A stretch of 44,545 nucleotides of DNA. Source: Gammaproteobacteria bacterium. GTDB taxonomy: Bacteria; Pseudomonadota; Gammaproteobacteria; UBA4575. Position 1 is the stretch's first letter. Every line of letters starts with the position of its first letter. Shown here piece after piece: positions 1-44,545 of this stretch. The stretch is taken from contig JAQWYM010000004.1 of assembly GCA_029253965.1 (NCBI GenBank), positions 1-44,545 of the forward strand, in the 5' to 3' direction. The notes under the pieces were generated by a model. That model saw only the letters and a program-made list of their open reading frames with translations, had not been told where the DNA came from and made no database searches. The position numbers were made by a program, and so were the translations under genes.

Positions 1-53
1 GATTCCGAATCGCGACCGTTACGGGTACTACCACCTGCTTTCTTATGTGCCAT
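1..53 (-). CDS. rpmA: 50S ribosomal protein L27 (bL27), partial
   Basis: Reading the minus strand from the ATG at 53-51 gives MAHKKAGGSTRNGRDSE, which is the recognisable N-terminus of bacterial bL27, a large-subunit protein whose N-terminal tail reaches the peptidyl-transferase centre. Only 17 codons are inside the window and the rest runs off the left edge. The gene follows rplU by 9 nucleotides on the same strand, the usual rplU-rpmA operon, so it is probably driven by the promoter upstream of rplU. No N-terminal propeptide of the Firmicutes type is present. Confidence 0.93.
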   Translation of the reverse strand, partial: MAHKKAGGSTRNGRDSE

Positions 54-62
54 TGTATTGCT

Positions 63-374
63 CTACTTGCTAATGTTCTTAATCAATAATTCAGTATAGG
101 ACTGACGGTGTCCCATCTGCTTGCGATGGTGCTTACGGCGTTTAAACTTGATGATTTCGATCTTTTTGCCGCGACCATGAGCGCGAATCTCTGCGCTGAC
201 TGTTCTGCCATCAATGTAGGGTGCGCCTACAGCGAGGTCTTCGTCAGAAGCGACTAATAGGACTTTATCGAAGTCGATAGTGCTGCCTTCGTCCGCGTCT
301 AGCTTCTCAACACGAAGGACTTCACCCTCGCGAACTTTATATTGTTTACCGCCGGTGGCGATTACTGCGTACAT
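63..374 (-). CDS. rplU: 50S ribosomal protein L21 (bL21)
   Basis: The product is bL21, a 23S rRNA-binding protein of the large ribosomal subunit. The sequence begins [14 protein letters not shown], the family's standard opening, and carries the basic RNA-binding stretch [16 protein letters not shown] near residues 70-86. I chose the ATG at 374-372 (103 residues plus stop, the usual length) over an in-frame ATG six bases upstream: the AAAGG ribosome-binding site lies 9 bases before the chosen start but only 3 before the other. It is the first gene of an operon with rpmA and has a near-consensus promoter of its own. Confidence 0.96.
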
Positions 375-403
375 CTGCATAAACCTTTAAAAATGAGCGC
401 CAG

Positions 404-432
404 ATTCTATCTAGATAAACCCGCTAGGTCAA
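404..432 (-). promoter_or_regulatory. sigma-70 promoter for rplU-rpmA
   Basis: On the minus strand TTGACC (432-427) and TAGAAT (409-404) are separated by exactly 17 bases. This is near the consensus of a strong housekeeping promoter. Predicted transcription start is near 397, giving a leader of about 23 bases before the rplU start. It lies back to back with the ispB promoter. Confidence 0.75.
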
Positions 433-437
433 ACATC

Positions 438-466
438 TTGCCTCGCGCTACGTGAACATTCATTAT
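438..466 (+). promoter_or_regulatory. putative sigma-70 promoter for ispB
   Basis: TTGCCT (438-443) and CATTAT (461-466) are 17 bases apart. The predicted start of transcription, near 473, lies downstream of the GTG at 452 and about 20 bases upstream of the ATG at 494. This supports the ATG as the real ispB start. Confidence 0.5.
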
Positions 467-493
467 GTGCTCACTTACCGATTTGATACAACT

Positions 494-1462
494 ATGAACC
501 TGAATGCAATTTTGGCCCTGGTTGCCGATGATATGGCTGGCGTTGATAAGCATATTCGTGAAAATATGCGCTCAGAAGTCGGTCTGATCGAGCAGATGGG
601 CGAGTATATTATCGCTGGTGGCGGTAAAAGATTACGTCCTGTTGTTGCTATTTTAGCCGCAAAAGCAGCGGGTTACTCCGAAGATAGACACCAAGTCGCC
701 GCATCGATTATAGAAATTTTACACACAGCGACACTCTTACATGATGATGTCGTGGATGCCTCAGATCTGCGTCGAGGCCAAGAAACCGCTAATTCGATCT
801 GGGGCAATGAGTCGGCAGTTCTAGTGGGTGATTTTTTATTCTCGCGCGCCTTTGAGATGGCGATTGCGATGAATGATGTCCGTATCATGCAAATTTTAGC
901 TTCAACCATTAATCGGATTACTGAAGGTGAGGTCATGCAGCTGCTCTATTGTAATGAGCCTGACACCACTGAACAGCAATATATGACAGTGATTGAGTGT
1001 AAAACTGCCAAGTTATTTGAGGCGGCGGCTGAAATTGGCGCAGTGTTAGCGCAAAAAGACGCTCAGATGGCATCTAGTTTTGCAGCCTATGGCATTCATT
1101 TAGGCACTGCCTTTCAGGTTGCTGATGATCTTTTGGATTATCGTGCAGACAGTGAAACCTTAGGCAAGAATGTTGGTGATGACCTCGCTGAGGGCAAGCC
1201 AACACTACCGATCATCTACGCAATGCAACACGGTTCGGCAACGCAGGTCGCGTTGTTACGTGAGGTGATTGAAAATGGTGATAGAGAAAAGCTGGCGCAG
1301 GTCGTAGAGATTATTGAAGACACCAAGGCATTAGATTACACCCAAAAAATTATGTTAGAAGAGTCAGAAAAAGCGAGGGCAACGCTTGTCACTATTCCAG
1401 ACAGTGAATATAAAGCCGCATTATTGGGGCTGATCGAATTTTCGGTTGCTCGCCTGTATTAA
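494..1462 (+). CDS. ispB: octaprenyl (polyprenyl) diphosphate synthase
   Basis: This is a trans-isoprenyl diphosphate synthase that extends farnesyl diphosphate with isopentenyl diphosphate to make the long side chain of ubiquinone or menaquinone. The two aspartate-rich Mg-diphosphate motifs are visible: LLHDDVVDASDLRRG near residue 80 and DDLLDYRAD near residue 210. GGGKRLRP near residue 45 binds substrate. The N-terminus MNLNAILALVADDMAGV matches E. coli IspB, so I start at the ATG at 494 (322 residues, the usual length). The longer reading from GTG 452 would begin upstream of the predicted transcript. The place divergent from rplU-rpmA is the conserved gammaproteobacterial position. Chain length (C40 or other) cannot be told from sequence alone. 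Confidence 0.95.
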   Translation: MNLNAILALVADDMAGVDKHIRENMRSEVGLIEQMGEYIIAGGGKRLRPVVAILAAKAAGYSEDRHQVAASIIEILHTATLLHDDVVDASDLRRGQETANSIWGNESAVLVGDFLFSRAFEMAIAMNDVRIMQILASTINRITEGEVMQLLYCNEPDTTEQQYMTVIECKTAKLFEAAAEIGAVLAQKDAQMASSFAAYGIHLGTAFQVADDLLDYRADSETLGKNVGDDLAEGKPTLPIIYAMQHGSATQVALLREVIENGDREKLAQVVEIIEDTKALDYTQKIMLEESEKARATLVTIPDSEYKAALLGLIEFSVARLY

Positions 1463-1502
1463 CTCCTCGATCGATAATAGATCGACTATTAGAAGCCACA
1501 CC

Positions 1503-2882
1503 ATGTCTATTTATCTGCACAACACACTCAAAAAACAGAAACAAAAGTTCATACCGCAAGATTCAAAGCGGGTGAGCATGTATGTCTGTGGGCCTACCGT
1601 GTATAGCTATGCACATATCGGTAACGCCCGTCCGGCGGTGGTCTTTGACGTGCTCGTTAGACTCCTTAGAAAACATTTTGAAGAGGTCGTCTATGTCCGC
1701 AACCTAACCGATGTCGATGACAAGATTAATGCGGCAGCAGCGAAGGAAGGGGTGGCGATTAATGTCATCACTGAGCGTTACACCGAGATCTATCATCAGG
1801 ATATGGCTGCCTTGAATGTTGCCTTACCTGATATTGAACCAAAGGCCACTGAGCATATGGCTGAGATCATCATCATGATTGAAAGCTTGATTGCCAAAGG
1901 TTTTGCCTATGAAGCCGAAGGCCATGTTTTATTCGATGTTGCGAAGTTTAGCGACTATGGCGAGCTATCCGGCCGGAAGATAGAAGATATGTTGGCTGGT
2001 GCACGCGTAGAAGTGGCAGCGTTTAAGCGCGAGGCTGCAGACTTTGTGCTATGGAAGCCATCGACACCGGAACAACCAGCCTGGCCTAGCCCCTGGGGTG
2101 AGGGTCGCCCGGGTTGGCATATAGAATGTTCAGCAATGATTGAACGTCATCTGGGGCAATCGATCGATATTCATGGCGGTGGTCAGGATCTTATCTTCCC
2201 ACACCATGAAAACGAGATTGCACAGAGTATCTGCGCGCATGATGGTGCCCCTTATTGTAATTACTGGCTACATAATGGCTTCGTAAACGTCAATCATGAA
2301 AAGATGTCGAAATCTATTGGTAACGTATTGCTGCTGAAAGAGTTGTTAGAGTCAGCACCCGGTGAGGCTGTGCGTTATGCCTTACTCAGTACACATTATC
2401 GTAGTCCATTAGATTGGACAGACGAATTGTTATCGTCCTCGAAAAAAAGTTTGGACCGACTCTATCGCGCACTCGATGAATTAGATGATGTTGAAACTGT
2501 CGAGGGTAAGGCCGTGAATGCTGAGCTTGTTGCGAAGTTTGAACAGGCACTCTGTGATGATATAAATACGCCGCTGGCTATGAGTGAATTACACGTACTC
2601 GCTAAGCAATCAAATATTGAAACCGATGCAGAACGTCGTGCCGAATTAAAGACCGCCTTAATCGAATGCAGTGAGCAACTGGGTTTGTTGCAAGTGAAAC
2701 CAGCAGTATGGTTTGGTGCAAGTATTGATGATGCCGCTATGATTGATGACCTGTTGCTGCAAAGACAGCAGGCACGACTTGATAAAAACTATGCGCGTGC
2801 TGATGAAATTCGCAACCAACTGCTTGCGATGAATATAGAGATCATTGATAAGGCTGAGGGTACGAGTTGGCGCAAGCGTTAA
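1503..2882 (+). CDS. cysS: cysteinyl-tRNA synthetase
   Basis: A class I aminoacyl-tRNA synthetase that charges tRNA-Cys. Visible signatures are MYVCGPTVYSYAHIGNARP at residues 26-44, with the HIGN form of the HIGH motif and zinc-binding Cys29, and KMSKS at 267-271. Further zinc ligands lie in GWHIECSAM and FPHHENE. The C-terminal anticodon-binding part ends in a helical segment with RADEIRNQL. The ATG at 1503 gives 459 residues, against 461 in E. coli; an in-frame upstream extension to 1446 overlaps ispB and has no family support. The gene lies 40 bases after ispB and may be co-transcribed with it. Confidence 0.97.
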   Translation: MSIYLHNTLKKQKQKFIPQDSKRVSMYVCGPTVYSYAHIGNARPAVVFDVLVRLLRKHFEEVVYVRNLTDVDDKINAAAAKEGVAINVITERYTEIYHQDMAALNVALPDIEPKATEHMAEIIIMIESLIAKGFAYEAEGHVLFDVAKFSDYGELSGRKIEDMLAGARVEVAAFKREAADFVLWKPSTPEQPAWPSPWGEGRPGWHIECSAMIERHLGQSIDIHGGGQDLIFPHHENEIAQSICAHDGAPYCNYWLHNGFVNVNHEKMSKSIGNVLLLKELLESAPGEAVRYALLSTHYRSPLDWTDELLSSSKKSLDRLYRALDELDDVETVEGKAVNAELVAKFEQALCDDINTPLAMSELHVLAKQSNIETDAERRAELKTALIECSEQLGLLQVKPAVWFGASIDDAAMIDDLLLQRQQARLDKNYARADEIRNQLLAMNIEIIDKAEGTSWRKR

Positions 2883-2910
2883 TTGCTTGGCTGACTTATT
2901 ATTCAGTATT

Positions 2911-2953
2911 AAGTCTTTTGTTTTTATAGCGTGGCTATTTTTATAAAAGGCTT
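2911..2953 (+). terminator. possible terminator hairpin after cysS
   Basis: ATAGC (2926-2930), a 3-base loop, then GCTAT (2934-2938) is followed by a run of T. The outer arms AAGTCTTTT and AAAAGGCTT can extend the fold through G-U pairs and an internal T-rich loop. The stem is AT-rich, so termination efficiency is uncertain. Confidence 0.4.
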
Positions 2954-3078
2954 AAGTCTGTTACTGCAAAATATGAGCTTAGCACTGAAAAAAAACGGCA
3001 GCCTATGATCTAGCGGTCAATAGTTTTTGAAGGCTAGAGTGGCCAATGACAGTTGCTGTCTTAAGTGCCCAGCTCTAG

Positions 3079-3229
3079 TTATGCGTCACAAAAAACTTTA
3101 CTATCAAATACACGGCTGACTTTATCATCAGTAGGCCACCATCTCTCCATTCCAAGTTATCCATGCAAGCGGACTAAGTCCATAATTTGCCCAAGCCTCT
3201 TAAAAAAATCTATCACTGATCTCGCTCAT
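3079..3229 (-). pseudogene. possible degenerate coding remnant (unrecognised)
   Basis: From the ATG at 3229-3227 the minus strand reads MSEISDRFF and stops at a run of seven T. Removing one T would continue as KRLGQIMDLVRLHG, then one in-frame TAA, then LGMERWWPTDDKVSRVFDSK and a final stop at 3079. The amino acid mix looks coding-like, with WW and charged residues, but I do not recognise the family. It could equally be a chance open stretch. It would need one frameshift and one nonsense change to be a former gene. Confidence 0.15.
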
Positions 3230-3297
3230 ACAAAATGTCTTTATTAGATAATACTTTTACTAAGGCTACTTTTTTGCTTGAGATAAAAATATTATTT

Positions 3298-3331
3298 TTT
3301 TAATACATCTGTAATATTTGGTCGATAACAT
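3298..3331 (+). promoter_or_regulatory. candidate Pho box and -10 upstream of the porin
   Basis: Two 7-base half-sites TTTTAAT (3298-3304) and CTGTAAT (3309-3315) are 4 bases apart, as in a PhoB site. TAACAT (3326-3331) follows 10 bases later, as expected for a PhoB-dependent -10. The geometry is identical to the stronger site before pstS. Half-site matches are imperfect, so this is inference. Confidence 0.4.
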
Positions 3332-3418
3332 CCCTCTCGAGTTGTAATAAATCCAGGTGTAGTTCACTTAAGAAACTGACATCTCGATCCACACCTACTT
3401 TTTATGAGAGAGATAATA

Positions 3419-4708
3419 ATGAAGATTAAAGTTCTACGTTCAGCGCTTGCTGGTGTACTAATTAGTGGCCTTACGGCATTTTCTAGTCAGTCATTTGCAG
3501 CAAACGACGCAATGCTTCAGTTGATTGATGTGTTGCATGCCAACGGCACCATCGATGCAGATGCATACAGTGTTCTCAAGAACTATGTGGCTGCTGACAA
3601 GGAAAGAATGCTAGCACATATTGATAAGGTGGCTTCAGAAAAGGTCTCTGATGTTAAGGAAGTAACCGATAAAATGGCATGGGCTTCACGGATAAAACTT
3701 CAAGGGGATCTTCGCCTTCGCCGTCAATGGCAGAATGTAGATGATTCAGCAGACCCATCACGCACTCGCTATCGTTACCGTGCTCGTTTTGGTGCAGAAG
3801 GACAGGTTGTAGAGGATGTCAGCGTCGCCATTGGTTTTGCTTCAGGTGGTGTTGATCCACGTTCAACAAATGAAACCATGGATGATAATTTTGAATCTAA
3901 AGGGCTGGTCATGGATTACGCCTACGCTAAATGGGAGGCTAATGATTTTGCCATTCTGTATGGCGGTAAGATGAAACGTAAGCCAATCCTTTGGGCACCT
4001 ACTGACCTACTATGGGACGGTGACATTAACCCTGAAGGTTTTGCAGCACACCTGCAGACTAAAAATGGCATCGGTAAGATCTATGCAAACATCGGTCATT
4101 TTTTCCTAGAAGAAGAGAAGGCTGACGGCGATGATCAAAATTTAACTTTTTTGCAAATAGGTCAAAAGTTCAAATCGGCTGATGTCTTCGGTAACCTCGC
4201 TGCAACTTACTATGCATTCGATAATCAAGAGGGTGCAGGCTATGAGTCTGGCGTATCTGCCGGCACTAACTCGTTAACTGATGGTAAAGCAACTTATGAA
4301 TATGATTCCTATAGTTTAGCGGCTGAGTTAGGTATGAAGCTATCTGCTACAAAGATGGCGGTGGTGTTTGCTGAATACATTCAAGCCGATGATCCGAGTG
4401 ATGACGAAACAGGTTATGCGCTAGGCTTCAAGTTTGGTGATAGCAAAGTTAAGAAGTTGGGTCAGTGGCAAGTGAAGTACATTCATGCCGATTTAGAGCG
4501 CGATGCATGGGCTGATATCTTCCCAGATTCAGATCGCTGTGATGGTGGTACCGGTTTCAAATCTGATGAAGTCAGCTTTAAGCTGGGTCTAGCAAAGAAC
4601 ATTAATTTTGGCCTAGATTATTATGATTCAGAATGTGAAAACTACAGCGGTGGTGCAAACGAAGACTCGAAGATCTTGCAGGCTGATCTGCAGTTTAAAT
4701 TCAAATAG
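3419..4708 (+). CDS. putative outer-membrane porin, probably phosphate-responsive
   Basis: A 429-residue exported protein. Residues 1-27 form a signal peptide with likely cleavage after QSFA. Residues about 28-75 look helical, as in trimeric porins with an N-terminal periplasmic segment. From about residue 90 (RIKLQGDLRLRRQW) onward there are alternating beta-strand patterns rich in Tyr, Gly and Asp, ending in LQADLQFKFK with the C-terminal Phe-x-Lys typical of an outer-membrane barrel. It resembles the general 'putative porin' family found near pst genes. A GAGAG ribosome-binding site supports the ATG at 3419 over the ATG at 3404. Its position in front of phoBR-pst and the Pho-like promoter suggest anion or phosphate uptake under phosphate limitation. 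The substrate is inferred only. Confidence 0.8.
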   Translation: MKIKVLRSALAGVLISGLTAFSSQSFAANDAMLQLIDVLHANGTIDADAYSVLKNYVAADKERMLAHIDKVASEKVSDVKEVTDKMAWASRIKLQGDLRLRRQWQNVDDSADPSRTRYRYRARFGAEGQVVEDVSVAIGFASGGVDPRSTNETMDDNFESKGLVMDYAYAKWEANDFAILYGGKMKRKPILWAPTDLLWDGDINPEGFAAHLQTKNGIGKIYANIGHFFLEEEKADGDDQNLTFLQIGQKFKSADVFGNLAATYYAFDNQEGAGYESGVSAGTNSLTDGKATYEYDSYSLAAELGMKLSATKMAVVFAEYIQADDPSDDETGYALGFKFGDSKVKKLGQWQVKYIHADLERDAWADIFPDSDRCDGGTGFKSDEVSFKLGLAKNINFGLDYYDSECENYSGGANEDSKILQADLQFKFK

Positions 4709-4736
4709 ATCATCTGTACTTCAAGCAGTCATCGGT

Positions 4737-4765
4737 GGGGCAGTTTTAACTGCCCCATTTTTTTG
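4737..4765 (+). terminator. Rho-independent terminator after the porin
   Basis: GGGGCAGTTTTAACTGCCCC (4737-4756) forms an 8-base-pair perfect stem with a short loop and is followed at once by ATTTTTTTT. It separates the porin transcript from phoBR. Confidence 0.92.
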
Positions 4766-4792
4766 CTTCAATTTTCTTCAAGATGAGCATGA

Positions 4793-4821
4793 TTGACTGA
4801 TTTTTTTGGTATTTTTATATT
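4793..4821 (+). promoter_or_regulatory. sigma-70 promoter for phoBR
   Basis: TTGACT (4793-4798) and TATATT (4816-4821) are 17 bases apart. The predicted transcript begins near 4828, so the AGGAG at 4829-4833 would sit at its very 5' end. No convincing Pho box was found here, so basal expression by the housekeeping sigma factor is inferred. Confidence 0.55.
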
Positions 4822-4843
4822 ATAAATTAGGAGCTTAGGAGTG

Positions 4844-5578
4844 ATGAATCTTAATCTCGCGAACAGCACAAATAAGGGTTATCCTGCGCCTATGGCTAAA
4901 CATACAATTCTTTTAGTAGAAGATGAAAAGCCAATCCGAGAGATGGTTTTTTTTGCTCTTGATGGCGATGAATATAAAGTAGTCGATGCCGTTAATGGGC
5001 GGCAAGCCTCGGAGTATTTAAATACCCACACGCCTGATCTGATTTTGATGGACTGGATGTTGCCAGATGTCTCAGGCTTAGAGATGGTAAGACGCATAAA
5101 ACGTGATGAAGTATTATCGAGTATTCCTGTGATTATGTTGACAGCTAAAACAGAGGAGCAGAATAAGGTCGAAGGCCTAGATGCTGGTGCGGATGACTAC
5201 ATAACTAAACCGTTTTCGGTGAAAGAGTTATCAGCACGTATCCGTGCAGCGATTAGGCGTTCGGGGAGCAATGACAAAAACCGTTTATCCAATGGTGTGC
5301 TGATATTAGATTTGGACAAACATACTATTCTTATTAACGATAATGAATTAGATGCTGGCCCCACTGAGTTTAAGTTACTTGAGTTTTTCATGAGCCATCC
5401 AGAAAAAGTATACAGTCGAGCGCAACTACTTGATTTTGTTTGGGGCCGAAGTAAATTTGTTGAGGAACGGACGGTTGACGTGCATATCCTACGACTGCGT
5501 AAACTCTTAAAGCCACATGGCTGTGACAAGATGATTCAGACTGTACGTGGTTATGGCTACCTGTTCTTGGTGGCATAA
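4844..5578 (+). CDS. phoB: phosphate regulon response regulator PhoB
   Basis: An OmpR-class transcription factor activated by PhoR when phosphate is scarce. The receiver domain has the acidic pair in LLVEDE, the phospho-acceptor Asp in LILMDWMLP (Asp54 counting from MAKHT), and the Lys in DDYITKPFS. The C-terminal winged helix has GPTEFKLLEFF and RTVDVHILRLRKLL with TVRGYGYLF, matching PhoB rather than other OmpR relatives. Two starts are possible. ATG 4844 has an AGGAG 10 bases upstream and adds 16 residues to the usual N-terminus. ATG 4892 (MAKHTILLVEDE) matches family length but has no ribosome-binding site. I give the longer form. phoR follows after 3 bases. Confidence 0.93.
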   Translation: MNLNLANSTNKGYPAPMAKHTILLVEDEKPIREMVFFALDGDEYKVVDAVNGRQASEYLNTHTPDLILMDWMLPDVSGLEMVRRIKRDEVLSSIPVIMLTAKTEEQNKVEGLDAGADDYITKPFSVKELSARIRAAIRRSGSNDKNRLSNGVLILDLDKHTILINDNELDAGPTEFKLLEFFMSHPEKVYSRAQLLDFVWGRSKFVEERTVDVHILRLRKLLKPHGCDKMIQTVRGYGYLFLVA

Positions 5579-5581
5579 AGA

Positions 5582-6880
5582 GTGAGACTTTCACTGAGCT
5601 GGGCTGATATTCAATATGCCGTGCTAGCGTTGCTAGCTGGCTTACTGCTGGGCCTGATTTCCGGTTATTGGGCGCTCTCTATTGGCGCGGTTCTATTTTT
5701 TCATATCTTACGACTTCTCTCTAAGTTGGCGCGTATTCGTGAATGGCTAGTAGAGGGTGTCATCGCTGAGGCAACGCCTAATATTCCTGGTTCTGCAGGT
5801 GATATTGTGAAGGCAGTTGTTGCCGTCAAGCGAGCCAGTGATCGCCAGCGGAAAAGACTGGAAGAGCTGCTCAATCGCTTTGATGCTGCAACTGATGCCA
5901 TGCCTGATGCGATGTTGATCATTGATAGGCAGCACCGTGTGGAATGGTCAAACCCTGCGGCAAAACTACTCCTAGGAATCGACCCCCTGCAAGACGTCGG
6001 TCAGCCGGTTGGTAATATCGTTCGTGATCCATTGATTGCACACTACCTGCAGGCGGCTGATTACACAGAACCTTTAGAGTTTTCTTCGCCGGGCAGTGTT
6101 GAGCGTGACCTCATGCTCAAAATCATCCCCTATTCTCAGCAAAGGCATTTATTTTACGTCCAAGATCATAAGGATATACTCCGACTGGAGCGCGTACGTA
6201 AAGCATTTGTAACCAATGCTTCGCACGAGATGCGAACGCCGTTAACGGTAATTATTGGCTATCTAGAGTCACTTACAAGTGAAGACAGTATGCCGGCACG
6301 AGTTCGGCATGGTGTTGATGGTGCACTTGATCAATCACTACGCTTGAAGAATTTACTTGAAGATTTATTAGCACTGTCAAAATTAGAGAGTACCTTGAGT
6401 TCACAGAGCGTAGTCGAGGCAGTGGATATGGTGGTCTTGTTAGAGGAAACCAAAGCGCTGGTTGAGGCCTCTCCACATTACTGCGGGCAACCACTGACGC
6501 TCCGCTGTGAAACTGAAGTGAAGCTGGTAGGTAATATCACTGAACTACAAAGTGTGATCCGCAATGTCGTTGATAATGCGGTTAAATATACTGAATCTGA
6601 GACAGCGATCAATATTGTCTGGAAACAATTATCAGATGGTAGTACCAAGCTCAGCGTGCAAGACCATGGCGAGGGTATTGCCGCCAGACATCTGCCACAT
6701 ATTACAGAACGCTTTTATCGTGTCGATAAAGGCCGTTCTCGAGATACCGGTGGTACCGGTTTGGGATTATCCATTGTTAAACATGTCATAGAGCGGCACT
6801 CAGGAAAGCTACAGATCAGTAGTGAAATTGGTGTTGGCACCTATGTCGAGATGATCTTCCCACAAGAACAATGTGAGTAA
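5582..6880 (+). CDS. phoR: phosphate regulon sensor histidine kinase PhoR
   Basis: The membrane-bound kinase/phosphatase partner of PhoB, 432 residues against 431 in E. coli. There are two N-terminal membrane helices (about 11-29 and 31-46) and almost no periplasmic loop, as expected of a sensor that reads the Pst-PhoU complex rather than an external ligand. A PAS domain covers about 95-195. The phospho-accepting His215 lies in NASHEMRTPLTV. An ATPase domain follows, with its N box near NVVDNAVKYTES and G boxes in DHGEGI and GTGLGLSIVKHV. The start is a GTG 3 bases after the phoB stop, so translation is probably coupled. Confidence 0.95.
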   Translation: MRLSLSWADIQYAVLALLAGLLLGLISGYWALSIGAVLFFHILRLLSKLARIREWLVEGVIAEATPNIPGSAGDIVKAVVAVKRASDRQRKRLEELLNRFDAATDAMPDAMLIIDRQHRVEWSNPAAKLLLGIDPLQDVGQPVGNIVRDPLIAHYLQAADYTEPLEFSSPGSVERDLMLKIIPYSQQRHLFYVQDHKDILRLERVRKAFVTNASHEMRTPLTVIIGYLESLTSEDSMPARVRHGVDGALDQSLRLKNLLEDLLALSKLESTLSSQSVVEAVDMVVLLEETKALVEASPHYCGQPLTLRCETEVKLVGNITELQSVIRNVVDNAVKYTESETAINIVWKQLSDGSTKLSVQDHGEGIAARHLPHITERFYRVDKGRSRDTGGTGLGLSIVKHVIERHSGKLQISSEIGVGTYVEMIFPQEQCE

Positions 6881-6899
6881 ATTAGAAGATATTTAGCGA

Positions 6900-6933
6900 T
6901 TGTAATATTGCTGTAAGAATTGAGTACTAGTAT
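6900..6933 (+). promoter_or_regulatory. Pho box and -10 element of pstS
   Basis: Direct half-sites TTGTAAT (6900-6906) and CTGTAAG (6911-6917) are spaced 4 bases apart, close to the PhoB consensus. TAGTAT (6928-6933) follows at the 10-base distance that PhoB-activated promoters use in place of a -35 element. A further TTGTAAT half-site lies at 6971-6977. This places pstS, and by read-through pstCAB-phoU, under PhoB control. Confidence 0.75.
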
Positions 6934-7010
6934 GGATCGTAGCTGAGGCATTAGTGACTGCTTCACAGTATTGTAATATGACCTAAGCAATTGATTTATA
7001 TGGAGATATC

Positions 7011-7982
7011 ATGAATTTTAAGTGTCTTATTCGAGTAATGGCGGTATTACTAGCCTCTAGCAGCACTGCAATCGCGGAACCTAAAATAGATGAGGCTATT
7101 GCTGACTATGCGGTGGCGAGTGGCGTATCGGGTAATTTATCGTCTGTAGGCTCTGATACCTTGGCCAACTTGATGACTCTTTGGGCAGAAGAGTACAAGC
7201 GTTTCTATCCTAATGTGAACATTCAAATCCAAGCTGCAGGTTCTTCAACGGCACCGCCGGCGCTAACCGAAGCAACGTCAAACCTGGGCCCAATGAGCCG
7301 CAAGATGAAGAGCAAAGAAATTGCTGCTTTTGAGTCAAAATATGGCTACAAGCCAACAGCCATTCCAGTAGCTATCGATGCATTGGCTGTCTTCATTAAT
7401 AAAGATAACCCAATTAAGGGCCTCTCTATTGATCAGGTTGATGCCATATTCTCGAGTACACGTAAATGTGGCGCGAAAACTAACGTCGTTAACTGGGGTG
7501 ATTTGGGTCTCAGTGGTGAGTGGGCTCGAAAAGACGTGCAGTTGTTTGGCCGTAACTCAGTTTCAGGTACTTATGGTTACTTTAAAAAGAAAGCACTGTG
7601 TAAGGGTGACTTCAAATCAGGTGTGAATGAGCAGCCGGGCTCAGCTTCTGTTGTGCAGTCGGTTACTGCGTCATTAAATGGGATTGGTTATTCAGGTATC
7701 GGTTATCGCACAACCGGTGTGCGTGCATTGCCTTTAGCTAAGTCGGGTAAGACTAAATTTGTTGCACCGACCACCGAGTCAGCGGTAGCAGGAACTTATC
7801 CACTAGCGCGTTTCCTCTATGTTTACGTTAATAAGCACCCAAACAAGGCGTTATCTCCTCTAGAAGCGGAGTTCGTTAAACTCGTGTTATCACGTGTTGG
7901 CCAGAAAGTAGTGGTAAAAGATGGTTACATTCCTCTGCCGGCTAGCGTAATTAAAAAATCCCTGTCGGGCTTGGGTCTGTAA
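7011..7982 (+). CDS. pstS: periplasmic phosphate-binding protein PstS
   Basis: The substrate-binding protein of the high-affinity phosphate ABC transporter, which captures phosphate in the periplasm and passes it to PstCA. Residues 1-22 are a signal peptide ending STAIA. The mature protein has the phosphate-binding loops [31 protein letters not shown] and [18 protein letters not shown], in the order of the family. At 323 residues it is of normal length. GGAG 6 bases before the ATG fixes the start. A Pho box lies upstream and a strong terminator downstream, so it is likely expressed more highly than the channel genes. Confidence 0.96.
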
Positions 7983-8011
7983 ATAGTCCTCGATTCAATT
8001 TATGCTAGATA

Positions 8012-8050
8012 AAGAGAGGCTCAGGTACTATCCTGAGCCTCTCTTTTTTT
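8012..8050 (+). terminator. strong terminator or attenuator between pstS and pstC
   Basis: AGAGAGGCTCAGG (8013-8025), a 6-base loop, and CCTGAGCCTCTCT (8032-8044) make a 13-base-pair perfect stem, then a run of T. In pst operons such a site lets most transcripts stop after pstS while a fraction continue into pstCAB-phoU. Confidence 0.9.
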
Positions 8051-8110
8051 ATGCGCTTGTGGCTTATAACTTAGGTTCACAAAAGTACTTAATTAATTCT
8101 GGTTTGGCTA

Positions 8111-10366
8111 ATGGATAAAGCGACTTCAACGATCGAAACACAGGCGAAGGTCAACTGGCGCTGGCGTAAAATCAAAGATGAAATGATGATGCGAGTGGTG
8201 CAGGTGGGTGGTGCCGCTGTGATCGGTGCGATTGCGCTAATCTTCATTTTTCTATTGAGCGTGGTTTACCCCTTGTTTGAGGAGCCAGAAGTCCATGAAA
8301 GTGCGCGCTATGAATTGCCGAGCGTTACTCTGGGGCCGTCATTAATACTCGGAGTTGAAGAGCAGGCAGAGATTGCATTCCGTGTCACTAAAGATGGCAG
8401 TGTGCTGTTTTTTGATGTCACTAACGGCCAATCGGTCATAAATTATAAACTCCCTATAAGTGACGATGATGCAGTGCTCAGTGTGCGCAATGTCAGTGAA
8501 GCCAGTCGTTTATTAGCCGCTAACCTGAAGTCCGGTGGCCTGCTGTTTTTCACGCATGAATATGATCTCGAATTCACCGAGACAGAGCGTATTATCCACC
8601 CGAAAGTGGTTTACCCCTTTGGTCAGGAAGTCATCGCTTTAAGTGAGTCTGCCCTCACCCAGTTTGCGGTTGGTGAGAATGAAGAGAGTCTGACAGTTTT
8701 CTTTCAAAACCAAGAGGGGCAACTAGGCCTCACAGGATTTGAAAAAGTGAGCTCCTTCATTAATGATGATGTTGTCCTTGAGGAAATCGATAACAGCTTC
8801 CTTAATAGTAGCCATGAGCCGGTTGCCTTATTAGTAGATCCTGAGCAGCAGTGGGCCTATGTACTTGATGATAGGGGCACTCTTGCGCTCTATGATATTC
8901 GAGATGTTGCTAGTCCAGATCTTCAAGAAGTGATCGACGTTACCAATAAAAGTAGTAAGCCAACCAGCATAGAGTGGTTGATTGGTGGTATCTCAGTATT
9001 AGTCGGTGATGACAGTGGTGTGGTCAGTCAGTGGTTTAAAGTTAGAGCTGTTGGTGATGTTCCTTATACCCTGAAAAAGATTCGTGAATTTAAAGTTGAT
9101 TCCAGCGCGGTCAATAAAATGGCTAGTGAGCAACTGCGCAAAGGTGTGGTTGCAGCAGCTAAATCAGGCAAGGTTAACTTTTTCTACACCACCAGCGAAC
9201 GTGATCTGATGACGATCAGCGCAACCGAGGGTGAGGTGCAACACATCGCTATTGCACCACGTTCAGATATCTTATTAATCGAGGATTCACTAGGCCAGAT
9301 AAGCAGCTGGGGTCTCGATAACCATCATCCAGAATCTTCGGCATCTGGTCTTTGGGGTAAGGTCTGGTACGAGGATTATCAAAAGCCAGATTATATTTGG
9401 CAGTCGTCATCAGCAAGCAGCGACTTTGAGCCTAAGTACAGTCTAATTCCGTTGACCTTTGGTACCATCAAAGCCGCCTTTTATGCGATGTTATTTGCAA
9501 TGCCATTGGCCATTTGTGGTGCAATCTTTACGGCATATTTCATGCGTCCAAAGATGCGTACCTTGGTCAAGCCATCGATTGAAATCATGGAGGCCTTGCC
9601 TACCGTGATTCTCGGTTTCCTAGCGGGTTTATGGCTAGCCCCTTATATTGAGCAGCACCTGCCGGGTGTTGTTTTTGTCCTCATCTTTGTGCCACTAGGC
9701 ATTATCTTAGCGGCATTGATTTGGTGGCGCCTACCCTTTGAGATCAAGAGTAAGATTCCAGAAGGATGGGAAGCCGCTATTTTAGCCTTGCCTATCATTA
9801 GCATTGTGATGTTATGCATGAGTGCCTCCACTGCGGTTGAAGCTGCCTTGTTTGAAGGTAACATCCGGATATGGATGAGTGAGAGTCTGGGGATAGGGTT
9901 TGATCAACGTAATGCATTAATTATCGGTATTGCGATGGGTTTTGCTGTTATCCCAACGATTTTCTCAATCGCAGAAGATGCCATCTTTAGTGTGCCAAAA
10001 CATCTAACCTCAGGATCACTGGCGCTGGGTGCAACACCATGGCAGACCTTGGTTCGAGTTGTTCTGCCATCAGCCAGTCCGGGTATCTTTTCAGCCGTTA
10101 TGATTGGTTTTGGCCGTGCAGTTGGTGAAACCATGATTGTCTTAATGGCGACAGGTAATACACCGGTAATGGACTTCGGTATTTTTGAAGGCATGCGCAC
10201 GCTGTCAGCAAATGTTGCTGTAGAGCTGCCGGAGTCAGAAGTGGATAGCACGCATTACCGCATCTTATTCTTAGCCGCTTTCGTCTTGTTTATGTTTACC
10301 TTCTTCTTTAACACCATTGCTGAGATTGTTCGCCAACGCTTGCGCAGGAAATACGCGACCTTATAG
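8111..10366 (+). CDS. pstC: phosphate ABC transporter permease PstC (long form)
   Basis: One of the two membrane subunits of the phosphate channel. At 751 residues it is of the long class, far above the roughly 320 residues of the E. coli protein. After a membrane helix at about 31-54 there is a region of nearly 390 residues with beta-repeat character (for example PEQQWAYVLDDRGTLALYD and ISVLVGDDSGVVSQW), which suggests a propeller-like extracytoplasmic domain. The permease core begins near residue 455. The ABC-coupling loop GSLALGATPWQTLVRVVLP starts near residue 635. pstA follows after 11 bases. Long PstC is known in Pseudomonas-type and Vibrio-type genomes. The role of the extra domain is not established by the sequence. 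Confidence 0.93.
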   Translation: MDKATSTIETQAKVNWRWRKIKDEMMMRVVQVGGAAVIGAIALIFIFLLSVVYPLFEEPEVHESARYELPSVTLGPSLILGVEEQAEIAFRVTKDGSVLFFDVTNGQSVINYKLPISDDDAVLSVRNVSEASRLLAANLKSGGLLFFTHEYDLEFTETERIIHPKVVYPFGQEVIALSESALTQFAVGENEESLTVFFQNQEGQLGLTGFEKVSSFINDDVVLEEIDNSFLNSSHEPVALLVDPEQQWAYVLDDRGTLALYDIRDVASPDLQEVIDVTNKSSKPTSIEWLIGGISVLVGDDSGVVSQWFKVRAVGDVPYTLKKIREFKVDSSAVNKMASEQLRKGVVAAAKSGKVNFFYTTSERDLMTISATEGEVQHIAIAPRSDILLIEDSLGQISSWGLDNHHPESSASGLWGKVWYEDYQKPDYIWQSSSASSDFEPKYSLIPLTFGTIKAAFYAMLFAMPLAICGAIFTAYFMRPKMRTLVKPSIEIMEALPTVILGFLAGLWLAPYIEQHLPGVVFVLIFVPLGIILAALIWWRLPFEIKSKIPEGWEAAILALPIISIVMLCMSASTAVEAALFEGNIRIWMSESLGIGFDQRNALIIGIAMGFAVIPTIFSIAEDAIFSVPKHLTSGSLALGATPWQTLVRVVLPSASPGIFSAVMIGFGRAVGETMIVLMATGNTPVMDFGIFEGMRTLSANVAVELPESEVDSTHYRILFLAAFVLFMFTFFFNTIAEIVRQRLRRKYATL

Positions 10367-10377
10367 GTTTACTAGTT

Positions 10378-12045
10378 ATGACAGATAATAAAAAAATTGG
10401 ATTTTTCCAAAGCGGAACACCCTGGGTTTGGTTGAATGCGGGTGCCGTGTCCATCAGTATGATTATGGTGATCGGCTTACTGGTATTGATTGCAGTTCGT
10501 GGCTTAGGTCACTTCTGGCCAAAAGCCATTTGGCAGATTGAATATGCGGAGAATGGTGGCATAACAAAGCTGATTGGTGAGCGCGCAAAAACAGAGAGTG
10601 TCTCGGCAAGGCAGCTGCGTGAAGCGGGTGTTAAGCATAACTTTGAAGAAGAATTTGTAGAGCGTACATTACTCAAGATTGGTAATCGTGATGTCTATGG
10701 TTTTGATTTTCGTCTGACTCTTTCACCCTTAGAAAACAGTGCTAGTCTGCCGCAAGATTTGATCGTGCTCGAGCGTACAGAATGGGGAAACTTTTATGGT
10801 GAACTCGTTGCGATAGAAGAGAATGGCGTCAGCGTACAAACAAGTATGGAAGATCTTTGGGATGAACTAAGCCCACGAGTAAAACGCGTAGACGAATTAC
10901 GCGATCGCATTAGTAAAATCGAAAAAAGTGAAATTGGTGCAATCAATTTCAAGATGGAAAAACTACGACTGCAAACTCGCGCGATGGAACTAGCAGGGCG
11001 TGATGAGGCTGACGAAAAAGCTGGGATGGCAACAAAGAAAGCAGCGCTAGATGAAGATTATGAGGCCTTGAAATCGCGCTTAGATGTTCTCTATGCTGAG
11101 ATTCGACGTGATGCCGTAACGCTGCATGTAATGACTGGTGAAGAAGTCAGCATTAATCTTTCTAAGGTCGTCAAGGCGACTCGTCCTAATGCCATGTCCA
11201 CTTTGACCAAGGTGGGACACTACTTTGGTAATCTGATTGATTTTGTTAGTGATGATCCAAGAGAGGCCAATACGGAAGGCGGTATTTTCCCAGCAATTTT
11301 TGGTACTGTAATGATGGTCTTATTGATGTCCATTATTGTCACACCTTTCGGTGTTATTGCTGCAATCTATTTGCGTGAGTACGCAAAGCAAGGGTTTGTT
11401 ACTCGTCTAGTTCGCATCTCTGTTAATAATCTTGCAGGTGTGCCATCTATTGTCTACGGCGTATTTGGTCTAGGCTTTTTTGTCTATGTACTTGGTGGGA
11501 ATATAGATCAGTTATTCTACCCAGAGGCTTTGCCATCACCCACTTTTGGTTCGGGTGGTTTGATGTGGGCCTCGCTTACTCTAGCGTTATTAACAGTGCC
11601 GGTGGTGATTGTTGCTACTGAAGAAGGCTTGGCACGAATTCCAAGGTCAGTTAGAGAAGGCTCCTTAGCCTTGGGTGCTACCAAAGCAGAAACACTCTGG
11701 CGTATTGTTATTCCGATGGCCAGTCCAGCAATGATGACAGGATTAATTTTAGCTGTGGCTCGAGCTGCGGGTGAGGTTGCACCGCTAATGTTAGTTGGAG
11801 CGGTGAAGTTAGCGCCCTCTTTACCACTGGATATGAACGCACCATTCCTCCATCTAGAGCGAAAGTTCATGCATCTTGGTTTTCATATTTATGATGTTGG
11901 CTTTCAGAGTCCTAATGTCGAGGCAGCAAGACCCTTGGTTTATGCGACAGCATTAATACTGGTAGCGGTGATTATTTTACTGAATCTAACCGCAATTTAT
12001 ATTCGCAATCATCTCCGCGAAAAATATCGCACACTAGAACAATAG
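10378..12045 (+). CDS. pstA: phosphate ABC transporter permease PstA (long form)
   Basis: The second membrane subunit of the phosphate channel, 555 residues against about 296 in E. coli. A membrane helix lies at about 17-40. Residues about 41-290 form an extracytoplasmic domain with a charged, heptad-like stretch near 165-245 (RVDELRDRISKIEK and DEDYEALKSRLDVLYAEI) that is probably a coiled coil. The permease core follows, with the coupling loop REGSLALGATKAETLWRIV near residue 425 and a C-terminal helix. Both PstA and PstC being long fits a pair whose extra domains contact each other or PstS. Spacing to pstB is 12 bases. Confidence 0.93.
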   Translation: MTDNKKIGFFQSGTPWVWLNAGAVSISMIMVIGLLVLIAVRGLGHFWPKAIWQIEYAENGGITKLIGERAKTESVSARQLREAGVKHNFEEEFVERTLLKIGNRDVYGFDFRLTLSPLENSASLPQDLIVLERTEWGNFYGELVAIEENGVSVQTSMEDLWDELSPRVKRVDELRDRISKIEKSEIGAINFKMEKLRLQTRAMELAGRDEADEKAGMATKKAALDEDYEALKSRLDVLYAEIRRDAVTLHVMTGEEVSINLSKVVKATRPNAMSTLTKVGHYFGNLIDFVSDDPREANTEGGIFPAIFGTVMMVLLMSIIVTPFGVIAAIYLREYAKQGFVTRLVRISVNNLAGVPSIVYGVFGLGFFVYVLGGNIDQLFYPEALPSPTFGSGGLMWASLTLALLTVPVVIVATEEGLARIPRSVREGSLALGATKAETLWRIVIPMASPAMMTGLILAVARAAGEVAPLMLVGAVKLAPSLPLDMNAPFLHLERKFMHLGFHIYDVGFQSPNVEAARPLVYATALILVAVIILLNLTAIYIRNHLREKYRTLEQ

Positions 12046-12057
12046 AAAGGTCACGTT

Positions 12058-12876
12058 ATGGCAACACCCAACATTTCATCAGACTTGTTTCAGAATCAAC
12101 CGTCTCGATCCATTGATCAGGAAGATATCTGTATAACCTGCGAAGATTTTTCATTGAGCTATGGTACGAAACAAGCACTCTTTGATATTAATTTAAAGAT
12201 TCCAACTAATCGTGCAACTGCTTTTATTGGTCCCAGTGGTTGCGGTAAGTCGACTCTGTTGCGTTGTATGAACCGCATGAATGATCTGATCGATGGTATT
12301 AACATCAGTGGTCAAATGAAACTACATGGTCAAGACATTAATACACGAGACGTTAATGTTACTGAATTACGTCAACAGGTAGGCATGGTTTTTCAGAAGC
12401 CTAATCCATTCCCAAAAACAATCTTTGAGAATGTGGCTTATGGTTTGCGCTTACAAGGCATTACCAATCGAACTGAAATTGAAGATCGGGTTGAGTGGTC
12501 CTTAGTGAACTCTGCCTTATGGGGTGAGGTCGGTGACCGTCTACAAGACAATGCCTTTAGTTTGTCAGGTGGTCAGCAACAGCGTCTAGTCATTGCTAGA
12601 GCAATTGCAGTGCGGCCACAGGTGCTCTTGTTAGATGAGCCAGCCTCGGCATTAGACCCAATCTCGACATTAAAAATTGAAGAGTTGATTGCTGAATTGA
12701 AGTCTCAATATACAGTGGTCATTGTTACGCACAATATGCAGCAAGCAGCACGAGTATCCGATTACACCGCATTTTTATATCTGGGTAAGTTGATTGAGTT
12801 CGGCCCTACTAATGTGCTTTTCACAGCACCGGGGGAACGTCAAACTGAAGACTATATTACCGGTCGTTACGGTTAA
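12058..12876 (+). CDS. pstB: phosphate ABC transporter ATPase PstB
   Basis: The cytoplasmic ATPase that drives phosphate import and, with PhoU, relays transport status to PhoR. Walker [10 protein letters not shown] starts near residue 58. The Q-loop is in [12 protein letters not shown], the signature LSGGQQQRL near 168, Walker [14 protein letters not shown] near 191 and the switch His in VTHNMQQA near 226. The 272-residue length and the [20 protein letters not shown] ending are typical of PstB. The first 25 residues are a polar extension common in this lineage. AAAGG precedes the ATG by about 7 bases. Confidence 0.97.
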
Positions 12877-12959
12877 CTAGGTTCTTAAGTTATCGATTCA
12901 ATGTGTTTTATAGAGTAGGTGTAGAATAGTTAATAGTAGAATTTAACGGAGGAAGTTTC

Positions 12960-13676
12960 ATGGGTGAACGTATAGCAGGCGACCATATTTCCCATCTTTT
13001 TGATAAGGATCTTGAAGCCATTAAGCATCAAGTACTGAAGATGGGTGGATTGGTTGAAATGCAGGTAGAAAATAGTCTACTGGCATTACTGAATGCCGAT
13101 AGTGTCCTCGCGCAACAGGTGGCTGGCAATGACCATCAGATTAATGCCATTGAAGTGGCCATCGATGAAGAATGTAATCGTATTATTGCCCTACGTCAGC
13201 CAGCTGCCAATGATCTACGCCTAGTGCTTTCTATGATGAAAACCATTACTGATCTTGAACGGATCGGAGATGAGGCGGAAAAGATTGGCCGCTATGCGAT
13301 TAAGTTAGCTACCTGCGCACCAAAGAAAAATCATCTTAATGCACTGCAACTACTAGGCGAGCAAGTGCGCTTTATGTTGCGTAGTGCTCTTGATGCTCTA
13401 GCTCGCATGGATAGCCTTGCTGCTTATAAAACAGCAGTTCTAGATAAGCAGGTAAATAACGATTACGACACGTTGGTGCAATCTCTAAGTGAATCTTTAG
13501 GTCGTGACCCTGAGCTAGTCGAGCCAACACTAGGTATATTATGGTGTGCGAGATCGATAGAAAGAATTGGTGATCATACAAAAAATCTCTGCGAGCATAT
13601 TGTCTTTGCTGAAGAGGGGCGTGATGTACGCCACGGCTTACTTGCCAAGGTATTAGAAGATAACGAAGAAGATTAG
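12960..13676 (+). CDS. phoU: phosphate signalling regulator PhoU
   Basis: A cytoplasmic protein of two similar three-helix bundles that binds metal clusters and links PstB to PhoR, keeping PhoR in its phosphatase state when phosphate is plentiful. The repeated motif is visible as DLRLVLSMMKTITDLERIGDE, with the conserved acidic residues, near residues 82-103, and as ARSIERIGDHTKNLCEHIVF near residues 197-216. At 238 residues it is of normal length. GGAGG lies 8 bases before the ATG. The 83-base gap after pstB is larger than elsewhere in the operon, so a secondary promoter is possible but none stood out. Confidence 0.96.
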   Translation: MGERIAGDHISHLFDKDLEAIKHQVLKMGGLVEMQVENSLLALLNADSVLAQQVAGNDHQINAIEVAIDEECNRIIALRQPAANDLRLVLSMMKTITDLERIGDEAEKIGRYAIKLATCAPKKNHLNALQLLGEQVRFMLRSALDALARMDSLAAYKTAVLDKQVNNDYDTLVQSLSESLGRDPELVEPTLGILWCARSIERIGDHTKNLCEHIVFAEEGRDVRHGLLAKVLEDNEED

Positions 13677-13780
13677 CATTAGAAGCTTATTGCGTTTAAG
13701 AGATGAACGGATTGGGTAAGTCAGGGCCTCTTATGGAAAGCAGGCTTAGGGATTTGAAAAGTCTGAAAAGGTAACTGCAT

Positions 13781-13809
13781 AGAAGGCACTACGGATTGTA
13801 GTGCTTTCT
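13781..13809 (-). terminator. hairpin downstream of the 26-residue ORF
   Basis: AGAAGGCACTAC (13781-13792) and GTAGTGCTTTCT (13798-13809) pair over 12 positions with one non-Watson-Crick pair and a 5-base loop. It begins 14 bases after the stop of the minus-strand microprotein. There is no T tract on either strand, so it may stabilise an mRNA end rather than terminate intrinsically. Confidence 0.4.
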
Positions 13810-13823
13810 GCACAGGAATATCT

Positions 13824-13904
13824 TTATGGAAAAACGAAAGCCATCACCAAGGCAGCGGCGATAACCACGATTCCAACGAGTAATGCGGAAATATCGTACT
13901 TCAT
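13824..13904 (-). CDS. 26-residue single-pass membrane microprotein, unrecognised
   Basis: The minus strand encodes a 26-residue peptide that begins MKYDISALLVGIVV and ends AAALVMAFVFP. Residues about 6-25 form one continuous hydrophobic helix with a short charged N-terminal segment, so the product should sit in the inner membrane. Support for expression is unusually good for so short a frame. GGAG lies 5 bases before the ATG, TATAAT (13961-13956) and CTGAGA (13984-13979) make a promoter with a 17-base spacer, and a hairpin follows the stop. It is convergent with phoU. I do not recognise the family and assign no function. Small helices of this kind often attach to a membrane complex, but nothing here identifies a partner. 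Confidence 0.6.
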   Translation of the reverse strand: MKYDISALLVGIVVIAAALVMAFVFP

Positions 13905-13955
13905 CTGGACTCCAGCAATATATAGTTATGGTAACCGGTTTTTAAAATCGGCATT

Positions 13956-13984
13956 ATTATAGGCAATGAAGTATAGAGTCTCAG
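13956..13984 (-). promoter_or_regulatory. sigma-70 promoter for the 26-residue ORF
   Basis: On the minus strand CTGAGA (13984-13979), a 17-base spacer and a perfect TATAAT (13961-13956). Predicted start near 13949 gives a leader of about 45 bases to the microprotein ATG. Confidence 0.5.
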
Positions 13985-14134
13985 CGCCATGCAGACAATA
14001 ATTAATATCTAGCTAACCCAAAGTCTTTATTAGTCATTATTTGAAAACCTCTAGTGTTACTACTTAGAGTGGCCACTGGCAGCGATAGTAGATGGGCAAA
14101 AAGTAATGCTGAAAATCCCTCAAGAGCCTGATCA

Positions 14135-14740
14135 ATGAAAAATGGAACCCTTTTTATACTCTCTGCCCCTTCTGGTGGTGGCAAGAGTAGTTTACTCAAA
14201 GCAGCGCGTGAAAAGATGCCTCATTTGGCCGCTGCGGTATCACATACTAGTCGTCTTCCTCGGCCTGGCGAACTGGATGGCCAGCACTATTATTTTGTGG
14301 ATGAAGTCGACTTTATGCGAATGGTCGAAAATGATGAGTTTATTGAGTATGCACGTGTTTTTGATCATGCTTACGGAACCTCGAAAAAAGCGCTTAGTGA
14401 GCTAGTGAACGCTGGTTTTGATGCGGTTTTGGATATTGATTGGCAGGGTGCACGGCAGATTCGTCAATATGAGGCTAATTGTGTGACGATCTTCATTCTA
14501 CCACCGAGTCTAAGTATACTAGAAGAGCGTCTGCGGGCTCGCGGGCAAGACAGTGAAGAGGTTATTGCAGGGCGTATGCAGCAGGCTGTAGCCGAAATGA
14601 GCCATTACAATGAGTTTGATCATGTTTTGATCAATGATGATTTTGAGGGGAGTTTACAGAGTCTAATGGGCCTATTTTCAGCTTCAGATTCAGTAAAAGA
14701 GCCGACTATTGAGCAAATTGAGCAAATTATAAGCTCATAA
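14135..14740 (+). CDS. gmk: guanylate kinase
   Basis: Converts GMP and ATP to GDP and ADP in purine nucleotide recycling and supply. The P-loop is SAPSGGGKSSLL near residues 9-20, and the GMP-binding segment SHTSRLPRPGELDGQHYYFV lies near 37-56 with EYARVFDHAYGTSK after it. ERLRARGQDSEEVIAGRM is the lid region. Its 201 residues are typical (207 in E. coli). It heads the conserved gmk-rpoZ-spoT block, which joins guanine nucleotide supply to ppGpp metabolism. The ribosome-binding site is weak (AAGAG 8 bases upstream). Confidence 0.96.
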   Translation: MKNGTLFILSAPSGGGKSSLLKAAREKMPHLAAAVSHTSRLPRPGELDGQHYYFVDEVDFMRMVENDEFIEYARVFDHAYGTSKKALSELVNAGFDAVLDIDWQGARQIRQYEANCVTIFILPPSLSILEERLRARGQDSEEVIAGRMQQAVAEMSHYNEFDHVLINDDFEGSLQSLMGLFSASDSVKEPTIEQIEQIISS

Positions 14741-14832
14741 ACGATGTATTTAGCGCAGGAAAACTAGAGCCGGAGGCGGAAATCGTCTACTATTCACTGC
14801 CTTCGCGTGAAGAAATCTAATTGGAGTATGAC

Positions 14833-15213
14833 GTGGCCCGAGTTACGGTAGAAGATTGTTTAGAAAAGCTAGATAACCGATTTAAGCTGATCCTAGTTGC
14901 AAGCAAGCGTGCACGTGAGATCGCAATGGGTTCAGAGCCTCTAGTTGAGTGGGAAAATGACAAGCCAACAGTGGTTGCTTTACGTGAAATAGCTGAAGAG
15001 TTAATCACCGTAGAATACCTAGAAGAAAAGGTAAGACCGGATGCAGAAGAATTATTCCTCCAAGAAGCTGAAGAATTAGATGCTGCAACAGCCTTATTAC
15101 GTGCCGAAATTGGTGTGGAGCTAAGTCAATTAGAAGATGACCCCGAAGCAGAAGCAAGCATAACCCCAGTTACGGTTACCGCGGTTGCTACTGATCCGGC
15201 GGCAGAAGAATAA
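14833..15213 (+). CDS. rpoZ: DNA-directed RNA polymerase omega subunit
   Basis: Omega wraps the C-terminal tail of the beta-prime subunit, helps assemble RNA polymerase and forms part of one ppGpp site. The start is a GTG at 14833, with GGAG 6 bases before it, which gives [18 protein letters not shown], the family's standard opening. The motif [17 protein letters not shown] follows near residues 45-60. The protein is 126 residues against 91 in E. coli. The extra length is a C-terminal acidic, Ala/Thr/Val-rich tail from about residue 75 on, probably disordered. It lies between gmk and spoT as usual. Confidence 0.95.
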
Positions 15214-15237
15214 CGTTTAGGATATTCAGAGAACGAA

Positions 15238-17424
15238 ATGGTAAGTGCGGCATCTGACCAACCTGGCGCCGCGCTCAACCGAAGCAGTCCCTCGCGCTTT
15301 CTTGTCAGCGAGTTATTAGAATTACTAGAATCCTATCTAGAATCCGCTCAAGTAAAAGAAATCTATAGAGCCTATCTGTTCAGCGCCGAGGCGCATGATG
15401 GACAGAAACGTCTTTCCGGCGAACCCTACATTTATCATCCTTTAGCAGTCGCCAAAATTATGGCCGAGATGCGCATGGATGGACAAAGTATTACTGCCGC
15501 GATTTTGCATGATGTAATCGAAGATACGCCGACTGCAAAAGAACAGATCCTTGAGATGTTTGGTAAAGACGTCGCCCATCTTGTGGATGGTGTTAGTAAG
15601 CTGACGCACCTCAAATTTCCAACGCGAGTTGAAGCGCAGGCCGAAAATTTTAGAAAGATGATGTTGGCCATGGTGCATGATATTCGCATCATCGTAATTA
15701 AGCTGGCTGATCGAACACATAACCTTCGCACCATCGGTGTGATGCCAGCAGACAAGCGCAGGCGCATTGCGAAAGAGACAATCGATATATACATCCCAAT
15801 CGCACAGCGTCTGGGCATGCATAAGCTACGTTTAGAGCTAGAACGCTTGGCCTTCGAAGCGATGCATCCCATGCGATACCAAGTATTGAGTGATGTTGTA
15901 AGAAAGAATCGCGGTAATCGTAAAGAAGTGATGCGCGGTGTCGAAGCGTCTATCTGTGCGCAACTAGAAAATGCAGATATAGAATCACGCATATTTGGCC
16001 GTGAGAAAAACATCTACAGTATCTACAAAAAGATGAAGGCAAAGCATATCTCCTTCTCTGAAGTCTATGACGTCTACGCAACCCGGCTTTTAGTCAAGGA
16101 TTTAGATACCTGCTATCGCGCTTTAGGGATGATGCATAACTTATATAAACCAGTGCCCGGTCGCTTTAAGGATTATATCGCGATTCCTAAAAAGAATGGC
16201 TATCAATCCCTACACACAACCTTGTTTGGACCGCATGGGATTCTTATTGAGGTGCAGATCCGTACAGAAGATATGGACGTCATTGCAGAGTCAGGCATAG
16301 CGGCACATTTCATGTATAAGTCGAAGCAGGGTGGAAAAAACATCAAAGACTCGAATACCTATACGAGTTCATGGCTAAAGGAAATCATAGATATTCAACA
16401 GAGCACAGGTAACTCGATTGAATTTCTAGAGCATGTGAAAGTAGACCTCTTTCCTGAGGAGATCTACGCTTTCACACCTGCAGGTGACATTATCGTTTTA
16501 CCAAAGGGAAGCTCAGCAGTCGACTTTGCGTATGCTGTTCATTCAGATTTAGGTAACACCTGTATCTCGGTAACACTGGAGCGTAAATTACTTCCGTTGA
16601 GCGTTAAGTTAGAAAGTGGACAAACGGTCAGAGTGCACACCTCGCCGCAAGCAAGACCAAAGCCAGCATGGTTGAATTTTGTTGTTACTAATAAAGCACG
16701 TAATAATATTCGTCACTATCTAAAGAACCTACACACTGGGGAAGCCGTATTACTCGGTAAACGTTTATTAGACTCAGCACTTGCACAACACTCCAGTTCA
16801 TTAAAGGAAGTAGGTGACCTCGCGTTAAACACCTACTGCAAAGAATTAAAGATAGAAAACATAGATGTCCTGTTTGAACAGATTGGTCTTGGTGAAAGTG
16901 TTGCTGAGTTAATGGCCGGGTCGTTATTAAAAGGCAAGGCTGAAGCAAAGAAACAAAGCAGCAAGCAAAAGAAGATGTCATTGCCAATAGCGATTGATGG
17001 TACTGAAGGAGTTGTTGTTAACTATGCGAAATGCTGCCACCCCATACCCGGTGATGCCATTATTGGTGTTATTAGTAGTGGTAAGGGATTAGTCATACAT
17101 AGAGAAACATGCCACAACATCAATCATAAGAAAGCGGCAATACATAACGTAATTGCGCTGACATGGTCATCAGCATCACAACAGGCATTTGTTGTTGAGG
17201 TTAGAGTGCTGACGGTAAATGAACGTGGCGTACTGGCAACACTTGCAGCCAGGATTGCCAGTGCAGACTCAAACATTGAAAATATTGTTTTTGAAGAAAA
17301 AGACGGGGCAAGTTCTACCATAACTATTTCATTCGATGTGCGTAATCGTAAACACTTGGCAGATATTATTCGTACACTGCGCAGTGTGCCTAGTGTCTAT
17401 AAGGTCACACGCACACGTGGTTAA
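15238..17424 (+). CDS. spoT: bifunctional (p)ppGpp synthetase/hydrolase SpoT
   Basis: Controls the stringent-response alarmone ppGpp. The hydrolase HD domain (about residues 45-200) keeps AHDGQKRLSGEPYIYHP, the catalytic HDVIEDTP, and KLADRTHNLRT. The synthetase domain (about 230-370) has YATRLLVKDLDTCYR and GRFKDYIAIPKKNGYQSLHT; the RFKD motif is that of bifunctional enzymes rather than the RelA-type EFDD. A TGS domain (FPEEIYAFTPAGDIIVLPKG), a conserved-cysteine region (NYAKCCHPIPGD) and a C-terminal ACT domain follow. At 728 residues it is slightly longer than E. coli SpoT (702), mainly at the N-terminus. Whether both activities operate in the cell cannot be read from sequence. Confidence 0.96.
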   Translation: MVSAASDQPGAALNRSSPSRFLVSELLELLESYLESAQVKEIYRAYLFSAEAHDGQKRLSGEPYIYHPLAVAKIMAEMRMDGQSITAAILHDVIEDTPTAKEQILEMFGKDVAHLVDGVSKLTHLKFPTRVEAQAENFRKMMLAMVHDIRIIVIKLADRTHNLRTIGVMPADKRRRIAKETIDIYIPIAQRLGMHKLRLELERLAFEAMHPMRYQVLSDVVRKNRGNRKEVMRGVEASICAQLENADIESRIFGREKNIYSIYKKMKAKHISFSEVYDVYATRLLVKDLDTCYRALGMMHNLYKPVPGRFKDYIAIPKKNGYQSLHTTLFGPHGILIEVQIRTEDMDVIAESGIAAHFMYKSKQGGKNIKDSNTYTSSWLKEIIDIQQSTGNSIEFLEHVKVDLFPEEIYAFTPAGDIIVLPKGSSAVDFAYAVHSDLGNTCISVTLERKLLPLSVKLESGQTVRVHTSPQARPKPAWLNFVVTNKARNNIRHYLKNLHTGEAVLLGKRLLDSALAQHSSSLKEVGDLALNTYCKELKIENIDVLFEQIGLGESVAELMAGSLLKGKAEAKKQSSKQKKMSLPIAIDGTEGVVVNYAKCCHPIPGDAIIGVISSGKGLVIHRETCHNINHKKAAIHNVIALTWSSASQQAFVVEVRVLTVNERGVLATLAARIASADSNIENIVFEEKDGASSTITISFDVRNRKHLADIIRTLRSVPSVYKVTRTRG

Positions 17425-17475
17425 GTAAAAACTCTAGCACCTATATTAAAACCTCTACACGAATCGGAGTTATTC

Positions 17476-17856
17476 ATGTCAAGAACCATCATCACTACTG
17501 ATAAAGCACCACAAGCCATAGGCACTTATTCACAGGCAGTTAAAGTGAATCAAACAGTTTATATGTCAGGCCAAATACCCCTGGTGCCAGAAACTATGGA
17601 GTTAGTGGAAGGCGATATGTCAGTACAGATTCGCAGGGTCTTTGATAACCTTTCAGCGGTTGCTGGTGCTGCTGGTGGCAGTTTGCAAGACATTGCAAAG
17701 TTGAATATATTTCTTACTGACCTAAGCCACTTCCCAACTGTTAATGAAATCATGGCTGAATACTTTCAACAGCCTTATCCCGCACGTGCAGCAATTGGTG
17801 TGGCATCATTACCGAAAAATGCCGGCGTTGAAATGGACGCTATCTTAGAGTTATAA
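17476..17856 (+). CDS. ridA: RidA family reactive enamine/imine deaminase
   Basis: A small trimeric enzyme that hydrolyses reactive 2-aminoacrylate and related imines released by PLP enzymes, protecting them from damage. The 126-residue protein begins [20 protein letters not shown] and has the catalytic arginine in [13 protein letters not shown] near residue 104 and the closing [12 protein letters not shown], all typical of the archetypal RidA group. GGAG lies 6 bases before the ATG. Here it replaces the trmH found between spoT and recG in E. coli, an arrangement also seen in pseudomonads. Confidence 0.95.
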
Positions 17857-17863
17857 GTATTTC

Positions 17864-19927
17864 GTGATAGCGTTATCTGATCTGCCTAGAGTTACTGATA
17901 AAGGCTTGGAACTGCTGGCGAAGCTGAATATTAATACAGTCTTTGACTTGTTATTTCACCTGCCACTGCGCTATCAAGATAGAACTAAGATCGATCAGAT
18001 TAATCAGATACAAGCGCCCTGTGACGCACAGATTATTGCACAGGTCGTTTCTGCCAGAGTTGTCTTTGGCCGGCGTCGAATGTTAACTGTCTCGCTGCGT
18101 GATGATAGCGGTGAGTTGCAGCTGCGTTTTTTCTACTTCAATAAAAGTCAGGTACAGGCATTTACAGAAGGACAAAGAGTTCTCTGCTCAGGTGAGGCTA
18201 GGCTTGTCGCGCGTAAGCTTGAAATGGTTCACCCAAAATATAGGTTGTTAGCTGATGCCGAAGAAGTCATCTTGCAACAACATCTTGAACCGGTCTATCA
18301 ACTAACCAAAGGTCTACAACAACGTAGACTGCAATCAATGATTCAAGCGGCCTTATCTTGGGCACAAAAAAATTCTGAGCACTTTGATGATCTGCTAAAA
18401 GAATATTCGACTGATCATAGTCCTACCTTAGTGGCTGACTTGATCAGCCTACATCAGCCTAGTAACAGTCATGAATCTGAGCTGTTGTTGAATCAAAAAC
18501 ATCCGGCTCAGCAACGATTAGTTTTTGATGAATTAGTTACTCATCATCTAGCCTTTCTACAATTACGGGAAACTGCACATCAGCGTAAAGCAAGGCCAAT
18601 ACAGACTGATGGTCAACTAGCGCAGGTGTTTGAACGCGATCTTGAATATCAGTTAACTACTGCGCAACAGCGAGTATTAGCAGAGATACGAGATGACCTG
18701 AAAGCGGGCACGCCGATGATGAGACTGCTGCAAGGCGATGTCGGTAGTGGCAAGACAGTGGTTGCCTTATTGAGTAGCTTAGAGGCCGCTGAAAAAGGCT
18801 TACAAACTGCCTTAATGGCGCCCACTGAATTACTTGCTGAGCAACACTACCGCTATTTTAGTGAGGAATTATTAGCCTTAGGTATAAATGTCGTTTGGTT
18901 AACATCAAGCCTCAAACGCAAACAACGTAATGAGACCCTAGCGTTGATTGCCTCTGGCACTGCACAGATTATTGTTGGCACACATGCCTTATTTCAAGAT
19001 GAGGTGGAATTCAAAAATCTTGCTTTATGCATCACTGATGAACAACATCGATTTGGTGTGCATCAACGGATGACACTGAGTGACAAGGGCTTGCAAGAGC
19101 AATGCCACCCTCATCAACTAATCATGACAGCAACACCTATCCCAAGAACCTTAGCCATGAGTATGTATGCACACCTTGATCATTCAATCATCGATGAGAT
19201 GCCACCGGGTCGTCAACCGATTAAGACAGTAGCAATAGCAGATACTCGCAGAGCTGAAGTCATAGACCGTATTCGGCAAGCTTGTGCTGAAGGTGCACAG
19301 GTTTATTGGGTTTGTAGTCTGATTGAAGAGTCTGAAACATTACTTTGCCAAACAGCGATAGAGACCTATGACAATCTTTGCCAACAACTCCATGGTGTTA
19401 CGGTTGGCCTAGTCCATGGGAAACTAGCATCACCTGAAAAGAATCAAACTATGCAGGATTTTGCACAGCAAAAGGTACAGGTGTTGGTAGCAACCACGGT
19501 GATTGAAGTGGGTGTTAACGTACCCAATGCAACATTGATGGTGATTGAGAATGCCGAACGCTTTGGCTTGGCGCAGCTACATCAATTACGTGGTCGAGTT
19601 GGGCGAGGACGACAACAGAGTAGTTGCGTATTAATGTATAGCAGTCCCTTAGGCGACTATGCAAGAAAGCGTATTGATGCCTTAAGAAAATCCACAGATG
19701 GTTTTAAGTTGGCAGCCATTGATTTGGAATTACGTGGTCCCGGCGAAGTCTTGGGAACCAAGCAGTCTGGTGATGTCAGATTACGCATGGCTGACTTAGT
19801 CAGAGATGCCGCTTTATTGCCAGAGGTACAACGTTGTGCACAATGGCTGATGCGTGAACACCCACAGCGTATCCCTTTATTGGCTCAGCGCTGGCTCGGT
19901 AAGGCGGCAGACTATGCACGAGCCTGA
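17864..19927 (+). CDS. recG: ATP-dependent DNA helicase RecG
   Basis: A monomeric helicase that remodels stalled forks and Holliday junctions. The N-terminal wedge domain with an OB fold (about residues 45-200) is followed by the helicase core: Walker A LLQGDVGSGKTVVALL near 288, the DEQH box ITDEQHRFGVHQRM, motif III TATPIPRTLAMSMY, then ATTVIEVGVNVPNATLMVIE and QLRGRVGRG. The C-terminal region ELRGPGEVLGTKQSG is diagnostic of RecG. The 687 residues compare with 693 in E. coli. The start is a GTG 7 bases after the ridA stop with no clear ribosome-binding site, so coupling to ridA is likely. Confidence 0.96.
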   Translation: MIALSDLPRVTDKGLELLAKLNINTVFDLLFHLPLRYQDRTKIDQINQIQAPCDAQIIAQVVSARVVFGRRRMLTVSLRDDSGELQLRFFYFNKSQVQAFTEGQRVLCSGEARLVARKLEMVHPKYRLLADAEEVILQQHLEPVYQLTKGLQQRRLQSMIQAALSWAQKNSEHFDDLLKEYSTDHSPTLVADLISLHQPSNSHESELLLNQKHPAQQRLVFDELVTHHLAFLQLRETAHQRKARPIQTDGQLAQVFERDLEYQLTTAQQRVLAEIRDDLKAGTPMMRLLQGDVGSGKTVVALLSSLEAAEKGLQTALMAPTELLAEQHYRYFSEELLALGINVVWLTSSLKRKQRNETLALIASGTAQIIVGTHALFQDEVEFKNLALCITDEQHRFGVHQRMTLSDKGLQEQCHPHQLIMTATPIPRTLAMSMYAHLDHSIIDEMPPGRQPIKTVAIADTRRAEVIDRIRQACAEGAQVYWVCSLIEESETLLCQTAIETYDNLCQQLHGVTVGLVHGKLASPEKNQTMQDFAQQKVQVLVATTVIEVGVNVPNATLMVIENAERFGLAQLHQLRGRVGRGRQQSSCVLMYSSPLGDYARKRIDALRKSTDGFKLAAIDLELRGPGEVLGTKQSGDVRLRMADLVRDAALLPEVQRCAQWLMREHPQRIPLLAQRWLGKAADYARA

Positions 19928-19935
19928 TGTATTCG

Positions 19936-19975
19936 CCTAAAATTAAATGCAGAAGTGTGCTTAATTTCTTTTAGG
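19936..19975. terminator. possible bidirectional terminator between convergent genes
   Basis: CCTAAAA (19936-19942) pairs with TTTTAGG (19969-19975), and inner AAATTAA and TTAATTT segments can extend the fold. It lies between recG and the converging minus-strand membrane gene and overlaps the latter's stop. The T/A-rich arms supply a tract for either direction. The stem is imperfect. Confidence 0.4.
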
Positions 19976-20261
19976 TACCTAATGCTGCAATCAGCATGAT
20001 ACTAAATAGAATTGAAATTAGACCAAAGCCTAATAATAAGTTTGCCTTTGCTAGCAGTGAGTCTCTTGACTGCATGATATTAAAGATGGCTAGCAAGGTA
20101 CCTGGTAGAGCAAATCCAATAGCACTCCAATAGAGAGTTTCTCGACAAGCTGTCTGACAACTCATTTCGCTGTTAAAGTTGCCAGCAAATAAGTTGTTAG
20201 CAAGATATAGGGTCAGTGCCCATGCGCTTAATATTAAAACACTAGAAATAACGTTTTTCAT
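19971..20261 (-). CDS. small membrane protein, unrecognised
   Basis: A 96-residue protein with three predicted membrane helices: about 3-26 (VLILSAWALTLYLANNLFAG), 45-64 (IGFALPGTLLAIFNIM) and 72-95 (LLLGFGLISILFSIMLIAAL). A short loop after the first helix has Cys-x3-Cys in SCQTACRETL. GAG lies 6 bases before the ATG. It is the last gene of a three-gene minus-strand cassette after a Rieske protein and a BASS-like transporter, 12 bases beyond the latter. I do not recognise a family and give no function. Confidence 0.7.
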   Translation of the reverse strand: MKNVISSVLILSAWALTLYLANNLFAGNFNSEMSCQTACRETLYWSAIGFALPGTLLAIFNIMQSRDSLLAKANLLLGFGLISILFSIMLIAALGT

Positions 20262-20273
20262 TTAGTCTCATCT

Positions 20274-21185
20274 TTACTTGGTTGATTCCCTGCGAGCCCA
20301 ATATGAGGCTAGCAAAGATCCGCTTAGATTATGAATGATGGAAAACAATACCGCAGGTACCGCAACCATTCCACCAAAGAATTTTACTGCCAGTACAACC
20401 GCCAGTCCAGAATTTTGCATGCCTGTTTCAAAAGCTAAGGTACGTGCTATGCGATGATCTTTAGTCAGTAATAGACCGAGTATAAAGCCTAGGCTTAATC
20501 CAAGTAGATTGTGGCATAGTACAAGCGCAAGCAGTAAGCCACTTAACTGCCCAAGTCGATCATGATTAAGCGCCACGATAATGGCAACGATGATCGCAAT
20601 CAAGACTGTTGAAAGTGCTGCTGAGATACGCTGAAATGGCTCCAGAAAGCGCCCTGTCAGCTGGTTTAGCAGCAAGCCGATAAATACCGGTATTATCACG
20701 ATTTGAAGGATGTTAGTTGCCAGTGCCAGCGCGGGCACGTAAATGATTTGATCCAGATAATTGGCCGCAAGCAGCGGTGTTAAGAGCACGGATAAAAGGG
20801 TTGAAATCGCTGTCAGACTTATCGATAAAGCAACGTCACCCCGTGCTAAAAAGCACATCAGGTTAGAGGCAGTTCCTCCAGCAACACAGCCAACAAGAAT
20901 CAATCCAGTAGAAAAGTCCAAACCAAGTTCAAAGTAAACAGCCAATTGCCAAGCAATTAGCGGCATGCAGCCAAATTGCAAAATCATAGCAAGCAATAAG
21001 ACGCGAACTCTTTTCAATGCGCGACTGAAATCAGCAAAGCGTAAACTACTGCCCATCGCGAACATGATGGCTGCCAAGAGCCCACTAATATAGCTCTGAT
21101 AGGGCGTTAAGTGCTGTGGTTGCCAGAGACCGATGGCGCTCGCTAGAAGTAATAGAGGGGGTAATAAAAATGGATTAGAAAGCAT
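20274..21185 (-). CDS. bile acid:sodium symporter (BASS/SBF) family transporter
   Basis: A polytopic inner-membrane protein of 303 residues with about nine to ten hydrophobic helices. Family features are the early MFAMGSSLRFADFSRAL region, the glycine-rich GLILVGCVAGGTASNLMCFLARG crossover near residues 93-115, which in this fold binds sodium and substrate, and the late FETGMQNSGLAVVLAVKFF near residues 250-270. Members import organic anions with sodium; the substrate here is unknown. The Rieske gene ends 14 bases upstream, so the two are probably co-transcribed. The start has no strong ribosome-binding site. Confidence 0.85.
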   Translation of the reverse strand: MLSNPFLLPPLLLLASAIGLWQPQHLTPYQSYISGLLAAIMFAMGSSLRFADFSRALKRVRVLLLAMILQFGCMPLIAWQLAVYFELGLDFSTGLILVGCVAGGTASNLMCFLARGDVALSISLTAISTLLSVLLTPLLAANYLDQIIYVPALALATNILQIVIIPVFIGLLLNQLTGRFLEPFQRISAALSTVLIAIIVAIIVALNHDRLGQLSGLLLALVLCHNLLGLSLGFILGLLLTKDHRIARTLAFETGMQNSGLAVVLAVKFFGGMVAVPAVLFSIIHNLSGSLLASYWARRESTK

Positions 21186-21199
21186 TATGGTTAAACAGC

Positions 21200-21538
21200 C
21201 TATAAGAGACGAATGAATAGATCATCGCCGGCAGCTTCTAGGCTCACAGCCTCAAGTTTTTCACCAAGACAGGGCCCATAAACACAATGACCCTCAGTTA
21301 AGGTGAACAGGGCGCCATGATTCACACATTGTAAATACTCTTCACTATGATCAAGAAATTGATGCTCATTCCAATTCAAAGGCATCTGATTATGTGGGCA
21401 TTGATTCTCATAGGCATAGATCTGGCCAGCATGAAAAAGGGCGAAGATATGGCGCTCACCAGACTCTGTTTGAATGAAATATTCCAGAGTTTTTGCTTTG
21501 CGCAGCTCCGCTAAGGAGCCAATTCGTTGATTTGACAT
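21200..21538 (-). CDS. Rieske [2Fe-2S] domain protein
   Basis: A 112-residue soluble Rieske protein. The iron-sulfur ligands are clear: QCPHNQMPLNW near residue 67 supplies the Cys-x-His pair and LQCVNHGALF near residue 91 supplies the Cys-x2-His pair. There is no signal or membrane anchor, so it should be a cytoplasmic electron carrier or a ferredoxin-like component resembling NirD or dioxygenase ferredoxins. The partner enzyme is not adjacent; the next genes are a BASS-like transporter and a small membrane protein. It is the first gene of that cassette. The ATG at 21538 has only a weak ribosome-binding site. Confidence 0.88.
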   Translation of the reverse strand: MSNQRIGSLAELRKAKTLEYFIQTESGERHIFALFHAGQIYAYENQCPHNQMPLNWNEHQFLDHSEEYLQCVNHGALFTLTEGHCVYGPCLGEKLEAVSLEAAGDDLFIRLL

Positions 21539-21735
21539 AATCTGTCCGCTATTTCATGGTGCTAGAGTGCACCATACGCAATTCATAGCACCTTTCAATC
21601 CCTAGCTGAATAAGCGATAACTCTAAGCTAGTATAGGGAGTGATTGCGGTCCATAAGAATGATCGCAATAAACATCTTAAGTTAGATTGGCTTAAACATT
21701 GGCAACACAATGAGGCCTTAATTATGGAGAGTAGA

Positions 21736-22107
21736 ATGCAACAAGAACTAAAGTTATTAAAAGTAGCATTGGTATTAATTGGCGTCACCTTTATTGCCGG
21801 TGTGCCTTTATTAATGAACTTCTTTTGGGTATCAGGTTGGAGTTGGACACCCTCGCAACATGAATACGAGCAAATGATTATGGGTATCTATGCGACGCTG
21901 GGTTTGTTCTTAATCTTGGCGGCGAAAGACCCTATGCAACATGCCAGCCTAATCTGGTTTACTGTTTGGTCTAGTGTCGTGCACGGAGGGATTATGCTTG
22001 TGCAGGCCTTGGTTGATGAGACCGAACACGCTCACTTAATGGGTGATGTGCCAGCCCTGTTTATTGTTGCCTTGGTGCTCGCTTACTTGATGCCAAAAAA
22101 AGCATAG
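21736..22107 (+). CDS. small integral membrane protein, DUF6632-like
   Basis: A protein of 123 residues from the ATG at 21736, where GGAG lies 6 bases upstream. In-frame ATG 21724 and GTG 21640 give longer forms with polar N-termini that do not look like part of the fold. Four hydrophobic helices are visible: LKVALVLIGVTFIAGVPLLM near 6-25, IMGIYATLGLFLILAA near 47-62, a helix with SLIWFTVWSSVVHGGIMLVQ, and ALFIVALVLAYLMPKK at the end. Conserved-looking His and Glu residues lie in the last loop (VDETEHAHLMGD). The similarity to a DUF6632-type family is from memory. No function is known. It is divergent from the Rieske cassette. Confidence 0.75.
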   Translation: MQQELKLLKVALVLIGVTFIAGVPLLMNFFWVSGWSWTPSQHEYEQMIMGIYATLGLFLILAAKDPMQHASLIWFTVWSSVVHGGIMLVQALVDETEHAHLMGDVPALFIVALVLAYLMPKKA

Positions 22108-22131
22108 GCAAATAAACTTTATAGTCTATAA

Positions 22132-22162
22132 AAAAACGGGGCGCATATAGCGCCCCGTTTTC
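22132..22162. terminator. bidirectional Rho-independent terminator
   Basis: ACGGGGCGC (22136-22144), loop ATATA, GCGCCCCGT (22150-22158), flanked by a run of A on the left and TTTT on the right. It can end transcription of the plus-strand DUF6632-like gene and of the converging DUF1097 gene. Confidence 0.92.
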
Positions 22163-22180
22163 GTTCTAGGTACAAATAAT

Positions 22181-22678
22181 CTAGCTAGTTAAACTGCCAG
22201 CCACCTTTTCAGAGATTAAGCCTAAAACTGCGCCTACGACCATAGACAATACCATAGGTAGCAGCAGACCATTACCTGTAAGTGTGAAGACAGCTGGGTC
22301 AGCTTGAGTCATTAAACCAAACGCAGCGCCTGCAGCATAACCGTAAACACCCGCAGGAATTGATGAGAGCATGCCAATATTTGCGCCAAGGATTAAGATC
22401 AGTACAGTCACACCGACAACAACTGGTACACCGACCATAGCTCCAACTCCAGTGCCAGCTACGGTTAAGGCAACCATTGCCATAATTAATCCCCAGATGT
22501 TTCCAGCAAGGCCAGTTTTCAAGCCGTCCATACCGCCACCGCAATGGTAGAAGCAGGCCCAGGCAATAAAGATTGCCCATATCTGAAGGTTAAGAGTTCC
22601 TGTTGTGCTTTGGGCAACCCATGTTGCTATGCCACCCATAATACCGATTACAACTGCAAGGCTATTTACCAAGTTCAT
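22181..22678 (-). CDS. DUF1097 family membrane protein
   Basis: A 165-residue, glycine-rich, very hydrophobic protein with about five to six membrane helices. The motif WACFYHCGGGMDGLKTGLAGNIWG near residues 40-63 and the glycine-rich GVGAMVGVPVVVGVTVLILI that follows are typical of DUF1097 (the YcdZ type of E. coli). The function is not established. GGAG lies about 9 bases before the ATG, and a TATAAT-like element is at 22724-22719 on the minus strand. It is a single-gene unit ending at the bidirectional terminator. Confidence 0.85.
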   Translation of the reverse strand: MNLVNSLAVVIGIMGGIATWVAQSTTGTLNLQIWAIFIAWACFYHCGGGMDGLKTGLAGNIWGLIMAMVALTVAGTGVGAMVGVPVVVGVTVLILILGANIGMLSSIPAGVYGYAAGAAFGLMTQADPAVFTLTGNGLLLPMVLSMVVGAVLGLISEKVAGSLTS

Positions 22679-22927
22679 AAGCGTATCTCCAACTGTAGAT
22701 TAATTTTTTTATAATTAAATTATAGATCAATAAATGTATTTACTAATCACAAAATTAGTTTAACGCATGATGAGGGGTGGAGGGGAAAAACTTTATAGAT
22801 CTTGTTAGTAACAAACGTTATAAGAACGATATATTAAATGCAGATTCGGACTAAGGTGCACGGGGAATACACCTCAGGCCTAAGCTATCGAGAATGGTTA
22901 ATCAGTCATGCAGAACAGAAAATATGG

Positions 22928-24622
22928 CTATAGGTAGTAAAAAACCAAGGTAAACGTAAGCAAGAGAGAGACAATTAAGACCATGCTACTGACGGTAATG
23001 CCACGTGCTAGCTGACTGCGTGGACCATTACTATGATAAGCCAGATCGACCAACTTGGATGCTGTGACGTTACGCAGTTTTTGCCAGCTATTGATGCTGC
23101 TATTAAACGCCTTAAGACTGATGCTAGCGAGCTTATATAAGGGTTTTCGATAGAGCCAATCACTATCCAGATTGATCGCACGTAGTTCTGCTGGATACCA
23201 GCCATTAACATAAAGCAAGACAAAGCCTAAGCCAGCAAAGAATAGGAGTTGTAGCTGGGTGATGGTGTGATCCCAGGTGTAGGGATGAAACTCCATGCTA
23301 TTTGGTAGTAATGCATAAAGTAAGTCTGGTGCCGCGCCAATAGTAATACAAGCTGCTGCGGTAATCGCCATAGCGAGTAGCATATTTTTGGGTGCTTCTT
23401 TACAACGTAGGCCTTGATCATGAGCAAAGAAACTAAAGAATGGCACCTTAATCCCAGAATGATCCAAGACACCGGCAGAGGCAAATAGCAGAACCAACCA
23501 GAGTAGCCAGTAACCCTCTTCAGCAACGGCGAATAAAATAATGCCTTTTGATACAAAACCACTGAATAAAGGCACGGCAGATATAGAGGCAGCTCCAATC
23601 AAACAAAACGCAGCCGTCCATGGCATCGACTTAGCTAAACCACCCAACTCGCTCGCTTTAGTGGTACCGATGCGATGCAGTACGGCACCCATGCTCATAA
23701 AGAGTAAGGCCTTATAAAGAATATGACAGAAGGCATGAGCTGCTGTGCCATTCAGCGCCAGTGGTGTACCAATACCAATGCCAACCACCATGAAACCCAG
23801 TTGGTTATTCAGGCTGTATGAGAGCACACGCCTGAGGTCATTTTCAATGACTGCAAAAAATATAGGGAAGGCGGTCATTACAGCACCAATCCAGAGCAGA
23901 TACTCAGTACCAGCGAAGGCACGTGCTAAGCAATACACTGCCAACTTTGTGGTGAAAGCAGAGAGTGCCACAGTGCCACTGGCACTGGCGTGAGGATAGG
24001 CATCCTGTAACCAGTTATGCAGTAACGGGAAGGCACATTTGATGCCAAAGGCAAAAAATATCAGCCAATGCGCGAGACTATCAAGAGCGAAGGCGGTGAA
24101 TAATAGCGATTGTGTTTCTTGGTAATGTAATAAGGTGCCGAGTAATAGTAATAAGCCAGATAGCACCTGAATAAATAGGTAACGCATACCAGCACTGCGA
24201 GAATAACGTGAGCGATTAGCCCAGATAATCAGTGTTGAGGATAAGGCACTAATCTCCCAGCAAATGAACAGGGTTAATAAGTCCCCCGCCATCACGGCTG
24301 CAATGGCTGAACCAGCATAGAGAGGAATACTTATCTGTTCTAGGCGATTGTTACCATGCCATGAGTAAATCGCAACCAAGACAGCTGCAATAAGAAAAAT
24401 CAGACTAAAGATCCAGCTCAGGCCATCAATAAATAGGGGCCGTAACTCATAGGCAAATAATGAATAGTTGAGGCTCAGTTCACGTGGCAGCTGTAAAAAT
24501 ACAAGCAATGCAACCAAGGGCAAAAGTACCGCAGCTGAGGCACGCAGCCTATCGGATAATAGTCCTAAAAAGGGGGCGCCTAATACAAGGATAAGTCCGG
24601 GATGTTGAAGGATCTCAATCAT
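22928..24622 (-). CDS. Mrp-type antiporter subunit, third antiporter-like (MrpA/D-like) protein
   Basis: A 564-residue polytopic protein of the NuoL/M/N-MrpA/D superfamily and the last gene of the antiporter operon. The ion-path residues of the family are present: Glu in FICWEISALSS (about residue 121), Lys in FGIKCAFPLLHNWLQDAYPH (about 195), a second Lys in ALSAFTTKLAVY (about 223), and the broken-helix Lys in CHILYKALLFMSMG. After about residue 400 it has a longer C-terminal part than the two sister subunits, including DSDWLYRKPLYK and a final membrane helix. It overlaps the preceding 74-residue gene by 8 bases. It could stand in for the antiporter half of MrpA. Confidence 0.88.
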   Translation of the reverse strand: MIEILQHPGLILVLGAPFLGLLSDRLRASAAVLLPLVALLVFLQLPRELSLNYSLFAYELRPLFIDGLSWIFSLIFLIAAVLVAIYSWHGNNRLEQISIPLYAGSAIAAVMAGDLLTLFICWEISALSSTLIIWANRSRYSRSAGMRYLFIQVLSGLLLLLGTLLHYQETQSLLFTAFALDSLAHWLIFFAFGIKCAFPLLHNWLQDAYPHASASGTVALSAFTTKLAVYCLARAFAGTEYLLWIGAVMTAFPIFFAVIENDLRRVLSYSLNNQLGFMVVGIGIGTPLALNGTAAHAFCHILYKALLFMSMGAVLHRIGTTKASELGGLAKSMPWTAAFCLIGAASISAVPLFSGFVSKGIILFAVAEEGYWLLWLVLLFASAGVLDHSGIKVPFFSFFAHDQGLRCKEAPKNMLLAMAITAAACITIGAAPDLLYALLPNSMEFHPYTWDHTITQLQLLFFAGLGFVLLYVNGWYPAELRAINLDSDWLYRKPLYKLASISLKAFNSSINSWQKLRNVTASKLVDLAYHSNGPRSQLARGITVSSMVLIVSLLLTFTLVFYYL

Positions 24623-24839
24623 AATAATCTTCAGAGCGTTTTAGCCATTTACGCAACTGAGTTGCACTTAAGACAATAAATAAATAAGCCAATAAACCAA
24701 AGCCGGCATAAAAGCCAAACCAAAGCTCAAAATCAAAATGGCCGTGGCGATGATAAAAGAATTCGACCAGCAATAAAGCGGCACAAATAATATAGAGACT
24801 AATAATAATCATCTTTACTGATTTAGATTTCACTGGCAT
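24615..24839 (-). CDS. 74-residue membrane protein of the antiporter operon, unrecognised
   Basis: A short protein with two membrane helices (about residues 9-27, VKMIIISLYIICAALLLVEF, and 39-58, LWFGFYAGFGLLAYLFIVLS). They are joined by a His/Asp-rich loop, YHRHGHFDFE, and the C-terminal tail is charged. It lies between the second and third antiporter-like genes, 16 bases after one and overlapping the other, so translation as part of the operon is very likely. I do not recognise it as any of MrpA to MrpG. It may be an accessory or assembly subunit; this is inference from position only. Confidence 0.7.
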   Translation of the reverse strand: MPVKSKSVKMIIISLYIICAALLLVEFFYHRHGHFDFELWFGFYAGFGLLAYLFIVLSATQLRKWLKRSEDYYD

Positions 24840-24855
24840 GAGTCAGTCTCTCCCA

Positions 24856-26310
24856 CTAACTAAATAGGGGCTGTAGAAAGTGATGAAGTTCTTGCAGTAA
24901 AAAGAACAACACAAAACACGATATTGCGGTGATACTCAATGGCAGTAAGCACATCCATGGGGCTTCCTGTATACCAGAAAGGTTATCCTTAGCCGGTGCA
25001 AAAAAGCCACGTGCTACCACTGGAAGTAAGTAGGCCATATTCAATAGAGTACTAATAATGAAAGCGATGGCCACCCAAAAATATTCGGCCTGTAATGCAC
25101 CATCAAGCAAAAACCATTTACTCCAAGACCCCGCCATAGGCGGCAGGCCAATAATGCTTAAGGCGGCGACGGTGTAGGCGATGAAGGTGATTGGCATCAC
25201 TTTAGCAAGGCCATCAAGTTCACTGACCTTGGTCTTTTTTGCTGCAGTATAAATAGCACCTGCGCAAAAGAATAAAGTAATCTTACCAACCGCATGGGTT
25301 GCCATATGCATGCTTGCACCAGCAACACTGCTGGCAGTTGCTAGGGCTGCACCAACAACAATATAAGAGAGCTGACTGACTGTTGAGTAGGCTAAACGGG
25401 CCTTTAAATTATCTTGGCTTAACGCAACTAAAGAGGCTAGAAGCATGGTCGCTGTTGCTACCCAAATAATGAGGTTGCTTGCAGAGCCCTCACTGAGTAG
25501 ATCGAGCCCAAAGACATAGACAGTGATTTTGAGTACACAGAAAACCCCTGCCTTAACGACGGCAACAGCATGCAATAAGGCGCTGACTGGAGTGGGGGCC
25601 ACCATGGCAGACGGCAGCCAGCGATGAAAAGGCATCAATCCAGCCTTGCCAACACCAAATGCAAATAGAGTATAGAGGATGATTAAAGCCTCTTTTGGCA
25701 TCTGCTCTTGTAAGAAACCATTTCGAACAAAATCTAGTTCACCGGTGCTCGACCAGACCCATAGGATGGCAATCAAAAAGAAACCAATAGACGTGCTTAA
25801 GAGCAAGCCTAAATAAACTCTACCGCCATTACGGGCTGCTTCATTACCCTTATGCGTAACCAAGGGGTAGGTGCTAAAGCTCAAGATTTCATAAAAGATG
25901 AACAGAGTGAGTAAGTTAGCTGCAAAGGCAATGCCCATGACGGCAAAGATTGCGATACAAAAACAAAAATAAAAGCGCGCCAAATGTTTTTCATTATTGG
26001 CATTCATATAGCCAATCGCATACAACGTTGTTACTAAAAATAAACTGGAGGCGATAGCAGAAAAAAGTAAGCCTAAGGGTTCTAGATGGAAGGCTAATGG
26101 AATTGAATCAATCAGGGAGAACGGGCTGACATTAATAAAATAGGCTGCTTCACCAAGATCAAATAAATGCAGCGTGTTCCAGAGTAGAACAGCAGCCGTG
26201 CCGATAAAGACTAATTCAACTGTGCGTCGCCGCTGATGCAATAAAGCGATCAGGCAGGCACCAATGACAGGTATAGCGAAATTTAGATAGAGGCTGTTAG
26301 CTAAGATCAT
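24856..26310 (-). CDS. Mrp-type antiporter subunit D, second copy (NuoN/M-like)
   Basis: A 484-residue protein with about 14 membrane helices, of the same superfamily as complex I proton pumps. Conserved ion-path residues are Glu in FIFYEILSFSTYPLV (about residue 140), Lys in GVGKAGLMPFHRWLPSAMVA (about 220), Lys in AVAVVKAGVF (about 250), and a later Lys in THAVGKITLFFCAGA. PPMAGSWSKWFLLDGA near residue 390 is the usual discontinuous helix region. It starts 6 bases after the first mrpD-like gene. Paralogous D-type subunits in one operon suggest separate ion channels in one complex. Confidence 0.9.
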   Translation of the reverse strand: MILANSLYLNFAIPVIGACLIALLHQRRRTVELVFIGTAAVLLWNTLHLFDLGEAAYFINVSPFSLIDSIPLAFHLEPLGLLFSAIASSLFLVTTLYAIGYMNANNEKHLARFYFCFCIAIFAVMGIAFAANLLTLFIFYEILSFSTYPLVTHKGNEAARNGGRVYLGLLLSTSIGFFLIAILWVWSSTGELDFVRNGFLQEQMPKEALIILYTLFAFGVGKAGLMPFHRWLPSAMVAPTPVSALLHAVAVVKAGVFCVLKITVYVFGLDLLSEGSASNLIIWVATATMLLASLVALSQDNLKARLAYSTVSQLSYIVVGAALATASSVAGASMHMATHAVGKITLFFCAGAIYTAAKKTKVSELDGLAKVMPITFIAYTVAALSIIGLPPMAGSWSKWFLLDGALQAEYFWVAIAFIISTLLNMAYLLPVVARGFFAPAKDNLSGIQEAPWMCLLPLSITAISCFVLFFLLQELHHFLQPLFS

Positions 26311-26316
26311 ATCGAC

Positions 26317-27783
26317 TTACTGTAAGGCTTTGGCTGCAGCTTTGGCCGCTTGCACAGGGAAATCTGAGTTAATGCCAAAATAGAGCGTACTGAGTAAGAC
26401 CACCCAAGTGAAGGGCAATAGTGCGCCAATCGGTTGTTTGTTAGCAACCAATGCAGCGCTGGCCTCTCGAAAGAAGAGATGTTCTACCACACGCCAAACA
26501 TAGATCAAAGCGAGTAGTGAACTGAAGACAATAATAGCAACCAGCCACCAATGACCCTGTTCGATTACAGCAGATACCAATAACCACTTACTGATAAAAC
26601 CAGAGGTTAAAGGGACACCAATCAAGCCCAGTCCACCAACGACAAAGGCAAAGCCAACCCAAGGCATGGCACGACCAGCACCATTAAGGTCGTCTAAACG
26701 AAGTGAGGGTGTTCTAAACAAGAAACAAGCTAGGGTCATAAATAAGGCGCCTTTAATAAAGGCATGGTTAAACAGATGTAGGATGCTGGCGACGAGTCCA
26801 GCATCACTAAATAAGGCAATGCCTAAAGTCATATAACCAATTTGGCCGAGACTGGAGTAAGCCAGCATCTTTCTGACGTCTTGCTGAAAAATAGCATTCA
26901 ACGAACTGATGACAATTGCCAAAATCGATAATGGCATGAGGATGTAATGTAGCTGTAACACCTCGAATGAAAACTCAGAACCGAAAATGGTATAGAACAC
27001 ACGATAGAGCAAATACAGTGCAACTTTGGTTGCGGTTGCGGCAAGAAACGTACTGACTGCAGATGGGGCGTAGGCATAGGCACCCGGTAACCAATGATGT
27101 AAAGGAAACAAGGCAAGCTTTAGGAAGATGCCGATAGTGAAAAAGGCAAAGGCAGCATGCACACTATGAAGATGGCTTATTGCAGGGATGCGAGTTTGTA
27201 AGTCGACAATATTTAAGGTGCCTGTTTGCATATATAGCAAACCAATGCCGATCAATATAAAAGTGGCGCCAATGGTGCCCATGATCAGGTATTCAAAGGA
27301 AGCAGTCAGCGCTCTACGATCTTCGCCTAACGCAATTAAAGCATAAGCAGAGAGTGAGCTAATCTCCAAGAAAACAAAAATATTAAAGGCATCACCGGTG
27401 GCAACAATGCCGAGCAGACCAGTTAAGCAGAGTAAAAAAGCGGTATAGAAAAGTCCTTGCTTATGTTTTGGTATCTCAATTGTTATGCGCCGCTGAAAGG
27501 CACTGAGTGTTATTGCAGCCATCGCACTGACTAACAACAAAACAAAAGCAGCTAAGGCATCGATATGATATTCGATACCCCAAGGTGGTTGCCAGCCACC
27601 AATCTCATAACGAATACTGCCGCCTGTCTGCACCTCGATAAATAAAGACAATGAGATAGCAAACACCAGCCAGCTTATAGTCGTGGCAAAAAGCCAACAG
27701 GCTTTAGCCTGATTAATAAGGCTGCAGAGTGGTGCTGCGATCAGTGGCAATACAACCTGTAGTATGGCGAGATGATTAGTCAT
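26317..27783 (-). CDS. mnhD: Na+/H+ antiporter subunit MrpD/MnhD
   Basis: A 488-residue antiporter-like membrane subunit. Its key residues are Glu in FVFLEISSLSAYALIAL (about residue 137), Lys in FLKLALFPLHHWLPGAY (about 222), Lys in LAATATKVALYLLYR (about 248), and Lys in FNHAFIKGALFMTLA. GVPLTSGFISKWLL near residue 385 is the broken-helix region. It is closest to canonical MrpD in order, since it follows mrpC directly with a one-base stop/start overlap. The complex exchanges cytoplasmic Na+ or other monovalent cations for protons at the inner membrane. Confidence 0.92.
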   Translation of the reverse strand: MTNHLAILQVVLPLIAAPLCSLINQAKACWLFATTISWLVFAISLSLFIEVQTGGSIRYEIGGWQPPWGIEYHIDALAAFVLLLVSAMAAITLSAFQRRITIEIPKHKQGLFYTAFLLCLTGLLGIVATGDAFNIFVFLEISSLSAYALIALGEDRRALTASFEYLIMGTIGATFILIGIGLLYMQTGTLNIVDLQTRIPAISHLHSVHAAFAFFTIGIFLKLALFPLHHWLPGAYAYAPSAVSTFLAATATKVALYLLYRVFYTIFGSEFSFEVLQLHYILMPLSILAIVISSLNAIFQQDVRKMLAYSSLGQIGYMTLGIALFSDAGLVASILHLFNHAFIKGALFMTLACFLFRTPSLRLDDLNGAGRAMPWVGFAFVVGGLGLIGVPLTSGFISKWLLVSAVIEQGHWWLVAIIVFSSLLALIYVWRVVEHLFFREASAALVANKQPIGALLPFTWVVLLSTLYFGINSDFPVQAAKAAAKALQ

Positions 27784-28136
27784 TACTCTTGCTCTAGCTC
27801 TTGCTGTTCAATTTCATGTTCATCTAAGGTTTTATAGCGACGGTTGATGCTGACAATAAGCGCTAATCCCACTGCCGTGGTCGCAACACTGACAACAATC
27901 GCAGTTAGAATAAGAACGTGTGGCAATGGATTAGAGTAGGCCGTATAGGCCTCACTTAAGATGGGTGCCGTGCCACCATCAACTTTCCCCATCGAAATAA
28001 ACAGAATGAAAACCGAGGTCTGAAATATATTGAGACCAATCATTTTTGTAAACAGGTTGCTATGTGCAATGACGATATAGAAGCCAATCGCCATGAGTAA
28101 GATTGCAATCCAATAATTATATAAACCGCTGAGCAT
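27783..28136 (-). CDS. mnhC: Na+/H+ antiporter subunit MrpC/MnhC (NuoK-like)
   Basis: A 117-residue protein with three membrane helices, homologous to NuoK of complex I. Characteristic segments are IVIAHSNLFTKMIGLNIFQT and DGGTAPILSEAYTAYSNPLP, the latter typical of MrpC, followed by HVLILTAIVVSVATTAVGLA, which carries family-conserved polar residues. The C-terminus is acidic. It lies 9 bases after mrpB and shares a base with the mrpD start. Confidence 0.93.
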   Translation of the reverse strand: MLSGLYNYWIAILLMAIGFYIVIAHSNLFTKMIGLNIFQTSVFILFISMGKVDGGTAPILSEAYTAYSNPLPHVLILTAIVVSVATTAVGLALIVSINRRYKTLDEHEIEQQELEQE

Positions 28137-28145
28137 ACTTAAGCG

Positions 28146-28565
28146 CTACTTAAAGTTAGTAAAGGCATAAAAGATAGAGAGCATAACTGAGGTGACGGTA
28201 AGGCCAACACCTAGTTCGACCCAAAAGATACCCCAATGCTGACCCTGTAGGGGGTCATCGGCGAGGACGTTATAGTCAAGAAAGTTTGCGCCTAAGAACA
28301 TGCTGGCAACACCGATGCCGGCATATAATAATAAACCAGAGGCAGAGAGTATGCGTGCCAAGCGCATTGAGAAAACTTGTTCCGCCTTGGCCTGTCCCTC
28401 GATTAAGGCATATAAGATGAGGCCGCTGGCAAAGATGACACCGGCTTGAAAGCCACCACCGGGGCTATAGTCTCCATGGAACTGCACATAGAGACCAAAT
28501 AATAGGATAACTGGGATTAAGAGAAAGCTAGTTTGCTTGATGACCGGATTATTTTTCACGATCAA
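28146..28565 (-). CDS. mnhB: Na+/H+ antiporter subunit MrpB/MnhB
   Basis: A 139-residue membrane protein with four helices. The MrpB hallmark YVQFHGDYSPGGGFQAGVIF lies near residues 26-45, followed by ASGLILYALIEG. VELGVGLTVTSVMLSIFYAF makes the last helix. Its start overlaps the end of the preceding MbhD/MbhE-like gene by 17 bases. Confidence 0.92.
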   Translation of the reverse strand: MIVKNNPVIKQTSFLLIPVILLFGLYVQFHGDYSPGGGFQAGVIFASGLILYALIEGQAKAEQVFSMRLARILSASGLLLYAGIGVASMFLGANFLDYNVLADDPLQGQHWGIFWVELGVGLTVTSVMLSIFYAFTNFK

Positions 28566-29094
28566 GCTCCTCTTCTTCTCGTCTTAGTAGTAGCAGTAAT
28601 ACAGCGATCATAGCGGTAAATACCACGGCCACTTCACCTAAGGTATCGAAGCCTCGATAGCTAGCGAGTACTGCGGTAACCATATTAGGGATGCCGACCT
28701 CACTGCCACTCTGCTCTATGTAGCGTGCTGCAACATGTGTTTGAACTGGGGCATTAGGATCACCGACATAAGGCATATCTGAAGTCGCATAAATCAAGGC
28801 TGCAGCGGTAAGGCTGACAGTAACAAAGGCAATCAATTTATTTTTTTGTTTAAGTACCTGACGCTTACCGGTGACGGCAAATGCACTGAGGAATAACACA
28901 CTGGAAATTCCAGCACCGACAGCAGCCTCAGTGAAGGCGACATCAACAGCATCGAGTACCACAAATATGACGGCAGATAAAAGACTATAGATTGACCCCA
29001 GCATAATCACCGAGAGCATATTGCGCATAAAAATGATCGCAATGGCCGTGATCGCAAGCAGACTGAGTAGGAAAATAATGATGATATCTTCCAT
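28549..29094 (-). CDS. MbhD/MbhE-like subunit (detached C-terminal module of MrpA)
   Basis: A 181-residue membrane protein. The first half (about 1-80) is a DUF4040/MbhD-like domain with DAVDVAFTEAAVGAGISSVL, where the conserved Glu sits in a membrane helix. The second half has VTAVLASYRGFDTLGEVAVV near residues 140-160, the signature of the MbhE module. In canonical Mrp these domains form the C-terminal end of the large MrpA protein. Here they are free-standing, upstream of mrpB, so MrpA appears split. Its ATG shares one base with the mrpG stop. It might also be annotated as a DUF4040 or 'MnhB-like' protein. Confidence 0.85.
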   Translation of the reverse strand: MEDIIIIFLLSLLAITAIAIIFMRNMLSVIMLGSIYSLLSAVIFVVLDAVDVAFTEAAVGAGISSVLFLSAFAVTGKRQVLKQKNKLIAFVTVSLTAAALIYATSDMPYVGDPNAPVQTHVAARYIEQSGSEVGIPNMVTAVLASYRGFDTLGEVAVVFTAMIAVLLLLLRREEEELDREK

Positions 29095-29408
29095 TATTTA
29101 TTAGTCTCAGAGATTTCTTTTGGATCTTCAGTAATGACAGTGTTGACTAGTGCGTGAATTGCAGTCGGCCCTGTTAGTAATAAGAAGGCCAAAATGAACA
29201 GTAGTTTAATCGTGATTAAACTGAGACCCGCTTCTAGAATTAATCCAGACAAAATTAGGATGGTGCCTAATGAATCAATCAAACTAGCAGCATGTGTGCG
29301 TGTAACAAAGCTTGGCATACGTAATAAGCCAAGAGCTCCAATAAGACAAAATCCAGAACCTAAACCAATTAATACCATGCTGAGCATACCTATTAGCATC
29401 TCACTCAT
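29094..29408 (-). CDS. mnhG: Na+/H+ antiporter subunit MrpG/MnhG
   Basis: A 104-residue protein with three membrane helices. The family motif GALGLLRMPSFVTRTHAASL lies near residues 24-43, followed by IDSLGTILILSGLIL and LLTGPTAIHALVNT. It overlaps mrpF by the four bases ATGA, which implies coupled translation. It forms part of the small-subunit trio E-F-G, needed for complex assembly in characterised Mrp systems. Confidence 0.93.
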   Translation of the reverse strand: MSEMLIGMLSMVLIGLGSGFCLIGALGLLRMPSFVTRTHAASLIDSLGTILILSGLILEAGLSLITIKLLFILAFLLLTGPTAIHALVNTVITEDPKEISETNK

Positions 29409-29677
29409 GATTCATCCCCATCATGCCCAAGGTCATCAAAGCGATGTAACTTTAATAAGGCAACTGTACCGATAAAATTAATCATGGCGTAGACAATAGC
29501 AATATCTAAAAACTCTGGGCGTTGATTGAAAAATCCATAGAGTGAAATCATCAAGACAGTGGCTGTGCTAAAGGTATTGATGGCTAGAATCCGGTCAAAT
29601 AATGTTGGGCCGATACAGGTGCGTATCAGAGCAATTAACATCACAATCATTATTGCAATAAGAGCGGCGGCAATCAT
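29405..29677 (-). CDS. mnhF: Na+/H+ antiporter subunit MrpF/MnhF
   Basis: A 90-residue protein with three membrane helices. RTCIGPTLFDRILAINTFST near residues 24-43 is the standard MrpF motif, and DIAIVYAMINFIGTVALLKL near residue 60 completes the pattern. The start overlaps the mrpE stop by the four bases ATGA. Confidence 0.93.
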   Translation of the reverse strand: MIAAALIAIMIVMLIALIRTCIGPTLFDRILAINTFSTATVLMISLYGFFNQRPEFLDIAIVYAMINFIGTVALLKLHRFDDLGHDGDES

Positions 29678-30153
29678 GACTTCCCCTCTAACTTGCAGAC
29701 CTGTTTATCAATACTTCCTGACTTTACACCTGCAGCAGTGGTATCACTGATAGCATGCACTAAGATTTCGTTGTTATTAATATCAACACTGATAGTGCCT
29801 GGCGTCAGGGTAATGCTATTCGCATGAACAGCTAATCCACTATCTGTTTTTTGATGTGCTTGATAACGTAAAGTTTGTGGTTGAATAGGTAGCTTGGGGT
29901 GCAGTATCAAAGCGGCTACATGTAAATTAGACTGCCAGATCTCTTTGAACAAGAAGGGCAGGTAGCGCGGCAGGCGCAGATTTATCTGCAAACGCTGGCC
30001 GTTTTGGCTAAATAAGCCGAGTTTGACTGCTAATAAGCTGACTAAGCCACTCGATAAGAGGCCTAGGACTATAAGATTGGTCTTCAAAAATCCAGATAAC
30101 AATAGCCAAACTAGAAACAATAGGCTGGTGCTTAGGCAGAACTTTATAAACAT
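29674..30153 (-). CDS. mnhE: Na+/H+ antiporter subunit MrpE/MnhE
   Basis: A 159-residue membrane protein and the first gene of the antiporter operon. N-terminal helices cover about residues 5-45, then RLPRYLPFLFKEIWQSNLHV leads into a cytoplasmic domain ending with TLTPGTISVDINNNEILVHA, the MrpE hallmark. I start at the ATG at 30153, which matches the family N-terminus. A TTG at 30174 adds seven residues, and neither start has a good ribosome-binding site. It lies 76 bases downstream of the epimerase-like gene on the same strand, with a hairpin between them, so it may be partly co-transcribed with the hem operon. Confidence 0.9.
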   Translation of the reverse strand: MFIKFCLSTSLLFLVWLLLSGFLKTNLIVLGLLSSGLVSLLAVKLGLFSQNGQRLQINLRLPRYLPFLFKEIWQSNLHVAALILHPKLPIQPQTLRYQAHQKTDSGLAVHANSITLTPGTISVDINNNEILVHAISDTTAAGVKSGSIDKQVCKLEGKS

Positions 30154-30196
30154 AATGAGTGTGGGATAAGACAAGGTAAAAGTATTTCTCCAGAGT

Positions 30197-30216
30197 ACCC
30201 AAGCGTTGACTTGGGT
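30197..30216 (-). repeat. inverted repeat between the hem and mrp operons
   Basis: ACCCAAG (30197-30203) and CTTGGGT (30210-30216) form a 7-base-pair stem with a 6-base loop. No T tract follows on the minus strand, so it may be an mRNA processing or stability element, or an operator, rather than a terminator. Confidence 0.4.
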
Positions 30217-30229
30217 TCAAGCCGGAGGC

Positions 30230-31111
30230 TCAATTTTTAAGCTGAAGTTGGTTAAAACAGTGATCTAAACCAGCTTGTAAATCGGGATAACACAGCTTTG
30301 GTTGTAACAGCTGCTGCATCTTGCTGATATCTAGTCGCCGTGCCTCATTGATAAATGACAACATAGCCGAGGAAAGTTCTGCCTTGGCAGCTTCTAAAGA
30401 GACGGACTGTGGTCGTTCTAGCTTGGCACGGTCTGCTATAGAAAAATAAAAGTCTGTCATGCTGCTAGGGCTGCCGTCAGCAACGTTAAATATTTCATTG
30501 CAAACATTAGCTGACATCGCTGCGTGGCAGACGCGGGCTAAATCATCGACATGGATGCGATTGCTATAAGGGGCTTGCTGTGGATGAATCACTTTAATAG
30601 CAGATAAGCGATGTAGTGGTAAGCGCTCGGCACCATAAATTCCGCCGACACGTAGGATCTGGTATTCGCAGTTATTTTTTTTAGAAAAGGCTAATAGACT
30701 GTTTTCAGCTGATACACGACGCTTTGCTCTTGACGTTAATGGTTTGAGCTCAGCATCCTCATTTACCCAGTCACCGTTACAGTCACCATACACACCCGAG
30801 GTACTAATATAGACAATGCGGCGGGGAACGGCTGATTCGCAGTGCAGTAAAAAGTTAAGCATGCGTTGATCATGGTCGTCAGTTTTAGGTGGCGGCGCAA
30901 AATAATAGATATCTTTAGCCTGAGTATCAAGCGCCTCAAATTCATTGGCCTGATCAAAATCAAGTCGTTGAGTTGGCATGTTTAAAGCCAGTACTAAGTC
31001 TTCACTCCGTTTGCTTTGCATCAGGCAGAGTGCATCTTCTTGTTGCGAAATTAATAGTGGAATCAAGGCGCGCCCTAGAAAGCCACAGCCAGCAATAATA
31101 GTATTCGACAT
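30230..31111 (-). CDS. NAD-dependent epimerase/dehydratase family protein (YeeZ-like)
   Basis: A 293-residue Rossmann-fold protein of the extended short-chain dehydrogenase type. TIIAGCGFLGRALIPLLISQ at the N-terminus is the nucleotide-binding loop, in the GxGFLG form seen in the atypical YeeZ-like group. YISTSGVYGDCNGDWVNEDA near residue 105 aligns with the active-site region, and HVDDLARVCHAAM near residue 190 with the substrate region. A classical YxxxK catalytic pair is not obvious. It follows hemY by 5 bases and is probably in the hem operon. The substrate is unknown. Confidence 0.8.
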   Translation of the reverse strand: MSNTIIAGCGFLGRALIPLLISQQEDALCLMQSKRSEDLVLALNMPTQRLDFDQANEFEALDTQAKDIYYFAPPPKTDDHDQRMLNFLLHCESAVPRRIVYISTSGVYGDCNGDWVNEDAELKPLTSRAKRRVSAENSLLAFSKKNNCEYQILRVGGIYGAERLPLHRLSAIKVIHPQQAPYSNRIHVDDLARVCHAAMSANVCNEIFNVADGSPSSMTDFYFSIADRAKLERPQSVSLEAAKAELSSAMLSFINEARRLDISKMQQLLQPKLCYPDLQAGLDHCFNQLQLKN

Positions 31112-31116
31112 AATTT

Positions 31117-32292
31117 TTAATGTAACTCTTGGTTGGCTAATCTCAGGCCGAGTTTGGCGTACTCACGTGACTGCACCGGTTGCTCTAAAAGGTCATGTGC
31201 AGTAACAAGGTCAGCATAGCTAGCAATGCTAGGTTTTATCTCTAAACTATTTTTCAAGGTTTGAATGGCAGTTTTTGCATCACCTTGGGCAAGCTGCAAA
31301 TGACCAATCAGTTGTAATAGGAATTCATTATGAGGGTGTTGGCGAAGCCATTGCTCTAGTTGTTGAATACGCTGCCGATGATTGTCTAGATTTAAGCGAG
31401 CATAGCTGTGGAATAATCCATCATTCCACTGAGTATCCAACATCTGACTAATTATTTGTTCTGCCTGTAGATCATTACCAACGTCTATCAAAGAATTACA
31501 ATAAATTTGGAATAAAGATTGATTAGATCTGATAGCACTGGAATATTTTTTCCAAAGTGTTGCTAGTTTTTCTTTATCATTATTACGCACAAAATCAGCC
31601 AGCAGCCAAGTGAGTGAAGCAATTAAGCAGTGCTCGACCTGATCATGGTTTTTAGCCTGTTGCTGTAGTTTCAGCAGCAATGATTGCAGGGCAACACTGT
31701 CATGATTCTGCATAAACCCCTGTGCCTTAGTAATTAAAATGTTTGGTGAGTCTGGGTTGCTATCTTCTAACAGATTGAGTGCTTTTGCAGGTTGTTGTTG
31801 GACAACGAGCTGTGCTTCTAATGCATTTGCAATTGAACGACCATTATCGGTGTTGCGTAAGAGGTCTAAATGTTTTTCAGCGGCCTGAGTGTTACCGGCT
31901 AGCTGTGCATAATGCCAAGCGAGAACATGTTGTAAGCGTTGCACAGGACTAGTGGCACTGTGCTTGGTAACAATGCGAAGGGCTGACTTCCATTGTTTTT
32001 GTTCTGCTGCCAGTTGTGCATTTTCCAGGGACTGCAAGATCTCAAAAAGCCGTTTGGTTTTTATCCGTGCTTGTAATCTCGCTGGCAACTGCGTGAGAGT
32101 GGTGATGATGCGCAACATGACATGCAAGACTGAAAATAAAGCGATACTAGCAAAATAGAAATAAACCAGTTCAATCTCAAGAGACCAAGCACCATGACTG
32201 ATGACTGCACTACCAGCTTCACCCATGATGAAAAGGCCACCTGCAGCAATGACTAAGCTCAGCAGTAGAAGTATGATAAAAAATAGTCTCAT
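31117..32292 (-). CDS. hemY: HemY, heme-operon TPR membrane protein
   Basis: A 391-residue inner-membrane protein of the proteobacterial HemY type, distinct from the Firmicutes oxidase of the same name. Two membrane helices lie at about 4-24 and 39-62, followed by a cytoplasmic or periplasmic tetratricopeptide-repeat region (for example LQLIGHLQLAQGDAKTAIQT near residue 330). It is thought to support assembly or channelling in tetrapyrrole synthesis; the biochemical role is unsettled. It overlaps hemX by the four bases ATGA. Confidence 0.9.
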   Translation of the reverse strand: MRLFFIILLLLSLVIAAGGLFIMGEAGSAVISHGAWSLEIELVYFYFASIALFSVLHVMLRIITTLTQLPARLQARIKTKRLFEILQSLENAQLAAEQKQWKSALRIVTKHSATSPVQRLQHVLAWHYAQLAGNTQAAEKHLDLLRNTDNGRSIANALEAQLVVQQQPAKALNLLEDSNPDSPNILITKAQGFMQNHDSVALQSLLLKLQQQAKNHDQVEHCLIASLTWLLADFVRNNDKEKLATLWKKYSSAIRSNQSLFQIYCNSLIDVGNDLQAEQIISQMLDTQWNDGLFHSYARLNLDNHRQRIQQLEQWLRQHPHNEFLLQLIGHLQLAQGDAKTAIQTLKNSLEIKPSIASYADLVTAHDLLEQPVQSREYAKLGLRLANQELH

Positions 32293-33455
32293 AAGGCACC
32301 TCCAGCGCTCATAGCCTTTTCATTGGGTGGTGTACTGTTAGGCATGGATAGTTTTTCTAACATCTTATAGGGCGCTGAAATATCAGGTAAGGAGGGTTCC
32401 AGATTAATGGCAAGTAGTTTTTTTATGGCTTCAACCAGCTTTGGGTTTGAAGCTAATTGTGACTCATTGGTTAACCAGGCGATAGCACTTTCAAGTTGTT
32501 GTTTATATGCGGCATCCTTGCGACGACTGACAGCTCGTTTTGCAGCTGCCAACTTGCCTTGAATAACCTGCAAAGAAAAAAGTAGTTCCTGTTCAGCTAA
32601 GGCGTTTGTGCTTAGCTCTGCCTGCTGGTGAAGTGTTACATTTTCATTCAGCATGTGTTTTGCACGAGTCAGAGTTTTTTCAAGGAAACTATGTTTTGGA
32701 TCTTTACTGCCTTCGGCTTTGTTTGTTTTATTTTCTGTCTCTTCGGCTAATAAGATTTTCTTTGGAAGATGACGGGCTTGAATTCTATAAGCATTTTGAA
32801 AATCAATAATGAGCTGGTCTAGTTTTAATTGTAGGCCAACATAGTCAGGTGTTGGGTAACTCGCTAGTTTTTCTAGTTGCAAGGCAATGACTTTTCGTAA
32901 GGGTAAAAAGTCAATCTGATTAATTTCACCTAGGCGTTTATCGCTGGCTTCAAGTGCTGCTCTAGCACTCTCAATATCACGGTCTAATATTAATCGTTGC
33001 TGTGCAATACGCAGAATGTATTGTAGTTCTTTCAGTTGCCAACTGCGTTGGTCTTGATGTAAGGCATGGCTATTACTGTGTATCTGCTTTTCTAAGATGG
33101 CATTGTATTTTTCGAGTGCGACTAGCTTGATGTTGAGTGCTTTATTTTGCTCATCGCTTCGTCTTAACTGGCTCTGTATCTGTTCTTTAAGAGCAGCGAG
33201 TAATTCACCTTGTGAGCTAGCAAATGATTCTTGCTCCTGCTTAGCCTTGAGCTCGATGGAGTCATTACCAAGCCATATATCCTGCCAAAAGAGATAGCTG
33301 ACGATTAAGGCGCTTAAGCTAATTAGCCCTGTGAGTATTAAGCCAAATCTAACAAGGCTGGTTTTCTGACGAGTCTCTTTAATGGCGTGCTGTTCTTTTT
33401 TCTTTGAGGGATCGATGGCGATATTATTTTCTTCTGGTTTATTAGAGTCAGTCAT
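32289..33455 (-). CDS. hemX: HemX-like membrane protein
   Basis: A 388-residue protein with a polar N-terminus, one membrane helix at about 34-55 (LVRFGLILTGLISLSALIVS) and then a long helical, coiled-coil-like region of charged heptads up to about residue 125. The family is often labelled uroporphyrinogen-III C-methyltransferase because of operon position, but no SAM-binding methyltransferase motifs are present here, so the enzymatic name should not be used. It overlaps the end of hemD by 8 bases and hemY by 4. Confidence 0.9.
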   Translation of the reverse strand: MTDSNKPEENNIAIDPSKKKEQHAIKETRQKTSLVRFGLILTGLISLSALIVSYLFWQDIWLGNDSIELKAKQEQESFASSQGELLAALKEQIQSQLRRSDEQNKALNIKLVALEKYNAILEKQIHSNSHALHQDQRSWQLKELQYILRIAQQRLILDRDIESARAALEASDKRLGEINQIDFLPLRKVIALQLEKLASYPTPDYVGLQLKLDQLIIDFQNAYRIQARHLPKKILLAEETENKTNKAEGSKDPKHSFLEKTLTRAKHMLNENVTLHQQAELSTNALAEQELLFSLQVIQGKLAAAKRAVSRRKDAAYKQQLESAIAWLTNESQLASNPKLVEAIKKLLAINLEPSLPDISAPYKMLEKLSMPNSTPPNEKAMSAGGAL

Positions 33456-34191
33456 TTGCGTTCACCCAGTTGAGTAAGGTGTTTAGCATGCTGTCATCCC
33501 GTGGGTTGGCTGCTACTAACGGCGTTTTACTAAAGCCAAGAGTTTTTATATGAGTTGCAATATGTTCATGACCAACGATGGTTTGCATCTGTAGTAATTT
33601 TTGCTTTTCTTCAGCGCTGGTCAGCTGTAATAAGTTGTCAGCAACTTCATTGCTGGTAATGAAAATAATATCGCCTTCGGCAGGGTATTGGCATTCAGGC
33701 AGACTGCGACGATAGACTTCTAAGTAATGCACTATGGCACCGCGCGACTGTAATGTATCAAACAATAACTCACGACCTCCTTGGCCGCGTACAATGACGA
33801 TCTGTTTGCCAGCCACAGATTGTAAATCGGCTAATTGTAAAAGTCCTTCACTACTGAAGTTTTGTTCCGGGAAAAGCACTGAGGTGACCCCTTGCTGATG
33901 CAGGGCTTTAGCGGTTGCACTGCCGACACAAAAAAACTGCTGGGGTGTAGTCAGTGTGCGTAATCGTGTGTAACCAAAACGCACCGCATTCGCACTAATA
34001 AATATAGCCGCATCACAGCGCTGCAAGTCTAGGCTGGCTTTACTCTGATCATTGTAGGCCTGCAATGCAATGCAGGGGTGTTTAATGACGCTCGCGCCAT
34101 GGGCAATCAAGGCCTCACTAAGATCCTGATTTTGACCATCTGGACGTGTTACCACGACCTTTAATTTTGCGAGCGACTTAGTATTTTGCAT
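33448..34191 (-). CDS. hemD: uroporphyrinogen-III synthase
   Basis: Cyclises hydroxymethylbilane with inversion of ring D to give uroporphyrinogen III, the branch point to heme, siroheme and cobalamin. Sequence is poorly conserved in this family, but the bilobed pattern is recognisable: VVVTRPDGQNQDLSEALIAH at the N-terminus, AAIFISANAVRFG near residue 60, FFCVGSATAKALHQQGV near 85, and EGDIIFITSNEVADNLLQL near 170. The 247-residue length is normal. It lies 28 bases after hemC and overlaps hemX. Confidence 0.93.
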   Translation of the reverse strand: MQNTKSLAKLKVVVTRPDGQNQDLSEALIAHGASVIKHPCIALQAYNDQSKASLDLQRCDAAIFISANAVRFGYTRLRTLTTPQQFFCVGSATAKALHQQGVTSVLFPEQNFSSEGLLQLADLQSVAGKQIVIVRGQGGRELLFDTLQSRGAIVHYLEVYRRSLPECQYPAEGDIIFITSNEVADNLLQLTSAEEKQKLLQMQTIVGHEHIATHIKTLGFSKTPLVAANPRDDSMLNTLLNWVNAND

Positions 34192-34219
34192 GCGTTAACA
34201 GGCGTGGAAAAATGCAGCG

Positions 34220-35137
34220 TTAACGTAAGCGTGCGAGCAAAGACTCGCCGCCATTTTCAAGCAGTTGAGTGACTACCTGTTGACAGCTGTCTTGCCAGTC
34301 AGCTGCTGCTGACTGCTGTTGCGCAGAAATTAATTGACCCGTTTCAGGGTCGCCAATTAAGGCGCGTAAGGTCATCTGCTCCTGAGCTATTGTTGCATGT
34401 GCGGCGATAGGCAAATGGCAGCTTGCTTCTAAGGCGGTACTGATCATGCGTTCAGCATTCACACACAGCGCCGTCTCTGGGTGATGTAGGCTGGCGAGAT
34501 AGTCGCGGGTTGTCTGGTCCTGATTACGACATTCAATACCAATTGCACCTTGACCAATCGCTGGTAGACTCTGCTCAATTGATAAAAATTCACGAATGCG
34601 TTCAGCAAAACCCAAGCGTTTGAGACCTGCGCTAGCAAGAATGATGGCGGCATACTGTCCGTCATCTAATTTCTTTAGGCGTGTGTTTACATTGCCTCGC
34701 AGAGGGATGATTTTCAGGTCATTACGGATGGCTCGAAGTTGGCATTCGCGACGGGCACTAGAGGTGCCGACGACCGCACCAAGGGGTAGCTCATCTAAGC
34801 TGGCGAAGTCATTTGAGACAAAGGCATCACGTGGGTCTTCTCGTTCTAAAATGGCGTGTATACCTAAGTGCTCAGGCAGCTTATAAGGCACATCTTTCAT
34901 TGAGTGAACGGCGATATCAGTTTTATTTGCCAATAGACTGGTTTCTAGCTCCTTAACAAAAAGACCCTTGCCGCCTTCAGTGGCAAGTGAGGCATTTAGG
35001 AAACGGTCACCTTCAGTGGTCATTCCAACCAAGCCGACGTTGAGTTGACTGTGATTTTCACGAAGTAAGCGTGACACTTCATTGGCCTGCCATAAGGCAA
35101 GCTGGCTTTCGCGGGTAGCTATTTGGATTTTAGGCAT
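34220..35137 (-). CDS. hemC: hydroxymethylbilane synthase (porphobilinogen deaminase)
   Basis: Condenses four porphobilinogen molecules into hydroxymethylbilane. Recognisable segments are IATRESQLALWQANEV at the start, KELETSLLANKTDIAVHSMK near residue 60, LRGNVNTRLKKLDDGQYAAI near 145, and the cofactor-attachment Cys240 in ALEASCHLPIAAHA, which carries the dipyrromethane primer. I start at the ATG at 35137 (305 residues); a 16-residue upstream extension to 35185 does not match the family. It is the first gene of hemCDXY and is divergent from argH, as in pseudomonads. Confidence 0.96.
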   Translation of the reverse strand: MPKIQIATRESQLALWQANEVSRLLRENHSQLNVGLVGMTTEGDRFLNASLATEGGKGLFVKELETSLLANKTDIAVHSMKDVPYKLPEHLGIHAILEREDPRDAFVSNDFASLDELPLGAVVGTSSARRECQLRAIRNDLKIIPLRGNVNTRLKKLDDGQYAAIILASAGLKRLGFAERIREFLSIEQSLPAIGQGAIGIECRNQDQTTRDYLASLHHPETALCVNAERMISTALEASCHLPIAAHATIAQEQMTLRALIGDPETGQLISAQQQSAAADWQDSCQQVVTQLLENGGESLLARLR

Positions 35138-35465
35138 CAGATTTTGTAAGGTCTTAGTCAGGTTTTGTATTCTTAGATAAAGCATAGTTTAACTGATAGA
35201 AGGCAAAACCTAGAAGGTTTTAAGCTGATTACTAAGGATTGCTACGTGCTGAATGCTGCCACTTGGCTGCGGATATTGGTTACACTCTAATAGCGCGCCC
35301 TGATTGAGCCGTGTCGAGCCTATATAATGAGTGCAAGGCCAGTCGGCGTTAAAGAGAGATGCTGAGAGGCTATGCTGCAACACATGCTCGCCTTAAACTT
35401 TTATCCAGCCCCACTTTGTTCTCGGCTGGGTGCTATAATTTGCCCAAATTAATAGAGGAACTCCG
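35138..35465. other. divergent hemC/argH control region
   Basis: A 328-base gap with no gene that I can see. It holds a perfect AAAACCT-AGA-AGGTTTT inverted repeat (35206-35222) in the hemC leader, a TATAAT at 35323-35328 without a clear partner -35, and the extended -10 promoter next to argH. I could not assign the hemC promoter with confidence. Confidence 0.5.
35431..35439 (+). promoter_or_regulatory. extended -10 promoter for argH
   Basis: TGCTATAAT at 35431-35439 is a perfect extended -10 element (TGn plus TATAAT), which can work without a good -35. The predicted start near 35446 leaves a leader of about 20 bases that contains the GAGG ribosome-binding site. Confidence 0.6.
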
Positions 35466-36854
35466 ATGTCCGAAAAAGCCAGCAAGCCCTGGGGCGGCCG
35501 TTTTCAAGAATCCACCGATGCCTTTGTAGAGGCTTTTACCGCTTCGGTGCAGTTCGATCAGCGCATGTATGCGCAGGATATCGAGGGTTCGCAAGCGCAC
35601 GCGCATATGCTGCAGAGTATTGGTGTGCTTAGCGAAGATGAGTGTCAGCAGATTATTGCGGGCTTGGATGAGATTCGAGCAGAGATTGAAGCCGGTCAAT
35701 TTGATTGGCGAGTCGATCTTGAAGATGTTCACATGAACATTGAGGCCGCCTTGGTTGCAAAGATTGGTGAGCCCGGTAAGAAGTTACATACTGGGCGTTC
35801 TAGGAATGATCAAGTAGCGACTGATATCCGTCTCTATTTACGTGCTCAAGCCATCCAAATCGATGCCGAGTTGAAGCGTTTGCAGGAAGGTATCTTGCAG
35901 CTGGCTGAGGTCGAATACGCCACTTTAATGCCGGGATTCACGCATTTACAGGTGGCTCAGGTGATTACCGTAGGGCACCATCTGATGGCCTGGTTTGAAA
36001 TGCTGCGACGCGATCGACAGCGTCTAGATGATTGCGTGCAGCGCATGAATAGCCTGCCATTGGGTTCAGCGGCCTTGGCGGGTACACCATTCCCGCTGGA
36101 TCGTGAGATGGTTGCAGATGCCTTAGGTTTTACTGCGATCAGCCGCAACTCACTGGATGCAGTGAGTGATCGTGACTTTGCCATCGAATTTTGTTCTTTT
36201 GCCTCAATCCTATTGATGCATCTCTCGCGGTTTTCTGAAGAGTTGGTGTTGTGGGCTTCGCAACAGTTTGAATTTATTGAGTTACCAGATCGATTCTGTA
36301 CCGGCTCATCGATCATGCCACAAAAGAAAAACCCTGATGTGCCAGAGCTGGTGCGCGGTAAGAGTGGCCGTGTCTTTGGTAATTTGATGTCGTTGTTGAC
36401 GCTGATGAAATCTCAGGTTTTGGCTTATAACAAAGACAATCAGGAAGATAAAGAGCCGTTGTTCGATACCATTGATACGGTTTTGGGCTGTCTGCGTGCC
36501 TATGCGGACATGCTGCCTAATATTCAATTTCAACGCGAGAACTTAGCTGCTGCCTTGAGTCGGGGCTATGCAACAGCCACTGATCTGGCGGATTACTTGG
36601 TGGCTAAGGGCGTCGCTTTCCGTGATGCGCATGAAATTGTTGGCCGCGCGGTGCGTATTGCGATTGATGCTGATATTGATCTCTCTGAGTTAACTTTAGC
36701 CCAATTCAATGAGATTTCACCGATTATAGCCGATGATGTCTACAAAGTTTTACAGGCTGAGGGCTCGGTGGCCTCTAAGAACGTCTTTGGTGGCAGCAGT
36801 CCTGCCCAGGTTATGGCGCAGATTAAGCGCGCCCGTGAAGAATTAGGCGAGTAG
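35466..36854 (+). CDS. argH: argininosuccinate lyase
   Basis: Splits argininosuccinate into arginine and fumarate, the last step of arginine synthesis. It belongs to the fumarase/aspartase superfamily. The signature [20 protein letters not shown], containing the catalytic Ser loop, lies near residues 279-298. [13 protein letters not shown] near residue 105 and [18 protein letters not shown] near 195 form the rest of the active site. The 462-residue length is standard. GAGG lies 7 bases before the ATG at 35466. It is a monocistronic unit followed by a hairpin. Confidence 0.97.
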
Positions 36855-36873
36855 CTCTAAACCTTAGCCTTGT

Positions 36874-36912
36874 CTGCCGGCAGAGATTTAAGATCACTGC
36901 CAGCAGGTTTTA
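36874..36912 (+). terminator. terminator-like hairpin after argH
   Basis: CTGCCGGCAG (36874-36883) pairs with CTGCCAGCAG (36897-36906) with one mismatch across a 13-base loop, followed by GTTTTAAT. It lies between argH and the converging hydrolase gene and could act in the argH direction. Confidence 0.5.
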
Positions 36913-36936
36913 ATCAAACATAGCTGTGAACATGGC

Positions 36937-37602
36937 TTAAACACCCATACGTTTAAGTATCCAGCTTCGAATATCTGCTAACTCCTGTGCACAGAGATTG
37001 TGTGCAATCGGATAGTTACGCCACTCAATCTGAGCGCCGAGAGCAGCCAATTCATCACGCAGTATCTCCCCAGCCTGTGGTTTCAATACGTCGTCTAAAT
37101 CACCATGGCCAACAAAGATATGTTGCTCACTTAAATCAGGCTTTGGCCCCGCCTGTAGCTGTTTACGCAGGGGTAGATAGGTCGATAAGGCAATCACACC
37201 GGCATAGTGATGTTGGCTATGTAGCAGGGTATGAACGGCCAAGGCGCCACCTTGAGAAAATCCAGCGAGGAGGATGCGGTTGCGCGGCAGTAATGGAAAT
37301 TTACGTGCAATTAAAGCCTCTATCGTCTGCATGCCTGCCTCAATACCGGCCTTATCTTCCTTCGCATCGAGGCTTAAGTCATAGATGTCATACCAGGCTG
37401 GCATCGCAAAACCTTGATTGATGGTGACCTTCTGTGTCGCCGCATGAGGAAAGCAGAAGTGGGCTCGCAAGCCCTCTGGCAGATTTAAATGTTCAGGGAT
37501 GTTTTGAAAGTCATGCCCATTAGCACCTAGGCCATGTAGCCAGACCACGGCCATATTGGGGTCATCCGCCATAATGCGGTCTAGGCTTTCGAGTTCTTGC
37601 AT
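36937..37602 (-). CDS. alpha/beta hydrolase, carboxylesterase/acyl-protein thioesterase-like
   Basis: A 221-residue soluble serine hydrolase of the phospholipase/carboxylesterase family. VVWLHGLGANGHDFQNIPEH near residue 20 supplies the oxyanion loop, LAGFSQGGALAVHTLL near residue 115 holds the nucleophile Ser, HIFVGHGDLDDVLKP near 168 supplies the acid, and NYPIAHNLCAQEL near 200 supplies the His. AGGA lies 9 bases before the ATG. Such enzymes hydrolyse short-chain or medium-chain esters; the physiological substrate is unknown. It converges on argH. Confidence 0.9.
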   Translation of the reverse strand: MQELESLDRIMADDPNMAVVWLHGLGANGHDFQNIPEHLNLPEGLRAHFCFPHAATQKVTINQGFAMPAWYDIYDLSLDAKEDKAGIEAGMQTIEALIARKFPLLPRNRILLAGFSQGGALAVHTLLHSQHHYAGVIALSTYLPLRKQLQAGPKPDLSEQHIFVGHGDLDDVLKPQAGEILRDELAALGAQIEWRNYPIAHNLCAQELADIRSWILKRMGV

Positions 37603-37695
37603 TGATTACTGTCCTACTGGAAGGTTCTAAGGCTATATTATCTACTAGCGCAGATCGTTATAATCGAAATAATTATCACATTATAAAGAAAAAGG

Positions 37696-37821
37696 ATGCC
37701 GATCTTGAAGCTGAATTTATGCGCCGTACTGATTTGTTTGTGCACACTGCTTGCAGGATGTGGGCAGATGGGTGAACTTTATCTGCCAAGTGAAGAGCCT
37801 GTTGAGGCCGAAGCGGAGTAA
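37696..37821 (+). CDS. lptM: LptM (YifL-like) small lipoprotein
   Basis: A 41-residue lipoprotein. The N-terminal hydrophobic signal ends in the lipobox LLAGC, where Cys22 (counting from the ATG) is the acylated residue, and is followed by GQMGELYLP, the short hallmark of LptM, which helps mature the LPS translocon LptDE at the outer membrane. The AAAGG at 37691-37695 abuts the ATG at 37696 but is 9 bases before an in-frame TTG at 37705, so the true start may be that TTG, giving 38 residues. Its place directly upstream of lysA is the conserved one. A perfect hairpin follows. Confidence 0.85.
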   Translation: MPILKLNLCAVLICLCTLLAGCGQMGELYLPSEEPVEAEAE

Positions 37822-37835
37822 GACCGCTATATGTG

Positions 37836-37861
37836 AGACCTCATTTAATAAGATGAGGTCT
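37836..37861 (+). repeat. inverted repeat between lptM and lysA
   Basis: AGACCTCAT (37836-37844) and ATGAGGTCT (37853-37861) form a perfect 9-base-pair stem with an 8-base loop. No T tract follows, so it probably acts as a partial terminator or mRNA-stability element between the abundant small lipoprotein message and lysA. Confidence 0.5.
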
Positions 37862-37904
37862 GATAAACCCAGACTATTAAACCCAGCTACACCTAGGACA
37901 AACC

Positions 37905-39167
37905 GTGTCTCAGTTTCCTGAATTTGAATATCGACAGCAGCAGCTGATGATCGAAGACTCTGCCATTAAAGATCTGGCAGATGAATTTGGTACGCCGCTA
38001 TATATCTACTCAAAAAAAGCGTTACAGCAACGCTGGCAAGAGCTGCAAAATGCCTTTTCTGCGACATCATTTTTGCCATGCTTTGCGGTCAAGGCAAACT
38101 CAAACCTTGCCATCTTACAATTGCTCGCATCATGGGGAGCAGGCTTTGATATTGTCTCAATTGGTGAACTTGAGCGCGTGCTGAAAGCCGGGGGTGATGC
38201 CTCGAAAGTAATGTTTTCTGGTGTCGCAAAACGCGAGGACGAAATTCGTCGAGCAATACTTGCTGGCATAGGCTGCATCAATGTCGAGTCGGCTTATGAG
38301 CTGCAACAAATCAGAACGATTGCTGCAGAATTACAGATGCAGGCACGGGTTTCATTGCGCATTAATCCTGATGTTGATCCCAACACCCATCCTTATATTT
38401 CGACGGGTCTAAAAGAAAGTAAATTCGGTATAGCGGTTGATCGAGCCTTACCACTGTACTTGGAGCTGCGTGATGATGCGTGGGTGCAAGCGGTAGGTGT
38501 TGATTGTCATATCGGTTCACAGATCATTGAGAAAGAGCCATTCTTGGATGCAGCCTCGCATGTCTTTGCCTTGGTTGCGGAATTAGAAAAGGCTGGCATA
38601 AGGTTGAAACATATTGATCTGGGGGGTGGCTTTGGGATTTGCTACGACGATGAGCAGGCGCCACCTTTCAGTGATTACGCTGAAGCGATACAACCCTTCT
38701 TTGACGGCACCGACTATCAGTTGGTGTTAGAGCCAGGCCGATCAATCGTGGCTAATGCTGGTGCATTAATCACTCAGGTTGAACATATCAAGCCGACTGA
38801 GTCGACAACCTTTGCTTTGATTGATGCCGCAATGAACGATTTGATTCGTCCGGCCTTATATAAGGGTTGGCATAAATTGTTAGCAGTGACCGAGCAGCCG
38901 CAGCGTGCGCATAAAACCTATGATGTGGTTGGGCCGGTCTGTGAGAGTGGCGACTTTTTTGCTAAAGGACGTGAAATGTCAGAACTGATGCCGGGTGATT
39001 TATTGGCGGTTATGTCTGCGGGTGCTTATGCTATGAGCATGGCGAGTAACTACAACTCACGCCAACGCCCCTGTGAATTATTGGTCGATGGTGATCAGGT
39101 GCATATGATTCGTAAGCGAGATAGCCTTGAGCAGTTGTGGGAAAACGAGATTAAGTTAGACCTCTAG
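37905..39167 (+). CDS. lysA: diaminopimelate decarboxylase
   Basis: A PLP enzyme that decarboxylates meso-diaminopimelate to lysine. The PLP Lys is in PCFAVKANSNLAIL near residue 60. HIGSQIIEKEPF near residue 202 and DLGGGFGICYDDEQAPP near 243 are the barrel's phosphate-binding parts. EPGRSIVANAG near 285 and GPVCESGDFFAKGREM near 345 complete the dimer active site. It has 420 residues. The start is a GTG at 37905 with AGGA 6 bases upstream. It stands upstream of dapF, the enzyme that makes its substrate. Confidence 0.96.
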   Translation: MSQFPEFEYRQQQLMIEDSAIKDLADEFGTPLYIYSKKALQQRWQELQNAFSATSFLPCFAVKANSNLAILQLLASWGAGFDIVSIGELERVLKAGGDASKVMFSGVAKREDEIRRAILAGIGCINVESAYELQQIRTIAAELQMQARVSLRINPDVDPNTHPYISTGLKESKFGIAVDRALPLYLELRDDAWVQAVGVDCHIGSQIIEKEPFLDAASHVFALVAELEKAGIRLKHIDLGGGFGICYDDEQAPPFSDYAEAIQPFFDGTDYQLVLEPGRSIVANAGALITQVEHIKPTESTTFALIDAAMNDLIRPALYKGWHKLLAVTEQPQRAHKTYDVVGPVCESGDFFAKGREMSELMPGDLLAVMSAGAYAMSMASNYNSRQRPCELLVDGDQVHMIRKRDSLEQLWENEIKLDL

Positions 39168-39297
39168 CAGTTTAAACTTGGCCTCTGACAGTTGGTGATG
39201 GCAGGTAAAGCAGATCAGGTGGGTATTCAAGTGATCATCGTAAGATGCGTCTTGAAGAAAATTCAGTCATTGATCGCATAGTTTTGCGAGGAGCACC

Positions 39298-40128
39298 ATG
39301 AAGATCGATTTTGTAAAGATGCATGGCCTTGGCAATGACTTTGTCATGCTGGATGCGACACGCAATAAATTTAATCTCAGTAAGAAACAGATTATTGCTT
39401 TAGCACATCGCCATACAGGTGTTGGTTTTGACCAGCTACTCATTGTTGAGCCTGCAGCTAATGCTGAAGTAGATTTTTCCTATCGCATTTTTAATAGTGA
39501 TGGTAATGAGGTTGAGCAATGTGGGAATGGTGCTCGTTGTTTTGCGCAGTTTGTTCGTAAGATAGGACTAACAGATAAGCGTGAAATTAAAGTGCAAACA
39601 CTGGCGGCGATCATGCACTTAAAAGTATTGAATGAGACTGATGTCGAAGTTGATATGGGTAAGGCCGTATTTACGCCTGCGGAAATCCCTTTTCTCACAA
39701 AAGAAACTAAAGCGCCCTATCATCTCAAGTTGAACCGTACTGATGTCGAGTTTGAAGTGGTGAATATCGGCAATCCGCATGCCGTAATATTTGTAGATGA
39801 TGTCGACGCAGTCGATATTCAATCGATTGGTGCAGAGTTAGAAATTCATCCTGCATTTCCGAAACGTTGTAATGTGCAATTTGTGCAGGTTATGGCGCGT
39901 GATCAGATTAAGCAGCGTATCTTTGAACGCGGTGCAGGTGAGACAATGGCCAGCGGTTCTGGTGCCTGTGCAGGTGCTGCCGCTGCCATGCACACTGGGC
40001 AGGTTGCTAATCAGTTGCGCGTGAGTATGCCTGGTGGTGAGTTGAGTCTGAGTTTTGATTTACAGACAGAGCATATTTTACTGACAGGGCCGACTGCCTT
40101 TAGCTTCTATGGGAGTGTAGAGTTATGA
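39298..40128 (+). CDS. dapF: diaminopimelate epimerase (second catalytic Cys replaced by Ser)
   Basis: Interconverts LL-diaminopimelate and meso-diaminopimelate for lysine and peptidoglycan. The fold is clearly DapF: MKIDFVKMHGLGNDFVMLD at the start, GFDQLL, and EQCGNGARCFA with the first catalytic Cys75. NIGNPHAVIFVDD and ERGAGETMASGSGACAG follow. In characterised DapF the last motif is ACGSGAC, and its first Cys (217 in Haemophilus) is the second acid/base residue. Here the codon at 39952-39954 is AGC, so the residue is Ser219. Otherwise length (276) and motifs are normal. Activity, altered specificity or a sequencing error cannot be separated here. It overlaps the next gene by ATGA. Confidence 0.93.
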   Translation: MKIDFVKMHGLGNDFVMLDATRNKFNLSKKQIIALAHRHTGVGFDQLLIVEPAANAEVDFSYRIFNSDGNEVEQCGNGARCFAQFVRKIGLTDKREIKVQTLAAIMHLKVLNETDVEVDMGKAVFTPAEIPFLTKETKAPYHLKLNRTDVEFEVVNIGNPHAVIFVDDVDAVDIQSIGAELEIHPAFPKRCNVQFVQVMARDQIKQRIFERGAGETMASGSGACAGAAAAMHTGQVANQLRVSMPGGELSLSFDLQTEHILLTGPTAFSFYGSVEL

Positions 40129-40856
40129 CAAAAGATATTGATGCTGATGAAGTTGTGCTGGCTGAAGAAAACACGCAGCAAAAAAACCCAGTAATACTGG
40201 ATGCAAAAGCCGTTGTAGACTATCTGCAACAGACACCTGATTTCTTTGAGCAACACGCGGCCTTATTGAGTGATATGAAACTCCAGCACAGCGCAGGGGG
40301 TGCGATTTCATTGATTGAGCGGCAGGTTGCTGTGCTCAGAGAAAAAAACCAAGCGCTGGAAAGTAATATTTTACAACTAGTGCAAATTGCACAAGATAAT
40401 GAGATCTTGCAAGAGCAGCTACATCGTATCGCACAGCGAATGATTGAGGCAGAGAATAATAATAATATTTTTGCCGTGGTCGCAGATTTATTAAGTAATG
40501 AGTTTCCAGTTTTAGAAGTAGGCCTGCGTCTAACCGCGATTGATGAGCAGTGGGCATTACCAGCAGAGCAATTGGTGACTGAGGCAGAACTAGAGCAAGC
40601 GGTATTGCGTAGAATATTTGTCGATAATGAGCGTGAGTGTCAGTTCCTTATGAATGACGATTTGAATACCTTCTTTCCCCAACATTTAAATGTACGCTCG
40701 GGTGTTGCAATACCTCTGCGAGCCAATCAAAATTTCGGTGTGCTTTTATTAGCGAGCACCAATGATGAACGTTTTCGTGAGGGCATGGGCACTTTATTCT
40801 TAGATAACTTGGCTGATTTACTTGGGCGTAAGTTTAAAAAAATGCTAAAAGACTAA
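40125..40856 (+). CDS. DUF484 family protein (GAF-like)
   Basis: A 243-residue soluble protein. The N-terminal part (AVVDYLQQTPDFFEQHAALL near residues 29-48, then SLIERQVAVLREKNQALESN) is the hallmark of DUF484 and leads through a coiled coil into a GAF-like domain (about 105-235) with SGVAIPLRANQNFGVLLLAS. The function is unknown. The gene sits between dapF and xerC in most gammaproteobacteria. It overlaps dapF by four bases, so translation is coupled. Confidence 0.9.
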   Translation: MTKDIDADEVVLAEENTQQKNPVILDAKAVVDYLQQTPDFFEQHAALLSDMKLQHSAGGAISLIERQVAVLREKNQALESNILQLVQIAQDNEILQEQLHRIAQRMIEAENNNNIFAVVADLLSNEFPVLEVGLRLTAIDEQWALPAEQLVTEAELEQAVLRRIFVDNERECQFLMNDDLNTFFPQHLNVRSGVAIPLRANQNFGVLLLASTNDERFREGMGTLFLDNLADLLGRKFKKMLKD

Positions 40857-40866
40857 CGGCATATAA

Positions 40867-41772
40867 ATGATGGACGCTGCTGTGACATTGCGCGAATATT
40901 TAGCTTATTTGTATGCTATTAAGCACTACTCTAAGGCAACCTTGGATGCCTATAATCGTGATATTGCTAGCTTTGTCAGCTTTCTAGAAACGGCAAGAGC
41001 ACATGATTATTTGGCTGTGGATGCCGATGATGTGCGTGCTTTTGTGAGTCTACGAAGACGTCAGGGTTTAGCCAGTAGCAGTAGTCAACGATTACTCTCT
41101 TCGCTACGTGGATTCTACCGATACCTACTCAAAGATAAACTTATTGAAGTTAATCCAGTCACCGATATTCGTGCGCCAAAAAAAGAAAAAAAATTGCCAC
41201 AGATGCTGGATGTCGATCAACTCGATCAATTGTTGGCGGATGAAGGTCAGCAGGCTTTAGAGATTCGTGATCATGCGATGCTTGAGTTGATGTATTCCTC
41301 AGGCCTCAGATTAGCGGAGCTGGTGGCCTTAAATAGCAATGATATTGATCGCCGTGCTGGACAGGTCATGGTTACTGGTAAGGGCAACAAAACACGCTAT
41401 CTTCCGGTGGGTGCTGCCGCTCTTAAAGCGGTTGGGCGCTGGCTTAAGGAGCGTCAATTGTTACTATCGACTGACGAACTAGCGCTTTTCATCAGTCGAC
41501 GGGGCACTCGCTTATCACACCGTGCAGTTCAATTGAGGCTGAAAAGTCGAGCACAGAGCGTGCTTTCTGGCGTCAAATTGCATCCACACATGCTGCGTCA
41601 TTCCTTTGCCAGTCATTTACTGGAATCCAGTGGTGATTTACGTGCTGTACAAGAGCTACTAGGGCATTCGAATATCAGCACCACACAAATTTATACACAA
41701 CTTAATTTTCAACACCTGTCTAAGGTTTATGATCAAGCTCATCCACGGGCGCGAAAGACAACTAAAGACTAG
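40867..41772 (+). CDS. xerC: tyrosine recombinase XerC
   Basis: With XerD it resolves chromosome dimers at dif. The N-terminal SAM-like core-binding domain (about residues 5-90, YSKATLDAYNRDIASFVSFL) is followed by the catalytic domain with all key residues: Arg in MYSSGLRLAELVAL, Lys in VTGKGNKTRYLPV, His and Arg in HPHMLRHSFASHLLES, His in VQELLGHSNIS, and the nucleophile Tyr in STTQIYTQL. Its 301 residues, and its position after dapF and the DUF484 gene, point to XerC rather than XerD. Two ATG codons in tandem open the frame. The following 217 bases before hslV are non-coding. Confidence 0.95.
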   Translation: MMDAAVTLREYLAYLYAIKHYSKATLDAYNRDIASFVSFLETARAHDYLAVDADDVRAFVSLRRRQGLASSSSQRLLSSLRGFYRYLLKDKLIEVNPVTDIRAPKKEKKLPQMLDVDQLDQLLADEGQQALEIRDHAMLELMYSSGLRLAELVALNSNDIDRRAGQVMVTGKGNKTRYLPVGAAALKAVGRWLKERQLLLSTDELALFISRRGTRLSHRAVQLRLKSRAQSVLSGVKLHPHMLRHSFASHLLESSGDLRAVQELLGHSNISTTQIYTQLNFQHLSKVYDQAHPRARKTTKD

Positions 41773-41989
41773 ATTTACCGCCAGTCACAGACGCTTGGTG
41801 TACAATTGGCACCGCAGGTTAGCCAGCACTAACAGTGTTTGCGTGCAGGCTTTGCAGCTAATAAAGGAAGAGGCATCAAAATAACCTTATCCGGCCTATT
41901 TTTCGATGGATTACTAATTAAGCGCTTAACTGCGTTTAGACCCAATAGTTAACTTGAGTGTGACTCGATAGAGTTAGGAATAAACAAAA

Positions 41990-42541
41990 ATGGAACAATT
42001 TATTGGTACTACCATTGTCTCTGTGCGAAGGGCTAATCAAGTTATTTTGGGTGGTGATGGTCAAGTAACGCTTGGCAATACGATCATGAAGGCCAATGCA
42101 AATAAAGTCAGACGATTATACCAGGATCGCGTTTTAGCAGGCTTTGCTGGGGGTACGGCAGATGCCTTCACTCTTTTTGAGCGCTTTGAAGGGAAGTTAG
42201 AGAAGCATGGTGGACATCTGACGCGCGCCGCTGTTGAATTGGCCAAAGATTGGCGCAGTGATCGTATGTTACGCCGCTTAGAGGCCTTATTAGTTGTGGC
42301 TGATGTGACCACGTCTCTAGTGATCTCGGGTAATGGTGATGTCATTGAACCAGAAGGAGACCTTATTTCGATAGGCTCTGGTGGTCCATTTGCTCAAGCA
42401 GCCGGACAAGCCTTACTTGAGCATACCGAACTGGATGCGCGATCGATTGTTGAAAACTCACTCAATATTGCTGCCTCTATCTGTATTTATACTAATCAGC
42501 ACTTAACCATAGAAGCGCTAACTATCGCTGAGGAGGCTTGA
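41990..42541 (+). CDS. hslV: ATP-dependent protease peptidase subunit HslV
   Basis: The proteolytic core of the HslVU bacterial proteasome. The N-terminal peptide MEQFIG is followed by TTIVSVRR, so the catalytic Thr should be Thr7 after processing. [20 protein letters not shown] and [18 protein letters not shown] are family signatures. [20 protein letters not shown] near residue 125 lines the chamber. The 183-residue length is standard. AGGA lies 10 bases before the ATG. I found no convincing heat-shock promoter upstream, although hslV is usually under sigma-32. The hslU gene follows after 2 bases. Confidence 0.96.
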
Positions 42542-42543
42542 TT

Positions 42544-43872
42544 ATGTCTGACATGACTCCACGTGAAATTGTAGAAGAATTAAATCGACATATTGTTGGT
42601 CAGGATGAGGCAAAACGCGCAGTTGCGATTGCGTTGAGAAATCGCTGGCGGCGTATGCAGCTAGAAGAGTCGCTTCAGGTGGAAGTGACGCCTAAGAATA
42701 TTCTGATGATAGGGCCAACCGGTGTTGGTAAGACCGAGATTGCGCGACGTTTGGCGCGTCTTGCGCGCGCACCCTTCATTAAGATTGAGGCGACAAAATT
42801 TACAGAAGTGGGTTATGTCGGTAGAGATGTCGAGTCGATTATTCGTGATCTGATGGAAAGCGCGATTAAAATGGTGCGTGAGATAGAAATGGAAAAAGTT
42901 CAATACCGAGCAGAAGAGGCGGTAGAGGAACGTATCTTGGATTGCCTATTACCACCACCAAAAAGTGATGTTGTGAGTCCAGAGGATGGCTTTGCAAGCG
43001 AGACCCGGCAGAAATTCCGTAAGAAATTACGTGAAGGTGATTTAGATAATACAGAGATCGAGATTGATGTGCGTAGCGCACCGGTTGGTATCGAGATCAT
43101 GACGCCACCGGGCATGGAAGAAATGGCCAGTCAGATGCAAGGCTTATTTCAAAACATGAATGATGAGCAGACACAAAAACGTAAGCTTGCGATTAAACAG
43201 GCACAGAAAGTCCTACATAATGAAGAAGCGCAGAAGCTGATTAATGAAGATGATGTGAAAGCTCTGGCGATTACTTTAGTAGAGCAAAATGGCATCGTCT
43301 TTTTAGATGAGATCGACAAGGTCGCCAAGCGTGGTGAATATGAAGGGGCTGATGTTTCACGTGAAGGTGTACAGCGTGATTTATTACCCCTCATAGAGGG
43401 CTGCACAGTATCGACCAAATACGGCATGATTAAGACAGATCACATACTGTTTATTGCATCGGGTGCCTTCCATTTAACCAAGCCAACCGATCTTATTCCT
43501 GAGTTACAGGGGCGTATGCCCATTCGTGTTGAATTAGATGCCTTATCAGCAGAAGACTTTACGCGAATTCTAACAGAACCCAAGGCCTGTTTAATTGAGC
43601 AATACGTTGCCTTATTAGCGACTGAAGGCGTCAGTTTAGAATTTAGTGATGAGGCAATAAAGTGTATTGCGCAAACAGCATTTGATGTTAATGAACGCAC
43701 TGAGAATATTGGTGCGCGACGTTTACATACCATTATGGAGCGCCTCTTAGAGAAAATCTCTTTTGAAGCCCCTGATAAAGATGGGCAAACTTTTATGATC
43801 GACGAGACATATGTTGATCAACACGTTTCAGAACTTAGCAAAGATGAAGATCTGAGCCGTTACATACTCTAA
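42544..43872 (+). CDS. hslU: ATP-dependent protease ATPase subunit HslU
   Basis: The AAA+ unfoldase of HslVU. Walker [16 protein letters not shown] begins near residue 57 and Walker [18 protein letters not shown] near residue 253. [18 protein letters not shown] is the pore region. The inserted I-domain covers about 110-230 and the sensor II region is [20 protein letters not shown]. The protein ends LSRYIL, the short C-terminal tail that docks into HslV. The ATG at 42544 has AGGAGG 7 bases upstream; a TTG at 42538 would overlap hslV and is not needed. It has 442 residues. Confidence 0.97.
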
Positions 43873-43884
43873 TAAGGAAAGACC

Positions 43885-44247
43885 ATGGCAAAAATAAATC
43901 TAACTGAAATCCAGTTACATCAAAAATCACGAGTACTGGAAGTAGGCTTTGATAATGGCCAGCGCTTTCAGCTCTCCTGTGAGTTCCTGCGTGTACATTC
44001 ACCTTCTGCTGAAGTAACCGGACATGGTCCAGGACAAGAAGTCCTTCAAGTAGGCAAGGAAGACGTTAACATCACCGCTATCGACCCAGTAGGAAATTAT
44101 GCGGTTAGATTAGTGTTTGATGATAATCATGATTCAGGTTTCTACACCTTCGAATACCTATACGAGCTGGGCGCAGAACATGATAGGCGCTGGCAGGATT
44201 ACCTCAATCGATTGGCCGCAGCAGGTCATAAGCGCAGCACTCACTAG
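43885..44247 (+). CDS. DUF971 (gamma-butyrobetaine hydroxylase N-terminal-like) protein
   Basis: A 120-residue soluble protein of the DUF971 family, related to the small N-terminal domain of gamma-butyrobetaine hydroxylase and to proteins linked with iron-sulfur handling. LSCEFLRVHSPSAEVTGHGP near residues 30-49 and YAVRLVFDDNHDSGFYTFEY near 73-92 are family hallmarks. The function is not settled. It lies 12 bases after hslU and just before ubiE, a conserved placement. Confidence 0.88.
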   Translation: MAKINLTEIQLHQKSRVLEVGFDNGQRFQLSCEFLRVHSPSAEVTGHGPGQEVLQVGKEDVNITAIDPVGNYAVRLVFDDNHDSGFYTFEYLYELGAEHDRRWQDYLNRLAAAGHKRSTH

Positions 44248-44256
44248 AAATCAGCG

Positions 44257-44545
44257 ATGAAAGATAACGAACAAACCGATTTTGGCTATAGCAAGGTTAG
44301 CGCCAGTGAGAAGACTGAGCGGGTGCGTGAAGTATTTGAATCAGTAGCCAGTAAATATGATGTTATGAATGACCTGATGTCATTTGGACTGCATCGGCTG
44401 TGGAAAAAATTCACCTTACAGCTTGCCGGCATAAGACCGGGTCAATGTGTTCTTGATCTTGCCGGTGGCACCGGTGATCTGGCCTATGCGATTCGTAATA
44501 AGATGGGCGCAGAAGGGCGTGTCATTTGCTCCGACATTAATGCTG
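44257..44545 (+). CDS. ubiE: ubiquinone/menaquinone C-methyltransferase UbiE, partial
   Basis: The N-terminal 96 residues of a SAM-dependent C-methyltransferase that acts in ubiquinone and menaquinone synthesis. KVREVFESVASKYDVMNDLM-type sequence appears here as ERVREVFESVASKYDVMNDL near residues 21-40, followed by MSFGLHRLWKKF. SAM-binding motif I is VLDLAGGTGDLAY near residues 64-76. The gene runs off the right edge of the window. It starts 9 bases after the DUF971 gene with no strong ribosome-binding site. Confidence 0.95.
   Translation, partial: MKDNEQTDFGYSKVSASEKTERVREVFESVASKYDVMNDLMSFGLHRLWKKFTLQLAGIRPGQCVLDLAGGTGDLAYAIRNKMGAEGRVICSDINA

Follow-up and report, generated by a model that had tools for sequence, protein, structure and literature searches.

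Diaminopimelate epimerase (DapF), an antibacterial target, is the textbook example of an epimerase that works with two cysteines and no cofactor, and covalent aziridine inhibitors attack its catalytic cysteines. In the Anabaena enzyme, L,L-aziridino-DAP alkylates Cys75 and D,L-aziridino-DAP alkylates Cys224, and the DapF of H. influenzae and Arabidopsis show the same pattern (PMC12039745). From this alkylation pattern, it is the first cysteine that deprotonates LL-DAP, and the second serves as the acid when the enzyme runs in the direction of biosynthesis. That loss of a catalytic cysteine cripples such enzymes, as the earlier note on this DNA had held, is supported by work on relatives: PddB C233S keeps under 0.1% of its activity, serine in place of either cysteine having a like effect (PMC8225329), the activity of HisR C209S is greatly reduced (PMC11602996), and a similar loss in Cys-to-Ser forms of M. 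tuberculosis DapF is cited in PMC8225329. Since these engineered Cys-to-Ser racemases of the DapF fold are nearly dead, a natural DapF with serine at this place calls for an explanation, by compensation or by tolerated slowness.

Nature does offer enzymes that pair one cysteine with a hydroxyl. EcL-DER and MMP0739 are natural cofactor-independent Cys/Thr racemases of a different fold family from DapF, and their substrates differ from DAP. In the aspartate/glutamate racemase EcL-DER, Thr takes the place of one Cys; the enzyme is active, and its conversion of L-Asp into D-Asp is irreversible (PMC8142540). Within the proline racemase superfamily, trans-3-hydroxyproline dehydratase has a DapF-like fold and a natural Cys-to-hydroxyl change (Cys/Thr), but catalyses an elimination.

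The dapF gene described here likewise combines one cysteine with a hydroxyl, in this case serine. It lies in a stretch of 44,545 nucleotides (hereafter the window) from a gammaproteobacterium of the GTDB order UBA4575, which is said to include methylotrophs of North Sea blooms (PMC8371827). The features discussed below are the following:

37905..39167 (+), lysA, diaminopimelate decarboxylase, directly upstream of dapF; TIGR01048, 525 bits
39298..40128 (+), dapF, diaminopimelate epimerase, 276 aa; the sole DapF of the window's genome
39520..39522 (+), codon 75 of dapF, TGT, the intact first catalytic Cys; by homology the base that acts on LL-DAP
39877..39885 (+), codons 194-196, Gln-Phe-Val (family Gly-Phe-Met); 194 and 196 are markers of the Ser clade; strand 192-200 in the model
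39913..39921 (+), codons 206-208, Gln-Arg-Ile (family Leu-Arg-Val); strand 203-210 in the model, leading to the substrate-binding Glu210-Arg211
39952..39954 (+), codon 219, AGC, Ser replacing the second catalytic Cys (Cys217 of H. influenzae)
40125..40856 (+), DUF484-family gene (NCBIfam PRK10963), downstream, overlapping the dapF stop

Serine at the second catalytic position of DapF

In a profile search the window protein matched the DapF model TIGR00652 at full length (residues 3-273, 284.9 bits against a cut-off of 114.65) and contained two PF01678 domains, while its score with the bifunctional DapF/glutamate racemase model NF038284 was 96.9 bits, below the cut-off of 350. When aligned with H. 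influenzae DapF, residues 4-272 paired with residues 2-270 of the chain, two stretches of equal length, and residue 219 fell on Cys217. The region around residue 219 reads FERGAGETMASGSGACAG, with Ser where GET.ACG[ST]GACA has the second catalytic cysteine. The first is conserved in 97/97 aligned DapF, within the motif ..QCGNGARC in 8/8 members of the clade that carries serine (the Ser clade); position 219 is Ser in these eight and Cys in the 89/89 others. The earlier observation on this gene, namely an AGC serine codon for the second catalytic Cys beside an intact Cys75, was thus confirmed in every detail.

An AlphaFold2 model of the window DapF, built from a 40-sequence alignment (pLDDT 94), shows the two-domain DapF fold, with C75 at the N-end of helix 76-88 and S219 at that of helix 220-232. 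The closest PDB folds are all DapF. To the canonical enzymes of E. coli (4ijz), H. influenzae (1gqz) and P. aeruginosa (8qzy) the TM score is about 0.9 at 44-47% identity, whereas trans-3-hydroxyproline dehydratase gives a weaker match (TM about 0.7, identity 11-12%). The window protein has the family model, the first Cys and the listed DAP contacts in common with canonical gammaproteobacterial DapF, but differs from it in having Ser for the second Cys, together with G194Q, M196V, L206Q and V208I. The H. influenzae C217S mutant (2q9j), also among the closest folds, has serine at the same place as Ser219; that mutant, however, is a laboratory product engineered from a Cys/Cys parent, whereas the serine of the window is natural, old and conserved.

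Distribution and history of the serine form

The order-level genome search yielded 19 genomes of one GTDB family, in six genera (g1-g6). All eight DapF genes of genera g1, g3 and g5 encode Ser, by AGC or AGT (ERG.GETMASGSGACA), while all ten of the sister genera g2, g4 and g6 encode Cys, as do all 79 further relatives in the genome collection at the equivalent residue. The earlier note had held that Cys in all relatives would point to a sequencing error or a private mutation; relatives in three genera have Ser instead. Among public records, the closest relative is MAG UBA4575 (DGKH01000015.1), whose DapF is 85% identical to that of the window and also has Ser, codon AGT. Across 369 Gammaproteobacteria, matches to the codon pattern of the Ser form were confined to the window's family; the working sensitivity of this class scan, taken from the exact pattern in its Cys-or-Ser version, was 50/67 Gammaproteobacteria. 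Run over 249 Pseudomonadota, a set that includes these 67, the Cys-or-Ser pattern gave 61 matches, of which 60 read TGY and one, that of the window, AGC. The scans covered Pseudomonadota only and, among the serine codons, the class scan covered AGY. A natural Ser form of DapF was not found in the open-access titles and abstracts searched, and may nonetheless be reported. Two MAG records titled Klebsiella pneumoniae (L047 and L075) have a DapF just 41-42% identical to that of the window, and the DapF of L047 groups with that of the gammaproteobacterial MAG L076 (SH-aLRT 99); given this identity and grouping, both record titles look wrong.

When column 219 was masked, the DapF tree united the Ser genes in one branch (SH-aLRT 99), corresponding to one change of state. 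A MurE tree of the same genomes separated g1, g3 and g5 from g2 and g6 (SH-aLRT 100), matching DapF. Since the two branches agree, there was a single old change, which has persisted while three genera diverged, and the simplest reading of the sequences is one TGY-to-AGY change in their common ancestor followed by vertical descent. The branches of the MurE tree are long and all its members come from the family, whose own placement it therefore cannot show. A foreign origin of the Ser form was rejected, as the family's Ser and Cys genera stay together in the DapF tree; the rows from beyond the family form one side of a branch whose support is only 81.

The dN/dS ratio was 0.081 to 0.129 for pairs of Ser genes and 0.064 to 0.086 for pairs of the Cys sisters. 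With ratios this low and near those of the sisters, the DapF of the Ser clade is under purifying selection, and relaxed selection on it was ruled out. Genus g1 stands somewhat apart: it alone has Ala for the near-invariant Gly104 (VQTLAAIM, residues 99-106 in the window) and Ala for Pro123, and its stem in the DapF tree is long (0.83), from which we conclude that g1 has evolved fast on top of the serine change.

Substrate contacts, marker residues and the route to meso-DAP

The DAP contacts N13, Q46, N66, C75, G76, N77, N159, N192, E210, R211 and G220 are identical in 8/8 of the Ser clade. Of these, N13, Q46 and E210 are contacts in H. influenzae DapF. Most of the contacts checked are named for the Anabaena enzyme (PMC12039745).

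At columns that are otherwise conserved, the Ser clade carries G194Q, M196V, L206Q and V208I, with Gln at 206 in 8/8 and Ile at 208 in 7/8. All four fall in the hairpin 192-200/203-210, which belongs to the domain of S219, contains N192 and runs on to E210 and R211. Counted over both domains, the changes of the Ser clade at conserved columns are 9/57 in the C-terminal domain vs 3/56 elsewhere (p 0.12), or 12 and 4 when the sister clade is left out of the background, while those of the Cys sister clade run the opposite way, 2 and 9. Comparing one clade with the other gives a p of 0.006, which, since this post hoc test was made after inspection of the data, is a pointer only. The sequences only suggest that Q194, V196, Q206 and I208 may be compensating residues for Ser219.

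As to the need for the enzyme, dapD and dapE of the succinylase DAP route occur in 19/19 genomes, and MurE has DNPR, the motif of the MurE that adds meso-DAP, in all 18 genomes whose motif region was read. LysA, encoded next to DapF, decarboxylates meso-DAP. The earlier note had suggested that the cell might compensate through a second dapF, or through ddh or dapL, and none of these bypasses held up. DapF is single-copy in 18/18 genomes with a match, including the single-contig assemblies G011 and G013, both of the Ser type, and the profile search found no second dapF in the window's assembly. Ddh, the classical bypass to meso-DAP, did not exceed the cut-off of TIGR01921 in any of the 19 genomes, a search in which the window's assembly is only 83% complete and G011 and G013 are single-contig and 99-100% complete; G013 gave one partial match of 26 bits. 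DapL, for its part, yields LL-DAP, the substrate that DapF must still epimerise, and so is no bypass at all. The best match to TIGR03540 in the window's genome (447 bits, cut-off 593) lies beside a homoserine dehydrogenase gene, and in view of its score and this neighbour it is probably an AlaA/AlaC-type aminotransferase.

The gene order lysA-dapF-DUF484-xerC is conserved in relatives, DUF484 being the usual name of the downstream gene at the dapF locus. In genera g2-g5 a small gene stands between lysA and dapF (L085, L086, L087, L090, L095-L099), which in L086 (about 2363-2788, -) encodes a CoA_binding_2 (PF13380) protein. The lysA-dapF interval of the window is a gap of 130 bases without this gene.

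A putative Cys/Ser epimerase and the rival readings

Among the possibilities raised in the earlier note, an active Cys/hydroxyl variant fits the evidence best. We consider it probable, at roughly 0.6, that the window's DapF is a fixed, clade-specific Cys/Ser epimerase that would still make meso-DAP from LL-DAP, an activity predicted from sequence comparison and the modelled site. Such an enzyme would supply MurE and LysA. Cys75, as thiolate, would abstract the alpha proton of LL-DAP from the start of its helix, and Ser219, at the start of the other, would reprotonate the opposite face, either directly or via a held water. The clade has retained the base, the first Cys, and altered the acid, the second. 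As a general base a serine hydroxyl is ill suited to taking up an alpha proton, but it may protonate a strongly basic carbanion; we infer from this the role of Ser219 as acid.

A Cys/Ser DapF is probably slower than the Cys/Cys enzymes, and perhaps works one way: the return step would use serine as its base, which is much weaker than a thiolate in that role, so that the forward direction would be favoured. The further idea of a natural one-way DAP epimerase, which would turn LL-DAP into meso-DAP and hardly back and be maintained clade-wide with the second-shell changes Q194 and Q206, is tentative and rather doubtful. There are two ways out of the difficulty that the engineered mutants pose: a slow rate may suffice, or changes elsewhere in the active site may have adapted it to serine. 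For M. tuberculosis DapF a kcat of 0.1465 per s is reported (PMC8142540). At this rate about 1,600 DapF copies would be needed, a rough estimate that assumes 20 million lysines per cell and one doubling a day, both general values.

It is unlikely, in our judgement, that the protein is instead dead or nearly dead and kept for another role such as RppH activation, with the wall taking LL-DAP and lysine coming from elsewhere. The near-inactivity of the Ser mutants of relatives (PMC8225329, PMC11602996) and the E. coli RppH-DapF complex in the PDB (6d13) speak for this, as do the sacculi of E. coli dapF mutants, which have fewer crosslinks (PMC8741058) and whose examination implies that the mutants are viable. 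Yet a dead enzyme would have no need to retain C75 plus every substrate contact, as 8/8 of the clade do, and lysA adjoins dapF, every part of the DAP route that was checked is present and MurE keeps the meso-DAP motif.

Decidedly unlikely, too, is a DapF that has taken up a new substrate or reaction, another racemisation or an elimination, while an unrecognised enzyme makes meso-DAP. There are precedents, since among the proline racemase relatives an epimerase became a dehydratase when a Cys changed to Thr (PMC8142540) and the DapF-fold enzymes HisR (PMC11602996) and PddB (PMC8225329) act on other substrates. Against them stand the unchanged distal DAP contacts N66, N159, N192, E210 and R211, the canonical position of dapF, flanked by lysA and DUF484-xerC, and the lack of any other DapF-family gene as a replacement; for an elimination, moreover, DAP has no beta leaving group.

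We give very little credence to Cys224 as the acid in place of Ser219. It lies on the same helix, five residues further along, but this is one and a half helical turns away, so that a large rearrangement would be needed to reach the site, and because it is invariant in Ser and Cys forms alike across the whole set it is no replacement for the second Cys. A compensating new cysteine was likewise rejected, as no Cys position was gained in common by the Ser clade in the alignment of its eight DapF.

Least credible of all is a sequencing or assembly error or one strain's private mutation, for although AGC and TGC differ by one base and the window's assembly is fragmented (88 contigs, 83% complete), this origin of Ser219 is refuted by eight independent genomes of three genera with two serine codons, AGC and AGT, two of them single-contig assemblies at 99-100% completeness.

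If the Cys/Ser epimerase is as we propose, a D,L-aziridine inhibitor is predicted to form no adduct at the position of residue 219. The Cys/Ser DapF would then be a natural test of how protons are moved in this family, of whether the acid and base roles can be separated, and of a one-way racemase. That a marine clade lives with a Cys/Ser enzyme as its sole DapF suggests that in nature the enzyme does not depend absolutely on a second thiol.
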